Shown: positions 1 through 44,164 of the stretch, in pieces
Layout: each line of letters begins with the position of its first letter
Numbering within the stretch: position 1 is the stretch's first letter
Source of the DNA: Candidatus Gottesmanbacteria bacterium
Lineage (GTDB): Bacteria; Patescibacteriota; Microgenomatia; UBA10105; UBA927
Assembly: GCA_016214885.1 (NCBI GenBank)
Contig: JACRMP010000035.1
Coordinates: 1-44,164 of the forward strand
Reading direction: 5' to 3'
DNA: 44,164 nt
Notes under the pieces: generated by a model
Seen by the model: only the letters and a program-made list of their open reading frames with translations
Told to the model about the DNA's origin: nothing
The model's database searches: none
Translations under genes and position numbers: made by a program

Positions 1-2022
1 CATGATTGCGAAGCCACAAAAATTCAATCATCTTATTTGTCGGGATCAGATAGTAGGATTTCCTTTCAAACAAAATTTAAAACGTTGCTTAGTGTGATTA
101 CTCAGCCATTTCAGTGGTTAGGGATTGGGGGTAAGTTAGAGTCTGGTATTGATGCTGAGGCGTCATTTGTAGAGGCAAATAGTACAATTTGGGAAAAGAC
201 AGGCATAACAGTTGAGGACATAGTGGATCGTTTTTCTTACGTTATTAAGATTTTAGAAAAAAGAGGTGTTTTTACTTCTGAAATCACAAAATCACGAACA
301 CTTACTCTAAAATTATTTCGTCGAGAAATAAAGTTGATATGGTTCATTCCGCAGAAAGTAAAACAACACAGAAAGTTAGTTTTTATTTTGGATGAGTTAG
401 ATTTTTATGACGGCGATAGTAATACTTCAATAAAACCAAGCGATGTTCTCGGGGTAATTAAGAAGTTTAAGAATCTATTTACACTTTCATCTGCGCATTT
501 TATCTTTATTGTTGGAAAACAAACATATCTCGCTGCGAAAATAGATCCTTATAGAACACTATTTTCAGATAGATGCTTTTTATCTATTCCTGACGGTCAA
601 AAGCTGTCAAAATATCTGGATGAAATTGCGATTGGAAGTATTAAGAAGGACTTGAAGCCTGAATGGGAGGAAATGAAATGGTTATTAATCGCTCAATCAA
701 AACATAATCTCTATGATTTAGTAACCACAGCTAATGCATGCTCTGTGTATGATGAGGATGCTAAAAAAATGCGATTAGAACTATTTGAGAGAACCCCATC
801 TGAAAAAGTGATCGTTGCCTTTCACTATCTGCTAAATGACATTTTTATATACTACAGACAAAGTTCGATTTTTGAGCACCATAATGATTCCCTTTTTGAG
901 GAATTATATAGAGTTGAGTTAGCCTTTAAGAAATACCTTTTTGAGAAAGCCCAAGATACTATAAGTTTTGTTGTTGAAGATACCGGAAGTATTGAGGTGA
1001 ATAGTGCTTTGCGAGACGCAAAGCTTGCCTTAGTTAGAACCTTATATCTATTTGCAAATAAAAAGGCTCCACCAATTGAAGCAGAGACTTCGATTGCCCT
1101 GCCTTGGGATGAGTTTCGACAAGCGCTAATGCTCGAAAAAGTTAAACAAGGTATCAGAGGCGCTGTTACTTCTGGTGAACAAACATTAGTAAGTAGTTTA
1201 GATATTCTAATTGGGACAATTAACCAAAAATATGCCAATTATTTAGGGTTTGAAGCGACCAAAGCAAATATTAAATACACACTTGAAGTAATCTCCAAGT
1301 TGCTTGGAATTTCCTTCAATGCAAGTGACATTGATGCACTAGAGAAGGCTTGGTTTCAGGTAAATACTTTGCCGGTTGACCAACGAAATTGGGATTTAAT
1401 TACCCAATCTGTGCAAAGCGCAACTGCTATAAGCACAGTGTTATCTAAGTATGATCAAGTGGGCAAGCATATTGTTGTTTTTACTGATTGGGGTCAGGCG
1501 AAAATTGAGAATAACCTAATAACTTTAGGAAATGATAGTACACATGGAAATAAACACTTCACGCGAGTTACATTTTTACTGCCTAAAATAGAAAAAGATA
1601 AGTCGCTTGAGCTAAGAGCAAAGGTCACACTGTCAGAAGGTGCAATCCTAAATTTTTTATTTTATAAAGATTATCAAGTTACGGAGTTAGAAAGCGATTT
1701 TTATATGGCAAGATTAGATAGTCGAAATAATAAAGTAGGTGACTGTATTTTGTATAAGCCCAAAGGGGGTAATTGGGATATTGTTCCTGATAGCACAGTA
1801 AAACAAAGTGGCACATCTTTTGATAAAGAAGTTGAAGTTAAAATCATTCTTAACAATAAAGGGTTATTAGAATTAAGAAAAAGAATGGGTAGGATATATC
1901 AGGTTATATCAAGAGTGCAGGTCGGTAACGATATGAAATTATTGGGATTCGGAAATGAGCTGGCTGTCGCTATGGTGGAAATTCAGTCACTTCAAATAGG
2001 TAAAAGATTGTCTATTATTTAG
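1..2022 (+). CDS. KAP-like P-loop NTPase, 5'-partial at window edge, with C-terminal beta-rich domain
   Basis: Frame is open from base 1. Walker B-like KLVFILDELDFYDGD followed by a VIKKFKNLFTL...FIFIVGKQ sensor-like region. The Walker A motif is presumably upstream of the window. Confidence 0.55.
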   Translation, partial: HDCEATKIQSSYLSGSDSRISFQTKFKTLLSVITQPFQWLGIGGKLESGIDAEASFVEANSTIWEKTGITVEDIVDRFSYVIKILEKRGVFTSEITKSRTLTLKLFRREIKLIWFIPQKVKQHRKLVFILDELDFYDGDSNTSIKPSDVLGVIKKFKNLFTLSSAHFIFIVGKQTYLAAKIDPYRTLFSDRCFLSIPDGQKLSKYLDEIAIGSIKKDLKPEWEEMKWLLIAQSKHNLYDLVTTANACSVYDEDAKKMRLELFERTPSEKVIVAFHYLLNDIFIYYRQSSIFEHHNDSLFEELYRVELAFKKYLFEKAQDTISFVVEDTGSIEVNSALRDAKLALVRTLYLFANKKAPPIEAETSIALPWDEFRQALMLEKVKQGIRGAVTSGEQTLVSSLDILIGTINQKYANYLGFEATKANIKYTLEVISKLLGISFNASDIDALEKAWFQVNTLPVDQRNWDLITQSVQSATAISTVLSKYDQVGKHIVVFTDWGQAKIENNLITLGNDSTHGNKHFTRVTFLLPKIEKDKSLELRAKVTLSEGAILNFLFYKDYQVTELESDFYMARLDSRNNKVGDCILYKPKGGNWDIVPDSTVKQSGTSFDKEVEVKIILNNKGLLELRKRMGRIYQVISRVQVGNDMKLLGFGNELAVAMVEIQSLQIGKRLSII

Positions 2023-2169
2023 AGTCTAATGAAAGGTGCCCTGTTGATGACATTCAACGGATGGAACATTTACATTATAGAATGTACTTCTATCAGGCTT
2101 TCTACTACTCGCGACACTTACACCTGAAGGTTATTAAAATTAACAATCGAAGTTTTTTTGGCGTGAGCT

Positions 2170-3411
2170 TTATTTCATCCACTTTTCCAGCGCACGCTGA
2201 AGCTCTGGGGAATCTTTGGCTTCTGATAGGGGAATACCTTCAAGGGTTGCTTTCAGAGACTGGACTATCGCGCGCGCTCCTGCCGGTGTGCCGTCCGGGT
2301 GACCATGGATACCGCCGCCGAAGTTCATAAGTAAATCTTTGCCGAGGATAGAAACCAGGTCAGGGATGTGTCCGGGGTGCAGTCCGCCCGATGCGGTGGG
2401 GAGTGTGGTTTTCAAGCCATACCACTCACTGCGGAGGAAATTATTGATCGTGACCACTTCTTCTTTGCCGCCCTCCATTTTGCCGACCACTGTTCCTGTG
2501 TGGAACGAATCGATACCCGCAAGCCGCGCGAGTTTGGCAATCACGAGCATGCTGATGCCATATTGTCGTGAGCGGGTGAATGCCGCGTGCATTGCGCGGT
2601 GTCCGTGGATCATAAGGCCGTAATTACGGTTCCGAATCCCTTGGGTCGCCGCAAATCCTGCGGTCAGGACATCAATCATCAGGCAGTTGGCACCGCTGTC
2701 GCGCACGTAGTTAGCGCGCTTCATCATTTCTTCGTAGCTTGCGGTGATGTTAAACGCATGGACTTTTGCCTTGCCGATTTCCAAATAATTTTTTTCTTTC
2801 ATGCGGCGGGTCACTTCATCGACGCGGGTGTAGAAATTATCAAACGTCATGTTGGCGAGGTTCTCATCGTCTTTGACGAGGTTCACGCCCCCGTCCCACA
2901 CTTCCATACACGCTTCCGCATGGCGGACACTCGTAAGCCCCAGTTTGGGTTTGATAATGGAGCCGGTGAGCGGGCCGTCTTTGACTCCCGTAAGATTTCT
3001 TATGCCATCGATGCCGAGCGCCGGCCCCGGAAATGCTTTGACAAATACCTCAGGAAATTCCAGATCTTCCAGCCGGAGCCCCACGATTTCTTTGAGTCCG
3101 AAAACGTTTCCGGTGATGGAGGAGAGGAGCTGTGGAATGCTTCCTGCCTCGAATAAATCGAGAGGGTACGCGACGGTGATGCTTCCCGTACTTTCATCCA
3201 TCGCAATTACTTTTGCATGCAGTTTGTCCCAAATCGCTTTTTCCTCGAGCCCTATATCCGTCCAGGTGCCCACGGAAGATTCGGCAGCGACACCTCCCGC
3301 TGTTTTATCAAACGGTTCGCCCTCCACTTTGAGCGTGAATGTCGCGATGATGTGTTTAGTCTTATCGACCTTTTCGTTTAACGCGAGGTAGTGGATGTAG
3401 CGGTTTGCCAT
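2170..3411 (-). CDS. Ribulose-bisphosphate carboxylase large chain, form III or II/III-like
   Basis: SIIKPKLGLT, GGVNLVKDDE, HGHRAMHAAFTR and TASGGLHPGHIPDL motifs. Adjacent to an R15P isomerase gene. Confidence 0.93.
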   Translation of the reverse strand: MANRYIHYLALNEKVDKTKHIIATFTLKVEGEPFDKTAGGVAAESSVGTWTDIGLEEKAIWDKLHAKVIAMDESTGSITVAYPLDLFEAGSIPQLLSSITGNVFGLKEIVGLRLEDLEFPEVFVKAFPGPALGIDGIRNLTGVKDGPLTGSIIKPKLGLTSVRHAEACMEVWDGGVNLVKDDENLANMTFDNFYTRVDEVTRRMKEKNYLEIGKAKVHAFNITASYEEMMKRANYVRDSGANCLMIDVLTAGFAATQGIRNRNYGLMIHGHRAMHAAFTRSRQYGISMLVIAKLARLAGIDSFHTGTVVGKMEGGKEEVVTINNFLRSEWYGLKTTLPTASGGLHPGHIPDLVSILGKDLLMNFGGGIHGHPDGTPAGARAIVQSLKATLEGIPLSEAKDSPELQRALEKWMK

Positions 3412-3414
3412 ATA

Positions 3415-4305
3415 TTAGAGATGAATGAACGGATAATTTGATAACGCAGTTTCTTTAACTTCGCTTCCTTTTATCATACCCGCTTCCGTAATAATCGTCA
3501 CGCCGTCAAAATACGGGGTGTAGTCAAATGCGGGGGAGAAAATAGTCAGGTTAGCGGGTGCTTCCGCCCAGACTTCTTTGGGATCGCGGGTTTCGATAAG
3601 GTCAGGGCTAAAGGGGCGGGGATCATATTTCAGCAAGGTGGAAATACAGTAAACGGGTATTTTGTATTCACGGGCGGCAAGAAGAATGGCATGGGTGCCT
3701 ATTTTGTTTACGAGCCCTGTATCGGTAAGCAGATCGGCTCCCACAAATACTCCGGCAATCTTGCGCTTGGTATCGGCGAGCACCGATGCTGCTGCCGAAT
3801 CCACTATCATCGTGACATCCGTGATTCCGCCGTCCAATAACTCACTCACCGTGAGGCGACCTTGGAAACGCGGCCGTGTTTCTGTGGCGATCATATGGAT
3901 ATTCTTCCCTGATTTTTTCGCTTCGAGGAATATGTTGGTGACGGTAGTTGCATGGCAGTGGGTAAGGTATGTGGCACCATCGGAAACGATGCTGTTACCG
4001 TACTCTGCGATTTTTTTGGTCGCATCGTGGATGTAGGAAGTGTAAGTGGCAATTTTTGCCTTAAGTGCTCCTGCATTTTTGGGCGTATCGGCGAAAATGT
4101 ACCGCAGCGCATTCTGCGCCAGTGGTTCGGTGGGGCGGGCATAGGCGAGCTTGGTGCCCAGTTCTTTAAGCCTATCGGGCGGCAGATCAGGTTCTTCCGT
4201 CATGGTAGCCGCCAGCGCTTCGAGTGCTTTTAGGGCGACATTGGTGGCTCCCTGTATTTTGAGGCTTTTGATGTCAGCAAGGATTGTTTGGGCAGTATCC
4301 ATCAC
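3415..4305 (-). CDS. Ribose 1,5-bisphosphate isomerase / eIF-2B alpha-family protein
   Basis: THCHATTVTNIF, ETRPRFQGRLTVSELL and VGADLLTDTGLVNKIGTHAI motifs. Lies directly upstream of RuBisCO with a 3-nt gap. Confidence 0.9.
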   Translation of the reverse strand: MMDTAQTILADIKSLKIQGATNVALKALEALAATMTEEPDLPPDRLKELGTKLAYARPTEPLAQNALRYIFADTPKNAGALKAKIATYTSYIHDATKKIAEYGNSIVSDGATYLTHCHATTVTNIFLEAKKSGKNIHMIATETRPRFQGRLTVSELLDGGITDVTMIVDSAAASVLADTKRKIAGVFVGADLLTDTGLVNKIGTHAILLAAREYKIPVYCISTLLKYDPRPFSPDLIETRDPKEVWAEAPANLTIFSPAFDYTPYFDGVTIITEAGMIKGSEVKETALSNYPFIHL

Positions 4306-4352
4306 TAATTATTGTAGTGGGAAAAAATATGCAGGGCAATCGGGTATTGGTG

Positions 4353-5975
4353 TCAAATTTCCACCACCTCGCCGCCGAGCTTGCCGATAAAGCTTGTGTC
4401 ATGGGAAATGTAGAGTATACCCCCGTCATATTCCTGCAGGGCATTTTCCAGCTCTTCGATGCTCGGCAGATCCAAGTGGTTGGTGGGTTCATCGAGAATC
4501 AGGAGGTTAGGTTTGTTGGCAAACATTTTAATCAGCTGGAAGCGCGCCTTCTGTCCTCCGGATAGATCGATAATTTTTTGCCTGGCATCCACCACCGGGT
4601 CAAACAGGTATTGGGACATCGTACTTTTTACTTTCCCCAGATCAATGGGGATATTGAGCGCGGCATACACGTTATTTATTGCCTGTTCCAGTGTCTGTTC
4701 CAGGTACACGGGATCAAGCTCCTGGTTGTATTCACCGATCCGCAGGTTTGAGGCGAGTTTAATTTCCCCGTCATAGATGTTGGCTGCCGGCTTTTCCTCT
4801 TTGTACTGCGAAAGGATTGTTTTGACGAGGGTGCTTTTGCCGGCACCGTTCCTGCCTTTGATAAACACCCGCTGGGTGCTGCCGAAGGCAAACGTCACCC
4901 CGGCAAAGAGTGGAGCTGCGTACCCAAGCGATAGATTTTTTACGCCGACAAGCTGGCTTATTTTTTCTTTTCCGGGGGGTATGGCGATGCGGACATTTTT
5001 CTCCTTAAATTTGTGATATGAGTCAGATACATTTTTGTCCAGATCGGTCACCGAGTCCTGGTCTATCCAGAACGACGGCTTGACTGTTTCTGATTTTATC
5101 TTTTCGTAATCTTTGACCCAGTGGTCGTAGCGCACTTTCCAGGCTTTGCTTTTGGCGCGCATTTGTAAGCCCCACTCAACACGTTTTTTGGCATCTGCCA
5201 ATTTCTTCATCTGGTTTTGGTACTGGACGACGGAACTTGTCGTTTGGGCAGTGTTGAGTTTGAGGTACTGGTCGTAGTTACCCTTAAACGAGTAAATATT
5301 CTGGTCTTTAAGTTCCACAATGCGGTCGACATGCTTTAAGACATCGCGGTCGTGGGTGACGACCAGCAGTCCCGCCTCCACGGTAAGCATCCAGGAAATA
5401 AATTGCTCCTTGCCGACATAGTCCATGTGGTTGGTGGGTTCATCGATAAGGAGGAGCTCTGCCTGCGAGTACATCATGCGAGTGAGCTCGACAAACCGCT
5501 TTTCTCCGCCGGAGAGGGTTTTTAAAGAATTGTTGGCTTTATCTTCGGGTATCTGGAAATCGTTTAACGTTCCGATGATGAGATCTTTTATGTAGTAATA
5601 GCCGTTTTCGGAAAAATATTCGACTGCCTCGTTGTAGAGGTGCATATCCGCGTGGTGCTCCTTCTCAAATCCGGTGAGGACTTTTTCGTATTCAGTGTAG
5701 TGGGGGACACTCTTGAGGATATATTCCAGTGCAGTCTGAGTATTGTCCGTTAAATGCTCCTGTTTGGTAAGCACGGTAGTCAGGTTTTTTTTGCGGGTTA
5801 TGGCGCCTGAGTAATCACGATCGAGCTCTCCGATGATATTTAGCAGCGTTGACTTGCCCTGGCCGTTGCGGCCAATAAGGGCTACTTTTTCTTTCGGCGC
5901 GATATGGAATTCCAAATCGGTAAACAGCGTTTTGGAGCCCATGATTTTTGACAGGTGTTGTGCGTGGATAAGCAT
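4353..5975 (-). CDS. ABC-F family ATP-binding protein
   Basis: Two ABC cassettes (GRNGQGKST...LSGGEKRFVELTRMM...LLIDEPTNHMD and GRNGAGKST...LSGGQKARFQL...LILDEPTNHLD), no TM segments. Start trimmed to MLIHAQHLSK. Confidence 0.92.
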   Translation of the reverse strand: MLIHAQHLSKIMGSKTLFTDLEFHIAPKEKVALIGRNGQGKSTLLNIIGELDRDYSGAITRKKNLTTVLTKQEHLTDNTQTALEYILKSVPHYTEYEKVLTGFEKEHHADMHLYNEAVEYFSENGYYYIKDLIIGTLNDFQIPEDKANNSLKTLSGGEKRFVELTRMMYSQAELLLIDEPTNHMDYVGKEQFISWMLTVEAGLLVVTHDRDVLKHVDRIVELKDQNIYSFKGNYDQYLKLNTAQTTSSVVQYQNQMKKLADAKKRVEWGLQMRAKSKAWKVRYDHWVKDYEKIKSETVKPSFWIDQDSVTDLDKNVSDSYHKFKEKNVRIAIPPGKEKISQLVGVKNLSLGYAAPLFAGVTFAFGSTQRVFIKGRNGAGKSTLVKTILSQYKEEKPAANIYDGEIKLASNLRIGEYNQELDPVYLEQTLEQAINNVYAALNIPIDLGKVKSTMSQYLFDPVVDARQKIIDLSGGQKARFQLIKMFANKPNLLILDEPTNHLDLPSIEELENALQEYDGGILYISHDTSFIGKLGGEVVEI

Positions 5976-6044
5976 AAGAGGTCTAAGTATACCATCCGTG
6001 ACACCAGTCACCATGGTATATCTCGGTTTGCGGAAGCGGGTGTC

Positions 6045-6362
6045 TTATTCTTCTGGAAATTTGAGGACACCGGTGATAAATAAATCAATGCTGTGAAGCA
6101 GCTGAATCTGAGTTTCTCTTGCTCCCTCGAGGGGATTCTTACCTTTGTTTTCCTTACGAAGCGCCTTTATTTGTCTTTCGTCCATCGAAAGAACAGTGGT
6201 CACAATTTCTTCGAATTCGGGTTCAGAATGACCCCAAACGCTAGCCCATCTTTTTTTTTCTGGGGTCAGGAAGTGCGTCCGAAGGCGGCTACTGTTTGCC
6301 TGTATAAAGTTAAGCTCCTCGTCTGCACTAATTCGTCGTGGCATACCTTGGGTCTCACTCAT
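6045..6362 (-). CDS. Conserved hypothetical protein
   Basis: Open frame with likely start MSETQGMPRR. Divergent from ychF. Confidence 0.5.
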   Translation of the reverse strand: MSETQGMPRRISADEELNFIQANSSRLRTHFLTPEKKRWASVWGHSEPEFEEIVTTVLSMDERQIKALRKENKGKNPLEGARETQIQLLHSIDLFITGVLKFPEE

Positions 6363-6453
6363 ATCAGGATAATTATAGCATGTGAAATGAGATCGGTTGT
6401 CTTGCTCGTGCCGTTGGGGTGTGGATGTGTTCCACTCATGGTACAATCTTGGG

Positions 6454-7530
6454 ATGAATCTGAAAATCGGCATCGTCGGACTTCCGAATGCGGGTAAATC
6501 CACTCTGTTTAACGCACTGCTTAAAAAGCAGGTGGCATTCGCCGCTAACTATCCGTTTGCAACGATTGAGCCAAATGTCGGCGTGGTTCCTGTGCCGGAC
6601 GAGCGATTGGCCAAACTTGCCGAAATTACCAAAGAAGAAGATAAGCTGGAAAAGCTGCCTCCGCTCCGTCCGGCAACGGTTGAGTTTGTGGATATTGCAG
6701 GACTGGTAAAAGGAGCGAGCGAAGGGGAGGGGTTGGGGAATAAATTCCTCGCTCACATCCGCGAAGTAAATATTATCTGTAACGTGCTCCGGTTTTTCCC
6801 TGACTCTAATATCGTGCATACCGAAGGGGGCATAGATGCCGAGCGTGACCGCGCCATCGTAGAAACGGAATTGGTTCTGGCTGACCTGCAGACGCTCGGC
6901 AAACAGCAGGAACCCAAAATGAATGCGACAAAAGAAGACAGGGCGCGTTATGAATTGGTACAGCAGCTGAAAAAGGAAATGGATGGGGGCAAGCGGGCGC
7001 TAGATGTACTTACCGATCCCGATGACCGCGAACTTATTCGTCCGTTGCAGCTTCTGACCATGAAGCCTATTGTCTATGTGGGGAATGTCTCTGAAAGCCA
7101 ACTTAGCGCCCCGCCGCAGTCAGATCTTACTCCTATTGTATATATATGTGCGCAGACGGAATCAGAGCTTGCCGCCATGACCCCCGAGGAGCAAAAGGAT
7201 TACCTTGCATCGCTGGGGGTAACCTCCAGCGGGTTGGATTTGCTGATCCGTACCGCGTACGGGACATTGGGGCTTATCTCGTTTCTTACCACGGGAGAGC
7301 TTGAATCACGCGCCTGGACAATAGAGAAAGGAATGAAGGCGCCTGCAGCAGCCGGAGTAATTCACACAGATTTCGAAAAGAAGTTTATCAAAGCCGATGT
7401 GGCGGCGTTTACCGACTTTGTTGCCTTCGGCGGATGGAAAAAATCCCGCGATGCAGGTAAGGTGCGGAGCGAAGGCAAGGAATATATAGTACAAGACGGT
7501 GATGTCATAGAATTTAAAATTGGAAGCTAG
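6454..7530 (+). CDS. ychF: Redox-regulated ATPase YchF (Obg family)
   Basis: KIGIVGLPNAGKSTLFNAL, DIAGLVKGASEGEGLGNKFLAHIREV, C-terminal TGS domain. Confidence 0.96.
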   Translation: MNLKIGIVGLPNAGKSTLFNALLKKQVAFAANYPFATIEPNVGVVPVPDERLAKLAEITKEEDKLEKLPPLRPATVEFVDIAGLVKGASEGEGLGNKFLAHIREVNIICNVLRFFPDSNIVHTEGGIDAERDRAIVETELVLADLQTLGKQQEPKMNATKEDRARYELVQQLKKEMDGGKRALDVLTDPDDRELIRPLQLLTMKPIVYVGNVSESQLSAPPQSDLTPIVYICAQTESELAAMTPEEQKDYLASLGVTSSGLDLLIRTAYGTLGLISFLTTGELESRAWTIEKGMKAPAAAGVIHTDFEKKFIKADVAAFTDFVAFGGWKKSRDAGKVRSEGKEYIVQDGDVIEFKIGS

Positions 7531-7633
7531 ATATGGCGATCTGCCCGCTAGCGCCTGAGCGCAAGCGATGGCAGGCGGGTGTAGTGGAGTTTAAGATAGG
7601 CGCGTAATACTCATATTTTTTTATAATTAATCC

Positions 7634-7897
7634 ATGGCAGAATCAGGTAACCATCATTTAAAAAGAAGCGATAGGATCATTCATTCGCAAATACGGCGAG
7701 ACCTTGAAGCCGAATTAGGCCGAAGACTTGATTACCGTGATCAGGTTCGCATAGACGCTGAGCTGGCCAAGCACGGCATTCATTTTCATGAGACAAACGA
7801 AGAAACTGTTAAAGAATACGTGCAGGAAGGTGCGCGGAGGGGTATATCTCATCGTGTTCGCGGCCGCCGGGATGATAACGGGAGGACAGGGGATTGA
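7634..7897 (+). CDS. Hypothetical protein, 87 aa
   Basis: ORF with TATAAT 6 nt upstream of the ATG and no overlapping competitor. Confidence 0.5.
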   Translation: MAESGNHHLKRSDRIIHSQIRRDLEAELGRRLDYRDQVRIDAELAKHGIHFHETNEETVKEYVQEGARRGISHRVRGRRDDNGRTGD

Positions 7898-7954
7898 TGT
7901 CTCTGCCTGAGTTCCTCCTTGGATTTTACCGTTCCCTATGGTAACATTCCTTCT

Positions 7955-8233
7955 ATGACAACCTATGAATTAATGGTCGTGGTTTCCGCCTCTGTCGATT
8001 TGACAAGCGATAAAGCACAAAAAGATCTTATCGAAAAGCTCGTCGGCGACGCAGGCACGGTGACAGAAGTCACCTCGCTCGGCAAAAAGACGCTCGCATA
8101 TCCCATCAAAAAGCAGACTGAAGCAACCTATCTGGTGGCAACCGTCACCGGAAACGTTAAATCGGCCGTAGTAGATAAAAAATCCAAACTGATGGATGAA
8201 GTACTACGGTTCCTGCTTACGGTAAAAGAGTAA
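7955..8233 (+). CDS. rpsF: 30S ribosomal protein S6
   Basis: MTTYELMVVVSA...GKKTLAYPIKKQTEATYLV; rpsF-ssb-rpsR order. Confidence 0.92.
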   Translation: MTTYELMVVVSASVDLTSDKAQKDLIEKLVGDAGTVTEVTSLGKKTLAYPIKKQTEATYLVATVTGNVKSAVVDKKSKLMDEVLRFLLTVKE

Positions 8234-8260
8234 TACGAGGGTGAATCTCAGAGGTGACTT

Positions 8261-8764
8261 ATGTCCAGCAGAAGTTTAAACAAGGTAACGCTCATCGGAA
8301 ACCTGACCAGGGATCCTGAGCTCCGGTATACACCAACGGGTGCCGCTGTGTGTACCATCGGACTGGCAACCAACAGGACATGGGTAACCGATTCGGGTGA
8401 AAAAAAGGAAGAAACTGAGTTCCACCGGGTGGTGGCATGGAACAAGCTTGCAGAACTCTGCAGTCAGCTTCTCGCCAAAGGCCGCAAGGTCTATGTCGAA
8501 GGAAGGCTCCGGACAAGTGCTTGGCAAGCAACCGACGGTTCACAAAGAACCAGCACAGAGATTGTCATAGAAGACATGATCGTGTTAGATTCTAAGAGAC
8601 CGGGTGCGGAAGAGGGCGGAGAGGTGCATACAGCTCCTGTCCAGCCTCCTACAACAGCACCGGCACCAGTCAAGAAAAAAGCAGAAAAAAAGGAAACAAA
8701 AGAGGAAGCTCCTCCGGCAGCAGCGCCTACCGAAGAAGTGAATCCTGATGATATACCATTTTAA
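8261..8764 (+). CDS. ssb: Single-stranded DNA-binding protein
   Basis: LNKVTLIGNLTRDPELRYTPTG...FHRVVAWNKLAE; acidic tail ending NPDDIPF. Confidence 0.96.
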   Translation: MSSRSLNKVTLIGNLTRDPELRYTPTGAAVCTIGLATNRTWVTDSGEKKEETEFHRVVAWNKLAELCSQLLAKGRKVYVEGRLRTSAWQATDGSQRTSTEIVIEDMIVLDSKRPGAEEGGEVHTAPVQPPTTAPAPVKKKAEKKETKEEAPPAAAPTEEVNPDDIPF

Positions 8765-8774
8765 TTAAACTATT

Positions 8775-9020
8775 ATGATGAAACGCTCAGGAAAATTTGT
8801 ACGAAAGTTAAGACCGGTTCCGACCAATTGTCCGTTTTGTGCGGCCAAGAGTCTGCCGGATTACAAAGATGCAGGTACACTTTCCAAGTATCTTACCGAA
8901 CGCGGTAAGCTGCAGGGAAGAGCGCGCACGGGTCTTTGTGCCAAGCACCAGCGTCGTGTCGAACAAGCGGTTAAACGTTCACGGATAGTCGCGCTTTTGC
9001 CTTTTGTGGTGCGAGCTTGA
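8775..9020 (+). CDS. rpsR: 30S ribosomal protein S18
   Basis: CPFC, ...GRARTGLCAKHQRRVEQAVKRSRIVALLPFV. Confidence 0.92.
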   Translation: MMKRSGKFVRKLRPVPTNCPFCAAKSLPDYKDAGTLSKYLTERGKLQGRARTGLCAKHQRRVEQAVKRSRIVALLPFVVRA

Positions 9021-9026
9021 TGTTCA

Positions 9027-10319
9027 ATGAAATCCCTGCCATTTTCTAAAATACGTTCATTCGTCGTTATTGTCGCCCTCCTTATTCTTGCCGGCGGTAT
9101 CGGGTACCAGCTTGGTGAACGGAAAGTTTCCATTGGTCTAGCTGCTGATAAGCGTCCTGTCGTAAATACCGGGGCTCCTGCCGGCACCAGCGTCGATTTT
9201 GGGTTGTTCTGGGACGTATGGGGCAAACTTACCCGTTACTATATAGATCCCCAGGTGATTGATGTGGAGAAGCTCGTGCACGGCGCGGTGACCGGTATGG
9301 TGGCTGCAGTCGGCGATCCGTACACATCCTTTTTCCCGCCGCAGGAGAACAAGCAGTTTAAAGAAGACCTGGGCGGTGCGTTTGAAGGTATCGGCGCTGA
9401 GCTGGGACTCAAAGACGGACGGGTGGTTATCGTTTCTCCGCTCAAGGGAACCCCCGCAGAAGCGGCAGGAGTTAAACCCAATGACATTATTCTGAAGGTC
9501 GATGATGCCGAGACAGCAGGATGGACCGTAGAGCAGGCAGTAAATAAAATCAGAGGACCAAAAGGAACCAAAGTGCGTTTGACGCTTCTTAGTCCCATGG
9601 ATTCCCAGGGACCCCGGGAAGTAAGTATTACCAGAAATACAATTACGGTTCCGTCGGTGACGAGCTGGGTCAAGCCTGTCCGTGAAGTAACCGAAATATC
9701 CGAAGCCACCGAAGCGGCAGGTCTCAGAGCCCGTTCTTCCGATGACCGGATAGCGTACATAAAGCTTACCCGTTTCGGGGATCATACCAATGCAGACTGG
9801 AACAAAGCGGTGGACAACATTGTGGCGTTGGACAAGGACGACAACATTTCCGGATTAGTGCTTGATCTGCGGAATAATCCGGGCGGCTATCTTGACGGCG
9901 CGGTGTATATAGCCAGTGAATTTATGAAAGGCGGCACGGTGGTTTCCCAGGTGAACAGCGACGGCACACGCCAGAATTATCCTACCGATCACAAAGGAAG
10001 ACTTACGAATATGAAAGTAGTGGTGCTGGTAAATAAAGGAAGCGCATCCGCATCAGAAATAGTCGCAGGGGCACTGCGGGACAGCAAGCGCGCTAAACTT
10101 GTCGGGGAAACGACATTCGGCAAAGGTACGGTACAGACACCGTTCGACTTAAACGGTGGCAGCAGCGTACATATTACGACGGGTAAATGGCTACTGCCCG
10201 GAGGGAGCTCCATAAGCCAGACAGGATTAACGCCTGATTTTACCGTCATGCAAGATGGGAGCGTTTCCGCCACGGCGGATGCCCAGCTGTCAAAAGCGAT
10301 AGAACTTCTTGTGCAGTAA
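9027..10319 (+). CDS. S41 family carboxy-terminal processing peptidase with PDZ domain
   Basis: N-terminal TM, PDZ, LVLDLRNNPGGYL and VLVNKGSASASEIVAGALRD catalytic region. Confidence 0.94.
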   Translation: MKSLPFSKIRSFVVIVALLILAGGIGYQLGERKVSIGLAADKRPVVNTGAPAGTSVDFGLFWDVWGKLTRYYIDPQVIDVEKLVHGAVTGMVAAVGDPYTSFFPPQENKQFKEDLGGAFEGIGAELGLKDGRVVIVSPLKGTPAEAAGVKPNDIILKVDDAETAGWTVEQAVNKIRGPKGTKVRLTLLSPMDSQGPREVSITRNTITVPSVTSWVKPVREVTEISEATEAAGLRARSSDDRIAYIKLTRFGDHTNADWNKAVDNIVALDKDDNISGLVLDLRNNPGGYLDGAVYIASEFMKGGTVVSQVNSDGTRQNYPTDHKGRLTNMKVVVLVNKGSASASEIVAGALRDSKRAKLVGETTFGKGTVQTPFDLNGGSSVHITTGKWLLPGGSSISQTGLTPDFTVMQDGSVSATADAQLSKAIELLVQ

Positions 10320-10382
10320 TTATTTGACCGGGCAGAAGTCTGTTTTGTCAAAAATCATAACCTGTCGTATACTATTTCCGGT

Positions 10383-11537
10383 ATGAAACTTCAACGGATA
10401 CTGATACTTACCGCGTTGGCATTACTTCTCATCGGGGGTACTGTCTCTACCGGAATACTTGGTCTGAACTGGCAGTACGTCAATCAACTCCTCAAGATGC
10501 CGAAGGGTACTACCGGAATAACGATTCCTACCGACAAGATAAAAGTGGTAGAAGAGGAAAATGTCATCACCGGTGTGGTTGAACGTGTTTCACCGTCAGT
10601 TGTTACCGTGGGGATACAGCAAACCCGGTCGGTGGGTGACATATTCGAGTTTAATCCGTTTAATCCGTCAGAAAATTCTCCCCGCCGGAGTACTATCGAG
10701 CAGGATATCGGCAGCGGGTTTGTCATCACTACCGATGGCTTGATCGTGACTAATAAGCACGTAGTCTCCGTTCCCAATGCCAAATACCGGGTGATGACCA
10801 AGGACAACAAAACCTATGACGTGGTGAAGATCTACCGTGATCCCGATAATGATCTGGCGATTGTCAAAATTAACCCGTCTGGTGAAGTGCTTAAGCCCAT
10901 CGAGATGGGCGATTCAGATAAGCTGAAGGTCGGACAGATGGCAATTGCCATAGGTACGGCTTTGGGTGAGTTCCGTAATACGGTAACGGTAGGGGTTATT
11001 TCTGGTGTCGGTCGCGGGATAACGGCGGGCGGCCCCTTTGACGGGGGAGCCGAAAAACTTGATAACGTGATTCAGACCGATGCGGCCATCAATCCCGGCA
11101 ATTCCGGAGGGCCGTTGCTTAACTCTGCAGGGCAGGTAATCGGTGTAAACACAGCTGTCTCTGCCGAAGGGCAGGGTATTGGCTTTGCGCTTCCCATAAA
11201 TGTCGTTAAAGAAGCAGTAAATAACTTCAACACCACCGGTCAGTTCAACCGCCCGTTTATGGGGGTAGAGTACCGTATGGTGACGCGTCAGATCGCCGTG
11301 TTAAACGAAATTCCGGAAGGGGCGTATATTATGGATGTCGTAGGTAACAGTCCTGCAGAGCGTGCAGGTATTGAGCCTGAGGACATCATTACAAAAATTG
11401 CAGGGGAAAAGGTGACGGAATCCAATGATCTTGCTCGCATTGTGGGCAAGAAAAAAGTGGGTGACAGGATCGCAATAACGGTCTGGAGGAATGAAAAAGA
11501 AGTAGAGCTCACTCTTACCCTAGGTACGCAGGAGTAA
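10383..11537 (+). CDS. HtrA/DegP-like S1C serine protease with PDZ domain
   Basis: VTNKHVV (His), NDLAIVKI (Asp), NPGNSGGPLLN (Ser), C-terminal PDZ. Confidence 0.95.
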   Translation: MKLQRILILTALALLLIGGTVSTGILGLNWQYVNQLLKMPKGTTGITIPTDKIKVVEEENVITGVVERVSPSVVTVGIQQTRSVGDIFEFNPFNPSENSPRRSTIEQDIGSGFVITTDGLIVTNKHVVSVPNAKYRVMTKDNKTYDVVKIYRDPDNDLAIVKINPSGEVLKPIEMGDSDKLKVGQMAIAIGTALGEFRNTVTVGVISGVGRGITAGGPFDGGAEKLDNVIQTDAAINPGNSGGPLLNSAGQVIGVNTAVSAEGQGIGFALPINVVKEAVNNFNTTGQFNRPFMGVEYRMVTRQIAVLNEIPEGAYIMDVVGNSPAERAGIEPEDIITKIAGEKVTESNDLARIVGKKKVGDRIAITVWRNEKEVELTLTLGTQE

Positions 11538-11540
11538 TCC

Positions 11541-12239
11541 TTAGACGGGGGTTGCAAGCATTGCTTCAGTTATTTTTTGCATTTTTCCGTCGATGATGTC
11601 TTCAAGATTGTGCCACGATTTATTTATCCGGTGGTCGGTGACCCGATTCTGGGGGAAGTTGTATGTGCGGATTTTTTCACTCCGCATGCCGCGCCCGATG
11701 ATGGATCGCTGATCACTCATGGATTGCTCCCGGGCGAGGAGCTCCCGTTCCCAGAGACGCGCCCGCAGCATAGAAAGGGCGACTTGCCTGTTCTGATACT
11801 GGTCACGTTCTGTCTGGCACTGGACGACCACTCCTGTCGGTTTGTGGCGCAAGCGCACCGCAGAGCTTACTTTGTTGACGTTTTGGCCGCCTTTGCCGCC
11901 AGCACGGTAAAAATCCCATTCGATATCTTCCGGTTTTATATATACTTCGTTTTCCGGTATCTCCGGGAGCACCGCAATGGTTGCGGTAGATGTGTGGATC
12001 CTTCCGTGCCGTTCGGTGGAGGGTGTCCGTTGTACCCTGTGGGTGCCTGCTTCGTATTGGAGCTTGGTAAACGCATCCGTGCCTTTGATACGGATGGTCA
12101 GCTCATCGAGCTGTTCTACTTTCCAGCCCAGAAACCCTGCATAGCGCGCATACATGCGCATCAGATCGGCAGCCCACAGTTTGGCCTCTTCGCCGCCCGG
12201 ACCTGCCCTGAACTCAAGAATAGCTACATCGGTTTTCAT
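11541..12239 (-). CDS. prfA: Peptide chain release factor 1, lacking N-terminal domain 1
   Basis: [27 protein letters not shown] (PxT-type codon recognition motif), [11 protein letters not shown]. Only 232 aa. rpmE ends 72 nt upstream, so there is no room for domain 1. Confidence 0.88.
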
Positions 12240-12305
12240 AAAAAAAGCCTGAAGGACTCTGCATAAAGTTTAGCATACTAAACGTTATGCACAGCGCTCC
12301 AGGCT
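12240..12305 (-). terminator. Large imperfect hairpin with 7-nt U-tract abutting the prfA start codon
   Basis: Minus strand AGCCTG...TGCATAACGTTTAG-TATG-CTAAACTTTATGCA...CAGGCT-TTTTTTT-ATG. Confidence 0.75.
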
Positions 12306-12310
12306 CTCGA

Positions 12311-12610
12311 CTACTTCAATCCCATCAACATTTCCTTTAGCGATTTCGGCGCGGTATCGGAAGCACTCATCTGCTTTTTCTTTTTCTTGGATACGTAGCC
12401 GCTTGCGGCTGCTTTCTGCTGTTTGGTCTGGAACCGTTCGACGCGTCCCATGGTATCGACAAAGCGCATTTCACCGGTGAAGAACGGGTGGCACTTGCCG
12501 CAGATTTCCACCTGAATTTTATCCTTGGTGGCTCCCACGGTAAACGTGTTGCCGCAGGCACACGAAACAACCGCGTTTGCAAACCACTTTGGATGGATAT
12601 CGGATTTCAT
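12311..12610 (-). CDS. rpmE: 50S ribosomal protein L31
   Basis: MKSDIHPKW...CACGNTF...[26 protein letters not shown]. Confidence 0.93.
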
Positions 12611-12629
12611 AAGAGGTTTATTATAGCAT

Positions 12630-13577
12630 CTATTTCTTTGCGTGTCGACGGCTGGAGTTGTGGCTGGGGTGTCTGGCTCTTTTTTGCTCAGCTAAATACA
12701 CGCCTACGGTAATAACGAGGCCGCCGGCGATATATGATGGGGTAATGGCCTCTTTAAGCCAAAGGACAGCCAATATAGCTGCCCAGAGAGGTTGGAGATG
12801 CTGGTACAAGGCGGATTCCGATACTTCGATGGTTTTTATAGCAATATTCCGTATCGTGTAGGCTACAATTCCCGAAAGCAGCGCCATGTAGAGGACTCCC
12901 AAGTGCGCCTGCCATGGAGCAGTGACGATGGTGAACCAGGCTTCTTCCGGAGTGGTAATAAGGAACAGAAGCGGCAGAAAAACAACAAATCCTACGACAA
13001 ATTGCGTTTGGGCGACTAGTGTGGCGTTTATTCCCTTTTTCATGGCTTCTTTGCTTAGTAACGCTCCTACAATATCAGTGATAACAGCCAACAGCATCAG
13101 TCCGTTGCCTTCCAGTTTTCCTAATGTGTCTGCATGCCCGTTGAGGATAAGGGGACCCACAACGGTAAGGAGCGTTCCTAAAATAGCAATGGTAATGCCT
13201 ATTTTTTCGTTTCTCCCAATGCGGTCGCGGAAAAACAAAACGCCTCCGAGGATAAGAAATAGCGGGCCCGCTGCTGTTATAAGACTTCCGGATAGTGCAG
13301 TTGTTTTATCGAGAGCCTCAAAAAAAAGAAATAGTGAGAGAGGCGCTGAAATAAATCCGGTTATGAGCACAAGCCACTGATCGGATGCTTTTACGGGCAG
13401 CTTTGCTCGCGAAAATGCCAGATAGGGAAGGGCAATGAGCGTACTTATGGCGAACCGGTAGGTGAGAAACAGCCAGGGGTCAAACCACTGCAGTGTGTTT
13501 TTTACAATCGGGCTGGCAGCTCCCCATATCAGGGAAACGAGCAGAAGATACAAAGCAGCAGTGGTGCGGCGATTCAT
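12630..13577 (-). CDS. EamA/DMT family transporter
   Basis: About ten hydrophobic segments in two repeats; [18 protein letters not shown] start. Confidence 0.85.
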
Positions 13578-13691
13578 AATAACAAAGGATATATCTACGG
13601 TAGCGTATTTGACGGTTCGGGGGAAGGAGAAAAAAATCAGCAGTCAGCACAATAGACTGGAAAAATTCTACAGGGCATTTATGGGAGAAAA

Positions 13692-14841
13692 TTACGAAGC
13701 AGCAAATAACCGGGCCAGGTCGGCAACCGCCACGGTTTTTTGTTCCTTTGTTTTCATGTTTTTAAGGTTTACTGTTCCTTTGGCAGCCTCCTCCGGTCCC
13801 TGGATTATCACAAACGGAATGCCGGTTTTGTCTGCGTATTTAAGCTGTTTTTCCAACTTATCGGAAGCGTTTGAGCTCAGCATTAAAAATAGTGACAAGC
13901 ACCTGTCCTGCGACCGGGAGCGCCGGTACAAGGCCCATAATTTCTGCAGCCTCGAGCGTGCGGTCAAATCCCACGGCAAATCCCGTGCCGCCGATGTCGC
14001 GGCCTGCGAATTTTTCTAAGAGTCCGTCATAGCGTTCGCCACCCAGTACCGACATGTTGTATCCCGCATCCGGTATCTCTACTTCCCAGATGGGTCCCAT
14101 GGAATAGGAGAATGAACGGGCGATAGTGGGATCGAACGCATACCAGTCGTCAGGGAACCCGTAGTCTTTAAGGTACTTAAGGATGATAGTAAGTTCCTCA
14201 TTGGGCTGGAGGTTTTTTACGTAGGACAAGTATTCCTTGGCCTGGGCAAGGCTTATCCCTTTTTTCTCCATCTCAGCTAACACGCCGTCATCGCCGATTT
14301 TTTTGATTTTGTCGATCGATACGATCGCATCGTAGGGTATATCGCGGAACAGCGCCCGGGAGTTGATGCGGACGAGTGCGTTTTTAAAGCCAAGCTGTTT
14401 ATATATTTCGAGAGAAAGGGCGATTGTTTCTGCATCGGCATCAGGAGTTTTTACCCCGAAAATATCCGCATCGGCCTGGGTGAATTCACGATAGCGCCCT
14501 TTTTGCGGCTTCTCCGCGCGGAAGGCCGGCTGAATCTGGTAGCGCTTAAAGGGGAATGTCAGCTGGTTCTGGTACTGCGCTACGACACGGCAGGTGGGGA
14601 CGGTTTGGTCGTACCGGAGTGCGACATCCCGTTCACCCTGATCCTTGAATTTAAAAAATAATTTTTCGTCTTCTCCGATTGCCCCTACGAATATTTCGAG
14701 CGGTTCAAGGGTGGGGGTCTCCAGCGGCGCAAAGCCCCAGGAGCTGAATATGCCTGCAAGTTTATCTCTAAGCCACTTCCGTTTTGCTGCCTCAGGGGGC
14801 AGAAAATCGCGGAAACCTTTTAACGGCAATATTGTATTCAT
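13692..14841 (-). pseudogene. hisS: Histidyl-tRNA synthetase, frameshifted near the C-terminal anticodon-binding domain
   Basis: Class II motifs LRYDQTVPTCRV, QKGRYREFTQADADIFG and GGERYDGLLEKF in one frame to 13858. NASDKLEKQLKYADKTGIPFVIIQGPEEAAKGTVNLKNM continues in another frame to 13692. Confidence 0.85.
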
Positions 14842-14891
14842 AAATCCTCCTTAATCGTAGCAGTCAGCCACGTCCCTCACAATAGTGAACT

Positions 14892-15164
14892 TCACCTTTT
14901 TCGTTTTTCCAGTTCTCTGTACATATCATCCGGGGTGACACCCAAAGCCGCCCACAAAACGACGGAGTGAAACAATAAATCGGTAAACTCCTCAATGCTT
15001 CGCTGTCGGTCAGTGTTTTTGGCGGCGATGACTACTTCGGTCGCTTCCTCACCAATTTTCTGTATTAGCCGGTCGCGGTTTGCCAAGAGGGAGACAACGT
15101 ATGATCCCTCAGGGTTGGTTTCCTGCTGTTTTTTTATCATTGCATAAAGTTCATCAATGGTCAT
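14892..15164 (-). CDS. hisE: Phosphoribosyl-ATP diphosphatase
   Basis: RLIQKIGEEATEVVIAAKN...EFTDLLFHSVVLW; overlaps the hisI stop. Confidence 0.93.
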   Translation of the reverse strand: MTIDELYAMIKKQQETNPEGSYVVSLLANRDRLIQKIGEEATEVVIAAKNTDRQRSIEEFTDLLFHSVVLWAALGVTPDDMYRELEKRKR

Positions 15165-15457
15165 ATATTCTCCTTTCGGTAAAAGCACGATGTATTGCCC
15201 GTGTGACATGTTGCCCCTTTGGGATCCACCCGGATAAGATAGGCATCATTATCACAATCACAGAACATATCTATCACCCGAAGAGTATTACCTGATGTTT
15301 CTCCCTTTTTCCAAAGCCGGTTTTTTGACCGGCTCCAGAACCATACCCGTCGGGTTTGTTTTGTTTTTGCGAGTGCCTCCTCATTCATGTATCCCAGCAT
15401 GAGGACGTCACCGGTTATATTATTCTGGATGACTGCAGGAACAAGGGTAGTTTTCAT
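15161..15457 (-). CDS. hisI: Phosphoribosyl-AMP cyclohydrolase
   Basis: LMLGYMNEEAL, WFWSRSKNRLWKKGETSGN, DCDNDAYLIRVDPKGATCHTG. Confidence 0.95.
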   Translation of the reverse strand: MKTTLVPAVIQNNITGDVLMLGYMNEEALAKTKQTRRVWFWSRSKNRLWKKGETSGNTLRVIDMFCDCDNDAYLIRVDPKGATCHTGNTSCFYRKENI

Positions 15458-16218
15458 ACATCCCTCCGTATAGAAATATTCTGCTCGGACAAATACCGTT
15501 TGAGTTCCGGTATTGATAGGTCTCCGAAGTGGAACAGTGATGCCGCAAGTGCGGCATCTGCTTCGCCTGTTTGGAAAACATCCGCGAAATCCTGCATGGA
15601 TCCCGCGCCGCCCGATGCGATAACTGGTACAGATACTGCCCTGGACACCGTGCGGGTGAGTTCCAGGTTAAATCCTTTTTTGGTTCCGTCCATATCGATA
15701 CTGGTCAGCAATATTTCTCCCGCTCCGCGGCGTACGGCTTCTTTTGCCCAGTCGACGGCAGAGAGGCCCGAATCTAATGTCCCGCCGTTTATGAATGCGT
15801 TCCAGCGGTTAGGAGCGACTTTTTTGGCGTCCAGCGACAATACGACACATTGGCTGCCGAATGCGTTGGCACACTCGGTGATGAGAGCGGGATTTGTTAC
15901 CGCGCCGGTGTTTACGGATACCTTGTCTGCTCCTGCCCGCAGGATCAGCTGCATGTCAGATACGCTTCGTATACCACCGCCCACAGAAAACGGTATATTC
16001 ACTTCTTTGGCTGTTTTTGCCACAACATTCAATAAAATCGGTCTGTTTTTTACCGTAGCGGTAATATCTAGAAATACAAGCTCATCCGCTTCATTGTCGC
16101 TGTATTGTTTGGCAAGTTGCACGGGATCTCCCGCGTCACGGAACGAAACAAACTGAATACCCTTTACTACTTTGCCTTCTGTCATATCAAGACAGGGGAT
16201 AATGCGCTTTGTTGTCAT
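15454..16218 (-). CDS. hisF: Imidazole glycerol phosphate synthase subunit HisF
   Basis: RIIPCLDMTEGKVVKGIQF, PFSVGGGIRS, VIASGGAGSMQDF. Confidence 0.96.
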   Translation of the reverse strand: MTTKRIIPCLDMTEGKVVKGIQFVSFRDAGDPVQLAKQYSDNEADELVFLDITATVKNRPILLNVVAKTAKEVNIPFSVGGGIRSVSDMQLILRAGADKVSVNTGAVTNPALITECANAFGSQCVVLSLDAKKVAPNRWNAFINGGTLDSGLSAVDWAKEAVRRGAGEILLTSIDMDGTKKGFNLELTRTVSRAVSVPVIASGGAGSMQDFADVFQTGEADAALAASLFHFGDLSIPELKRYLSEQNISIRRDV

Positions 16219-16826
16219 AAAATCTCCTTTATAAAATTTGTTAATAATATTCTTCCGGCTGTACTGCTTTTTTCCGGGTGAAACTGTGTCGCGAATATAT
16301 TTTTATAGGCGACGGCGCTGGTAAATGTACAGCCGTATTGTGTGGTGGCCGCTATTATTTCCGGGTCTGTCGGCTCGGGATAGTAGCTGTTCACAAAATA
16401 AAACTCGCTGTTTGGAATGCCGTTAAACAACCGGACGGCTTGCGGGTTTTGTGTACTAACGGTTACCGTATTCCATCCAATCTGCGGCACTTTGTTTTGC
16501 GCCCCGAATTTCACAACTTTCCCTTTGAGTACGCCGAGACACGGAGTATCCGCTTCTTCGCTGTATTCAAAAAGTAACTGCAATCCCAGACAAAATCCGA
16601 TAAACGGTACACCTTGCTGTATCCGGTTCCGGATCACGGTGTCTAAGCCGCGTGCTTTCAGATTTTGCATGCCAACTCCCGCCGCCCCCACTCCGGGCAG
16701 CAGGAGGGTGGCGGCGGACCCGACAACAACAGGATCACTACTTACAGCGCAAGAGACACCGAGCGACTCAAATGTGTTGAGAACGCTCCCTATGTTTCCT
16801 AATCCGTAATCAATGATGGTTATCAT
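16215..16826 (-). CDS. hisH: Imidazole glycerol phosphate synthase subunit HisH
   Basis: IIDYGLGNIGSV, LLLPGVGAAGVGM, IGFCLGLQLLFE, ATQFHPEKS; start trimmed to MITIIDYG. Confidence 0.95.
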   Translation of the reverse strand: MITIIDYGLGNIGSVLNTFESLGVSCAVSSDPVVVGSAATLLLPGVGAAGVGMQNLKARGLDTVIRNRIQQGVPFIGFCLGLQLLFEYSEEADTPCLGVLKGKVVKFGAQNKVPQIGWNTVTVSTQNPQAVRLFNGIPNSEFYFVNSYYPEPTDPEIIAATTQYGCTFTSAVAYKNIFATQFHPEKSSTAGRILLTNFIKEIL

Positions 16827-17413
16827 AATGCTCCTTTGGTTGACGGAATTTGTCCGCCGCTTTTTTTGTCTATCTCGACGGCACGGCGGATTGCCCGTGC
16901 TATCGCTTTCCATATCGCCTCGGCTTTGTGATGATCATTTCTGCCGTTTTCGACTTTTATATACACATTGGCTTTTGCGTTTTGGGCAAAAGCATCCCAA
17001 AAGTCATACACCAGTTCTGTGCTGAAATCTCCGATCCGCTCCCGTGTAAACGGACAGGTTAAGGTGAACGCATAGCGCCCGGAAAAATCTATGGCAACAG
17101 TTGCCAGCGCTTCATCCATGGGCAGAATAAAAAATCCATACCGATTGATGCCGCGTTTATCTCCGAGTGATTTTGCAAATGCTTCACCCAGTACAATGCC
17201 GATATCTTCCACGGTGTGGTGATCGTCAATATAGGTGTCACCGGTAGCCTTCACCGTCAGATCAAATAATCCGTGTTTGGCAAAAAGATCCAACATGTGG
17301 GTGAGAAACCCTATGGGTGTTTCTATCTGGCGTATCCCGGTGCCATCGGGATTGAGCTTAATAGCAATATCGGTTTCTGATGTTTTGCGTGTGACTGTTG
17401 ATATGCGGTTCAT
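16823..17413 (-). CDS. hisB: Imidazoleglycerol-phosphate dehydratase
   Basis: IETPIGFLTHMLDLFAKHGLFDL, DDHHTVEDIGIVLG, GRNDHHKAEAIWKA. Confidence 0.95.
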   Translation of the reverse strand: MNRISTVTRKTSETDIAIKLNPDGTGIRQIETPIGFLTHMLDLFAKHGLFDLTVKATGDTYIDDHHTVEDIGIVLGEAFAKSLGDKRGINRYGFFILPMDEALATVAIDFSGRYAFTLTCPFTRERIGDFSTELVYDFWDAFAQNAKANVYIKVENGRNDHHKAEAIWKAIARAIRRAVEIDKKSGGQIPSTKGAL

Positions 17414-18132
17414 ATAACCTCCTTTAGATTATTTATTGTTGGTATTTGGTTGTCTCCAACTTTTTCGTTACCGACATATATGCTCGGCATGTCTGCCGCT
17501 TTGGCAGCGATTACATCGTTTATTGTGTCACCGATATAAACGGGATAACTCGCATTCATACGCCTGGACGCTTCTAACAGAGGATCAGGAGCAGGTTTTC
17601 CGTTTACCGTATCTTCGAGCGCCACGATATAGTCCATGGGAATATACGTTGGTGTAATACCGAGACGAGTGAGTGAAAATATTGCTTCGTTTTTGGGTCG
17701 CCCGGTAGCAATCCCCAGGCGGTATGACTCCTTAAGATCGGCAAGTAAAGTTTTGTCTATCAGAAGTGATTCGTTGGCGATACAGCCATCATAGGTTTTA
17801 CCGACATATATGGACTGAAAGCGTGTTTTGATACGTTTGTACAGACGGGAGTTTCGCACAGCATCGGTCAGTGGGGAAATATTTTCCGCAAACGCCGATG
17901 GCGAAAAGTTACGCCCCAACAGATCGACAAGTGCATATGATGTATCCCAGTCATTGTTGAATCCGGGAATTGATTTAATGGCGCTAATTGTTTCCGGTGT
18001 TACCGTAACTTTCATATTCTTAGATTCCAGCAGTATAGACGCCACTGTCCGGCATGTGGCTTCGGTAAAAGCTTCGTTCCCGACGAGCACGCCATCTATA
18101 TCGAAAATAATTGCATCAATATTTGGTTTCAT
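17410..18132 (-). CDS. HAD-superfamily hydrolase, candidate histidinol-phosphatase
   Basis: IIFDIDGVLVGNE, GIATGRPK, VYIGDTINDVIAAKAA. The position between hisC and hisB suggests the role. Confidence 0.8.
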   Translation of the reverse strand: MKPNIDAIIFDIDGVLVGNEAFTEATCRTVASILLESKNMKVTVTPETISAIKSIPGFNNDWDTSYALVDLLGRNFSPSAFAENISPLTDAVRNSRLYKRIKTRFQSIYVGKTYDGCIANESLLIDKTLLADLKESYRLGIATGRPKNEAIFSLTRLGITPTYIPMDYIVALEDTVNGKPAPDPLLEASRRMNASYPVYIGDTINDVIAAKAADMPSIYVGNEKVGDNQIPTINNLKEVI

Positions 18133-19184
18133 AGAATTTCCTCCAGAACTTTTATGAGTGTGGTGTTTTCCTTCGGGCTTCTGACGGTTATGCGGATACA
18201 GCCATTGAGATACGGTTTTGTGCTGCGGTCGCGCACGATAACGCCTCTTGCGGCCAGCTTGGCGGCAACCGAGCTGGCTCGGTTGCCCACATCCACGAGC
18301 AGGAAGTTTGCTTCCGACGGATACGCAGATAACCCAAGAGTTCTAAGTGCTTTGGCAAGTTTTTTCCGCTCTGTTTTAATCATCAGGATTTGTTTTTCTA
18401 TCCATGGTTGGTCATTATTGAGTACTTGCTCCGCAAGGTTTGCAGAGAGAGTACTGACTCCCATGGGGAACCGGATAGCGTCAAAGACCCTGGAGAGTGT
18501 GGGGTTAGCGATTAGATATCCGATGCGGGCTCCTGCAAGACCTGCAAATTTTGAAAATGTTTTGAGAACGATAAGGTTATTGTATTTCTTCGTAAGCGGA
18601 ACAACTGTTTTTCCATAAAATTCGCCGTATGCTTCATCTACTACGACAGCGCAGGATGACCGCGAGACGATGTCGGTGACGGTAAGTCGCGGGATGACGG
18701 AGCCGGTCGGATTATTGGGATTGACGAGAAAAATAAGCTTCGTCCGTAGTTTTTTTGACGCACGGATAATTGCAGCAGCATCGACGGCAAACGTTTTTGG
18801 AGCAAGCGGAATTTCATACACTATGCCGCGGTTGATTTGACACTGGATAGTGAACATTTCATACGTCGGAGGTGTGACGACGAACCTGTCGCCGGGATCT
18901 AAGAAAGTTTTAGCCAGTATATCGATTGCTTCATCCCCGCTGTTTGTCACCGTAATCATTTCTTCGGGTACACGTTCGTATGCCGCAATCTGCGTTTTCA
19001 GCCTTCGGTATGCAGGATCACTGTATTCATTGATTGAGACAAGACCCTTGATCGTCCGTTTGATGGACGGCGGAGGACTGGGAAGCGTATTCGTGTCAAA
19101 CCGCAGACAGTTTTTTACAGCATACGTCTCCCATTGATACGGGCGGGCAATTTGTCCTATTTGTGATAGCTTAATTGCTTTCAT
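18129..19184 (-). CDS. hisC: Histidinol-phosphate aminotransferase
   Basis: LIFLVNPNNPTGSVI, VVDEAYGEFYG, LKTFSKFAGLAGARIGY. Confidence 0.93.
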   Translation of the reverse strand: MKAIKLSQIGQIARPYQWETYAVKNCLRFDTNTLPSPPPSIKRTIKGLVSINEYSDPAYRRLKTQIAAYERVPEEMITVTNSGDEAIDILAKTFLDPGDRFVVTPPTYEMFTIQCQINRGIVYEIPLAPKTFAVDAAAIIRASKKLRTKLIFLVNPNNPTGSVIPRLTVTDIVSRSSCAVVVDEAYGEFYGKTVVPLTKKYNNLIVLKTFSKFAGLAGARIGYLIANPTLSRVFDAIRFPMGVSTLSANLAEQVLNNDQPWIEKQILMIKTERKKLAKALRTLGLSAYPSEANFLLVDVGNRASSVAAKLAARGVIVRDRSTKPYLNGCIRITVRSPKENTTLIKVLEEIL

Positions 19185-20487
19185 AAATACCTCTTTTTTT
19201 CGCAAACCTGATCGACACGGAATTTTTGTGCGCGGGCAACTGTTCTGCTTCGGCAATAACCTCAATAGTTTTCCGTATTTTTAGTAATCCGTTTTTTGTG
19301 CATTTCTGCACTTGCATCCATTTGCCGTATGCATCCACTCCCAGCGGGGGATACATTTTGGCCATGCCGCCCGTGGGCAGGACGTGATTGGCTCCCGTCG
19401 CATAATCTCCCGCAGCTTTTGCCGTCCAATCACCCAGAAATACTGATCCTGCATTTTGGATACGTCGGGCGACCGAATCCGGATCTCTGGTCATTATTTC
19501 CAAGTGTTCCGGCGCGTAGCCATTGGTAAACGCAATTGCATCACTCATCGAATCAGCAAGGGCAATCAGCCCGAATGCCTCCAAAGATTTCGCCGCGCGG
19601 TCAGCAGTTGTAAGTCCGGGCAGCTGTTTTTGAATTTCTGTAAGCGTCTGACGAGCAATTTGCCGTGATGTGGTTATCAGTACACACGCGGAATCCTCTC
19701 CGTGTTCACCGTCCGCCAGAAGATCCGCCGCGATGAATGCGGGGTTCGCCGATTCATCCGCGATGATAAATATTTCCGAAGGACCCGCTGGCATGTCGAT
19801 GCTCACCGTATTGAGCGCCAGCATTTTGGCGGCAGTCACCGATGCATTTCCCGCGCCGAATATCTTGCACACGGCAGGAATGGTTCTGGTGCCGTAGGTC
19901 ATTGCTGCAATGGCTTCAGCGCCGCCTACTTTAAATATATCGGTGAGCCCTATCATATTGGCGGCAATAAGAGTTGCAGGGGGGATTTTTCCGTTGTCTC
20001 GCGGAGGGGAGCAGAGTACGATATCACGGCATCCGGCAATCTGAGCCGGTATAGCGGTCATCAGTACCGATGACGGGTAAACCGCTTTTCCTCCGGGGAT
20101 ATAGAGACCGACTTTTTCTATCGCGCGCCATTCCCGCCAAACAGTGATGCCGGGTTCTGTCTGAACAACGGTATCTTTCCGTTTCGGTAGCTGAGCGCTT
20201 TGTGCGGCAGTGATATTTTTTATCATTTGTTTTAATGCCGTAATGGTTTCGCCTGATACGAGCGAGTATGCTTCGGTTATTTCCCGGCGGGTAACAGCGA
20301 TGGATCCGTACGCGTTTCTGCCGTAGCGCTTGGTGTATTTGTCAGAGAGAACTTTGTCTCCGAGCCGCCGCACGGAATCCATAACTTGAGCTACCCGGGG
20401 GAGGATTGTCTGATCCATTCCCCGGCTGCGTGCAAATATCCGCAGGTAATCGTTCTTTCTGATGGCGGAAAGTTTTGTAATTTTCAT
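19171..20487 (-). CDS. hisD: Histidinol dehydrogenase
   Basis: [47 protein letters not shown]. Confidence 0.95.
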
Positions 20488-20491
20488 ATAA

Positions 20492-21349
20492 TTAAGAAAT
20501 AATTTTTTCGACCGGCAGCATATAAATATTTTTTGCCCCTAAATCTTTCATACGGTCAAAAACAGTCCAGAACATATCTTCTTTGATGACGCCGTTTACC
20601 GACAGGCGTTGCCCGGGGAGCGCTGTCATGACAAGGTTGGGAAGTAGTTTTGTGAGTCTCGGCGCTGATGTATCCGGAACGGTGAGACTGATGTATTTAT
20701 AGTTTTTTGCGGAAAGAACTGATGTAAACCGGGTGATGAGTTGGCGCAGAACCGGATTTTTTTCGGTGTCAGCGCCGAGTTTTTCATTTGCTATAAGTAC
20801 GGCTTCCGATCTGTATATGGGGGTAAGCAGCCGCAGATCGTTCATGGCGAGTGTGCTGCCGGTAGATACAAGATCCACAATTGCCGCCGCGAGCCCCAGT
20901 GACGGTGCAATTTCTACAGATCCCTTAATCGTGATTGTTTCTACTTTCACGCCGTATTTTTGAAAAAATTGTTGGGTTGAGCGGGGATAGGAGGTCGCGA
21001 TCGTTTTGCCGTTCAGCCCGCTTATGTCATTAATGGGGGACTCCTTGGGTACGGAAAGCGCTAGTGAACAATATCCATAGCGGAGGTTTAAGAGTTTTTT
21101 CACCTTCGGCCGTTCTTCGTTGAGTATATTCTGTCCGAGAATTCCCAGATCAACGGCACCGCTTTCCACGAGGCGGGGAATGTCATCATCCCGCACGTAC
21201 AGTATTTCGACAGGCATATTCCTGCAGGCGGAGAATAGCTTCCTGCTGTAGCTTTCGAACTCAAGTCCGGAAGCACGCAAAAACCCGAGCGTATTTTCCG
21301 TGAGACGCCCGTTTTTCTGCACCGCCAGTTTTAGGTTATTTTTATTCAT
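20492..21349 (-). CDS. hisG: ATP phosphoribosyltransferase, long form with C-terminal regulatory domain
   Basis: LAVQKNGRLTENTLGFL, ATSYPRSTQQFFQ, C-terminal SVNGVIKEDMFWTVFDRMKDLGAKNIYMLPVEKII. Confidence 0.94.
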   Translation of the reverse strand: MNKNNLKLAVQKNGRLTENTLGFLRASGLEFESYSRKLFSACRNMPVEILYVRDDDIPRLVESGAVDLGILGQNILNEERPKVKKLLNLRYGYCSLALSVPKESPINDISGLNGKTIATSYPRSTQQFFQKYGVKVETITIKGSVEIAPSLGLAAAIVDLVSTGSTLAMNDLRLLTPIYRSEAVLIANEKLGADTEKNPVLRQLITRFTSVLSAKNYKYISLTVPDTSAPRLTKLLPNLVMTALPGQRLSVNGVIKEDMFWTVFDRMKDLGAKNIYMLPVEKIIS

Positions 21350-21362
21350 ATGTAATTCCTCT

Positions 21363-21438
21363 TGGGGTGGCTGACGGGTAACGCTCCCGCTCCATCTTGC
21401 TCCACAGGCAAGCGCTCTCCTTTTGAGCTACAGCCACC
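21363..21438 (-). tRNA. tRNA-His(GTG) with G-1, C73 and encoded CCA
   Basis: Minus strand GGTGGCTGTAGCTCAAAAGGAGAGCGCTTGCCTGTGGAGCAAGATGGAGCGGGAGCGTTACCCGTCAGCCACCCCA. Anticodon stem CTTGC/GCAAG, loop CTGTGGA. Confidence 0.93.
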
Positions 21439-21497
21439 AAAAAACCTCCCGTTCGTTACGCACCACGTAAAAAACGTGCTACGTAAGGAACGAGAGG
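21439..21497 (-). terminator. Intrinsic terminator of the T-box leader
   Basis: CCTCTCGTTCCTTACGTAGCACGT-TTTTT-ACGTGGTGCGTAACGAACGGGAGG-TTTTTT: 24-position stem with 2 wobbles and 2 mismatches, then 6 U. Confidence 0.9.
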
Positions 21498-21680
21498 CAT
21501 AAAAAAAAGACCTCCCGCGGTCCCATCCTTAGTTCCTAAAGGTGTTTCTCCTTCAGGCTCTTAGGCCGACTCCGCTTGGCGACATCGACTGTTGGATATG
21601 ACGGTTCAACCTCCGGAAGGCATTTTGACCTTCAGCTCGTGGATCGTGACTCCACTGTTTGCGCTTTTCTATTAACTTGT
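21439..21680 (-). promoter_or_regulatory. T-box riboswitch leader of the histidine operon
   Basis: T-box core AAGGATGGGACCGCGG. Stem III-like CCTGAAGG-agaaaca-CCTTTAGG. Antiterminator UAAGGA/UCCUUA + 7-nt bulge UGGGACC + GCGGGAGG/CCUCUCGU. Competing terminator. Confidence 0.88.
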
Positions 21681-21687
21681 ACACGAT

Positions 21688-21715
21688 ATAGTACTACAAA
21701 TTCCGAGAATGTCAA
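21688..21715 (-). promoter_or_regulatory. Promoter of the his operon / T-box leader
   Basis: TTGACA (21715-21710), 16-nt spacer, TACTAT (21693-21688). Confidence 0.75.
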
Positions 21716-21732
21716 ATTACCAACGATTTGTA

Positions 21733-22830
21733 TCAACGGACAATTAGCTCTTTAGGGGATTGGGAGACGATTGTTATACTGTCATTATTGATGAAGACGA
21801 GATCCTCGATGCGGATGCCGAATGAGCCCGGAATATATACTCCCGGCTCGATCGTGACGGTCATGTTTGGGGTAAGCACTTGTGCTTGGGCGACCGTGAG
21901 CCGGGGCCGTTCGTGGACGGCTAACCCCACCCCGTGGCCGAGGCTGTGGGGATAGACCGGCAGGTTTGCTTCGGCGATAATTTCCCGTGCCGCAGCATCC
22001 AGCGTTGCACCGTTGCGTTCGCCTGTATTGAGCATCGTAATTGCTTTTGTGTTGGCGGCTAACACCGCTTCATAGGCATTGACCCATTCGGATTTTGGCG
22101 TACCGGCAAATACCATGCGGGTCATATCGGCGCAATACCCATGCATTTTTGCCCCAAAATCTATGAGCACAATATCATTTTTGGCAAGTTTCGCTTGGGA
22201 CACATGGCTTAGCCCGTAGTGGGGAAGCGAAGTGTTTTTGCCGAACGCAACAATAGGAGAGAATGCATTTTCCGCCTGATGGTCACGGAAAAATGATTCG
22301 ATCGCCGATACAACAAATGATTCGGTTACTCCGGGGCGAAGGAGGGGGATAAGCATGCTGAAGCATTCGTCCGTACGCTTGGCAGCATCCCTGATAAAAC
22401 GGAGTTCATGAATTTGTTTAATCTCCCTAAGCTGTTCTACCCGGTCGTTGGTCGCGGTAAGTCGGATGCCGCGCAATTCCGCTTCCAATTTGTGCAGTTC
22501 GTAAACAGTCAGGTTTTTTTCTTCGTAACCAATGGATTTAAGGTTCTGTTTTGCAGCAGTTTCTGATACCGCTTTTTGTATTGGATTTTCTTTACTTAAT
22601 ACGGTGAGACGGAGCGGGGTACCGAGCACGGAGGATGGACTCTCTTTGACAAGAAGCTCTGCTGTTTCGCGGTAAAGCGGGTAGGTAAAAAGGCGTACTT
22701 CACGACGGGTGACCAGGAGAAACGATTCCCGTTCCATTGGAGCAACGCCGGTAAAACCCGAAAGATACTGGATATTTACGGGGTTGGTAACAAAAATAGC
22801 ATCGTGCTCTTCGGGAATGATGTCGGTCAT
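21733..22830 (-). CDS. M24 family Xaa-Pro aminopeptidase
   Basis: VLIDFGAKMHGYCADMTRMVF, HSLGHGVGLAVHERPRL, MTVTIEPGVYIPG. Confidence 0.93.
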   Translation of the reverse strand: MTDIIPEEHDAIFVTNPVNIQYLSGFTGVAPMERESFLLVTRREVRLFTYPLYRETAELLVKESPSSVLGTPLRLTVLSKENPIQKAVSETAAKQNLKSIGYEEKNLTVYELHKLEAELRGIRLTATNDRVEQLREIKQIHELRFIRDAAKRTDECFSMLIPLLRPGVTESFVVSAIESFFRDHQAENAFSPIVAFGKNTSLPHYGLSHVSQAKLAKNDIVLIDFGAKMHGYCADMTRMVFAGTPKSEWVNAYEAVLAANTKAITMLNTGERNGATLDAAAREIIAEANLPVYPHSLGHGVGLAVHERPRLTVAQAQVLTPNMTVTIEPGVYIPGSFGIRIEDLVFINNDSITIVSQSPKELIVR

Positions 22831-22863
22831 GGGCATTATTATACCGTACAAAAGGTCACGCTG

Positions 22864-23649
22864 TTACGGGGTTACTGTCGGCCGGGGCGTATTGCGGGGA
22901 GTGGCTGATGCGGAAGCGACGGGAGTAACAGTTGTCGTAGGAGTGGATGCTGAGCCGGTGATATTCCCCAGATTCAGGACGCGGATACCGCGGTAATTGT
23001 TTTCCTTTTTGGCTACAGGGGTTCCGGTGATGTGTACGGTATCGCCGACAGCGATTTTGGAAAATCCTCCTTTGACGAGCCCGCCTTCCTTAGACCAAAC
23101 AATTGTTTTGGTGGTATTTTCTATGTCGACGGTAAAACTTTTCCCTTCGCTGGTATTTATCGTAAGTACATAATCTTCTTTGTCTACATCAGCGACAATT
23201 CCTGAAAATTTAACCGGGGTAACCGTGCTTTCAATAAATATAAATTGTGCTTTGAGTAAATCAAGCGTTTCATCATAGGTACCAAACACCGTCACATTAT
23301 CTTTCGTTTCGATATCCTCGATGGAAAGGTTGGTACGTTTCCCGGATATAAGTTGGGTAACCGTTACGTCATCCGTAAGTTCGATTTTGATGTCTTTTGT
23401 TTTTGTTTCTATGGCAGCACTCGTTACGGAAACAGACTTCACGGTTCCGTACATTGCGCGTTTTACCACTGTTCGCAGTTCCGCCACTTTCGTGGCCAGT
23501 CTGGCCTTGAGATCTTCCATCTGTGCGCTTCCGGTAGCAGTTTGGGGCGCTCTGGTAGAAGACGGGGTTGCCGTTTGTGCAGCAACCATACCCAAGGGTG
23601 AGGCAAATGCTACCGCGGCAATAATAAAGGTGATCAGGCGCGTTTTCAT
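22864..23649 (-). CDS. Secreted protein with DUF5666-like repeats
   Basis: Signal peptide MKTRLITFIIAAVAFASPLG; repeated beta segments of the type VKSVSVTSAAIETKTKDIKIEL. Confidence 0.6.
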   Translation of the reverse strand: MKTRLITFIIAAVAFASPLGMVAAQTATPSSTRAPQTATGSAQMEDLKARLATKVAELRTVVKRAMYGTVKSVSVTSAAIETKTKDIKIELTDDVTVTQLISGKRTNLSIEDIETKDNVTVFGTYDETLDLLKAQFIFIESTVTPVKFSGIVADVDKEDYVLTINTSEGKSFTVDIENTTKTIVWSKEGGLVKGGFSKIAVGDTVHITGTPVAKKENNYRGIRVLNLGNITGSASTPTTTVTPVASASATPRNTPRPTVTP

Positions 23650-23654
23650 ATTAT

Positions 23655-24107
23655 TTAGAAATCTTCAGGTGTGTAATAAACGGTAACGGTCGTAGACTGT
23701 ATTTTTCCGTTCGCATAGCTTGTTACCAATATATCGTTTTTTCCTTCAGTCAGTGCAATTTTTCCGGCGTAAGCACCCTGCAGATTGGCAACCGCCACCG
23801 TTTCTACACTGCCGGTTTCTATAACAACGATAGATTCAGGAACCGCTGAGCCCGACACAAGGGTTTCATTTTTTGGTTCAATCGCTTCCGGCAGGGGACT
23901 TTGGATGGTAAGTCCTTCACCTGGTTTAGGTGTTGGGGTAGGTTTTGGTTTGTTTGCCGGTGTAAACATGCTGGCGATTCCTGACATGTTGGGAAGTTTT
24001 ATTTGCGGAAAGTTTTTGATGAGCGAGGGACCAAGGAACACAAGTGCGGCAATAATAAGCCCCACACCGAAGCCGATAATAGTTGCGAGTAATGCGTCTT
24101 TATTCAT
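23655..24107 (-). CDS. Membrane-anchored protein with Pro/Thr linker and Ig-like extracellular domain
   Basis: N-terminal TM helix, PKPTPTPKPGEG linker, SGSAVPESIVVIETG...YAGKIALTEGKNDI. Confidence 0.55.
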   Translation of the reverse strand: MNKDALLATIIGFGVGLIIAALVFLGPSLIKNFPQIKLPNMSGIASMFTPANKPKPTPTPKPGEGLTIQSPLPEAIEPKNETLVSGSAVPESIVVIETGSVETVAVANLQGAYAGKIALTEGKNDILVTSYANGKIQSTTVTVYYTPEDF

Positions 24108-24252
24108 TATTTATTTATCAAAGAAAACTACCGAACAATAGCGTGCGTATATCCTATGAAATAATTACAGTGGGGCAGGGTATGCCCCTAAGCTTATAGC
24201 AAAAGGGGTATGTTGCTTAGGATACTGAAATCTGATATAAAATGCAACTACT

Positions 24253-24882
24253 ATGGAGATACACCCACTCGGTCATTCATCGTTCAGACTTCGCGGTAAA
24301 CAGGCTACAGTAGTTACTGACCCATATGATGCTAAAGAGATGTCGGTTAAATTCCCCAAGCATATCGAAGCGGATGTGGTGACTATTTCCCATGACCATA
24401 GTGATCATAATGCTGCCGCACTCGTTGAGGGCAAACCATATGTCATCAAAGGACCTGGCGAGTACGAAATCAAGGGCATTTCCGTTATCGGGATTGCATC
24501 GTTTCATGATGAGCAGGAAGGCAAAGAGCGGGGGCGGAATACGATGTACCGGATTGAGGTCGATAACGTAAAAATTGCACATCTTGGCGACATCGGACAT
24601 GTGTTATCATCCGTCCAGCTTGATGCGTTGGACGGCGTTGATGTCCTGTTAATTCCCGTTGGCGGTACATATACCGTAGACGCCGAAAAAGCCGCGCAGA
24701 TTATTTCCGATATAGAACCGAAAATTGTTATTCCCATGCATGACGCGCGGTCCAATAAAGACTTGGCTCCGCTGGAAGCATTTCTTAAGAAAATGAATAA
24801 AACTGACGCTGTTCCTGTCCCCAAGCTGACGATAAGCCGCGATAAGTTGCCGGCAGTGATGGAAGTAGTAGTTCTGGAGTAA
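24253..24882 (+). CDS. MBL-fold metallohydrolase
   Basis: GHSSFRLRGKQATVVTDPYD, TISHDHSDHN, AHLGDIGHVL, IPMHDAR. Confidence 0.9.
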   Translation: MEIHPLGHSSFRLRGKQATVVTDPYDAKEMSVKFPKHIEADVVTISHDHSDHNAAALVEGKPYVIKGPGEYEIKGISVIGIASFHDEQEGKERGRNTMYRIEVDNVKIAHLGDIGHVLSSVQLDALDGVDVLLIPVGGTYTVDAEKAAQIISDIEPKIVIPMHDARSNKDLAPLEAFLKKMNKTDAVPVPKLTISRDKLPAVMEVVVLE

Positions 24883-24885
24883 ACC

Positions 24886-26235
24886 ATGCCAAACCCCAAA
24901 GTTCCTCCGCACGACGACGTCGCCGAACAGTCGGTGTTAGGGGCGGTTCTTATCGATAAAGATGCCATGGTCGATGTGGCGGAATTTTTGCGTCCCAATC
25001 ATTTTTATAAAGACGCAAATGCACAGGTATATGCCGCCATGATGGAGCTGTATGAGCTCCATGAGCCGATAGACGTTGTCACCGTCACCGCCCAGCTTAA
25101 GAAAAACGGTAACCTCAAGATTGTAACCGCCCCCTACATATCTGATTTGGTGAACGTCGTGCCGACGAGCGCTCATGCCGAGCAATACGCGCGGATTATC
25201 ACCGAGCATGCTACCAAACGGCGGCTCGTAGATGCAGCGGCCAGGATTACGGAAATGGCATTCCGCGAAGAAGGGGCTGCAAATTCTATCGTTGATGAAG
25301 CCGAGTCGCAGATTTTTGCGATTTCCCAGTCTGCGATACGGCGCGATTTTATTCCCATAAAGGACGCACTTGCCGCGTCGTTTGACCGCCTGGATGAGCT
25401 GCATAAACGCGCAGGGGGGTTGCGGGGAGTTCCTACCGGCTTTACAGAATTGGACAACAAATTAGCCGGTATGCAGGATGCTAACCTTATTATTCTGGCA
25501 GCACGTCCGGGAACGGGAAAAACAGCGATGATTTTAAATATCGCCCAGCATATTACCGTCAAAAATAAAATGCCGGTAGGTATTTTTTCGCTCGAAATGA
25601 GTAAAGAGGAGTTGGTGGATCGTTTACTGGTTTCTCAGGCAGACATCGAAGCTTGGAGGCTTAAGACAGGTAAACTCACTGACGATGACTTCACCAAGCT
25701 ATCTGACGCGATGGGAGAGCTTGCCGAAGCGCCGCTTTATATTGATGACACTCCCGGCATGAACATCATCGAGATGCGCACGAAAGCGCGCAGACTGCAG
25801 GTGGAGCACGGGGTTAAACTTATTATGGTGGATTACTTGCAGCTTTGTGATCCGGGCAGGAAGTTTGATAACCGGGTGCAGGAAGTGTCGATTATTTCCC
25901 AGAGTCTTAAGAACCTTGCCCGTGAACTGCGTATTCCCGTACTCGCATGTTCACAGCTTTCCCGTGCGGTTGAAACCAGGGGAACCAGGGTTCCTGAGCT
26001 TTCTGACCTTCGGGAATCAGGTTCTATCGAACAGGATGCGGACGTAGTTATGTTTTTGTACCGGGAAGAAGCGGATCAGGCCATGTGGGGGGATCAGATC
26101 CAGACAAAGCTCCGGGTAGCCAAACACCGTAACGGTCCTCTTGCAGAAATCGACCTAATTTTCCGTGGCGACCGGATCCGGTTTTATTCGGTGGAACATA
26201 AAAATACCGACGCTCCGCCTCCCGCAGCCCACTAA
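24886..26235 (+). CDS. dnaB: Replicative DNA helicase DnaB
   Basis: PPHDDVAEQSVLGAVLID, LIILAARPGTGKTAMILNIAQ, IFSLEMSKEEL, ELSDLRESGSIEQDADVVMFLYR. Confidence 0.97.
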   Translation: MPNPKVPPHDDVAEQSVLGAVLIDKDAMVDVAEFLRPNHFYKDANAQVYAAMMELYELHEPIDVVTVTAQLKKNGNLKIVTAPYISDLVNVVPTSAHAEQYARIITEHATKRRLVDAAARITEMAFREEGAANSIVDEAESQIFAISQSAIRRDFIPIKDALAASFDRLDELHKRAGGLRGVPTGFTELDNKLAGMQDANLIILAARPGTGKTAMILNIAQHITVKNKMPVGIFSLEMSKEELVDRLLVSQADIEAWRLKTGKLTDDDFTKLSDAMGELAEAPLYIDDTPGMNIIEMRTKARRLQVEHGVKLIMVDYLQLCDPGRKFDNRVQEVSIISQSLKNLARELRIPVLACSQLSRAVETRGTRVPELSDLRESGSIEQDADVVMFLYREEADQAMWGDQIQTKLRVAKHRNGPLAEIDLIFRGDRIRFYSVEHKNTDAPPPAAH

Positions 26236-26300
26236 GCGCTACACTATCCACAGGACAGGCGCATCGTTTATAATAGGCAAGTAATTCTCTGAGGAGTATT

Positions 26301-26396
26301 TTAATAAACAAATATTGCCGAGGCTCGCCTCGACTCGCAAATACGGAGTCGACGCGAGGCGGGTGACGGAGAATTAATAAACAAATATTGCCGAGG
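26301..26396. repeat. 23-bp direct repeat flanking a 50-bp palindromic insert
   Basis: TTAATAAACAAATATTGCCGAGG at 26301-26323 and 26374-26396. Insert ctcgcCTCGACTCgcaaatacgGAGTCGacGCGAGGCGGGTGACGGAGAA. Confidence 0.9.
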
Positions 26397-26474
26397 TGGC
26401 GGAATGGCAGACGCTCAGGTCTCAAAAACCTGTGAGCATAATAGCTCGTGGAGGTTCGACTCCTCTCCTCGGCA
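26390..26474 (+). tRNA. tRNA-Leu(CAA)
   Basis: GCCGAGG/CCTCGGC acceptor, loop CTCAAAA with CAA anticodon, variable arm TGAGCATAATAGCTCGT, TTCGACT T-loop; no encoded CCA. Confidence 0.93.
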
Positions 26475-26542
26475 CAACATAGCTCTTCAAAATCGGAAAT
26501 GGGTTTATTTACGCAACTAGCTAATCAAGTGCTACGGCGTGT

Positions 26543-27016
26543 TCACGCCAAAATCACAAGGAAAAATATAACCGTGGCAATTTGTGTTACCAGCCCCAGG
26601 GGTAACTGTGCTTTGGAATGAAATATGTTGGGCAACTTGTAAAATGCATACGAGACTTTTTCCAAAATACCGGCGTGTGCTCCGGGGGATTGTTTTTTGG
26701 CGTTTGCATAAAAAATATACCACGGAGTCTCCAGCCAGTCGGGAAGTATGCCGAAAAGCACCGTGATAGCCCAGAGCATAAACGGTAAATATTGTCCGAA
26801 AAAAAAGTATGAAAGTCCGATACCGGTAAGTGTTTCTCCAATGGCAAAAATGCCGGTTGTGTGTTTAGGGCGGTTCCGCCAGTTGGTGCCGAAGTCCCAG
26901 TGGGGGATGCTATCCATGATGTAGTGGGAAGCGAGCGCTAACAAACTTGCGGTAACGGGGTCAGTAAATCTTGCGGCAATGGCGCCGGAAACGAGTGCAT
27001 GTGCGGTTGCGGTCAT
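26543..27016 (-). CDS. Integral membrane protein, metal-dependent-hydrolase-like
   Basis: HALVSGAIAAR...SHYIMDSIPHWD and multiple TM segments. Confidence 0.55.
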   Translation of the reverse strand: MTATAHALVSGAIAARFTDPVTASLLALASHYIMDSIPHWDFGTNWRNRPKHTTGIFAIGETLTGIGLSYFFFGQYLPFMLWAITVLFGILPDWLETPWYIFYANAKKQSPGAHAGILEKVSYAFYKLPNIFHSKAQLPLGLVTQIATVIFFLVILA

Positions 27017-27064
27017 AATCTTATTGTATGATAAGATGGGTGTTGTTGTAAAACAATCCATCCC

Positions 27065-28369
27065 ATGAAAGTCGCACATATTACAAAAAAAATGGACCCC
27101 GTTCTGGATGTCCTGAAAAACTCCCTGTTTCGTCACCTCTGGGTAGGACAGATTGCTACACAGCTGGCTAGCAACATGCTCATTTTTTTGCTGGCGCTTC
27201 TTATTTACCGCATGACAGGGAGTAATGTGGCAGTATCAGGATTATTTCTTGCCTACGGTTTTCCTTCGTTGCTGTTTGGCGTCATGGCAGGAACCATTGT
27301 AGATAGATTAGACCGCCGCGCAGTGCTTATCGTCGCCCATGTAACCCGGGCGCTTTTAATGTTTGCTGTCATGGCAGCAGGAGAACGCATATCAGCAGTG
27401 TATCTTTTGGTATTTACGTATGCGCTGATAAATCAGCTTACTACCCCTGCCGAAGTGCCGCTTATTCCGCAGTTTGTTCCCAAAACACATCTCGTTTCCG
27501 CAAACAGTCTGTTTTCATTTACATTTTACGGGAGTATGGCAGTAGGTCTTATTGCTGCGGGACCGGTGCTCAGATTTTTGGGGGCGGACGGTGCTCATAT
27601 TCTTATTTTTATTCTTTATATGATCGGAGCAATTTCGGTAATGGGAATCCCTCCGCAGGGTGAGGGGATCAAGTCATTACGGAGAATTTTTCAGTATGAT
27701 CTTCTCTACATAGCCAAACGGTTTTTGGTGAATATGGAAATGGGAGTTAAATATGTTGCGAAGTCCGCAACGCTGCGGGAAGCGGTGGTGCTCTTAACCG
27801 GTACCCAGATAATGCTCGTGCTTCTGGGCACGCTGGGGCCTGGTTTTGCAGACAAGGTGCTTCGTATCGATATCCGTGACGCATCGCTGCTTATCGTTGG
27901 ACCGACTATTTTGGGTATATTAAGCGGTGCTTTGTGGGTAGGGAACCGCGGGTACCGCTATTCCCAGAATATTCTCATGAATATTGGGGTTACTGCTGCA
28001 GGGTTGATCCTTATCACTACTTCCGCAGTTTTTGCCGCAACCAATACGTTATGGTTTACCCTGGTTCCCCGGCATGTGGTAAACGTCTTAGCGCTTGGGC
28101 TTTTTTATCTTTTAGGGATCGCCAACAGTTTGCTTGATGTGCCCTCCAACACCATGTTGCAGAAAGAAGCAGAAGGGGACATGCGCGGGAGGGTGTATGG
28201 TATTCTTTCTGCGTCGATTGGCGGCGCCGGTATTCTTCCTGTTGTCGTAAGCGGACTGCTTGCCGACCTTATCGGAGTGGGTAATGTTATTTTTATTCTC
28301 GGATTAATCGTACTTACCTATGGAGTGATGCGTTCTATTCGCTCCCGGAAACAGGGTAAGGTACAATAA
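27065..28369 (+). CDS. MFS transporter
   Basis: About twelve TM segments; FGVMAGTIVDRLDRRAVLI loop signature. Confidence 0.88.
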   Translation: MKVAHITKKMDPVLDVLKNSLFRHLWVGQIATQLASNMLIFLLALLIYRMTGSNVAVSGLFLAYGFPSLLFGVMAGTIVDRLDRRAVLIVAHVTRALLMFAVMAAGERISAVYLLVFTYALINQLTTPAEVPLIPQFVPKTHLVSANSLFSFTFYGSMAVGLIAAGPVLRFLGADGAHILIFILYMIGAISVMGIPPQGEGIKSLRRIFQYDLLYIAKRFLVNMEMGVKYVAKSATLREAVVLLTGTQIMLVLLGTLGPGFADKVLRIDIRDASLLIVGPTILGILSGALWVGNRGYRYSQNILMNIGVTAAGLILITTSAVFAATNTLWFTLVPRHVVNVLALGLFYLLGIANSLLDVPSNTMLQKEAEGDMRGRVYGILSASIGGAGILPVVVSGLLADLIGVGNVIFILGLIVLTYGVMRSIRSRKQGKVQ

Positions 28370-28379
28370 TATATACACT

Positions 28380-29219
28380 ATGTTGCCGACAACATTTGCC
28401 ATAGGTCAGGGGAGTTTTGTCATTGTTAATCTTTTTATTGTATCGGGCTGGTTGGGATTTTCATTCCTTTTCTGGCGGTCGCTCCGCCGGTTTGCCGTAG
28501 AAGAAGACCGCATCTTTGACCTTACTTTTTTTGCGTCGGTTTTTGCCCTCATATTTGCGCGTCTGGGATTCGTAGCCGCGCACCCCGAATTGTTTTTGGG
28601 TAAGTCACCATTACTCATCGCCGCAATCTGGGTGGCTCCCGGGTTGTCATGGCTTGGCGGGCTGGTTGGCGGAGTTGCCACGCTTGTTATGCTGAGCCGC
28701 CAATACAAGGTGCGGTTGGGTTTGGTGCTGGACGCACTTGCCGTAGCATTGCCTCTGCCCATAATTTTGGGGGAGATAGGTTCATTATTTACGGGAGCTG
28801 AATTAGGAAGATCGACAAGTTTGCCCTGGGGGACAGCATTTGGTGGCGGACCACTGCGGCACCCGGTACAGCTGTATGAAATGATTGGCATTATCGGAAT
28901 AAGTATATTAATGGTCCGTATGACAGCCAGATCAATCAAAAATAAATGGCCGTTTGGTATCGTGGGCGTGTGGTTCTTTTTTTGCTATGCGATAGTGGAG
29001 TTCGTGCTTGAATTTGCCAAAGATAGTCGTGTATACTGGGGTAACTTAACCGCCAATCAATGGATGTTGATTGGCATTTTTGCTGAATGTATAGGCGTGT
29101 TGTACGTGAGAGGCGGTGGACGCGAACGGGTCCGCCCCATAACACACAAAATTGTTACATTTTTTGAAGAGAAAGGAAAGAAAATACATGAATCAATTTC
29201 CCGCAGACACACTCGTTGA
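28380..29219 (+). CDS. lgt: Prolipoprotein diacylglyceryl transferase-like protein
   Basis: GEIGSLFTGAELGR, LRHPVQLYEM, multi-TM. Confidence 0.75.
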   Translation: MLPTTFAIGQGSFVIVNLFIVSGWLGFSFLFWRSLRRFAVEEDRIFDLTFFASVFALIFARLGFVAAHPELFLGKSPLLIAAIWVAPGLSWLGGLVGGVATLVMLSRQYKVRLGLVLDALAVALPLPIILGEIGSLFTGAELGRSTSLPWGTAFGGGPLRHPVQLYEMIGIIGISILMVRMTARSIKNKWPFGIVGVWFFFCYAIVEFVLEFAKDSRVYWGNLTANQWMLIGIFAECIGVLYVRGGGRERVRPITHKIVTFFEEKGKKIHESISRRHTR

Positions 29220-29550
29220 AATCAAAACGCATCTTTTGGAAGAGCAGGCGCGGTTAACCTCACGCATTGCCGAGCTTTCCGGACAGGATCCGTTCTCAGA
29301 CCCCAACAGGACTAATGACAATGCGGCAAGTGACACCGAAGCCAGTGAAGAAAGTAATCATGATCGGGTATCTGCGCTCGTTACTGAGCTTAAAAATCAG
29401 GAGGCAGAAGTGGTCAAAGCACTCGAAAAAATTGCCGACGGTACGTATGGATTCTGTGTTGTTTGCGGTGAAATGATAGATACTGACAGGCTCGCCATTC
29501 ATCCTACGGCAACCATGTGCTTATCCTGCGAATCGAAGAAGAAAAAGTGA
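29188..29550 (+). CDS. TraR/DksA family zinc-finger protein
   Basis: IADGTYGFCVVCGEMIDTDRLAIHPTATMCLSCE. Confidence 0.9.
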   Translation: MNQFPADTLVEIKTHLLEEQARLTSRIAELSGQDPFSDPNRTNDNAASDTEASEESNHDRVSALVTELKNQEAEVVKALEKIADGTYGFCVVCGEMIDTDRLAIHPTATMCLSCESKKKK

Positions 29551-30257
29551 ACATCCCAATTCTCTACGAAGACGACGACCTTTTGGTCATAAACAAACCC
29601 CCGGGTGTGGTGGTAAACAATGCCCAATCGGTAGAGGGTGAAACGGTTCAGGACTGGGCGCATGCCCATCTTGGTCTTCCTGAATTAACCGGACCTGCCC
29701 CTGTTAATCCCGATGATTTTCTTTCAAGAGCAGGTATAGTGCACAGGATAGATAAAGAAACTTCAGGGTGTTTGGTTATCGCCAAAAATCCGGTAAATTT
29801 TGCCGCCCTTCAGCTGCAGTTTAAGGAGCGGACGATCAAAAAAACTTACCTCGCTATTGTTCATGGGGTTATTGTCCCCGAATCGGGCGAAATCAGAGCA
29901 CCGGTAGGCAGACTTCCCTGGAACCGTGAACGGTTCGGCATTCTTCCGGGCGGAAAAGACGCGGTGACGTTGTACCGGGTGGCAAGGAGTGGCACTTCCC
30001 ATAAAACAGACATATCACTGGTTGAATTGTATCCGGAGACGGGCAGGACCCATCAGATACGGGTACACCTTAAATACATTAACCATCCGATTGTAGGTGA
30101 TTGGCAGTACGCCGGCAGGAAAACTGCCAGGAACGACCGGGTATGGGCGCCCCGGGTCATGCTGCATGCGTGGAAGATCGTGTTAACCCACCCCGTAAGC
30201 GGTGGCGCCCTTGCAATTGAAGCTCCGGTGCCGGATGATATGAGTAGTATCATCTAG
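29547..30257 (+). CDS. RluA family pseudouridine synthase
   Basis: LLVINKPPGVVV, AGIVHRIDKETSGCLVIAK, ETGRTHQIRVHL. Probable GTG start overlapping the upstream stop. Confidence 0.94.
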   Translation: MNIPILYEDDDLLVINKPPGVVVNNAQSVEGETVQDWAHAHLGLPELTGPAPVNPDDFLSRAGIVHRIDKETSGCLVIAKNPVNFAALQLQFKERTIKKTYLAIVHGVIVPESGEIRAPVGRLPWNRERFGILPGGKDAVTLYRVARSGTSHKTDISLVELYPETGRTHQIRVHLKYINHPIVGDWQYAGRKTARNDRVWAPRVMLHAWKIVLTHPVSGGALAIEAPVPDDMSSII

Positions 30258-30262
30258 ACGCC

Positions 30263-31987
30263 ATGTCCCATTCATTTTCACTGATCACTACTTTCCTGTT
30301 ATTGCTTGCGGCCGCATTGGGCGGAGGAGCAATTGCCATGCGTCTTAAACTTCCGTCGATTGTAGGCTATATAGCGGGCGGAATTCTTGTCGGCAATACG
30401 CTTTCAGCTAGCTTCGATCACAAGCTAATAAGTGTCATATCGGAAGCAGGAGTGACGCTGTTGTTGTTTACCCTGGGCGTTGAGTTTTCATTTCATAAGC
30501 TTAAACGCATACTTCACGCCATATCATGGCCCGCGATAGGGCAGATAATCATTACATTGTTTGTTGTCATGCTGGCACTTTTTGCTCTAAAAGTTTCGTT
30601 TGTCCCGGCATTGTTTTTGGCAAGTGCGGCAGCACTGTCATCGACCGCAATTGTGGTGAAGCTCCTGTCCGAGCGGGGTGAGCTTGATTCGGTGCCGGGG
30701 GAACTTGCCACGGGCTGGCTGGTTATCCAGGATCTGGCTGTCGTGCCCATGCTCATTTTACTTACCGCAATTTCCGGGGTGAGTAACGGCGAGGGGAGTA
30801 TTTTTACCGTCATGGGAACGATTGTCGTCGCCATGGTGAAAGCAGGGGCGCTTATTGCGGTAGTGCTGTATCTGGGGAGCCGCGGGGTTCCCAAACTTTT
30901 GGGGGCGGTAGCAGGATTCCGCAACCGGGAGTTGTTTCTCTTAACGACAATAGGTATCGTATTTTTTGTTGGGCTTTTAACCTATGTTGCCGGGTTGTCC
31001 GTTTCTTTGGGTGCTTTTCTTGCAGGTCTTCTGGTTGCTGAAACCAGCCAGAATCATGCAGTGTTTGCGGAGATTCGACCGCTTAGGGATCTGTTTGCTG
31101 TAGTGTTTTTTGTATCGCTCGGGATGTCGCTGCCTGCGGGGGTGCTCATTTCTTCGCTTCCCATTATGCTAGTGATGACTGCGTGCGTCATTTTAGTAAA
31201 GGGGGGAAGTATCTACACGCTGCTGCGGTTTTTGGGGTACCACCGCAAAACATCATTCCTTGTCGGTATTTATTTAACCCAGGTAAGTGAGTTTGGTTTT
31301 GTGATAGCCGGTACCGGGGTAGCACTTGGCGCATTGTCAGAAGCACAGTCATCGCTTCTTGTCGCTGTGACATTTGTCACCATTCTTCTTTCGAGCCCCA
31401 TGATAAGCCAGGGGAATAAGCTGTATTACCTGTTTAATAATTTTATGAAACGTTTCCCCAAGTTATTCCGTGACCGGGAGGATGAACCTGCTCCGGATAC
31501 CGCCGAGGGGTATCCTATCCGGGATCATGTCGTAGTGTGCGGATACGGCCGCGTAGGGAGATACATCGGCAGGGCACTTCAGATGTGTGCAATTCCGTTT
31601 TTGGTGGTCGATTATAATCAGCACGTGCTGGCAGGTCTTCGTAGCAGCGGTATACAAACGGTATACGGCGACCCTGCGGACAAAGACGTCCTGGATTATG
31701 CGCAGGTGGATTTTGCCAAATCTATCGTTATTGCCATTCCGGACCGGCACACCCAGGAGATGGTGATCGGCAATGCATTATCGTTAAACAGGCGTATAAA
31801 GATTATCTGCAGGACTCATCACGAAGCTGACCAGCGTCACCTCAAGTCGCTAGGTGTCCAAACGCTTATCCAGCCGGAATTTGAGGCAGCGCTTACTATT
31901 GTTGCTAAGCTGCTTGCTGATTTCGGTGTGTCTGACGAAGAGTCTGCAGGGAAAATTTCCCGCCTCAAAATAGAACACGGCATGTGA
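30263..31987 (+). CDS. CPA2-type cation/proton antiporter with TrkA-N (RCK) domain
   Basis: Multi-TM KefB/C-like region, then DHVVVCGYGRVGRYIGRAL...VYGDPADKDVL. Confidence 0.93.
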   Translation: MSHSFSLITTFLLLLAAALGGGAIAMRLKLPSIVGYIAGGILVGNTLSASFDHKLISVISEAGVTLLLFTLGVEFSFHKLKRILHAISWPAIGQIIITLFVVMLALFALKVSFVPALFLASAAALSSTAIVVKLLSERGELDSVPGELATGWLVIQDLAVVPMLILLTAISGVSNGEGSIFTVMGTIVVAMVKAGALIAVVLYLGSRGVPKLLGAVAGFRNRELFLLTTIGIVFFVGLLTYVAGLSVSLGAFLAGLLVAETSQNHAVFAEIRPLRDLFAVVFFVSLGMSLPAGVLISSLPIMLVMTACVILVKGGSIYTLLRFLGYHRKTSFLVGIYLTQVSEFGFVIAGTGVALGALSEAQSSLLVAVTFVTILLSSPMISQGNKLYYLFNNFMKRFPKLFRDREDEPAPDTAEGYPIRDHVVVCGYGRVGRYIGRALQMCAIPFLVVDYNQHVLAGLRSSGIQTVYGDPADKDVLDYAQVDFAKSIVIAIPDRHTQEMVIGNALSLNRRIKIICRTHHEADQRHLKSLGVQTLIQPEFEAALTIVAKLLADFGVSDEESAGKISRLKIEHGM

Positions 31988-32010
31988 GCATGCTGTGGTA
32001 CAATCGGACA

Positions 32011-33195
32011 ATGGGATTTAGCTTCACCGTTACATCACGCGACCCAAAAACCCGTGCGCGCTGCGGGGTAATCAGCACCCCTCATGGTGACATCATGACA
32101 CCGGCATTTGTGCCGGTAGGTACTCAGGCGAGTGTCAAGTCATTAAGCCCGTTAGAGTTGAACACATTAGGTGTTCAGATTTTTTTTGTAAACACCTATC
32201 ACACGTACCTGCGCCCCGGGCTAGCCGTTATTAAAAAAGCGGGCGGTCTCCATGGGTTTATGGATTGGAAAAAGCCACTCATCACGGACAGTGGAGGATT
32301 CCAGGTATTTTCATTGGCGCGGCCCAAATATACCCCTGCCGACCGGGGTGAGGACGTGCCGTCATTGGTTACCATTACGGAGGATGGTGTCGAGTTCCGG
32401 TCGCATTGGGACGGAAGCCTGCATGTGTTTACTGCAGAGTCATCCATGCAGTGGCAATGGGAATTGGGAAGCGATATCCACATAGCGTTTGATGACTGCA
32501 CTTCTTATCCTGCGACGCGTAGCGCAGCGGAAAAATCCATGGAACGCACCCACCGCTGGTTGCTGCGGAGCATAGCCGCACACGTCAAACTCAGCAAAGC
32601 CTACAAATCTAAATCAAAGCCGTACCAGGCACTCTACGGAGTCGTACAGGGGAGCGTGTACAAAGAACTCCGGGAGAAAAGTGCTCAATATGTCGCTGGT
32701 CTGCAAACGGACGGTATAGCTATAGGGGGTGTTTCGGTAGGTGAGAGTAAAAAAGAAATGCGCAGTGTTTTATCCTGGGTATTGCCGCACCTGCCTGACA
32801 ATAAGCCGCGGCATCTGTTGGGGGTGGGGGAAATTGATGATATTTTCGCCCTTATCGAATCCGGCATGGATACGTTTGACTGTGTACAGCCGACGAGGCT
32901 TGCCCGGATGGGGAGGCTCTTAGTGCGCAAAGCGGGACATAACGAAATAGACATTACCAATAAAATCTGGGCTATGGATATGGGTCCTGTGGAAAAAAAC
33001 TGTTCTTGCTATACCTGTACGCATTTTACCCGGGCGTATATCCACCATCTTTTCCGGGTGAGGGAATTATTGGCATACCGTCTTGCTACCATACACAATA
33101 TCCATTTTATCCACACACTGGTTTCCGAAATCCGGGATGCGATACCCAAAGGGAAGTTAGTTGAAATGAAAAAAAAGTGGGGCTACAATAGATAG
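32011..33195 (+). CDS. tgt: tRNA-guanine transglycosylase
   Basis: FVPVGTQASVKSLSP, DSGGFQVFSLA, AIGGVSVGE, CSCYTCTHFTRAYIHHLF. Confidence 0.96.
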   Translation: MGFSFTVTSRDPKTRARCGVISTPHGDIMTPAFVPVGTQASVKSLSPLELNTLGVQIFFVNTYHTYLRPGLAVIKKAGGLHGFMDWKKPLITDSGGFQVFSLARPKYTPADRGEDVPSLVTITEDGVEFRSHWDGSLHVFTAESSMQWQWELGSDIHIAFDDCTSYPATRSAAEKSMERTHRWLLRSIAAHVKLSKAYKSKSKPYQALYGVVQGSVYKELREKSAQYVAGLQTDGIAIGGVSVGESKKEMRSVLSWVLPHLPDNKPRHLLGVGEIDDIFALIESGMDTFDCVQPTRLARMGRLLVRKAGHNEIDITNKIWAMDMGPVEKNCSCYTCTHFTRAYIHHLFRVRELLAYRLATIHNIHFIHTLVSEIRDAIPKGKLVEMKKKWGYNR

Positions 33196-33216
33196 ATACC
33201 TAAAGGAGGGTAATAT

Positions 33217-33363
33217 ATGGGATCATTCGGCGGTTTTTATAAAGGGGACAAAAAGAAACAAAAAAAGTCACAGCTTGAAAAGAAAGCACAGAAACAGCTT
33301 TCCGGTGGAGCGTGGCAATTGCCGCAGGTAGAGATTATCAAAAAAGGCAAAAAAGAATGGTAA
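33217..33363 (+). CDS. Small basic protein, 48 aa
   Basis: Strong SD AAAGGAGGG, then ATG; MGSFGGFYKGDKKKQKKSQLEKKAQKQLSGGAWQLPQVEIIKKGKKEW. Not in the supplied ORF track; overlaps the next start. Confidence 0.75.
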   Translation: MGSFGGFYKGDKKKQKKSQLEKKAQKQLSGGAWQLPQVEIIKKGKKEW

Positions 33364-34316
33364 CGAGAGATGGGTCGTCTTCTAAGCGCCGCACGAAGCG
33401 GCTGGTTCGGTATATCCTGCCACTGTCATTGATGGGTATTTTTCTTATCGTTCTCTATGTGGTTTTCCGCATGGCATTTTCTCCAGTCGGATTCCGGCAG
33501 ACGGTAGTCATTGTCGGGGATCCCGTTCATGTCGTTTCGTTTGACGCTAAAACCAAACGGGCAACCGTGGTGGATTTACCGTTAGACGCGGTTATTTCTG
33601 CGGCATTAGGATACGGAAAGTATTCGGTTGGTGCACTGTTGTCCCTGGATGAGATTGATCACCGGGGAGGTAAGCTTATTACCAGCAGTATCAGTAACAC
33701 GTTGGGGCTACCGGTACAGGGCCATATGATTGTGCCAAAAATTGGCGATGGCAATATGGACAGGGAAATGCTTCAGGAAATATTTTCTTATGGCAGTATC
33801 GCTGCGGTTGCTTCCCAAAACATACGCGGATCAATTCCGCTTTCCGCGTGGGTGCGGTTGGTTTTACTTGCCCGCAGTCTGTCCGCAGACGGGTTGCAGA
33901 TTGTATCTGTCGAGCAGGCGCTTATAGAATCTGTTGCGCCCGACGGGAGTACGGCAAGGAGTGTTGACGAAAGCCGTATTGATTATATTCTCGATACTGC
34001 ATTTTTTGATGCGGGTATTCGGGCTGAGGGAACCTCGGTAGCCATCTACAACACGACATCGGTATCTTCGGTGGGACAACGTGCAAGCAGACAGTTGGGT
34101 AGGGTGGGGATGCAGCTGGTGTTTGTGGGTAATGCCGAGCAGGAAGTGGAGCGATGCGTGTTATCCGGTAACACCGACGCACTAAAAACAAAAAGCGCTC
34201 AGTTTATCCTCGCGTATTACGGATGTGACGTTGCTAAAGATAGTGAGCAGGGCAAAGAAACAGGCGCTGATCTTGTGGTGTTATTGGGAACGGAATTTGC
34301 TAACCGGTATAAATGA
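33357..34316 (+). CDS. Membrane-anchored protein, LytR C-terminal-domain-like
   Basis: Basic N-terminus plus one TM (RYILPLSLMGIFLIVLYVVFRMAF); C-terminal VAIYNTTSVSSVGQRASRQLGRVGMQLVFVGNA. Confidence 0.6.
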   Translation: MVTRDGSSSKRRTKRLVRYILPLSLMGIFLIVLYVVFRMAFSPVGFRQTVVIVGDPVHVVSFDAKTKRATVVDLPLDAVISAALGYGKYSVGALLSLDEIDHRGGKLITSSISNTLGLPVQGHMIVPKIGDGNMDREMLQEIFSYGSIAAVASQNIRGSIPLSAWVRLVLLARSLSADGLQIVSVEQALIESVAPDGSTARSVDESRIDYILDTAFFDAGIRAEGTSVAIYNTTSVSSVGQRASRQLGRVGMQLVFVGNAEQEVERCVLSGNTDALKTKSAQFILAYYGCDVAKDSEQGKETGADLVVLLGTEFANRYK

Positions 34317-34323
34317 GGGGAAC

Positions 34324-35040
34324 TTACTCTTCTGTATCTGCTTCTTTTGATTCTGCATCGGGTTCTGCGTTATCGTCGGCGTGCTCGGTCCGTGCAAACG
34401 GCACATACAGGGCTGTTGACGAAAATGATGGCTGGTTGGCAAACCGCTTGCCTCGTCCGGTTTCGCGGAGAAATAAAGTTAAAGAGTTTTTGCCGACGGA
34501 TTTAATTAACGCCTGATAGGTGTTGCCGACCCCCAAAAATTTAATAAGCCGGAACGACAGGTCATCGGGGAGAGCTCCCAGATACACGTTCTGGCTGCTT
34601 CTGGCTTCTACGACATGATTTTTGGCTTTAAGCTCTGCCTCTTCACCGGGAGATACGGTAAGCAGTACCTGAAGCGGGGCGCAGTTGACACATTCAACAA
34701 TTTTCGTTTTGCCCGGCTCTTCGAGAAAGGACATTGGGGTTACCTGGGTGCGTTTTGTTTTAATGAGATCTTTTTGACGGACTACACCGAGTTTTTTGAG
34801 GTTCTTTGCGGCAATCTGATTATAGGTGTCGAGCTTGGTGACTTTTAGGAACGTTTTTTTGGCGTCGGTAATCTGTCCGCACTGCATGTAGGCAAATCCT
34901 AATCTGTTAAGAAAGCTGATATTATTTTTGTTGGTTTTGAGTAACGCGAGGTTAATGCGGATTGCCTCTTTCCAGTCCTGGGCAAGCGCTGCCGAGATGG
35001 CGGCGGCGTCGGAAATTGTCATGTCGCTCATGGTGGACAA
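34324..35040 (-). CDS. TPR-containing protein
   Basis: NKNNISFLNRLGFAYMQCGQITDAKKTFLKVTKLDTYNQIAAKNLKKL. Confidence 0.65.
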   Translation of the reverse strand: MSTMSDMTISDAAAISAALAQDWKEAIRINLALLKTNKNNISFLNRLGFAYMQCGQITDAKKTFLKVTKLDTYNQIAAKNLKKLGVVRQKDLIKTKRTQVTPMSFLEEPGKTKIVECVNCAPLQVLLTVSPGEEAELKAKNHVVEARSSQNVYLGALPDDLSFRLIKFLGVGNTYQALIKSVGKNSLTLFLRETGRGKRFANQPSFSSTALYVPFARTEHADDNAEPDAESKEADTEE

Positions 35041-35099
35041 GAGTATCAGAGTAACGTAATATATGTCAATACATAAGATGCCCCTTTGGCGGCACTGTT

Positions 35100-35819
35100 A
35101 TGAGCGGACATTCTAAGTGGAGTAAAGTTAAACACCAGAAGGCAACGACCGACGCCGTCAAAAGCCAGTCATTTACCAAAGCTTCCCGGGGACTTACGGT
35201 TGCTGTCCGTGAAGGGGGAGGGATTACCGACCCGGAAAAAAATTTTCATCTGCGGCTTGCTATAGAATTTGCCCGTAGTGTGAACATGCCCAAAGATACG
35301 ATAGAACGCGCCATAGAAAAAGGCGCGGGGGTGGGAGCCGCAGCATACGAAACGTTGGTGTATGAAGGGTATGGGCCCGGTGGAGTAGCGTACCTTGTGG
35401 TGGCCGCTACTGATAATCACCAGCGGACGGGAAGTGAAGTGAAGCATCAGTTTGACCGGGCAGGCGGCACCCTCGCTACTCCGGGAGCAGTAACATACCA
35501 GTTCCGCAAAAACGGGGTAATCCTGGTGCCCAAGACAGGGCGTTCATTTGATGATATGGTGGATATGGTTATCCGGTTGGGGGGAGATGATGTGATAGAG
35601 CAGGATGACGTATATGAAATCTATACGGCAGCAACCGAATTGTCACGCGTCAAATCACAATTAGAGGATGAGGGGGTAGTTATAGAGCTCACGGAGCTTA
35701 TTATGCGCGCAAGTACCCCCGTTGCCCCCACGGATGAAATACGGGCTAAAAATGATGCTTTGGTTGCCGTACTTGAGTCGCTTGACGATGTACAAAAAGT
35801 GTACACAACAATGGAGTAA
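35100..35819 (+). CDS. YebC/PmpR family regulator
   Basis: MSGHSKWSKVKHQK, MPKDTIERAIEKG, YEGYGPGGVAYLV. Confidence 0.96.
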   Translation: MSGHSKWSKVKHQKATTDAVKSQSFTKASRGLTVAVREGGGITDPEKNFHLRLAIEFARSVNMPKDTIERAIEKGAGVGAAAYETLVYEGYGPGGVAYLVVAATDNHQRTGSEVKHQFDRAGGTLATPGAVTYQFRKNGVILVPKTGRSFDDMVDMVIRLGGDDVIEQDDVYEIYTAATELSRVKSQLEDEGVVIELTELIMRASTPVAPTDEIRAKNDALVAVLESLDDVQKVYTTME

Positions 35820-35863
35820 AATAGAAAAAGGTTTTTTTGATAGTCTACTAGGGGAGAGCTACC

Positions 35864-36703
35864 ATGATAAACAGAATTGTCCAGAGTATCGCCAAGCGCT
35901 ATAAACGCTGGGAACGGACACAGCCATTTACCAAACGGCAGCAGTTTGTCGGCATCACCGGTATTTTGACCGGGCTTCTGATGCTCACCCAGCTTGTGCC
36001 GCTGGATTTCCGGTATCCGATGGTGGTGGCGCTGTTTATCATCAGTTATCTTTTGTGTGCGTTTGCCCTGCGTGAAGATTTACACGGGGCCGAATGGGGG
36101 ACATTGCTCATCCTCCCGTCCTTTTTTACCGCGGCTGTCGCTGTGTTTTATTTTCTGCTGCCGACGAGGTGGCTAACCAGACTCCCCATAGCGGCACTTT
36201 ATGCAGTCGGTATGTATGCGCTGCTTCTCACCGAAAATATTTATAATGTCGCTGCCGCCCGCACTATAGCGCTTCTCAGAGCCGCGCATTCGGTCGGTTT
36301 TTTGCTTACGCTGGCTACATACTTTTTGTTGGTACAGACAATTCTTGCGTACCGGTTTTATGGATGGACAAACGCATTGCTTGTGGGGGTTGTCACGTAT
36401 CCGTTAACATTACAGATTCTTTGGGCGATGAATTTGGAGCCGTCGGTGGGCAAAAGGGTGAGGGAATTAACCCGCATTATTACGGTGGTAGCCGTGGAAT
36501 TGACCTGGATATTTTCACTTCTTCCCGTCAGGACAACACTTTTGGCACTTTTTCTGACAACCTGTTTTTACGGTCTGGTAGGCATGGGTCAGCAGTATCT
36601 GGCGGACCGGTTATATAAGCGCACGGTCTGGGAATTCTTTGGTGTGGTTGCCATTGTGTGTATCATATTGCTCGTTACATTAAATTGGCGGACTGCCTTG
36701 TAG
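35864..36703 (+). CDS. Polytopic membrane protein, unknown function
   Basis: Multiple TM segments. Confidence 0.6.
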   Translation: MINRIVQSIAKRYKRWERTQPFTKRQQFVGITGILTGLLMLTQLVPLDFRYPMVVALFIISYLLCAFALREDLHGAEWGTLLILPSFFTAAVAVFYFLLPTRWLTRLPIAALYAVGMYALLLTENIYNVAAARTIALLRAAHSVGFLLTLATYFLLVQTILAYRFYGWTNALLVGVVTYPLTLQILWAMNLEPSVGKRVRELTRIITVVAVELTWIFSLLPVRTTLLALFLTTCFYGLVGMGQQYLADRLYKRTVWEFFGVVAIVCIILLVTLNWRTAL

Positions 36704-36740
36704 CCTCATAACAGCCACAGAACGCGGGGAGTGGGAGAGT

Positions 36741-36775
36741 GATATAGTCTGATATAGTTGATATAGTTTGATATA
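36741..36775. repeat. Four GATATA(GT) units at about 10-bp period
   Basis: GATATAGT at 36741, 36751 and 36760, and GATATA at 36770. Confidence 0.85.
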
Positions 36776-36972
36776 CGTAAGTAAAACTATAGGACACAAT
36801 GTGGATAATTAATTTCACGGGGTCCCGGTGTTATTTTCACAACCTCATATTAGCCTCATCATGCGTAAAACTATAGGGTAGAGTCGTACACAGCCCTAGC
36901 CTCGTACCTCTCTCTGTTAGCCTCACTCTGCTCCTCTCTGAGTACACAAAGTGTGCGATAAATATGCCATAT

Positions 36973-37368
36973 GGATCGTTCTGACGCTCCAAATACGTTT
37001 ATCATCACATACTCCGGAGGATAGAATACAGCCTCAAAAATAGCCCATTGGAGCATTAGAACGCGCTAAAATAAACCGAAAACAGATAACGTTAGCAGCT
37101 ATGACGCGTACAATGCTAATCCACCCGTACTACGTACATAATCCTGCATAAACTATTAGACATCAAGGCTAATTTTGTACAATTGGAGCGATTTGACGCT
37201 CTATCTCGTCTTAAGGGATATGCGTAAAAATAATCTTATTCAGGCACGAAAATATGTATTTAGAGCGTAATAATGCGCTAAATTGCGACGTCTCCTAATA
37301 CTCATATACCCCCAGAGTAGGGAGAATAGCCTCGAAAGTGTGCATTTAGAGCGATATAGTGCGCTAAA
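36973..37368. repeat. Five diverged short palindromes
   Basis: 36973-36990, 37048-37070, 37185-37202, 37259-37282 and 37345-37368. The last two are TTTAGAGCG(N6)TGCGCTAAA. Confidence 0.65.
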
Positions 37369-37925
37369 CTGCATCAAGCATAAAAAACCCGAATGACCAT
37401 TTTTCTCGATGACAAAGAGCAGTATTTTGTAGTCCAATGTCGGGGTATGGTTGGGCGCGGTATAGCCTTATAAACCTGCCTGGGGTAGACCGACGCGGGT
37501 ACTCCTTCTCTCCCAATGCCGCAGCCTGCAATAGCAATCTGCCATCAGCCGCCGTACGTGTCATATACCCACCCCGGGGCAGCAGTTACTATGTTGTCGC
37601 ACAATAATACTTTTGCGACGTTGTGAAACAGGGTGTGCGGAGAAGACCCAATTTGCCTGTATTCAGCTCTGTATCTTTTTCTCGATATCTTTATGCATTC
37701 CGTAAACATGTTTGCGTATGTGGTGTCCACATATTCCCTTGTATCCGCATGCATCTTTTTTAGGGTTTCCGCCGCTGCCCGGTGACTCTTTCCCGGCGTA
37801 TGGTTTTTATCTTTTTCGTGTCAAAAAGCACCCTCCTGTTTAGGGCCGGTATTTGGAGATGATCAGTTGTATGGCTTTTGTTAATGAGAGGCCTTGTAGG
37901 TCATTACAGAGGCGTATAATTGAGG

Positions 37926-38624
37926 CTAAATTTGGACAAATTGGTACTCACCCAAAACAGTGGTTTTGGCGGGACTTGCGACGGCGTTCATGCGAACCAG
38001 CGATACTTTATCCGGGGCAAATTGTCCGACATGCATGTCTTTGTTTTTTGTCAGCATATCGGTAAATTTTTCAGAAGGCGCATGGGTATACCGGCAAATA
38101 GTTGTGTTGGCAAAAACGGCTTCGTCGGTAAAGTATGTTTTGTCATCAGGCACGCCGGCATCGGTAAGGCTTTTCCGTAAGCGACGTATAAACTGATCGT
38201 ATTCGGGGCTAACCAGTGCGATAATGGATACACTTGTCGGCATGCTCAGCAGTCCTGCAAAGATAAACGGAAATGGCGCAGTTTTGGGTACCAGTGTTTT
38301 AAGCAATCCATCCACTTTAGCTACGTCTGACGCGGTAAACCGTGGCGGGTCGTGAATGACCCGGACGTTCTGGATGGTCACATGGAGGGCGTCATTTGGA
38401 TAATAAAAAAACTCCGGTTCGATTGCCCGCAGCGGCTCAATAAGTTGTGTTTGGATTGTCTCCGCAATGTCTTTGGGTACCCGGCTTATGATCGTTAACG
38501 CAATCTGCGGGTCGTTTTGATAATCCGTTTGCATAGGAACAATCGTTGAGGCAGGAGCGCCTGCAGCGAGAGCTGTTTCCATTTGGCGCATCAGATCAAG
38601 CTGTTTTTGTTGAAACGGGGTCAT
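37926..38624 (-). CDS. 2'-5' RNA ligase family / 2H phosphoesterase-like protein
   Basis: DALHVTIQNV and a second motif-like FANTTICRYT; overall LigT-like layout. Confidence 0.65.
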   Translation of the reverse strand: MTPFQQKQLDLMRQMETALAAGAPASTIVPMQTDYQNDPQIALTIISRVPKDIAETIQTQLIEPLRAIEPEFFYYPNDALHVTIQNVRVIHDPPRFTASDVAKVDGLLKTLVPKTAPFPFIFAGLLSMPTSVSIIALVSPEYDQFIRRLRKSLTDAGVPDDKTYFTDEAVFANTTICRYTHAPSEKFTDMLTKNKDMHVGQFAPDKVSLVRMNAVASPAKTTVLGEYQFVQI

Positions 38625-38697
38625 AGGATTATTCTAACATATTGACAATTATGTTAACGTCGTACATTCTTGATTGTAGAGACGTCTAATAATAAAT

Positions 38698-39651
38698 ATG
38701 GATATTGAACAGCTGATTAAAGACTTTTTGGAATATCTTGAAATTGAGCGCAATGTTTCGCAATTGACGATCCGCAACTATCGTCATTATTTGGAGCGGT
38801 TTGTACGCTTTTTAGCAGGTTCTCCCAACCCCTCCCCTCCTCCCCCACCCGTGAAACCTGTGAAAATTTCCGACATTACTGCGGAAAATATCCGTCAGTA
38901 CAGACTGTATTTGTCCCGTTTTACCGATGAAAAAGGCATGTCCCTCAAAAGGGTTACCCAAAATTACCATCTGATTGCACTCCGAAGTTTCCTTAAGTAT
39001 ATGGCCAAACGGGACATCCCCACCATCTCACCGGACAAAATAGATCTGCCGAAAGCCGAAAGCAGGTCAATTAAATTTTTGGAGCACGGCGATATGGAGC
39101 GTCTGCTTAACATGCCCGATATGAATACCAAGGAAGGCGTGCGGGACAAGGCAATGCTCGAAGTGTTGTTTTCGACCGGCCTCCGGGTATCGGAGCTCGT
39201 GAGTCTTAACCGTGATCAGATTAATCTGGACAGACGTGAGTTTAGCGTTATCGGAAAAGGCAGAAGGACGCGCATCGTCTTTTTGTCCGAGCGTTCGGCC
39301 GATTGGCTCCGGAAATATCTGGCTACCCGTGAAGATGATCTGCGTCCGATATTTATTCGATACAGCGGAAAAACTCCTGATGGAGACGATAAAACCGGTG
39401 AATCGATTAGGCTGACGGCCAGAAGCGTGCAGCGGTCGGTGGAAAAGTACGTAAAAAAGGCTAAGCTCATGGTGAAAATTACTCCGCACGGCCTACGGCA
39501 TACCTTTGCTACTGACTTATTAGGTAACGGCGCCGACCTTCGGGCAATCCAGGAGCTGCTGGGACACAAAAATGTTTCGACGACTCAGATTTATACGCAC
39601 ATTACCAATCCGCAGCTTAAGGAAATACATGATAAATTCCATAGTAAATAA
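38698..39651 (+). CDS. Tyrosine recombinase XerC/XerD-like
   Basis: STGLRVSELVSL, HGLRHTFATDLL, LGHKNVSTTQIYTHI. Confidence 0.95.
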   Translation: MDIEQLIKDFLEYLEIERNVSQLTIRNYRHYLERFVRFLAGSPNPSPPPPPVKPVKISDITAENIRQYRLYLSRFTDEKGMSLKRVTQNYHLIALRSFLKYMAKRDIPTISPDKIDLPKAESRSIKFLEHGDMERLLNMPDMNTKEGVRDKAMLEVLFSTGLRVSELVSLNRDQINLDRREFSVIGKGRRTRIVFLSERSADWLRKYLATREDDLRPIFIRYSGKTPDGDDKTGESIRLTARSVQRSVEKYVKKAKLMVKITPHGLRHTFATDLLGNGADLRAIQELLGHKNVSTTQIYTHITNPQLKEIHDKFHSK

Positions 39652-39669
39652 CATGGTAGTGTGATCCGC

Positions 39670-40671
39670 ATGAACATAAGCGTTTTGTACAACAGACCGG
39701 CCGCACGGTTTACCAAAGAAACCGATTTTGTCGTCGCCGAAGAAGACACCGAAGAGTCAGCCCGTGAGGTAGCAGAAGCGCTTGCTGTAAAAGGCGCGAC
39801 CCCGTCACTTTTTCCGGTGACGGAGAAGAATATTAACAAAGTTATAGCGTCGCTTCCCGCTGATGATTTAGTATTCAATCTTATTGAATGGACCGGTGTA
39901 GACACGCCGTATGCTATTGACGCATATGAACACATGCATAAGAGGCGCCTCCGGTATACCGGAGCGGGGCTGGATACCTATTTATTGTCGTGTGATAAAT
40001 CGGTAATGAAGAAGCGCCTGGACGAGGAAGGGTTACCGAGCGCCCGATGGCAGTTATTTCAGACGGGTGACGAGGCAGTCCTGTCTGATTTCCGGTACCC
40101 ACTTATCGTAAAAGTCAGCAGTGAGCACTCCAGCGTCGGGTTATCCAAAGAAGCAATTGTAAAAGACAGCAACAATTTAATCGCTATAGTGAAAAAGCGC
40201 ATTGCCCAGTATAAACAGCCGGTGTATGCGGAAGAGTTTTTGACGGGGCGTGAGTTCCAGGTCACCCTGCTTGAGAGGAAAAACGGCCTTACCGTACTTC
40301 CTGTTTCTGAGGTCCGCTACAGTAAAACTACGAATGTTCCTTTTCTTACCTATGAAAGCCGTTGGGATGCAACACACGCCGACTATGACAATTCAGAAGT
40401 ATTGCTGGCGCGACTCACTCCGCTTATGAAGAAAAAAATTGAAGACATGAGTATTGCCGCCTTCACCACATTTAGGTACCGCGATTACGCGCGGTTTGAC
40501 GTGCGCTGCCAGGGAGACGAACCGATGTTTCTTGAGATCAATTCCAATCCCGGTTTAAGCGACGATCCTGAATACGGTATGACGGTTTCCTATAAAGCTA
40601 TGGGGATGTCATTTGCCGATTTTGTCTGGGAAATAGTGGAATCAGCAACGCGCAGATGGTCTATGGGATGA
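39670..40671 (+). CDS. ATP-grasp protein, D-Ala-D-Ala-ligase-like
   Basis: YPLIVKVSSEHSSVGLS, VYAEEFLTGREFQVTLL, FLEINSNPGLSDDPEYG. Confidence 0.85.
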   Translation: MNISVLYNRPAARFTKETDFVVAEEDTEESAREVAEALAVKGATPSLFPVTEKNINKVIASLPADDLVFNLIEWTGVDTPYAIDAYEHMHKRRLRYTGAGLDTYLLSCDKSVMKKRLDEEGLPSARWQLFQTGDEAVLSDFRYPLIVKVSSEHSSVGLSKEAIVKDSNNLIAIVKKRIAQYKQPVYAEEFLTGREFQVTLLERKNGLTVLPVSEVRYSKTTNVPFLTYESRWDATHADYDNSEVLLARLTPLMKKKIEDMSIAAFTTFRYRDYARFDVRCQGDEPMFLEINSNPGLSDDPEYGMTVSYKAMGMSFADFVWEIVESATRRWSMG

Positions 40672-41254
40672 ACACCCGGGCGGTTTCGGTGCGGAAGTAC
40701 GGTAGCGATTCGGGATCCCTGGCCACCACCATCATCAGCTGCGGCTGCCATTTACGGACGAGACGGAATTTTTTGCCGTTTTTTTTGAGTTTTTTCCGTT
40801 TATAATCGAAATCCCACCATCTTGAGCGGAAATCGCTCCAGTCATATGATTTGCGTTTCCCCGTGGCACTATCAAGAAGTACGACGCGTGATTTGCTGGC
40901 GAGGTAAGAAGCTACCATTGCCCAGTGTCCTGATTCTTCCTGTGGCCGGTATTTATCATCGAGGTCGTAAAGATACGATACGATAACCGCACGCTGTTCC
41001 TTGGGCCGGTATTTTAATGCACTCTGGAGGTGATGCAGCGTCGCATATTCCATGATCATGACGGATAAACCTAATTTATTTGCCGCTTCGATCATGTGTT
41101 TTGTCGATGTGCCGTTCCTCCCTGTTTTACAAAGGGTAATAAGCCGCTTCATGGAAACGCGCATCCCAAGATATTCCACCACGTGCTTAAGCGAAACGGG
41201 GCCACATGTTATATCATCCGGCTGCTGGATTGGTTTGATGTTTTTTCTACCCAT
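40661..41254 (-). CDS. C39-like (papain-fold) peptidase domain protein
   Basis: DDITCGPVSLKHVVEYLG (Cys), GHWAMVASYL (His), VVLLDSATG (Asp). Confidence 0.7.
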   Translation of the reverse strand: MGRKNIKPIQQPDDITCGPVSLKHVVEYLGMRVSMKRLITLCKTGRNGTSTKHMIEAANKLGLSVMIMEYATLHHLQSALKYRPKEQRAVIVSYLYDLDDKYRPQEESGHWAMVASYLASKSRVVLLDSATGKRKSYDWSDFRSRWWDFDYKRKKLKKNGKKFRLVRKWQPQLMMVVARDPESLPYFRTETARVFIP

Positions 41255-41293
41255 AGTAATACAGCTAAATTTAGTAATCCAGAAATAAAGAGG

Positions 41294-41323
41294 TCTCGCG
41301 GAGCGAGATCCTGCTCCGCAGGA
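41294..41323. repeat. Twin perfect mini-hairpins
   Basis: TCTCGC-GGA-GCGAGA followed directly by TCCTGC-TCC-GCAGGA. Confidence 0.9.
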
Positions 41324-41422
41324 CGATTGGAATATCCATTCTACCCCGTTCAGAAGAAGCCATCAAGACCTATAGTTAGCTGTTTTACACCAACGCAGCC
41401 ATTTTTGGGTAGCCTGCCGGTG

Positions 41423-42157
41423 TTATTGGATTTCGTAGCTTAGGCTTACGTTGACCGTAAGCTCGGAAGTACCGGGTTCCACCTGGGTAGGCTCGCCTCC
41501 CCCTGCCATAGGCATGACTTTGGCGGCGTCAAACATGACCGGCCGCGGGTTAGCGCCACCGCCTTCACTGTAGTTTATGACCCGTCCGAGCTTGAATCCT
41601 GCGGCTTTGGCTGCAGCTTCTGCTTTGGATTTGGCGTCAGCAACTGCCAGCTCCCTTGCCTGATTTTCTGCTTTGGTTTTGTCATCGACGTCAAAGCTTA
41701 CTCCCCCCACCTCGTTGGCTCCTGCAGCGGTCGCTGCATCTATAACGGCATTGGCATTGTCGATTTTCCGTACCTTTATGGTGAGATTCGAATTCGCCTG
41801 GTATCCGGTAATCCGCTGTGATGAGGACGAATAATCATAGGTTGGCGAGATATTATAATAGCTCGTCTTTATATCTCCCGCTCCCACGCCAAGTTTTTTT
41901 ATGGCATCGCTCATGGCGTTTATTTTGGTGTTCAGCTCCTGCTGTACCTTGGATACACTAGCGCCCTGTGCGGTTACACCGACACTGACGACGGCAATAT
42001 CAGGAACCATCGTGATTTTCCCCTCGCCGCTTACTGAAAATGTGTCAGTTTTGGTAGTGGTCACGCTATTTACCGAAAACGGGATGGGTCCCGCAATTTT
42101 AGTGTAGGCAAACAGTAAAATGAAAAAAAGCACTATGGCTCCGGATAAGTCTTTCAT
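41423..42157 (-). CDS. SIMPL domain (DUF541) protein
   Basis: FSVSGEGKITMVPDIAVVSVGVTAQG...YQANSNLTIKVRKIDNANAVIDAATAAGANEVGGVSF. Confidence 0.88.
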   Translation of the reverse strand: MKDLSGAIVLFFILLFAYTKIAGPIPFSVNSVTTTKTDTFSVSGEGKITMVPDIAVVSVGVTAQGASVSKVQQELNTKINAMSDAIKKLGVGAGDIKTSYYNISPTYDYSSSSQRITGYQANSNLTIKVRKIDNANAVIDAATAAGANEVGGVSFDVDDKTKAENQARELAVADAKSKAEAAAKAAGFKLGRVINYSEGGGANPRPVMFDAAKVMPMAGGGEPTQVEPGTSELTVNVSLSYEIQ

Positions 42158-43011
42158 AATTGGCCTCCTTTTTGTATAGTACATGCTTTTATAACATTTT
42201 TCATGAGACAGGCGACATTTACGGGGCCAACCCCGCCGGGCGTTGGGGTGTACCATCCGGCAATGCTACTAATATCGGACTCATCGTAATCCCCGTGCAG
42301 CTTGCCCAATGCATCGCGCCATATGCCGACGCTTATGAGGATGCACCCGGGCGTTATAGACTTGCCGGTTACTACGCGCTCTTTGCCAACGCAGCTGATG
42401 ATTATGTCAGCACTGCGTAGTATTTTTTCCGGATGAGAGGTTTGGGAGTGAATAATAGACGTCGCACATTCCAGTTTTTGGAAATAGGTGGCGATTGGTG
42501 TTCCCGCTGTTCCCCCCCGTCCTATTACGACAATTTTTTTCTTCCGCAGCCAATTGGCAAAATCATTTGTATCTTTGGTATTTGTAAGAATTGATTGCAG
42601 TATTTCGCCAACTGCAGCAGCCACCGGCACTTCGAACGGGGAATCCGGCAGGAACCCGTCAACATCTTTTGCTTTTTGTACTTTAACAAGTACGTCATCC
42701 ACCCTACCCACCTCTTCGGGGATCGGCCGCTGGATGATAAGCCCGTGAACCGACGGGTCGCTGTTGTATTTGGCAATGAGGTTATATAGTCCTCCACCGG
42801 TGACTGAAGCGGTTTGATGATCAAAAATAAGTCTCGCTCCTATGTTGTCGGCGGCTTTTTGTTTTTGTCTGATGTACGCCATCGATGCGGGGTTATCACC
42901 CACCTGGATAACAGCCAAAGTGGGCACCACGCCTTCTGCCGCAAGTGCTGCCACCCGGCTCCTCAGATTAGAAAGTATTGTGTCAGCCAGCATTTTCCCG
43001 TCGATAAGCAT
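42154..43011 (-). CDS. folD: Bifunctional methylenetetrahydrofolate dehydrogenase/cyclohydrolase
   Basis: PTLAVIQVGDNPASMAYIRQKQKAADNIG, GLIIQRPIP, KDVDGF, PGGVGPVNVACLMKN. Confidence 0.95.
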   Translation of the reverse strand: MLIDGKMLADTILSNLRSRVAALAAEGVVPTLAVIQVGDNPASMAYIRQKQKAADNIGARLIFDHQTASVTGGGLYNLIAKYNSDPSVHGLIIQRPIPEEVGRVDDVLVKVQKAKDVDGFLPDSPFEVPVAAAVGEILQSILTNTKDTNDFANWLRKKKIVVIGRGGTAGTPIATYFQKLECATSIIHSQTSHPEKILRSADIIISCVGKERVVTGKSITPGCILISVGIWRDALGKLHGDYDESDISSIAGWYTPTPGGVGPVNVACLMKNVIKACTIQKGGQL

Positions 43012-43089
43012 AATGAGATTAAGTATAGCAAATTCACAATTGACAGCAGTGCGTATTTACCGTTTACTGGAACAAGAGGAGAATTATCT

Positions 43090-43830
43090 ATGGAAAGCAA
43101 ATCGTTAAGCGCGTCCGTTATTTTGAGTGCTGTGTTGTTCGTCGCCCTTCTTGGTTTGGGCGGGATGTTTCTCCCTTCGTGGGGAAAGCTTGAGCTGACT
43201 CCTCCCCGGACTGTGACGGTTGTCGGAGAGGCCAAGTCGCAGGAAAAAAGCCAGATTGCTATATTTTCCGCGGGAGTAAACGCATTTAACGATGATAAAA
43301 ATGTGGCAGTCAGTGAAGTGAATAAAAAAGTCGAAGCGATTATCAGCGCCGTCAAAGAGTTTGGTGTGTCAGCGGCAGACATAAAAACACAAAGCATGAA
43401 TATCTACCAGAATCAGGAGCAGTACTATGATGCCGACGGCCGGCAGAAATATCGCGCAGGACAATGGAATGTGAGTAATACCGTTGAGATAAAGCTTATG
43501 GATGTGGATCGGGCAAGTACGCTTGCCAGTATTTTAACCAAAAGCGGCGCTAACAATGTATATGGCCCGAATTTTACGTTCGATGACACGAGTGAGCAGG
43601 CAACGGCACTTCTGGATGCCGCGTATAAGAACGCGCAGGTAAAGGCAGAAAAGATCGCCGTAAGCACCGGTAAAAAACTGGGCAGTGTGGTGAGCGTGAC
43701 GGAAGCAGGAGCGAGTCAGCAGCCAGTACCCTACCTCCGGATGGAGGGCGGTGGCGGCGGTGGCGGTGCCGTTGAGCCGGGATCGGGAACCGTGATGAAA
43801 ACCGTAACCGTCACCTTTGAGCTCAAATAA
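43090..43830 (+). CDS. SIMPL domain (DUF541) protein
   Basis: VTVVGEAKSQEKSQIAIFSAGVNAF...WNVSNTVEIKLMDVDRASTLASILTKSGANNVYGPNF. Confidence 0.88.
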   Translation: MESKSLSASVILSAVLFVALLGLGGMFLPSWGKLELTPPRTVTVVGEAKSQEKSQIAIFSAGVNAFNDDKNVAVSEVNKKVEAIISAVKEFGVSAADIKTQSMNIYQNQEQYYDADGRQKYRAGQWNVSNTVEIKLMDVDRASTLASILTKSGANNVYGPNFTFDDTSEQATALLDAAYKNAQVKAEKIAVSTGKKLGSVVSVTEAGASQQPVPYLRMEGGGGGGGAVEPGSGTVMKTVTVTFELK

Positions 43831-43919
43831 ACCGATAGCTGCCCGGTTTTGTAGGAGGATTTGATCTTCTCCAGCGGGCACCAGTAATCGAGCCGCAAGA
43901 TAGCTGTCAGATCCTCTAC

Positions 43920-44147
43920 TTATGGTATTGGGCAGGGTGTTGGTGTAGGAAGCAGTGCGGTGGTTTTTTCATCACAGGTATATATGGTTTTACCGCACGT
44001 GGTCAGGTGGAATGTTTTACCGTCTTTTTCACATCGCACCTGGGACACCCTATTGATGATAGTAGTTGTGACAACGGTAAACGCGAGCTGTGAGTATGCG
44101 ATTAGCCCCGTAAGCGCCAAGAGGATTGGCTGAAAAAATGATTCCAT
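43920..44147 (-). CDS. Hypothetical small membrane protein
   Basis: 75-aa ORF with N-terminal hydrophobic segment; weak evidence. Confidence 0.35.
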   Translation of the reverse strand: MESFFQPILLALTGLIAYSQLAFTVVTTTIINRVSQVRCEKDGKTFHLTTCGKTIYTCDEKTTALLPTPTPCPIP

Positions 44148-44164
44148 AGTGCAACTTTATTGTA

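Follow-up and report, generated by a model that had tools for sequence, protein, structure and literature searches.

T-box leaders lie directly in front of a gene for their own tRNA in candidate-phyla bacteria

In candidate-phyla bacteria, leaders with the anatomy of T-box riboswitches, RNA switches that sense uncharged tRNA, sit directly in front of a gene for that same tRNA. We find this arrangement upstream of the histidine biosynthesis operon of a Candidatus Gottesmanbacteria genome (GCA_016214885.1, a 1.12-Mb assembly), within a stretch of 44,164 nt (contig JACRMP010000035.1; hereafter the window). It recurs for tRNA-His in Gottesman-, Woese-, Davies-, Ames-, Shapiro- and Brennerbacteria and others, and related arrangements exist for tRNA-Tyr and further tRNAs. 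We did not find it described in the open-access library searched, although novelty is not certain because subscription papers lay outside that search.

Anatomy of the his leader

The original prediction held that a tRNA-His gene starts at the first base after a T-box terminator and precedes hisG, and this observation proved correct to the base. On the minus strand of the window, the elements follow each other in the order listed.

21688-21715 (-): sigma-70-like promoter, TTGACA-16-TACTAT, upstream of the T-box (10 of 12 consensus matches; 2 found in the region, 0.8 expected in shuffles).
21639-21655 (-): ultrashort Stem I, hairpin GTGGA-GTCACGA-TCCAC, with the CAC (His) specifier (21648-21646) in a 7-nt loop.
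21617-21632 (-): Stem II-like hairpin AAGG/CCTT (4 of 4 pairs with changes on both sides, 96.9% of cells paired).
21591-21616 (-): Stem IIA/B pseudoknot (CCGG/CCGT with GTTG/CAAC); both helices covary, but the outermost pair is not formed in the window itself.
21567-21587 (-): further helix CGA..CGC/GCG..TCG with an internal loop (5 of 6 pairs with changes on both sides).
21535-21557 (-): Stem III hairpin (4 of 4 pairs with changes on both sides; 68.8% of cells paired, the alignment being loose here).
21485-21530 (-): antiterminator AAGGA-[TGGGACC bulge]-GCGGGAGG/CCTCTCG-TTCCTT, whose UGGG (21525-21522) is complementary to the tRNA-His 3' CCCA; nearly invariant, so it covaries little.
21439-21497 (-): intrinsic terminator CCTCTCGTTC/GAACGGGAGG plus U6 (U-run 21444-21439), sharing its 5' arm with the antiterminator (97.1% of cells paired, 5 pairs with changes on both sides).
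21363-21438 (-): 76-nt tRNA-His (GUG, G-1:C73, encoded CCA), with T-loop AGCGTTA.
21357-21362 (-): SD-like AGAGGA, in a 13-nt gap.
20492-21349 (-): hisG (ATG at 21349; PF01634 + PF08029, long form).
13692-20487 (-): rest of the operon, named from sequence: hisD, hisC, HAD phosphatase, hisB, hisH, hisF, hisI, hisE and hisS.

The promoter-like match is the only one on that strand in 21200-21900, and lies before the T-box. The last gene, hisS (13692-14841), encodes the only HisRS found in the genome and is split by a frame change near 13,870 (profile positions 2-338 in one ORF, 357-405 in another). As it is intact in two other genomes (G005 and G001), an assembly error or a very recent mutation is likely.

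Is the leader a T-box? The Rfam T-box model (RF00230) does not hit the window leader even at E=10. That model is built on long Stem I forms, and other CPR T-boxes also score mostly below gathering, so the identity rests on comparative evidence. HisG searches in relatives and an exact scan for the antiterminator gave related leaders; locus L035 of G005, a same-genus genome, matches the record of Candidatus Gottesmanbacteria nzgw410 (L162). In an alignment of 16 leaders, the proposed structure has 92.8% of cells paired, against 81.0% in shuffles, and 25 pairs with changes on both sides, against 14.0. None of 500 shuffles reached either value, and sliding the partners destroys the signal. The GTCACGA specifier loop is invariant in the aligned set while its stem covaries (GTGGA, CTGGA, CCGGA, TTGGA, GTGAA), and the arm shared by the mutually exclusive antiterminator and terminator, CCTCTCGTTCC, is conserved in all 16 leaders. 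The leader is hence a T-box by anatomy, albeit of an unusual form: only a 5-bp specifier hairpin is present, whereas transcriptional T-boxes generally need a long Stem I with an elbow-binding distal motif, a feature that not all members of the family have (PMC7583486).

Conservation of the linked tRNA-His

Rfam scores the window tRNA at 52 bits (gathering 29) and it folds as a cloverleaf; ARAGORN misses it, presumably because its T-loop is AGCGTTA instead of TTCRANT. Of 30 candidate-phyla loci with the exact antiterminator motif, 16 have a tRNA-His just downstream. Together with the HisG-derived loci, 22 distinct T-box/tRNA-His units were fitted, plus two his leaders with the tRNA but no T-box (L036, L097). 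These counts leave out L403, a T-box/tRNA-His locus in genome G573 whose T-box core we could not recognise, and L178, which resembled a further T-box/tRNA unit from its GGTGGTCGTAGC start but is followed by no tRNA. In the 24 linked tRNAs, stems are 99–100% paired with compensatory changes, and anticodon GUG, G-1 and C73 are invariant. In six loci (window, L038, L084, L094, L153, L172) the tRNA starts right at the end of the U-run, leaving no room for a separate promoter. Since the arrangement is conserved in relatives, chance and misassembly are excluded.

Downstream genes are mostly hisG, sometimes an aminotransferase (L160), unknown genes, or an unknown gene with hisS further on (L153). In Brennerbacteria and a Parcubacterium (L164, L176), a small ORF starting M(S/L)KIHRAFGGSGPH with a good SD lies between the His T-box terminator and tRNA-His. 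Four hisG leaders (L080, L085, L092, L096) have no T-box but short ORFs with His-His codons before a terminator and a TTAACATGTTAA-like palindrome, suggesting ribosome-mediated attenuation.

Could the window copy be a degenerate pseudogene? Stem covariation in the 24 copies and a coupled change at positions 18 and 55 speak against this. In the window, L035, L036, L039, L086 and L164 the T-loop has G55 and the D-loop A18, where the others have U or C55 with G18. The association is complete, 6 against 18, though the D-loop register of the window copy is ambiguous and the loci are related. Four of the six also swap U54/A58 for A54/U58, and 18 of the 24 copies have TTC or TCC in the expected place of the T-loop. 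This looks like a rebuilt elbow rather than decay. Alternatively, the linked tRNA might be a dedicated sensor or non-proteinogenic tRNA, kept out of translation and used as the T-box ligand, or a cis element bound by HisRS. The altered elbow of six copies would fit such a role, as S. aureus non-proteinogenic tRNA-Gly also lacks GG at 18-19 (PMC4052509). However, 18 of 24 copies have an ordinary elbow, G51-C63 is mostly kept, and G49-U65, a strong EF-Tu pair (PMC4052509), is kept in 24 of 24, unlike the S. aureus case. The changes do not look like a loss of EF-Tu contacts, and we consider this reading unlikely. Retention of G49-U65 speaks for, but does not prove, use in translation, which remains uncertain for the window copy given its T-loop.

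A second tRNA-His gene

The original prediction also named another tRNA-His copy supplying the cell as a finding that would refute it, and a second copy exists. The genome carries an ordinary, canonical tRNA-His (contig C32, 8527-8601) with a TACAAT box just upstream, which rules out that the linked gene is the only tRNA-His of the cell. Among 96 relatives, the six genomes with an intact hisG have two tRNA-His matches each, while four same-genus genomes without hisG have one, a canonical copy; the second copies examined have canonical T-loops. The same holds for tRNA-Tyr in ten of the eleven genomes checked. The linked tRNA is thus an extra copy that goes with the operon, and, as a constitutive-looking copy exists, it may not be needed.

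Some relatives have the T-box without the tRNA (L072, L074, L075, L078, L079, L099) or the tRNA without the T-box (L036), so neither part strictly needs the other. The HisG tree has weak backbone support, but its starred branches force at least four changes of the T-box+tRNA state, with close pairs differing (L073/L074, L079/L161); the tRNA has therefore been gained or lost repeatedly. This pattern, and the degenerate Tyr-linked copy of the window genome (see below), might reflect neutral hitchhiking, wherein a duplicated tRNA gene landed behind T-box terminators and was carried along with the operon by transfer. Cognate identity, conserved cloverleaves with compensatory changes and recurrence for several amino acids make this very unlikely.

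T-box/tRNA units for other amino acids

To assess generality, Rfam T-box hits were taken in relatives and in 287 genomes of the phylum, and 201 downstream regions were inspected for tRNAs; some of the first set lack a recognisable core, so units may be missed. Sixteen have a tRNA just downstream: ten tRNA-Tyr, one degenerate Tyr copy in the window genome, one tRNA-Phe, one tRNA-Trp and three clusters of three tRNA-Arg. About 1.8 would be expected from tRNA density, a comparison whose Poisson probability overstates significance because the genomes are related. Wherever the specifier could be read, by eye, the nearby tRNA is the cognate one (UAC in all Tyr leaders, UGG for Trp). The tRNA-Arg clusters have a TATAAT-like stretch after the terminator and may thus have their own promoter. 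In the window genome (contig C2, 17926-18458; L001, L028), a long-Stem-I Tyr T-box is followed by the degenerate tRNA-Tyr copy (anticodon loop CGGTTAG, called tRNA-Asn by ARAGORN) with a partial tandem duplication before it; relatives have an intact tRNA-Tyr there. The T-box-linked tRNA-Tyr of L127 (genome G075) is only 73 nt and lacks the long variable arm usual for bacterial tRNA-Tyr. In two related genomes (L353, L360), a tRNA-Ile(tat) gene lies just upstream of a T-box.

In 13 of 32 His/Tyr T-box units, across both amino acids and several families, the start codon of the next gene lies 2–3 nt after the discriminator base without an SD. If the tRNA is cut out, the mRNA would be near-leaderless. 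This raises the possibility that the linked tRNA works mainly as punctuation, that is, as a cleavage signal that removes the T-box leader and sets the 5' end of the mRNA, with the released tRNA as a by-product. That L036 keeps the tRNA without the T-box fits this view. However, it does not explain why the tRNA is cognate, and many units, the window included, have an SD and a longer spacer. Moreover, a clear RNase Z, a candidate for the general 3' enzyme, was found only in G171 and G188 of nine genomes searched. We hold this reading tentatively; it does not exclude the one favored below.

Discussion

What might be the role of this arrangement? We favor, with reasonable though not full confidence, a transcriptional T-box riboswitch specific for tRNA-His whose first regulated gene is a second, putatively functional tRNA-His gene, followed by the His biosynthesis genes and the cell's only HisRS, such that tRNA, amino acid and synthetase would share one switch. 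In this view, when uncharged tRNA-His accumulates, its GUG anticodon would pair with CAC in the specifier hairpin and its free CCCA end with the UGGG bulge, the antiterminator would form and polymerase would read through. The transcript would carry tRNA-His in its 5' leader, and RNase P and 3' processing would then cut the tRNA out, adding to the tRNA-His pool and giving the his mRNA a defined new 5' end. The anatomy, the covariation, the cognate identity of the tRNA, the recurrence of the arrangement and the presence of a second tRNA-His gene are established by the sequence comparisons, while the response to uncharged tRNA and switching, read-through, processing, charging, use in translation and any feedback effect are inferred from sequence alone.

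The interpretation originally proposed is thus partly supported. That a T-box precedes, and by its anatomy should control, a gene for its own ligand tRNA is borne out by comparison. The proposed positive feedback, wherein uncharged tRNA-His would promote the synthesis of more tRNA-His, is an inference and the loop is not closed, as the riboswitch would control one of two tRNA-His genes. The idea that tRNA processing would release the upstream riboswitch and create a new mRNA 5' end gains indirect support from the loci whose start codon lies 2–3 nt after the tRNA. A more far-reaching, though less likely, possibility is that candidate-phyla bacteria use a general module of T-box, cognate tRNA and gene, in which uncharged tRNA switches on more of the same tRNA, a positive loop that could be switch-like, and in which tRNA excision generates the near-leaderless mRNA of the regulated gene.

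T-boxes are a textbook case of tRNA-sensing regulation, and their listed targets are protein genes. Here, the target would include the ligand itself, for several amino acids, in a large group of mostly uncultured bacteria. This makes testable whether tRNA supply can be under direct tRNA-sensing control, whether such loops are bistable, and whether tRNA excision is a way to make near-leaderless mRNAs. It also points to a blind spot, as surveys that annotate downstream proteins, and the Rfam model, would overlook such units.

How does this element compare to known systems? With T-box riboswitches (RF00230) of his operons and aminoacyl-tRNA synthetase genes it shares the specifier codon, the IIA/B pseudoknot, Stem III, a UGGN bulge complementary to the discriminator, the antiterminator/terminator switch and the position upstream of biosynthesis and synthetase genes. 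It differs in that the first gene predicted to be regulated is the ligand tRNA itself: Wels et al. list 62% synthetase, 12% transport, 18% biosynthesis and 8% unknown targets and no tRNA genes (PMC2494555), and TBDB annotates downstream proteins (PMC7778990). Ultrashort Stem I T-boxes, described among translational T-boxes (PMC7583486), likewise carry the specifier in a short hairpin without an elbow-binding distal part, but here the expression platform is an intrinsic terminator and the specificity is His. In bacterial tRNA-mRNA cotranscripts such as E. coli thrU-tyrU-glyT-thrT-tufB, tRNA and mRNA also share one transcript from which the tRNA is cut out, yet no riboswitch that senses the same tRNA is known to control that operon. 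Finally, the S. aureus non-proteinogenic tRNA-Gly genes are likewise extra tRNA copies with altered 18/19 positions in a T-box organism, but those have weakened EF-Tu pairs (PMC4052509), while the His copies described here keep G49-U65.

Follow-up and report, generated by a model that had tools for sequence, protein, structure and literature searches.

A transcription-terminating histidine T-box with an ultrashort Stem I, predicted ahead of a tRNA-His gene and the his operon in a Microgenomates-type Patescibacterium

T-boxes are known mainly from Firmicutes and Actinobacteria, and a few are found in Chloroflexi, Deinococcus and Proteobacteria (PMC2494555); in the open literature we found no paper which joins T-boxes with the CPR/Patescibacteria. 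The element presented here lies on the minus strand (21439–21716) of a window of 44,164 nucleotides, which is the whole stretch of DNA that was analysed. Judged by its sequence, it is a histidine T-box of the transcription-terminating kind, and its host is a Patescibacterium of Microgenomates type. With the terminator-type T-boxes of class I, including the his T-boxes of Firmicutes (PMC9413887), it shares the terminator output, the UGGNACC bulge and the predicted control of a his operon and an aminoacyl-tRNA synthetase. However, it has no long Stem I, elbow-binding module or internal specifier loop: Stem I ends in a 7-nt specifier loop, and the distal double T-loop (elbow-binding) module of classes I and II is absent. 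This module of Stem I is described as generally needed, or essential, in terminator-type T-boxes (PMC7583486), so that an ultrashort Stem I combined with terminator control runs against that rule.

The class III T-boxes (Nocardia farcinica ileS type; PMC10482949) also have a short Stem I that lacks the elbow-binding module, a specifier in the apical loop, a Stem IIA/B pseudoknot and a UGGN discriminator domain. The differences concern the specifier loop (7 nt in the window as opposed to 5–6 nt in class III, PMC10482949, with 6 nt in the Arg leaders L175, L186 and L187), the output (a terminator here, mostly translation initiation in class III), the architecture (the window Stem II has no S-turn sequence, and there is an additional stem after the pseudoknot) and the specificities (His, Arg, Pro, Cys and Trp here). 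Based on its specifier, bulge and switch we regard the window element as a T-box, but it appears to fit none of the four published classes; we leave it without a class label because a class III-like Stem I is found together with a 7-nt loop, no S-turn sequence, an extra stem and a terminator output. The Rfam T-box model RF00230, which the initial annotation had named as a check on the leader, does not match the window element, whether the gathering score or E ≤ 10 is taken as the limit. The close homologues are matched by the same model from end to end with E-values of 1e-6 to 1e-9 (7e-7 and 1.7e-6 among them) and 28.8–57 bits, none of which reaches the gathering score of 93. Such end-to-end alignments at E 1e-6 make homology with the RF00230 family likely. 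Matches of the window to SNORD112 and MIR3440 score far under gathering and are regarded as chance.

The leader is preceded by a −35 box TTGACA (21710–21715) and a −10 box TACTAT (21688–21693), which are separated by 16 nt as read directly from the minus strand; similar TTGACA/TATAAT-like boxes are found upstream of the leaders of relatives. The antiterminator (21485–21530) consists of AAGGA/UCCUU and GCGGGAGG/CCUCUCGU around the T-box bulge UGGGACC (21519–21525), the UGGG of which is complementary to C73-C-C-A. Its 5′ side is made of TAAGGA (21531–21526), the bulge and GCGGGAGG (21518–21511), and the competing strand of CCTCTCGT (21497–21490) and TCCTTA (21489–21484). The intrinsic terminator (21439–21497) comprises a hairpin (21497–21445) and a U-run of six (21444–21439); the strand 21497–21485 is common to antiterminator and terminator, which makes the two structures mutually exclusive. 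The terminator hairpin has a folding energy of −34.5 kcal/mol, compared with −11.8 ± 2.6 kcal/mol for composition shuffles (0 of 500 equal it). For the leader with its terminator the folding energy is −92 kcal/mol (z = −4.75), a value equalled by none of 200 dinucleotide shuffles, and when truncated before the 3′ half of the terminator the leader folds into the antiterminator pairing. All elements described in the initial annotation, the promoter boxes, the pairing strands and the T6 run included, lie where it had placed them.

Upstream of the switch, further structural elements are found on the same strand. The Stem I region (21634–21665) has a closing helix AGC/GCU around the hairpin GUGGA[GUCACGA]UCCAC (21655–21639), and the specifier codon CAC for His (21646–21648) is located in the 7-nt apical loop GUCACGA. 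Three specifier candidates had been listed originally, and the first of them, this CAC, is the correct one, as the codon varies with the downstream gene. What the initial annotation had called a non-canonical Stem I is in fact a short hairpin whose apical loop holds the specifier. As to a kink-turn at the Stem I base, the 3′-side GAG is conserved in most leaders, while the 5′-side UGA is not seen. Stem II (21617–21632) is the hairpin AAGGU[CAAAAU]GCCUU; on inspection of the sequence, the S-turn signature AGUA/GAA is absent from it (loop CAAAAU). It is followed by an H-type pseudoknot (21591–21616; (C)CGG/CCG(U) with GUUG/CAAC), which occupies the place of Stem IIA/B, and by the extra stem GUCGAUGUC/GGAGUCGGC (21565–21589) with a conserved UGU opposite (G/A)AG. 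Stem III (21535–21557) is CCUGAAGG/CCUUUAGG, described earlier as CCTGAAGG/CCTTTAGG.

The leaders of relatives were gathered by DNA similarity and by a HisG protein search. The named contigs with a related hisG come from Levybacteria, Daviesbacteria and Gottesmanbacteria, Microgenomates lineages of the CPR, which bears out the original assignment of the DNA to a CPR-type genome. In a MAFFT alignment of 14 leaders, built without structure information, pairing is seen in 91.4% of the cells and double-sided changes in 23 of 50 pairs, and neither value is reached in 500 shuffles; moving the partners by 1–3 columns lowers the pairing from 91% to 32–52%. Looking at each element separately in these 14 leaders, the two helices of Stem I have 97.6% and 100% of cells paired, with changes on both sides in three of the five hairpin pairs; all five pairs of Stem II and all eight of Stem III change on both sides; both helices of the pseudoknot vary in a compensatory way and pair in 91% and 85.5% of cells; and the extra stem pairs in 88%, with both-side changes in three pairs. 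This alignment supports one fold, predicted to contain the AGC/GCU helix, the specifier hairpin, Stem II, the pseudoknot, the extra stem, Stem III and the antiterminator. The antiterminator is almost invariant among the 14 leaders, and a near-invariant block, AAGGATGGGACCGCGGGAGG, is seen among related leaders. Covariation is found again among 90 distinct rows collected with a covariance model of the leader, where compensatory changes of the antiterminator also appear, in an alignment which was fitted to the structure and so leans towards it. As the relatives share descent, they are not independent witnesses.

This covariance model, the E-values of which are rough, matches 112 of 374 genomes of the class and also further classes of the phylum. 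T-boxes are thus common in one class of Patescibacteria, where at least the specificities His, Arg, Pro, Cys and Trp occur, and they form a compact switch family which is apparently undescribed. The specifier varies with the downstream gene: hisG and hisS are found behind CAC leaders, argH and argF (ornithine carbamoyltransferase) behind CGC, proS, proB (glutamate 5-kinase) and ornithine cyclodeaminase behind CCC, a cysteine synthase/cystathionine beta-synthase-like gene behind UGC, and trpE, or in the source genome a trpB-like gene, behind UGG. The family also gives specificities to numerous poorly annotated genes in uncultured bacteria. Four His T-boxes (L136, L148, L163 and L190) lie upstream of M20-family peptidases, which might liberate histidine from peptides.

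C73 is a feature peculiar to tRNA-His, and for this reason the agreement between specifier and bulge is the most telling evidence. All 52 CAC leaders with a readable bulge have UGGG, compared with 0 of about 27 leaders with other specifiers, which carry UGGC, UGGU or, in the Cys leader, UGGA (Fisher p about 1e-21, a value which ignores shared descent). Leaders of several specificities other than His show the same trend, and the discriminators read in the source genome (His C, Cys U, Pro A, Trp G, Arg A or G) fit the bulge bases. The original reading of the bulge base as a G matching C73 is thereby strengthened, and so, by covariation and by the agreement of the specifier with both gene and UGGN, is the claim of a His-specific T-box in a CPR genome.

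Concerning the downstream region, the initial annotation had recognised the T-box core; the tRNA-His gene behind the terminator had escaped it and the his operon had not been named. The tRNA-His (21366–21438, minus strand) has the anticodon GUG, an encoded G-1, C73, a CCA at 21365–21363 and the T-loop AGCGUUA, and it scores 52 bits with RF00005 and 83.6 bits with a tRNA-His model of our own, for which E-values are rough. Its start at 21438 directly abuts the end of the terminator U-run at 21439, and the start of hisG is 16 nt beyond it. ARAGORN did not detect a tRNA at 21366–21438, because of the AGCGUUA T-loop. The gene order which follows is hisG-D-C-HAD-B-H-F-E and then hisS, all on the minus strand. 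Model hits above cut-off are found for hisG (20492–21349, TIGR00070), hisD (19171–20487, TIGR00069), hisC (18129–19211, TIGR01141), hisB (16823–17413, NF002111), hisH (16215–16826, TIGR01855), hisF (15454–16218, TIGR00735) and hisE (14892–15164, TIGR03188). The HAD-family hydrolase between hisC and hisB (17410–18132; TIGR01548, 98 bits, below cut-off) is a candidate for the histidinol-phosphate phosphatase step. The only full hisS found in the genome (13728–14841) matches TIGR00442 with 272 bits, plus 42 bits for a C-terminal stretch; it is in two frames, with a break at about 13870 between the catalytic and C-terminal parts, which is either an assembly error or real. From gene order, strand and spacing we infer cotranscription from tRNA-His to hisS, in which case one switch would govern the sensor tRNA, the synthesis of the amino acid and the charging enzyme.

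As the tRNA-His gene follows the terminator, the switch would control the tRNA it senses. The GUG anticodon of uncharged tRNA-His would pair with CAC in the loop of the ultrashort Stem I, and the UGGG of the antiterminator bulge with the free C73-C-C-A end of the tRNA; the antiterminator would thereby be stabilised and CCUCUCGUUCCUU kept from the terminator, so that RNA polymerase would read into tRNA-His, hisG-D-C-HAD-B-H-F-E and hisS. With charged tRNA-His the 3′ end could not dock and the terminator would form. Beyond the base complementarities, we infer tRNA binding, sensitivity to charging and read-through by analogy, from the T-box literature. Since the operon carries the sensed tRNA, read-through would feed back on the sensor: the feedback would be positive during histidine shortage and would end when freshly made HisRS and histidine charge the tRNA pool. 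The prediction is that the additional sensed tRNA from read-through prolongs the on-state while histidine is short. The linkage therefore opens the question of whether a tRNA pool feeds back on its own switch; a search of the open literature, which was not exhaustive, gave no description of a T-box linked to the gene for its own sensed tRNA.

A tRNA-His gene is found within about 400 nt after 29 of 58 CAC leaders, and behind the Arg leader L187 (loop UCGCAA) a tRNA-Arg with the anticodon GCG follows, ahead of an unassigned gene; the linkage is therefore recurrent and specific. With the tRNA-His model, a second tRNA-His is found elsewhere in 22 of the 29 genomes with a linked copy, and the ten genomes of this set that lack a linked copy have a single tRNA-His each. 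In seven genomes, one of which is 98% complete, the linked copy is the only one seen; it may be the sole tRNA-His of some species, and incomplete assemblies may also explain this. Sequences resembling the 5′ part of tRNA-His are found past the terminator in L116 and L148 and are possibly decayed linked copies.

Based on specifier, bulge, fold and gene context, the element is very probably a His T-box riboswitch which would act by transcription termination upstream of tRNA-His, the his operon and hisS. Regulation by a leader-peptide attenuator would also place a terminator/antiterminator pair ahead of a his operon, and his attenuators are known in other bacteria (PMC9413887); direct reading of the leader, however, gives no run of His codons, and attenuation does not predict a joint change of specifier, bulge base and downstream amino acid, which makes this explanation extremely improbable. 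The linked tRNA could be a regulatory mimic outside translation, an operator or decoy bound for example by HisRS near the hisG start. The linked gene being a second copy in most genomes would agree with this, as would the D-loop and T-loop of the window copy, both of which are off consensus, but in most linked copies the loops are canonical, and a perfect 8-bp acceptor with G-1:C73, together with CCA, is found in the window copy. Also, the T-loop AGC(G/A)UUA occurs in the sole tRNA-His found in other genomes, including the one-contig genome G067, where it lies inside a tRNA cluster. The unusual loops were accordingly rejected as the mark of a decoy, and we consider a mimic unlikely.

A further explanation, less likely than not, accepts the T-box and takes the linked tRNA mainly as a processing device or a fortuitous neighbour with no special part in sensing: cuts by RNase P and at the 3′ end would leave a short-leader or leaderless mRNA. 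The spacing behind the tRNA speaks for it, as the next start codon is exactly 3 nt past C73 in 9 of the 29 linked loci, ahead of various genes (L104, L110, L119, L099, L126, L141, L147, L159 and L192), and 4 nt past it in two more, which suggests short-leader mRNAs from tRNA 3′ processing; in the remaining loci, including the window, the distance is at least 10 nt, and this weighs against a general processing role. Similarly, in a same-genus relative (L057/G001:C4) the tRNA-His directly precedes hisG although no T-box match is found, so that the junction of tRNA and hisG seems to outlive the switch. On the other hand, His leaders are followed by tRNA-His and the Arg leader by tRNA-Arg, not by any tRNA. 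The most inclusive reading, to which we give roughly even chances, is that the T-box governs its own sensed tRNA, with a dedicated second tRNA-His (once a tRNA-Arg) as first cistron of an autogenous, possibly hysteretic circuit, that tRNA excision may leave an mRNA starting about 3 nt before the start codon in many loci, and that ultrashort Stem I and terminator output together define a new T-box class.

Some additional observations were made on tRNAs and T-boxes in these genomes. The T-loop AGC(G/A)UUA in place of the UUC type (window, L210, L262 and L057), often with a D-loop lacking GG, is found in 11 of 280 genomes of the class and in some of them belongs to the only tRNA-His found; the usual elbow contact seems to be absent from this working tRNA-His. 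The window also contains a tRNA-Leu (CAA) on the plus strand (26390–26474). The source genome has other T-boxes below the Rfam gathering score, the genes of which were named by eye: L084 (aspartyl-tRNA synthetase-like), L082 (a metG-like/proS-like pair), L090 (argH-like, with the loop codon CGA) and L093 (trpB-like, UGG). Downstream of a fuller-length T-box with a long Stem I in the same genome, L080 (G000:C2:17926-18458; RF00230 87.5 bits, below gathering), lies an odd tRNA-like gene (ARAGORN: Asn, GUU; 42 bits), ahead of a methyltransferase-like gene, and part of the region before this tRNA-like gene is duplicated.
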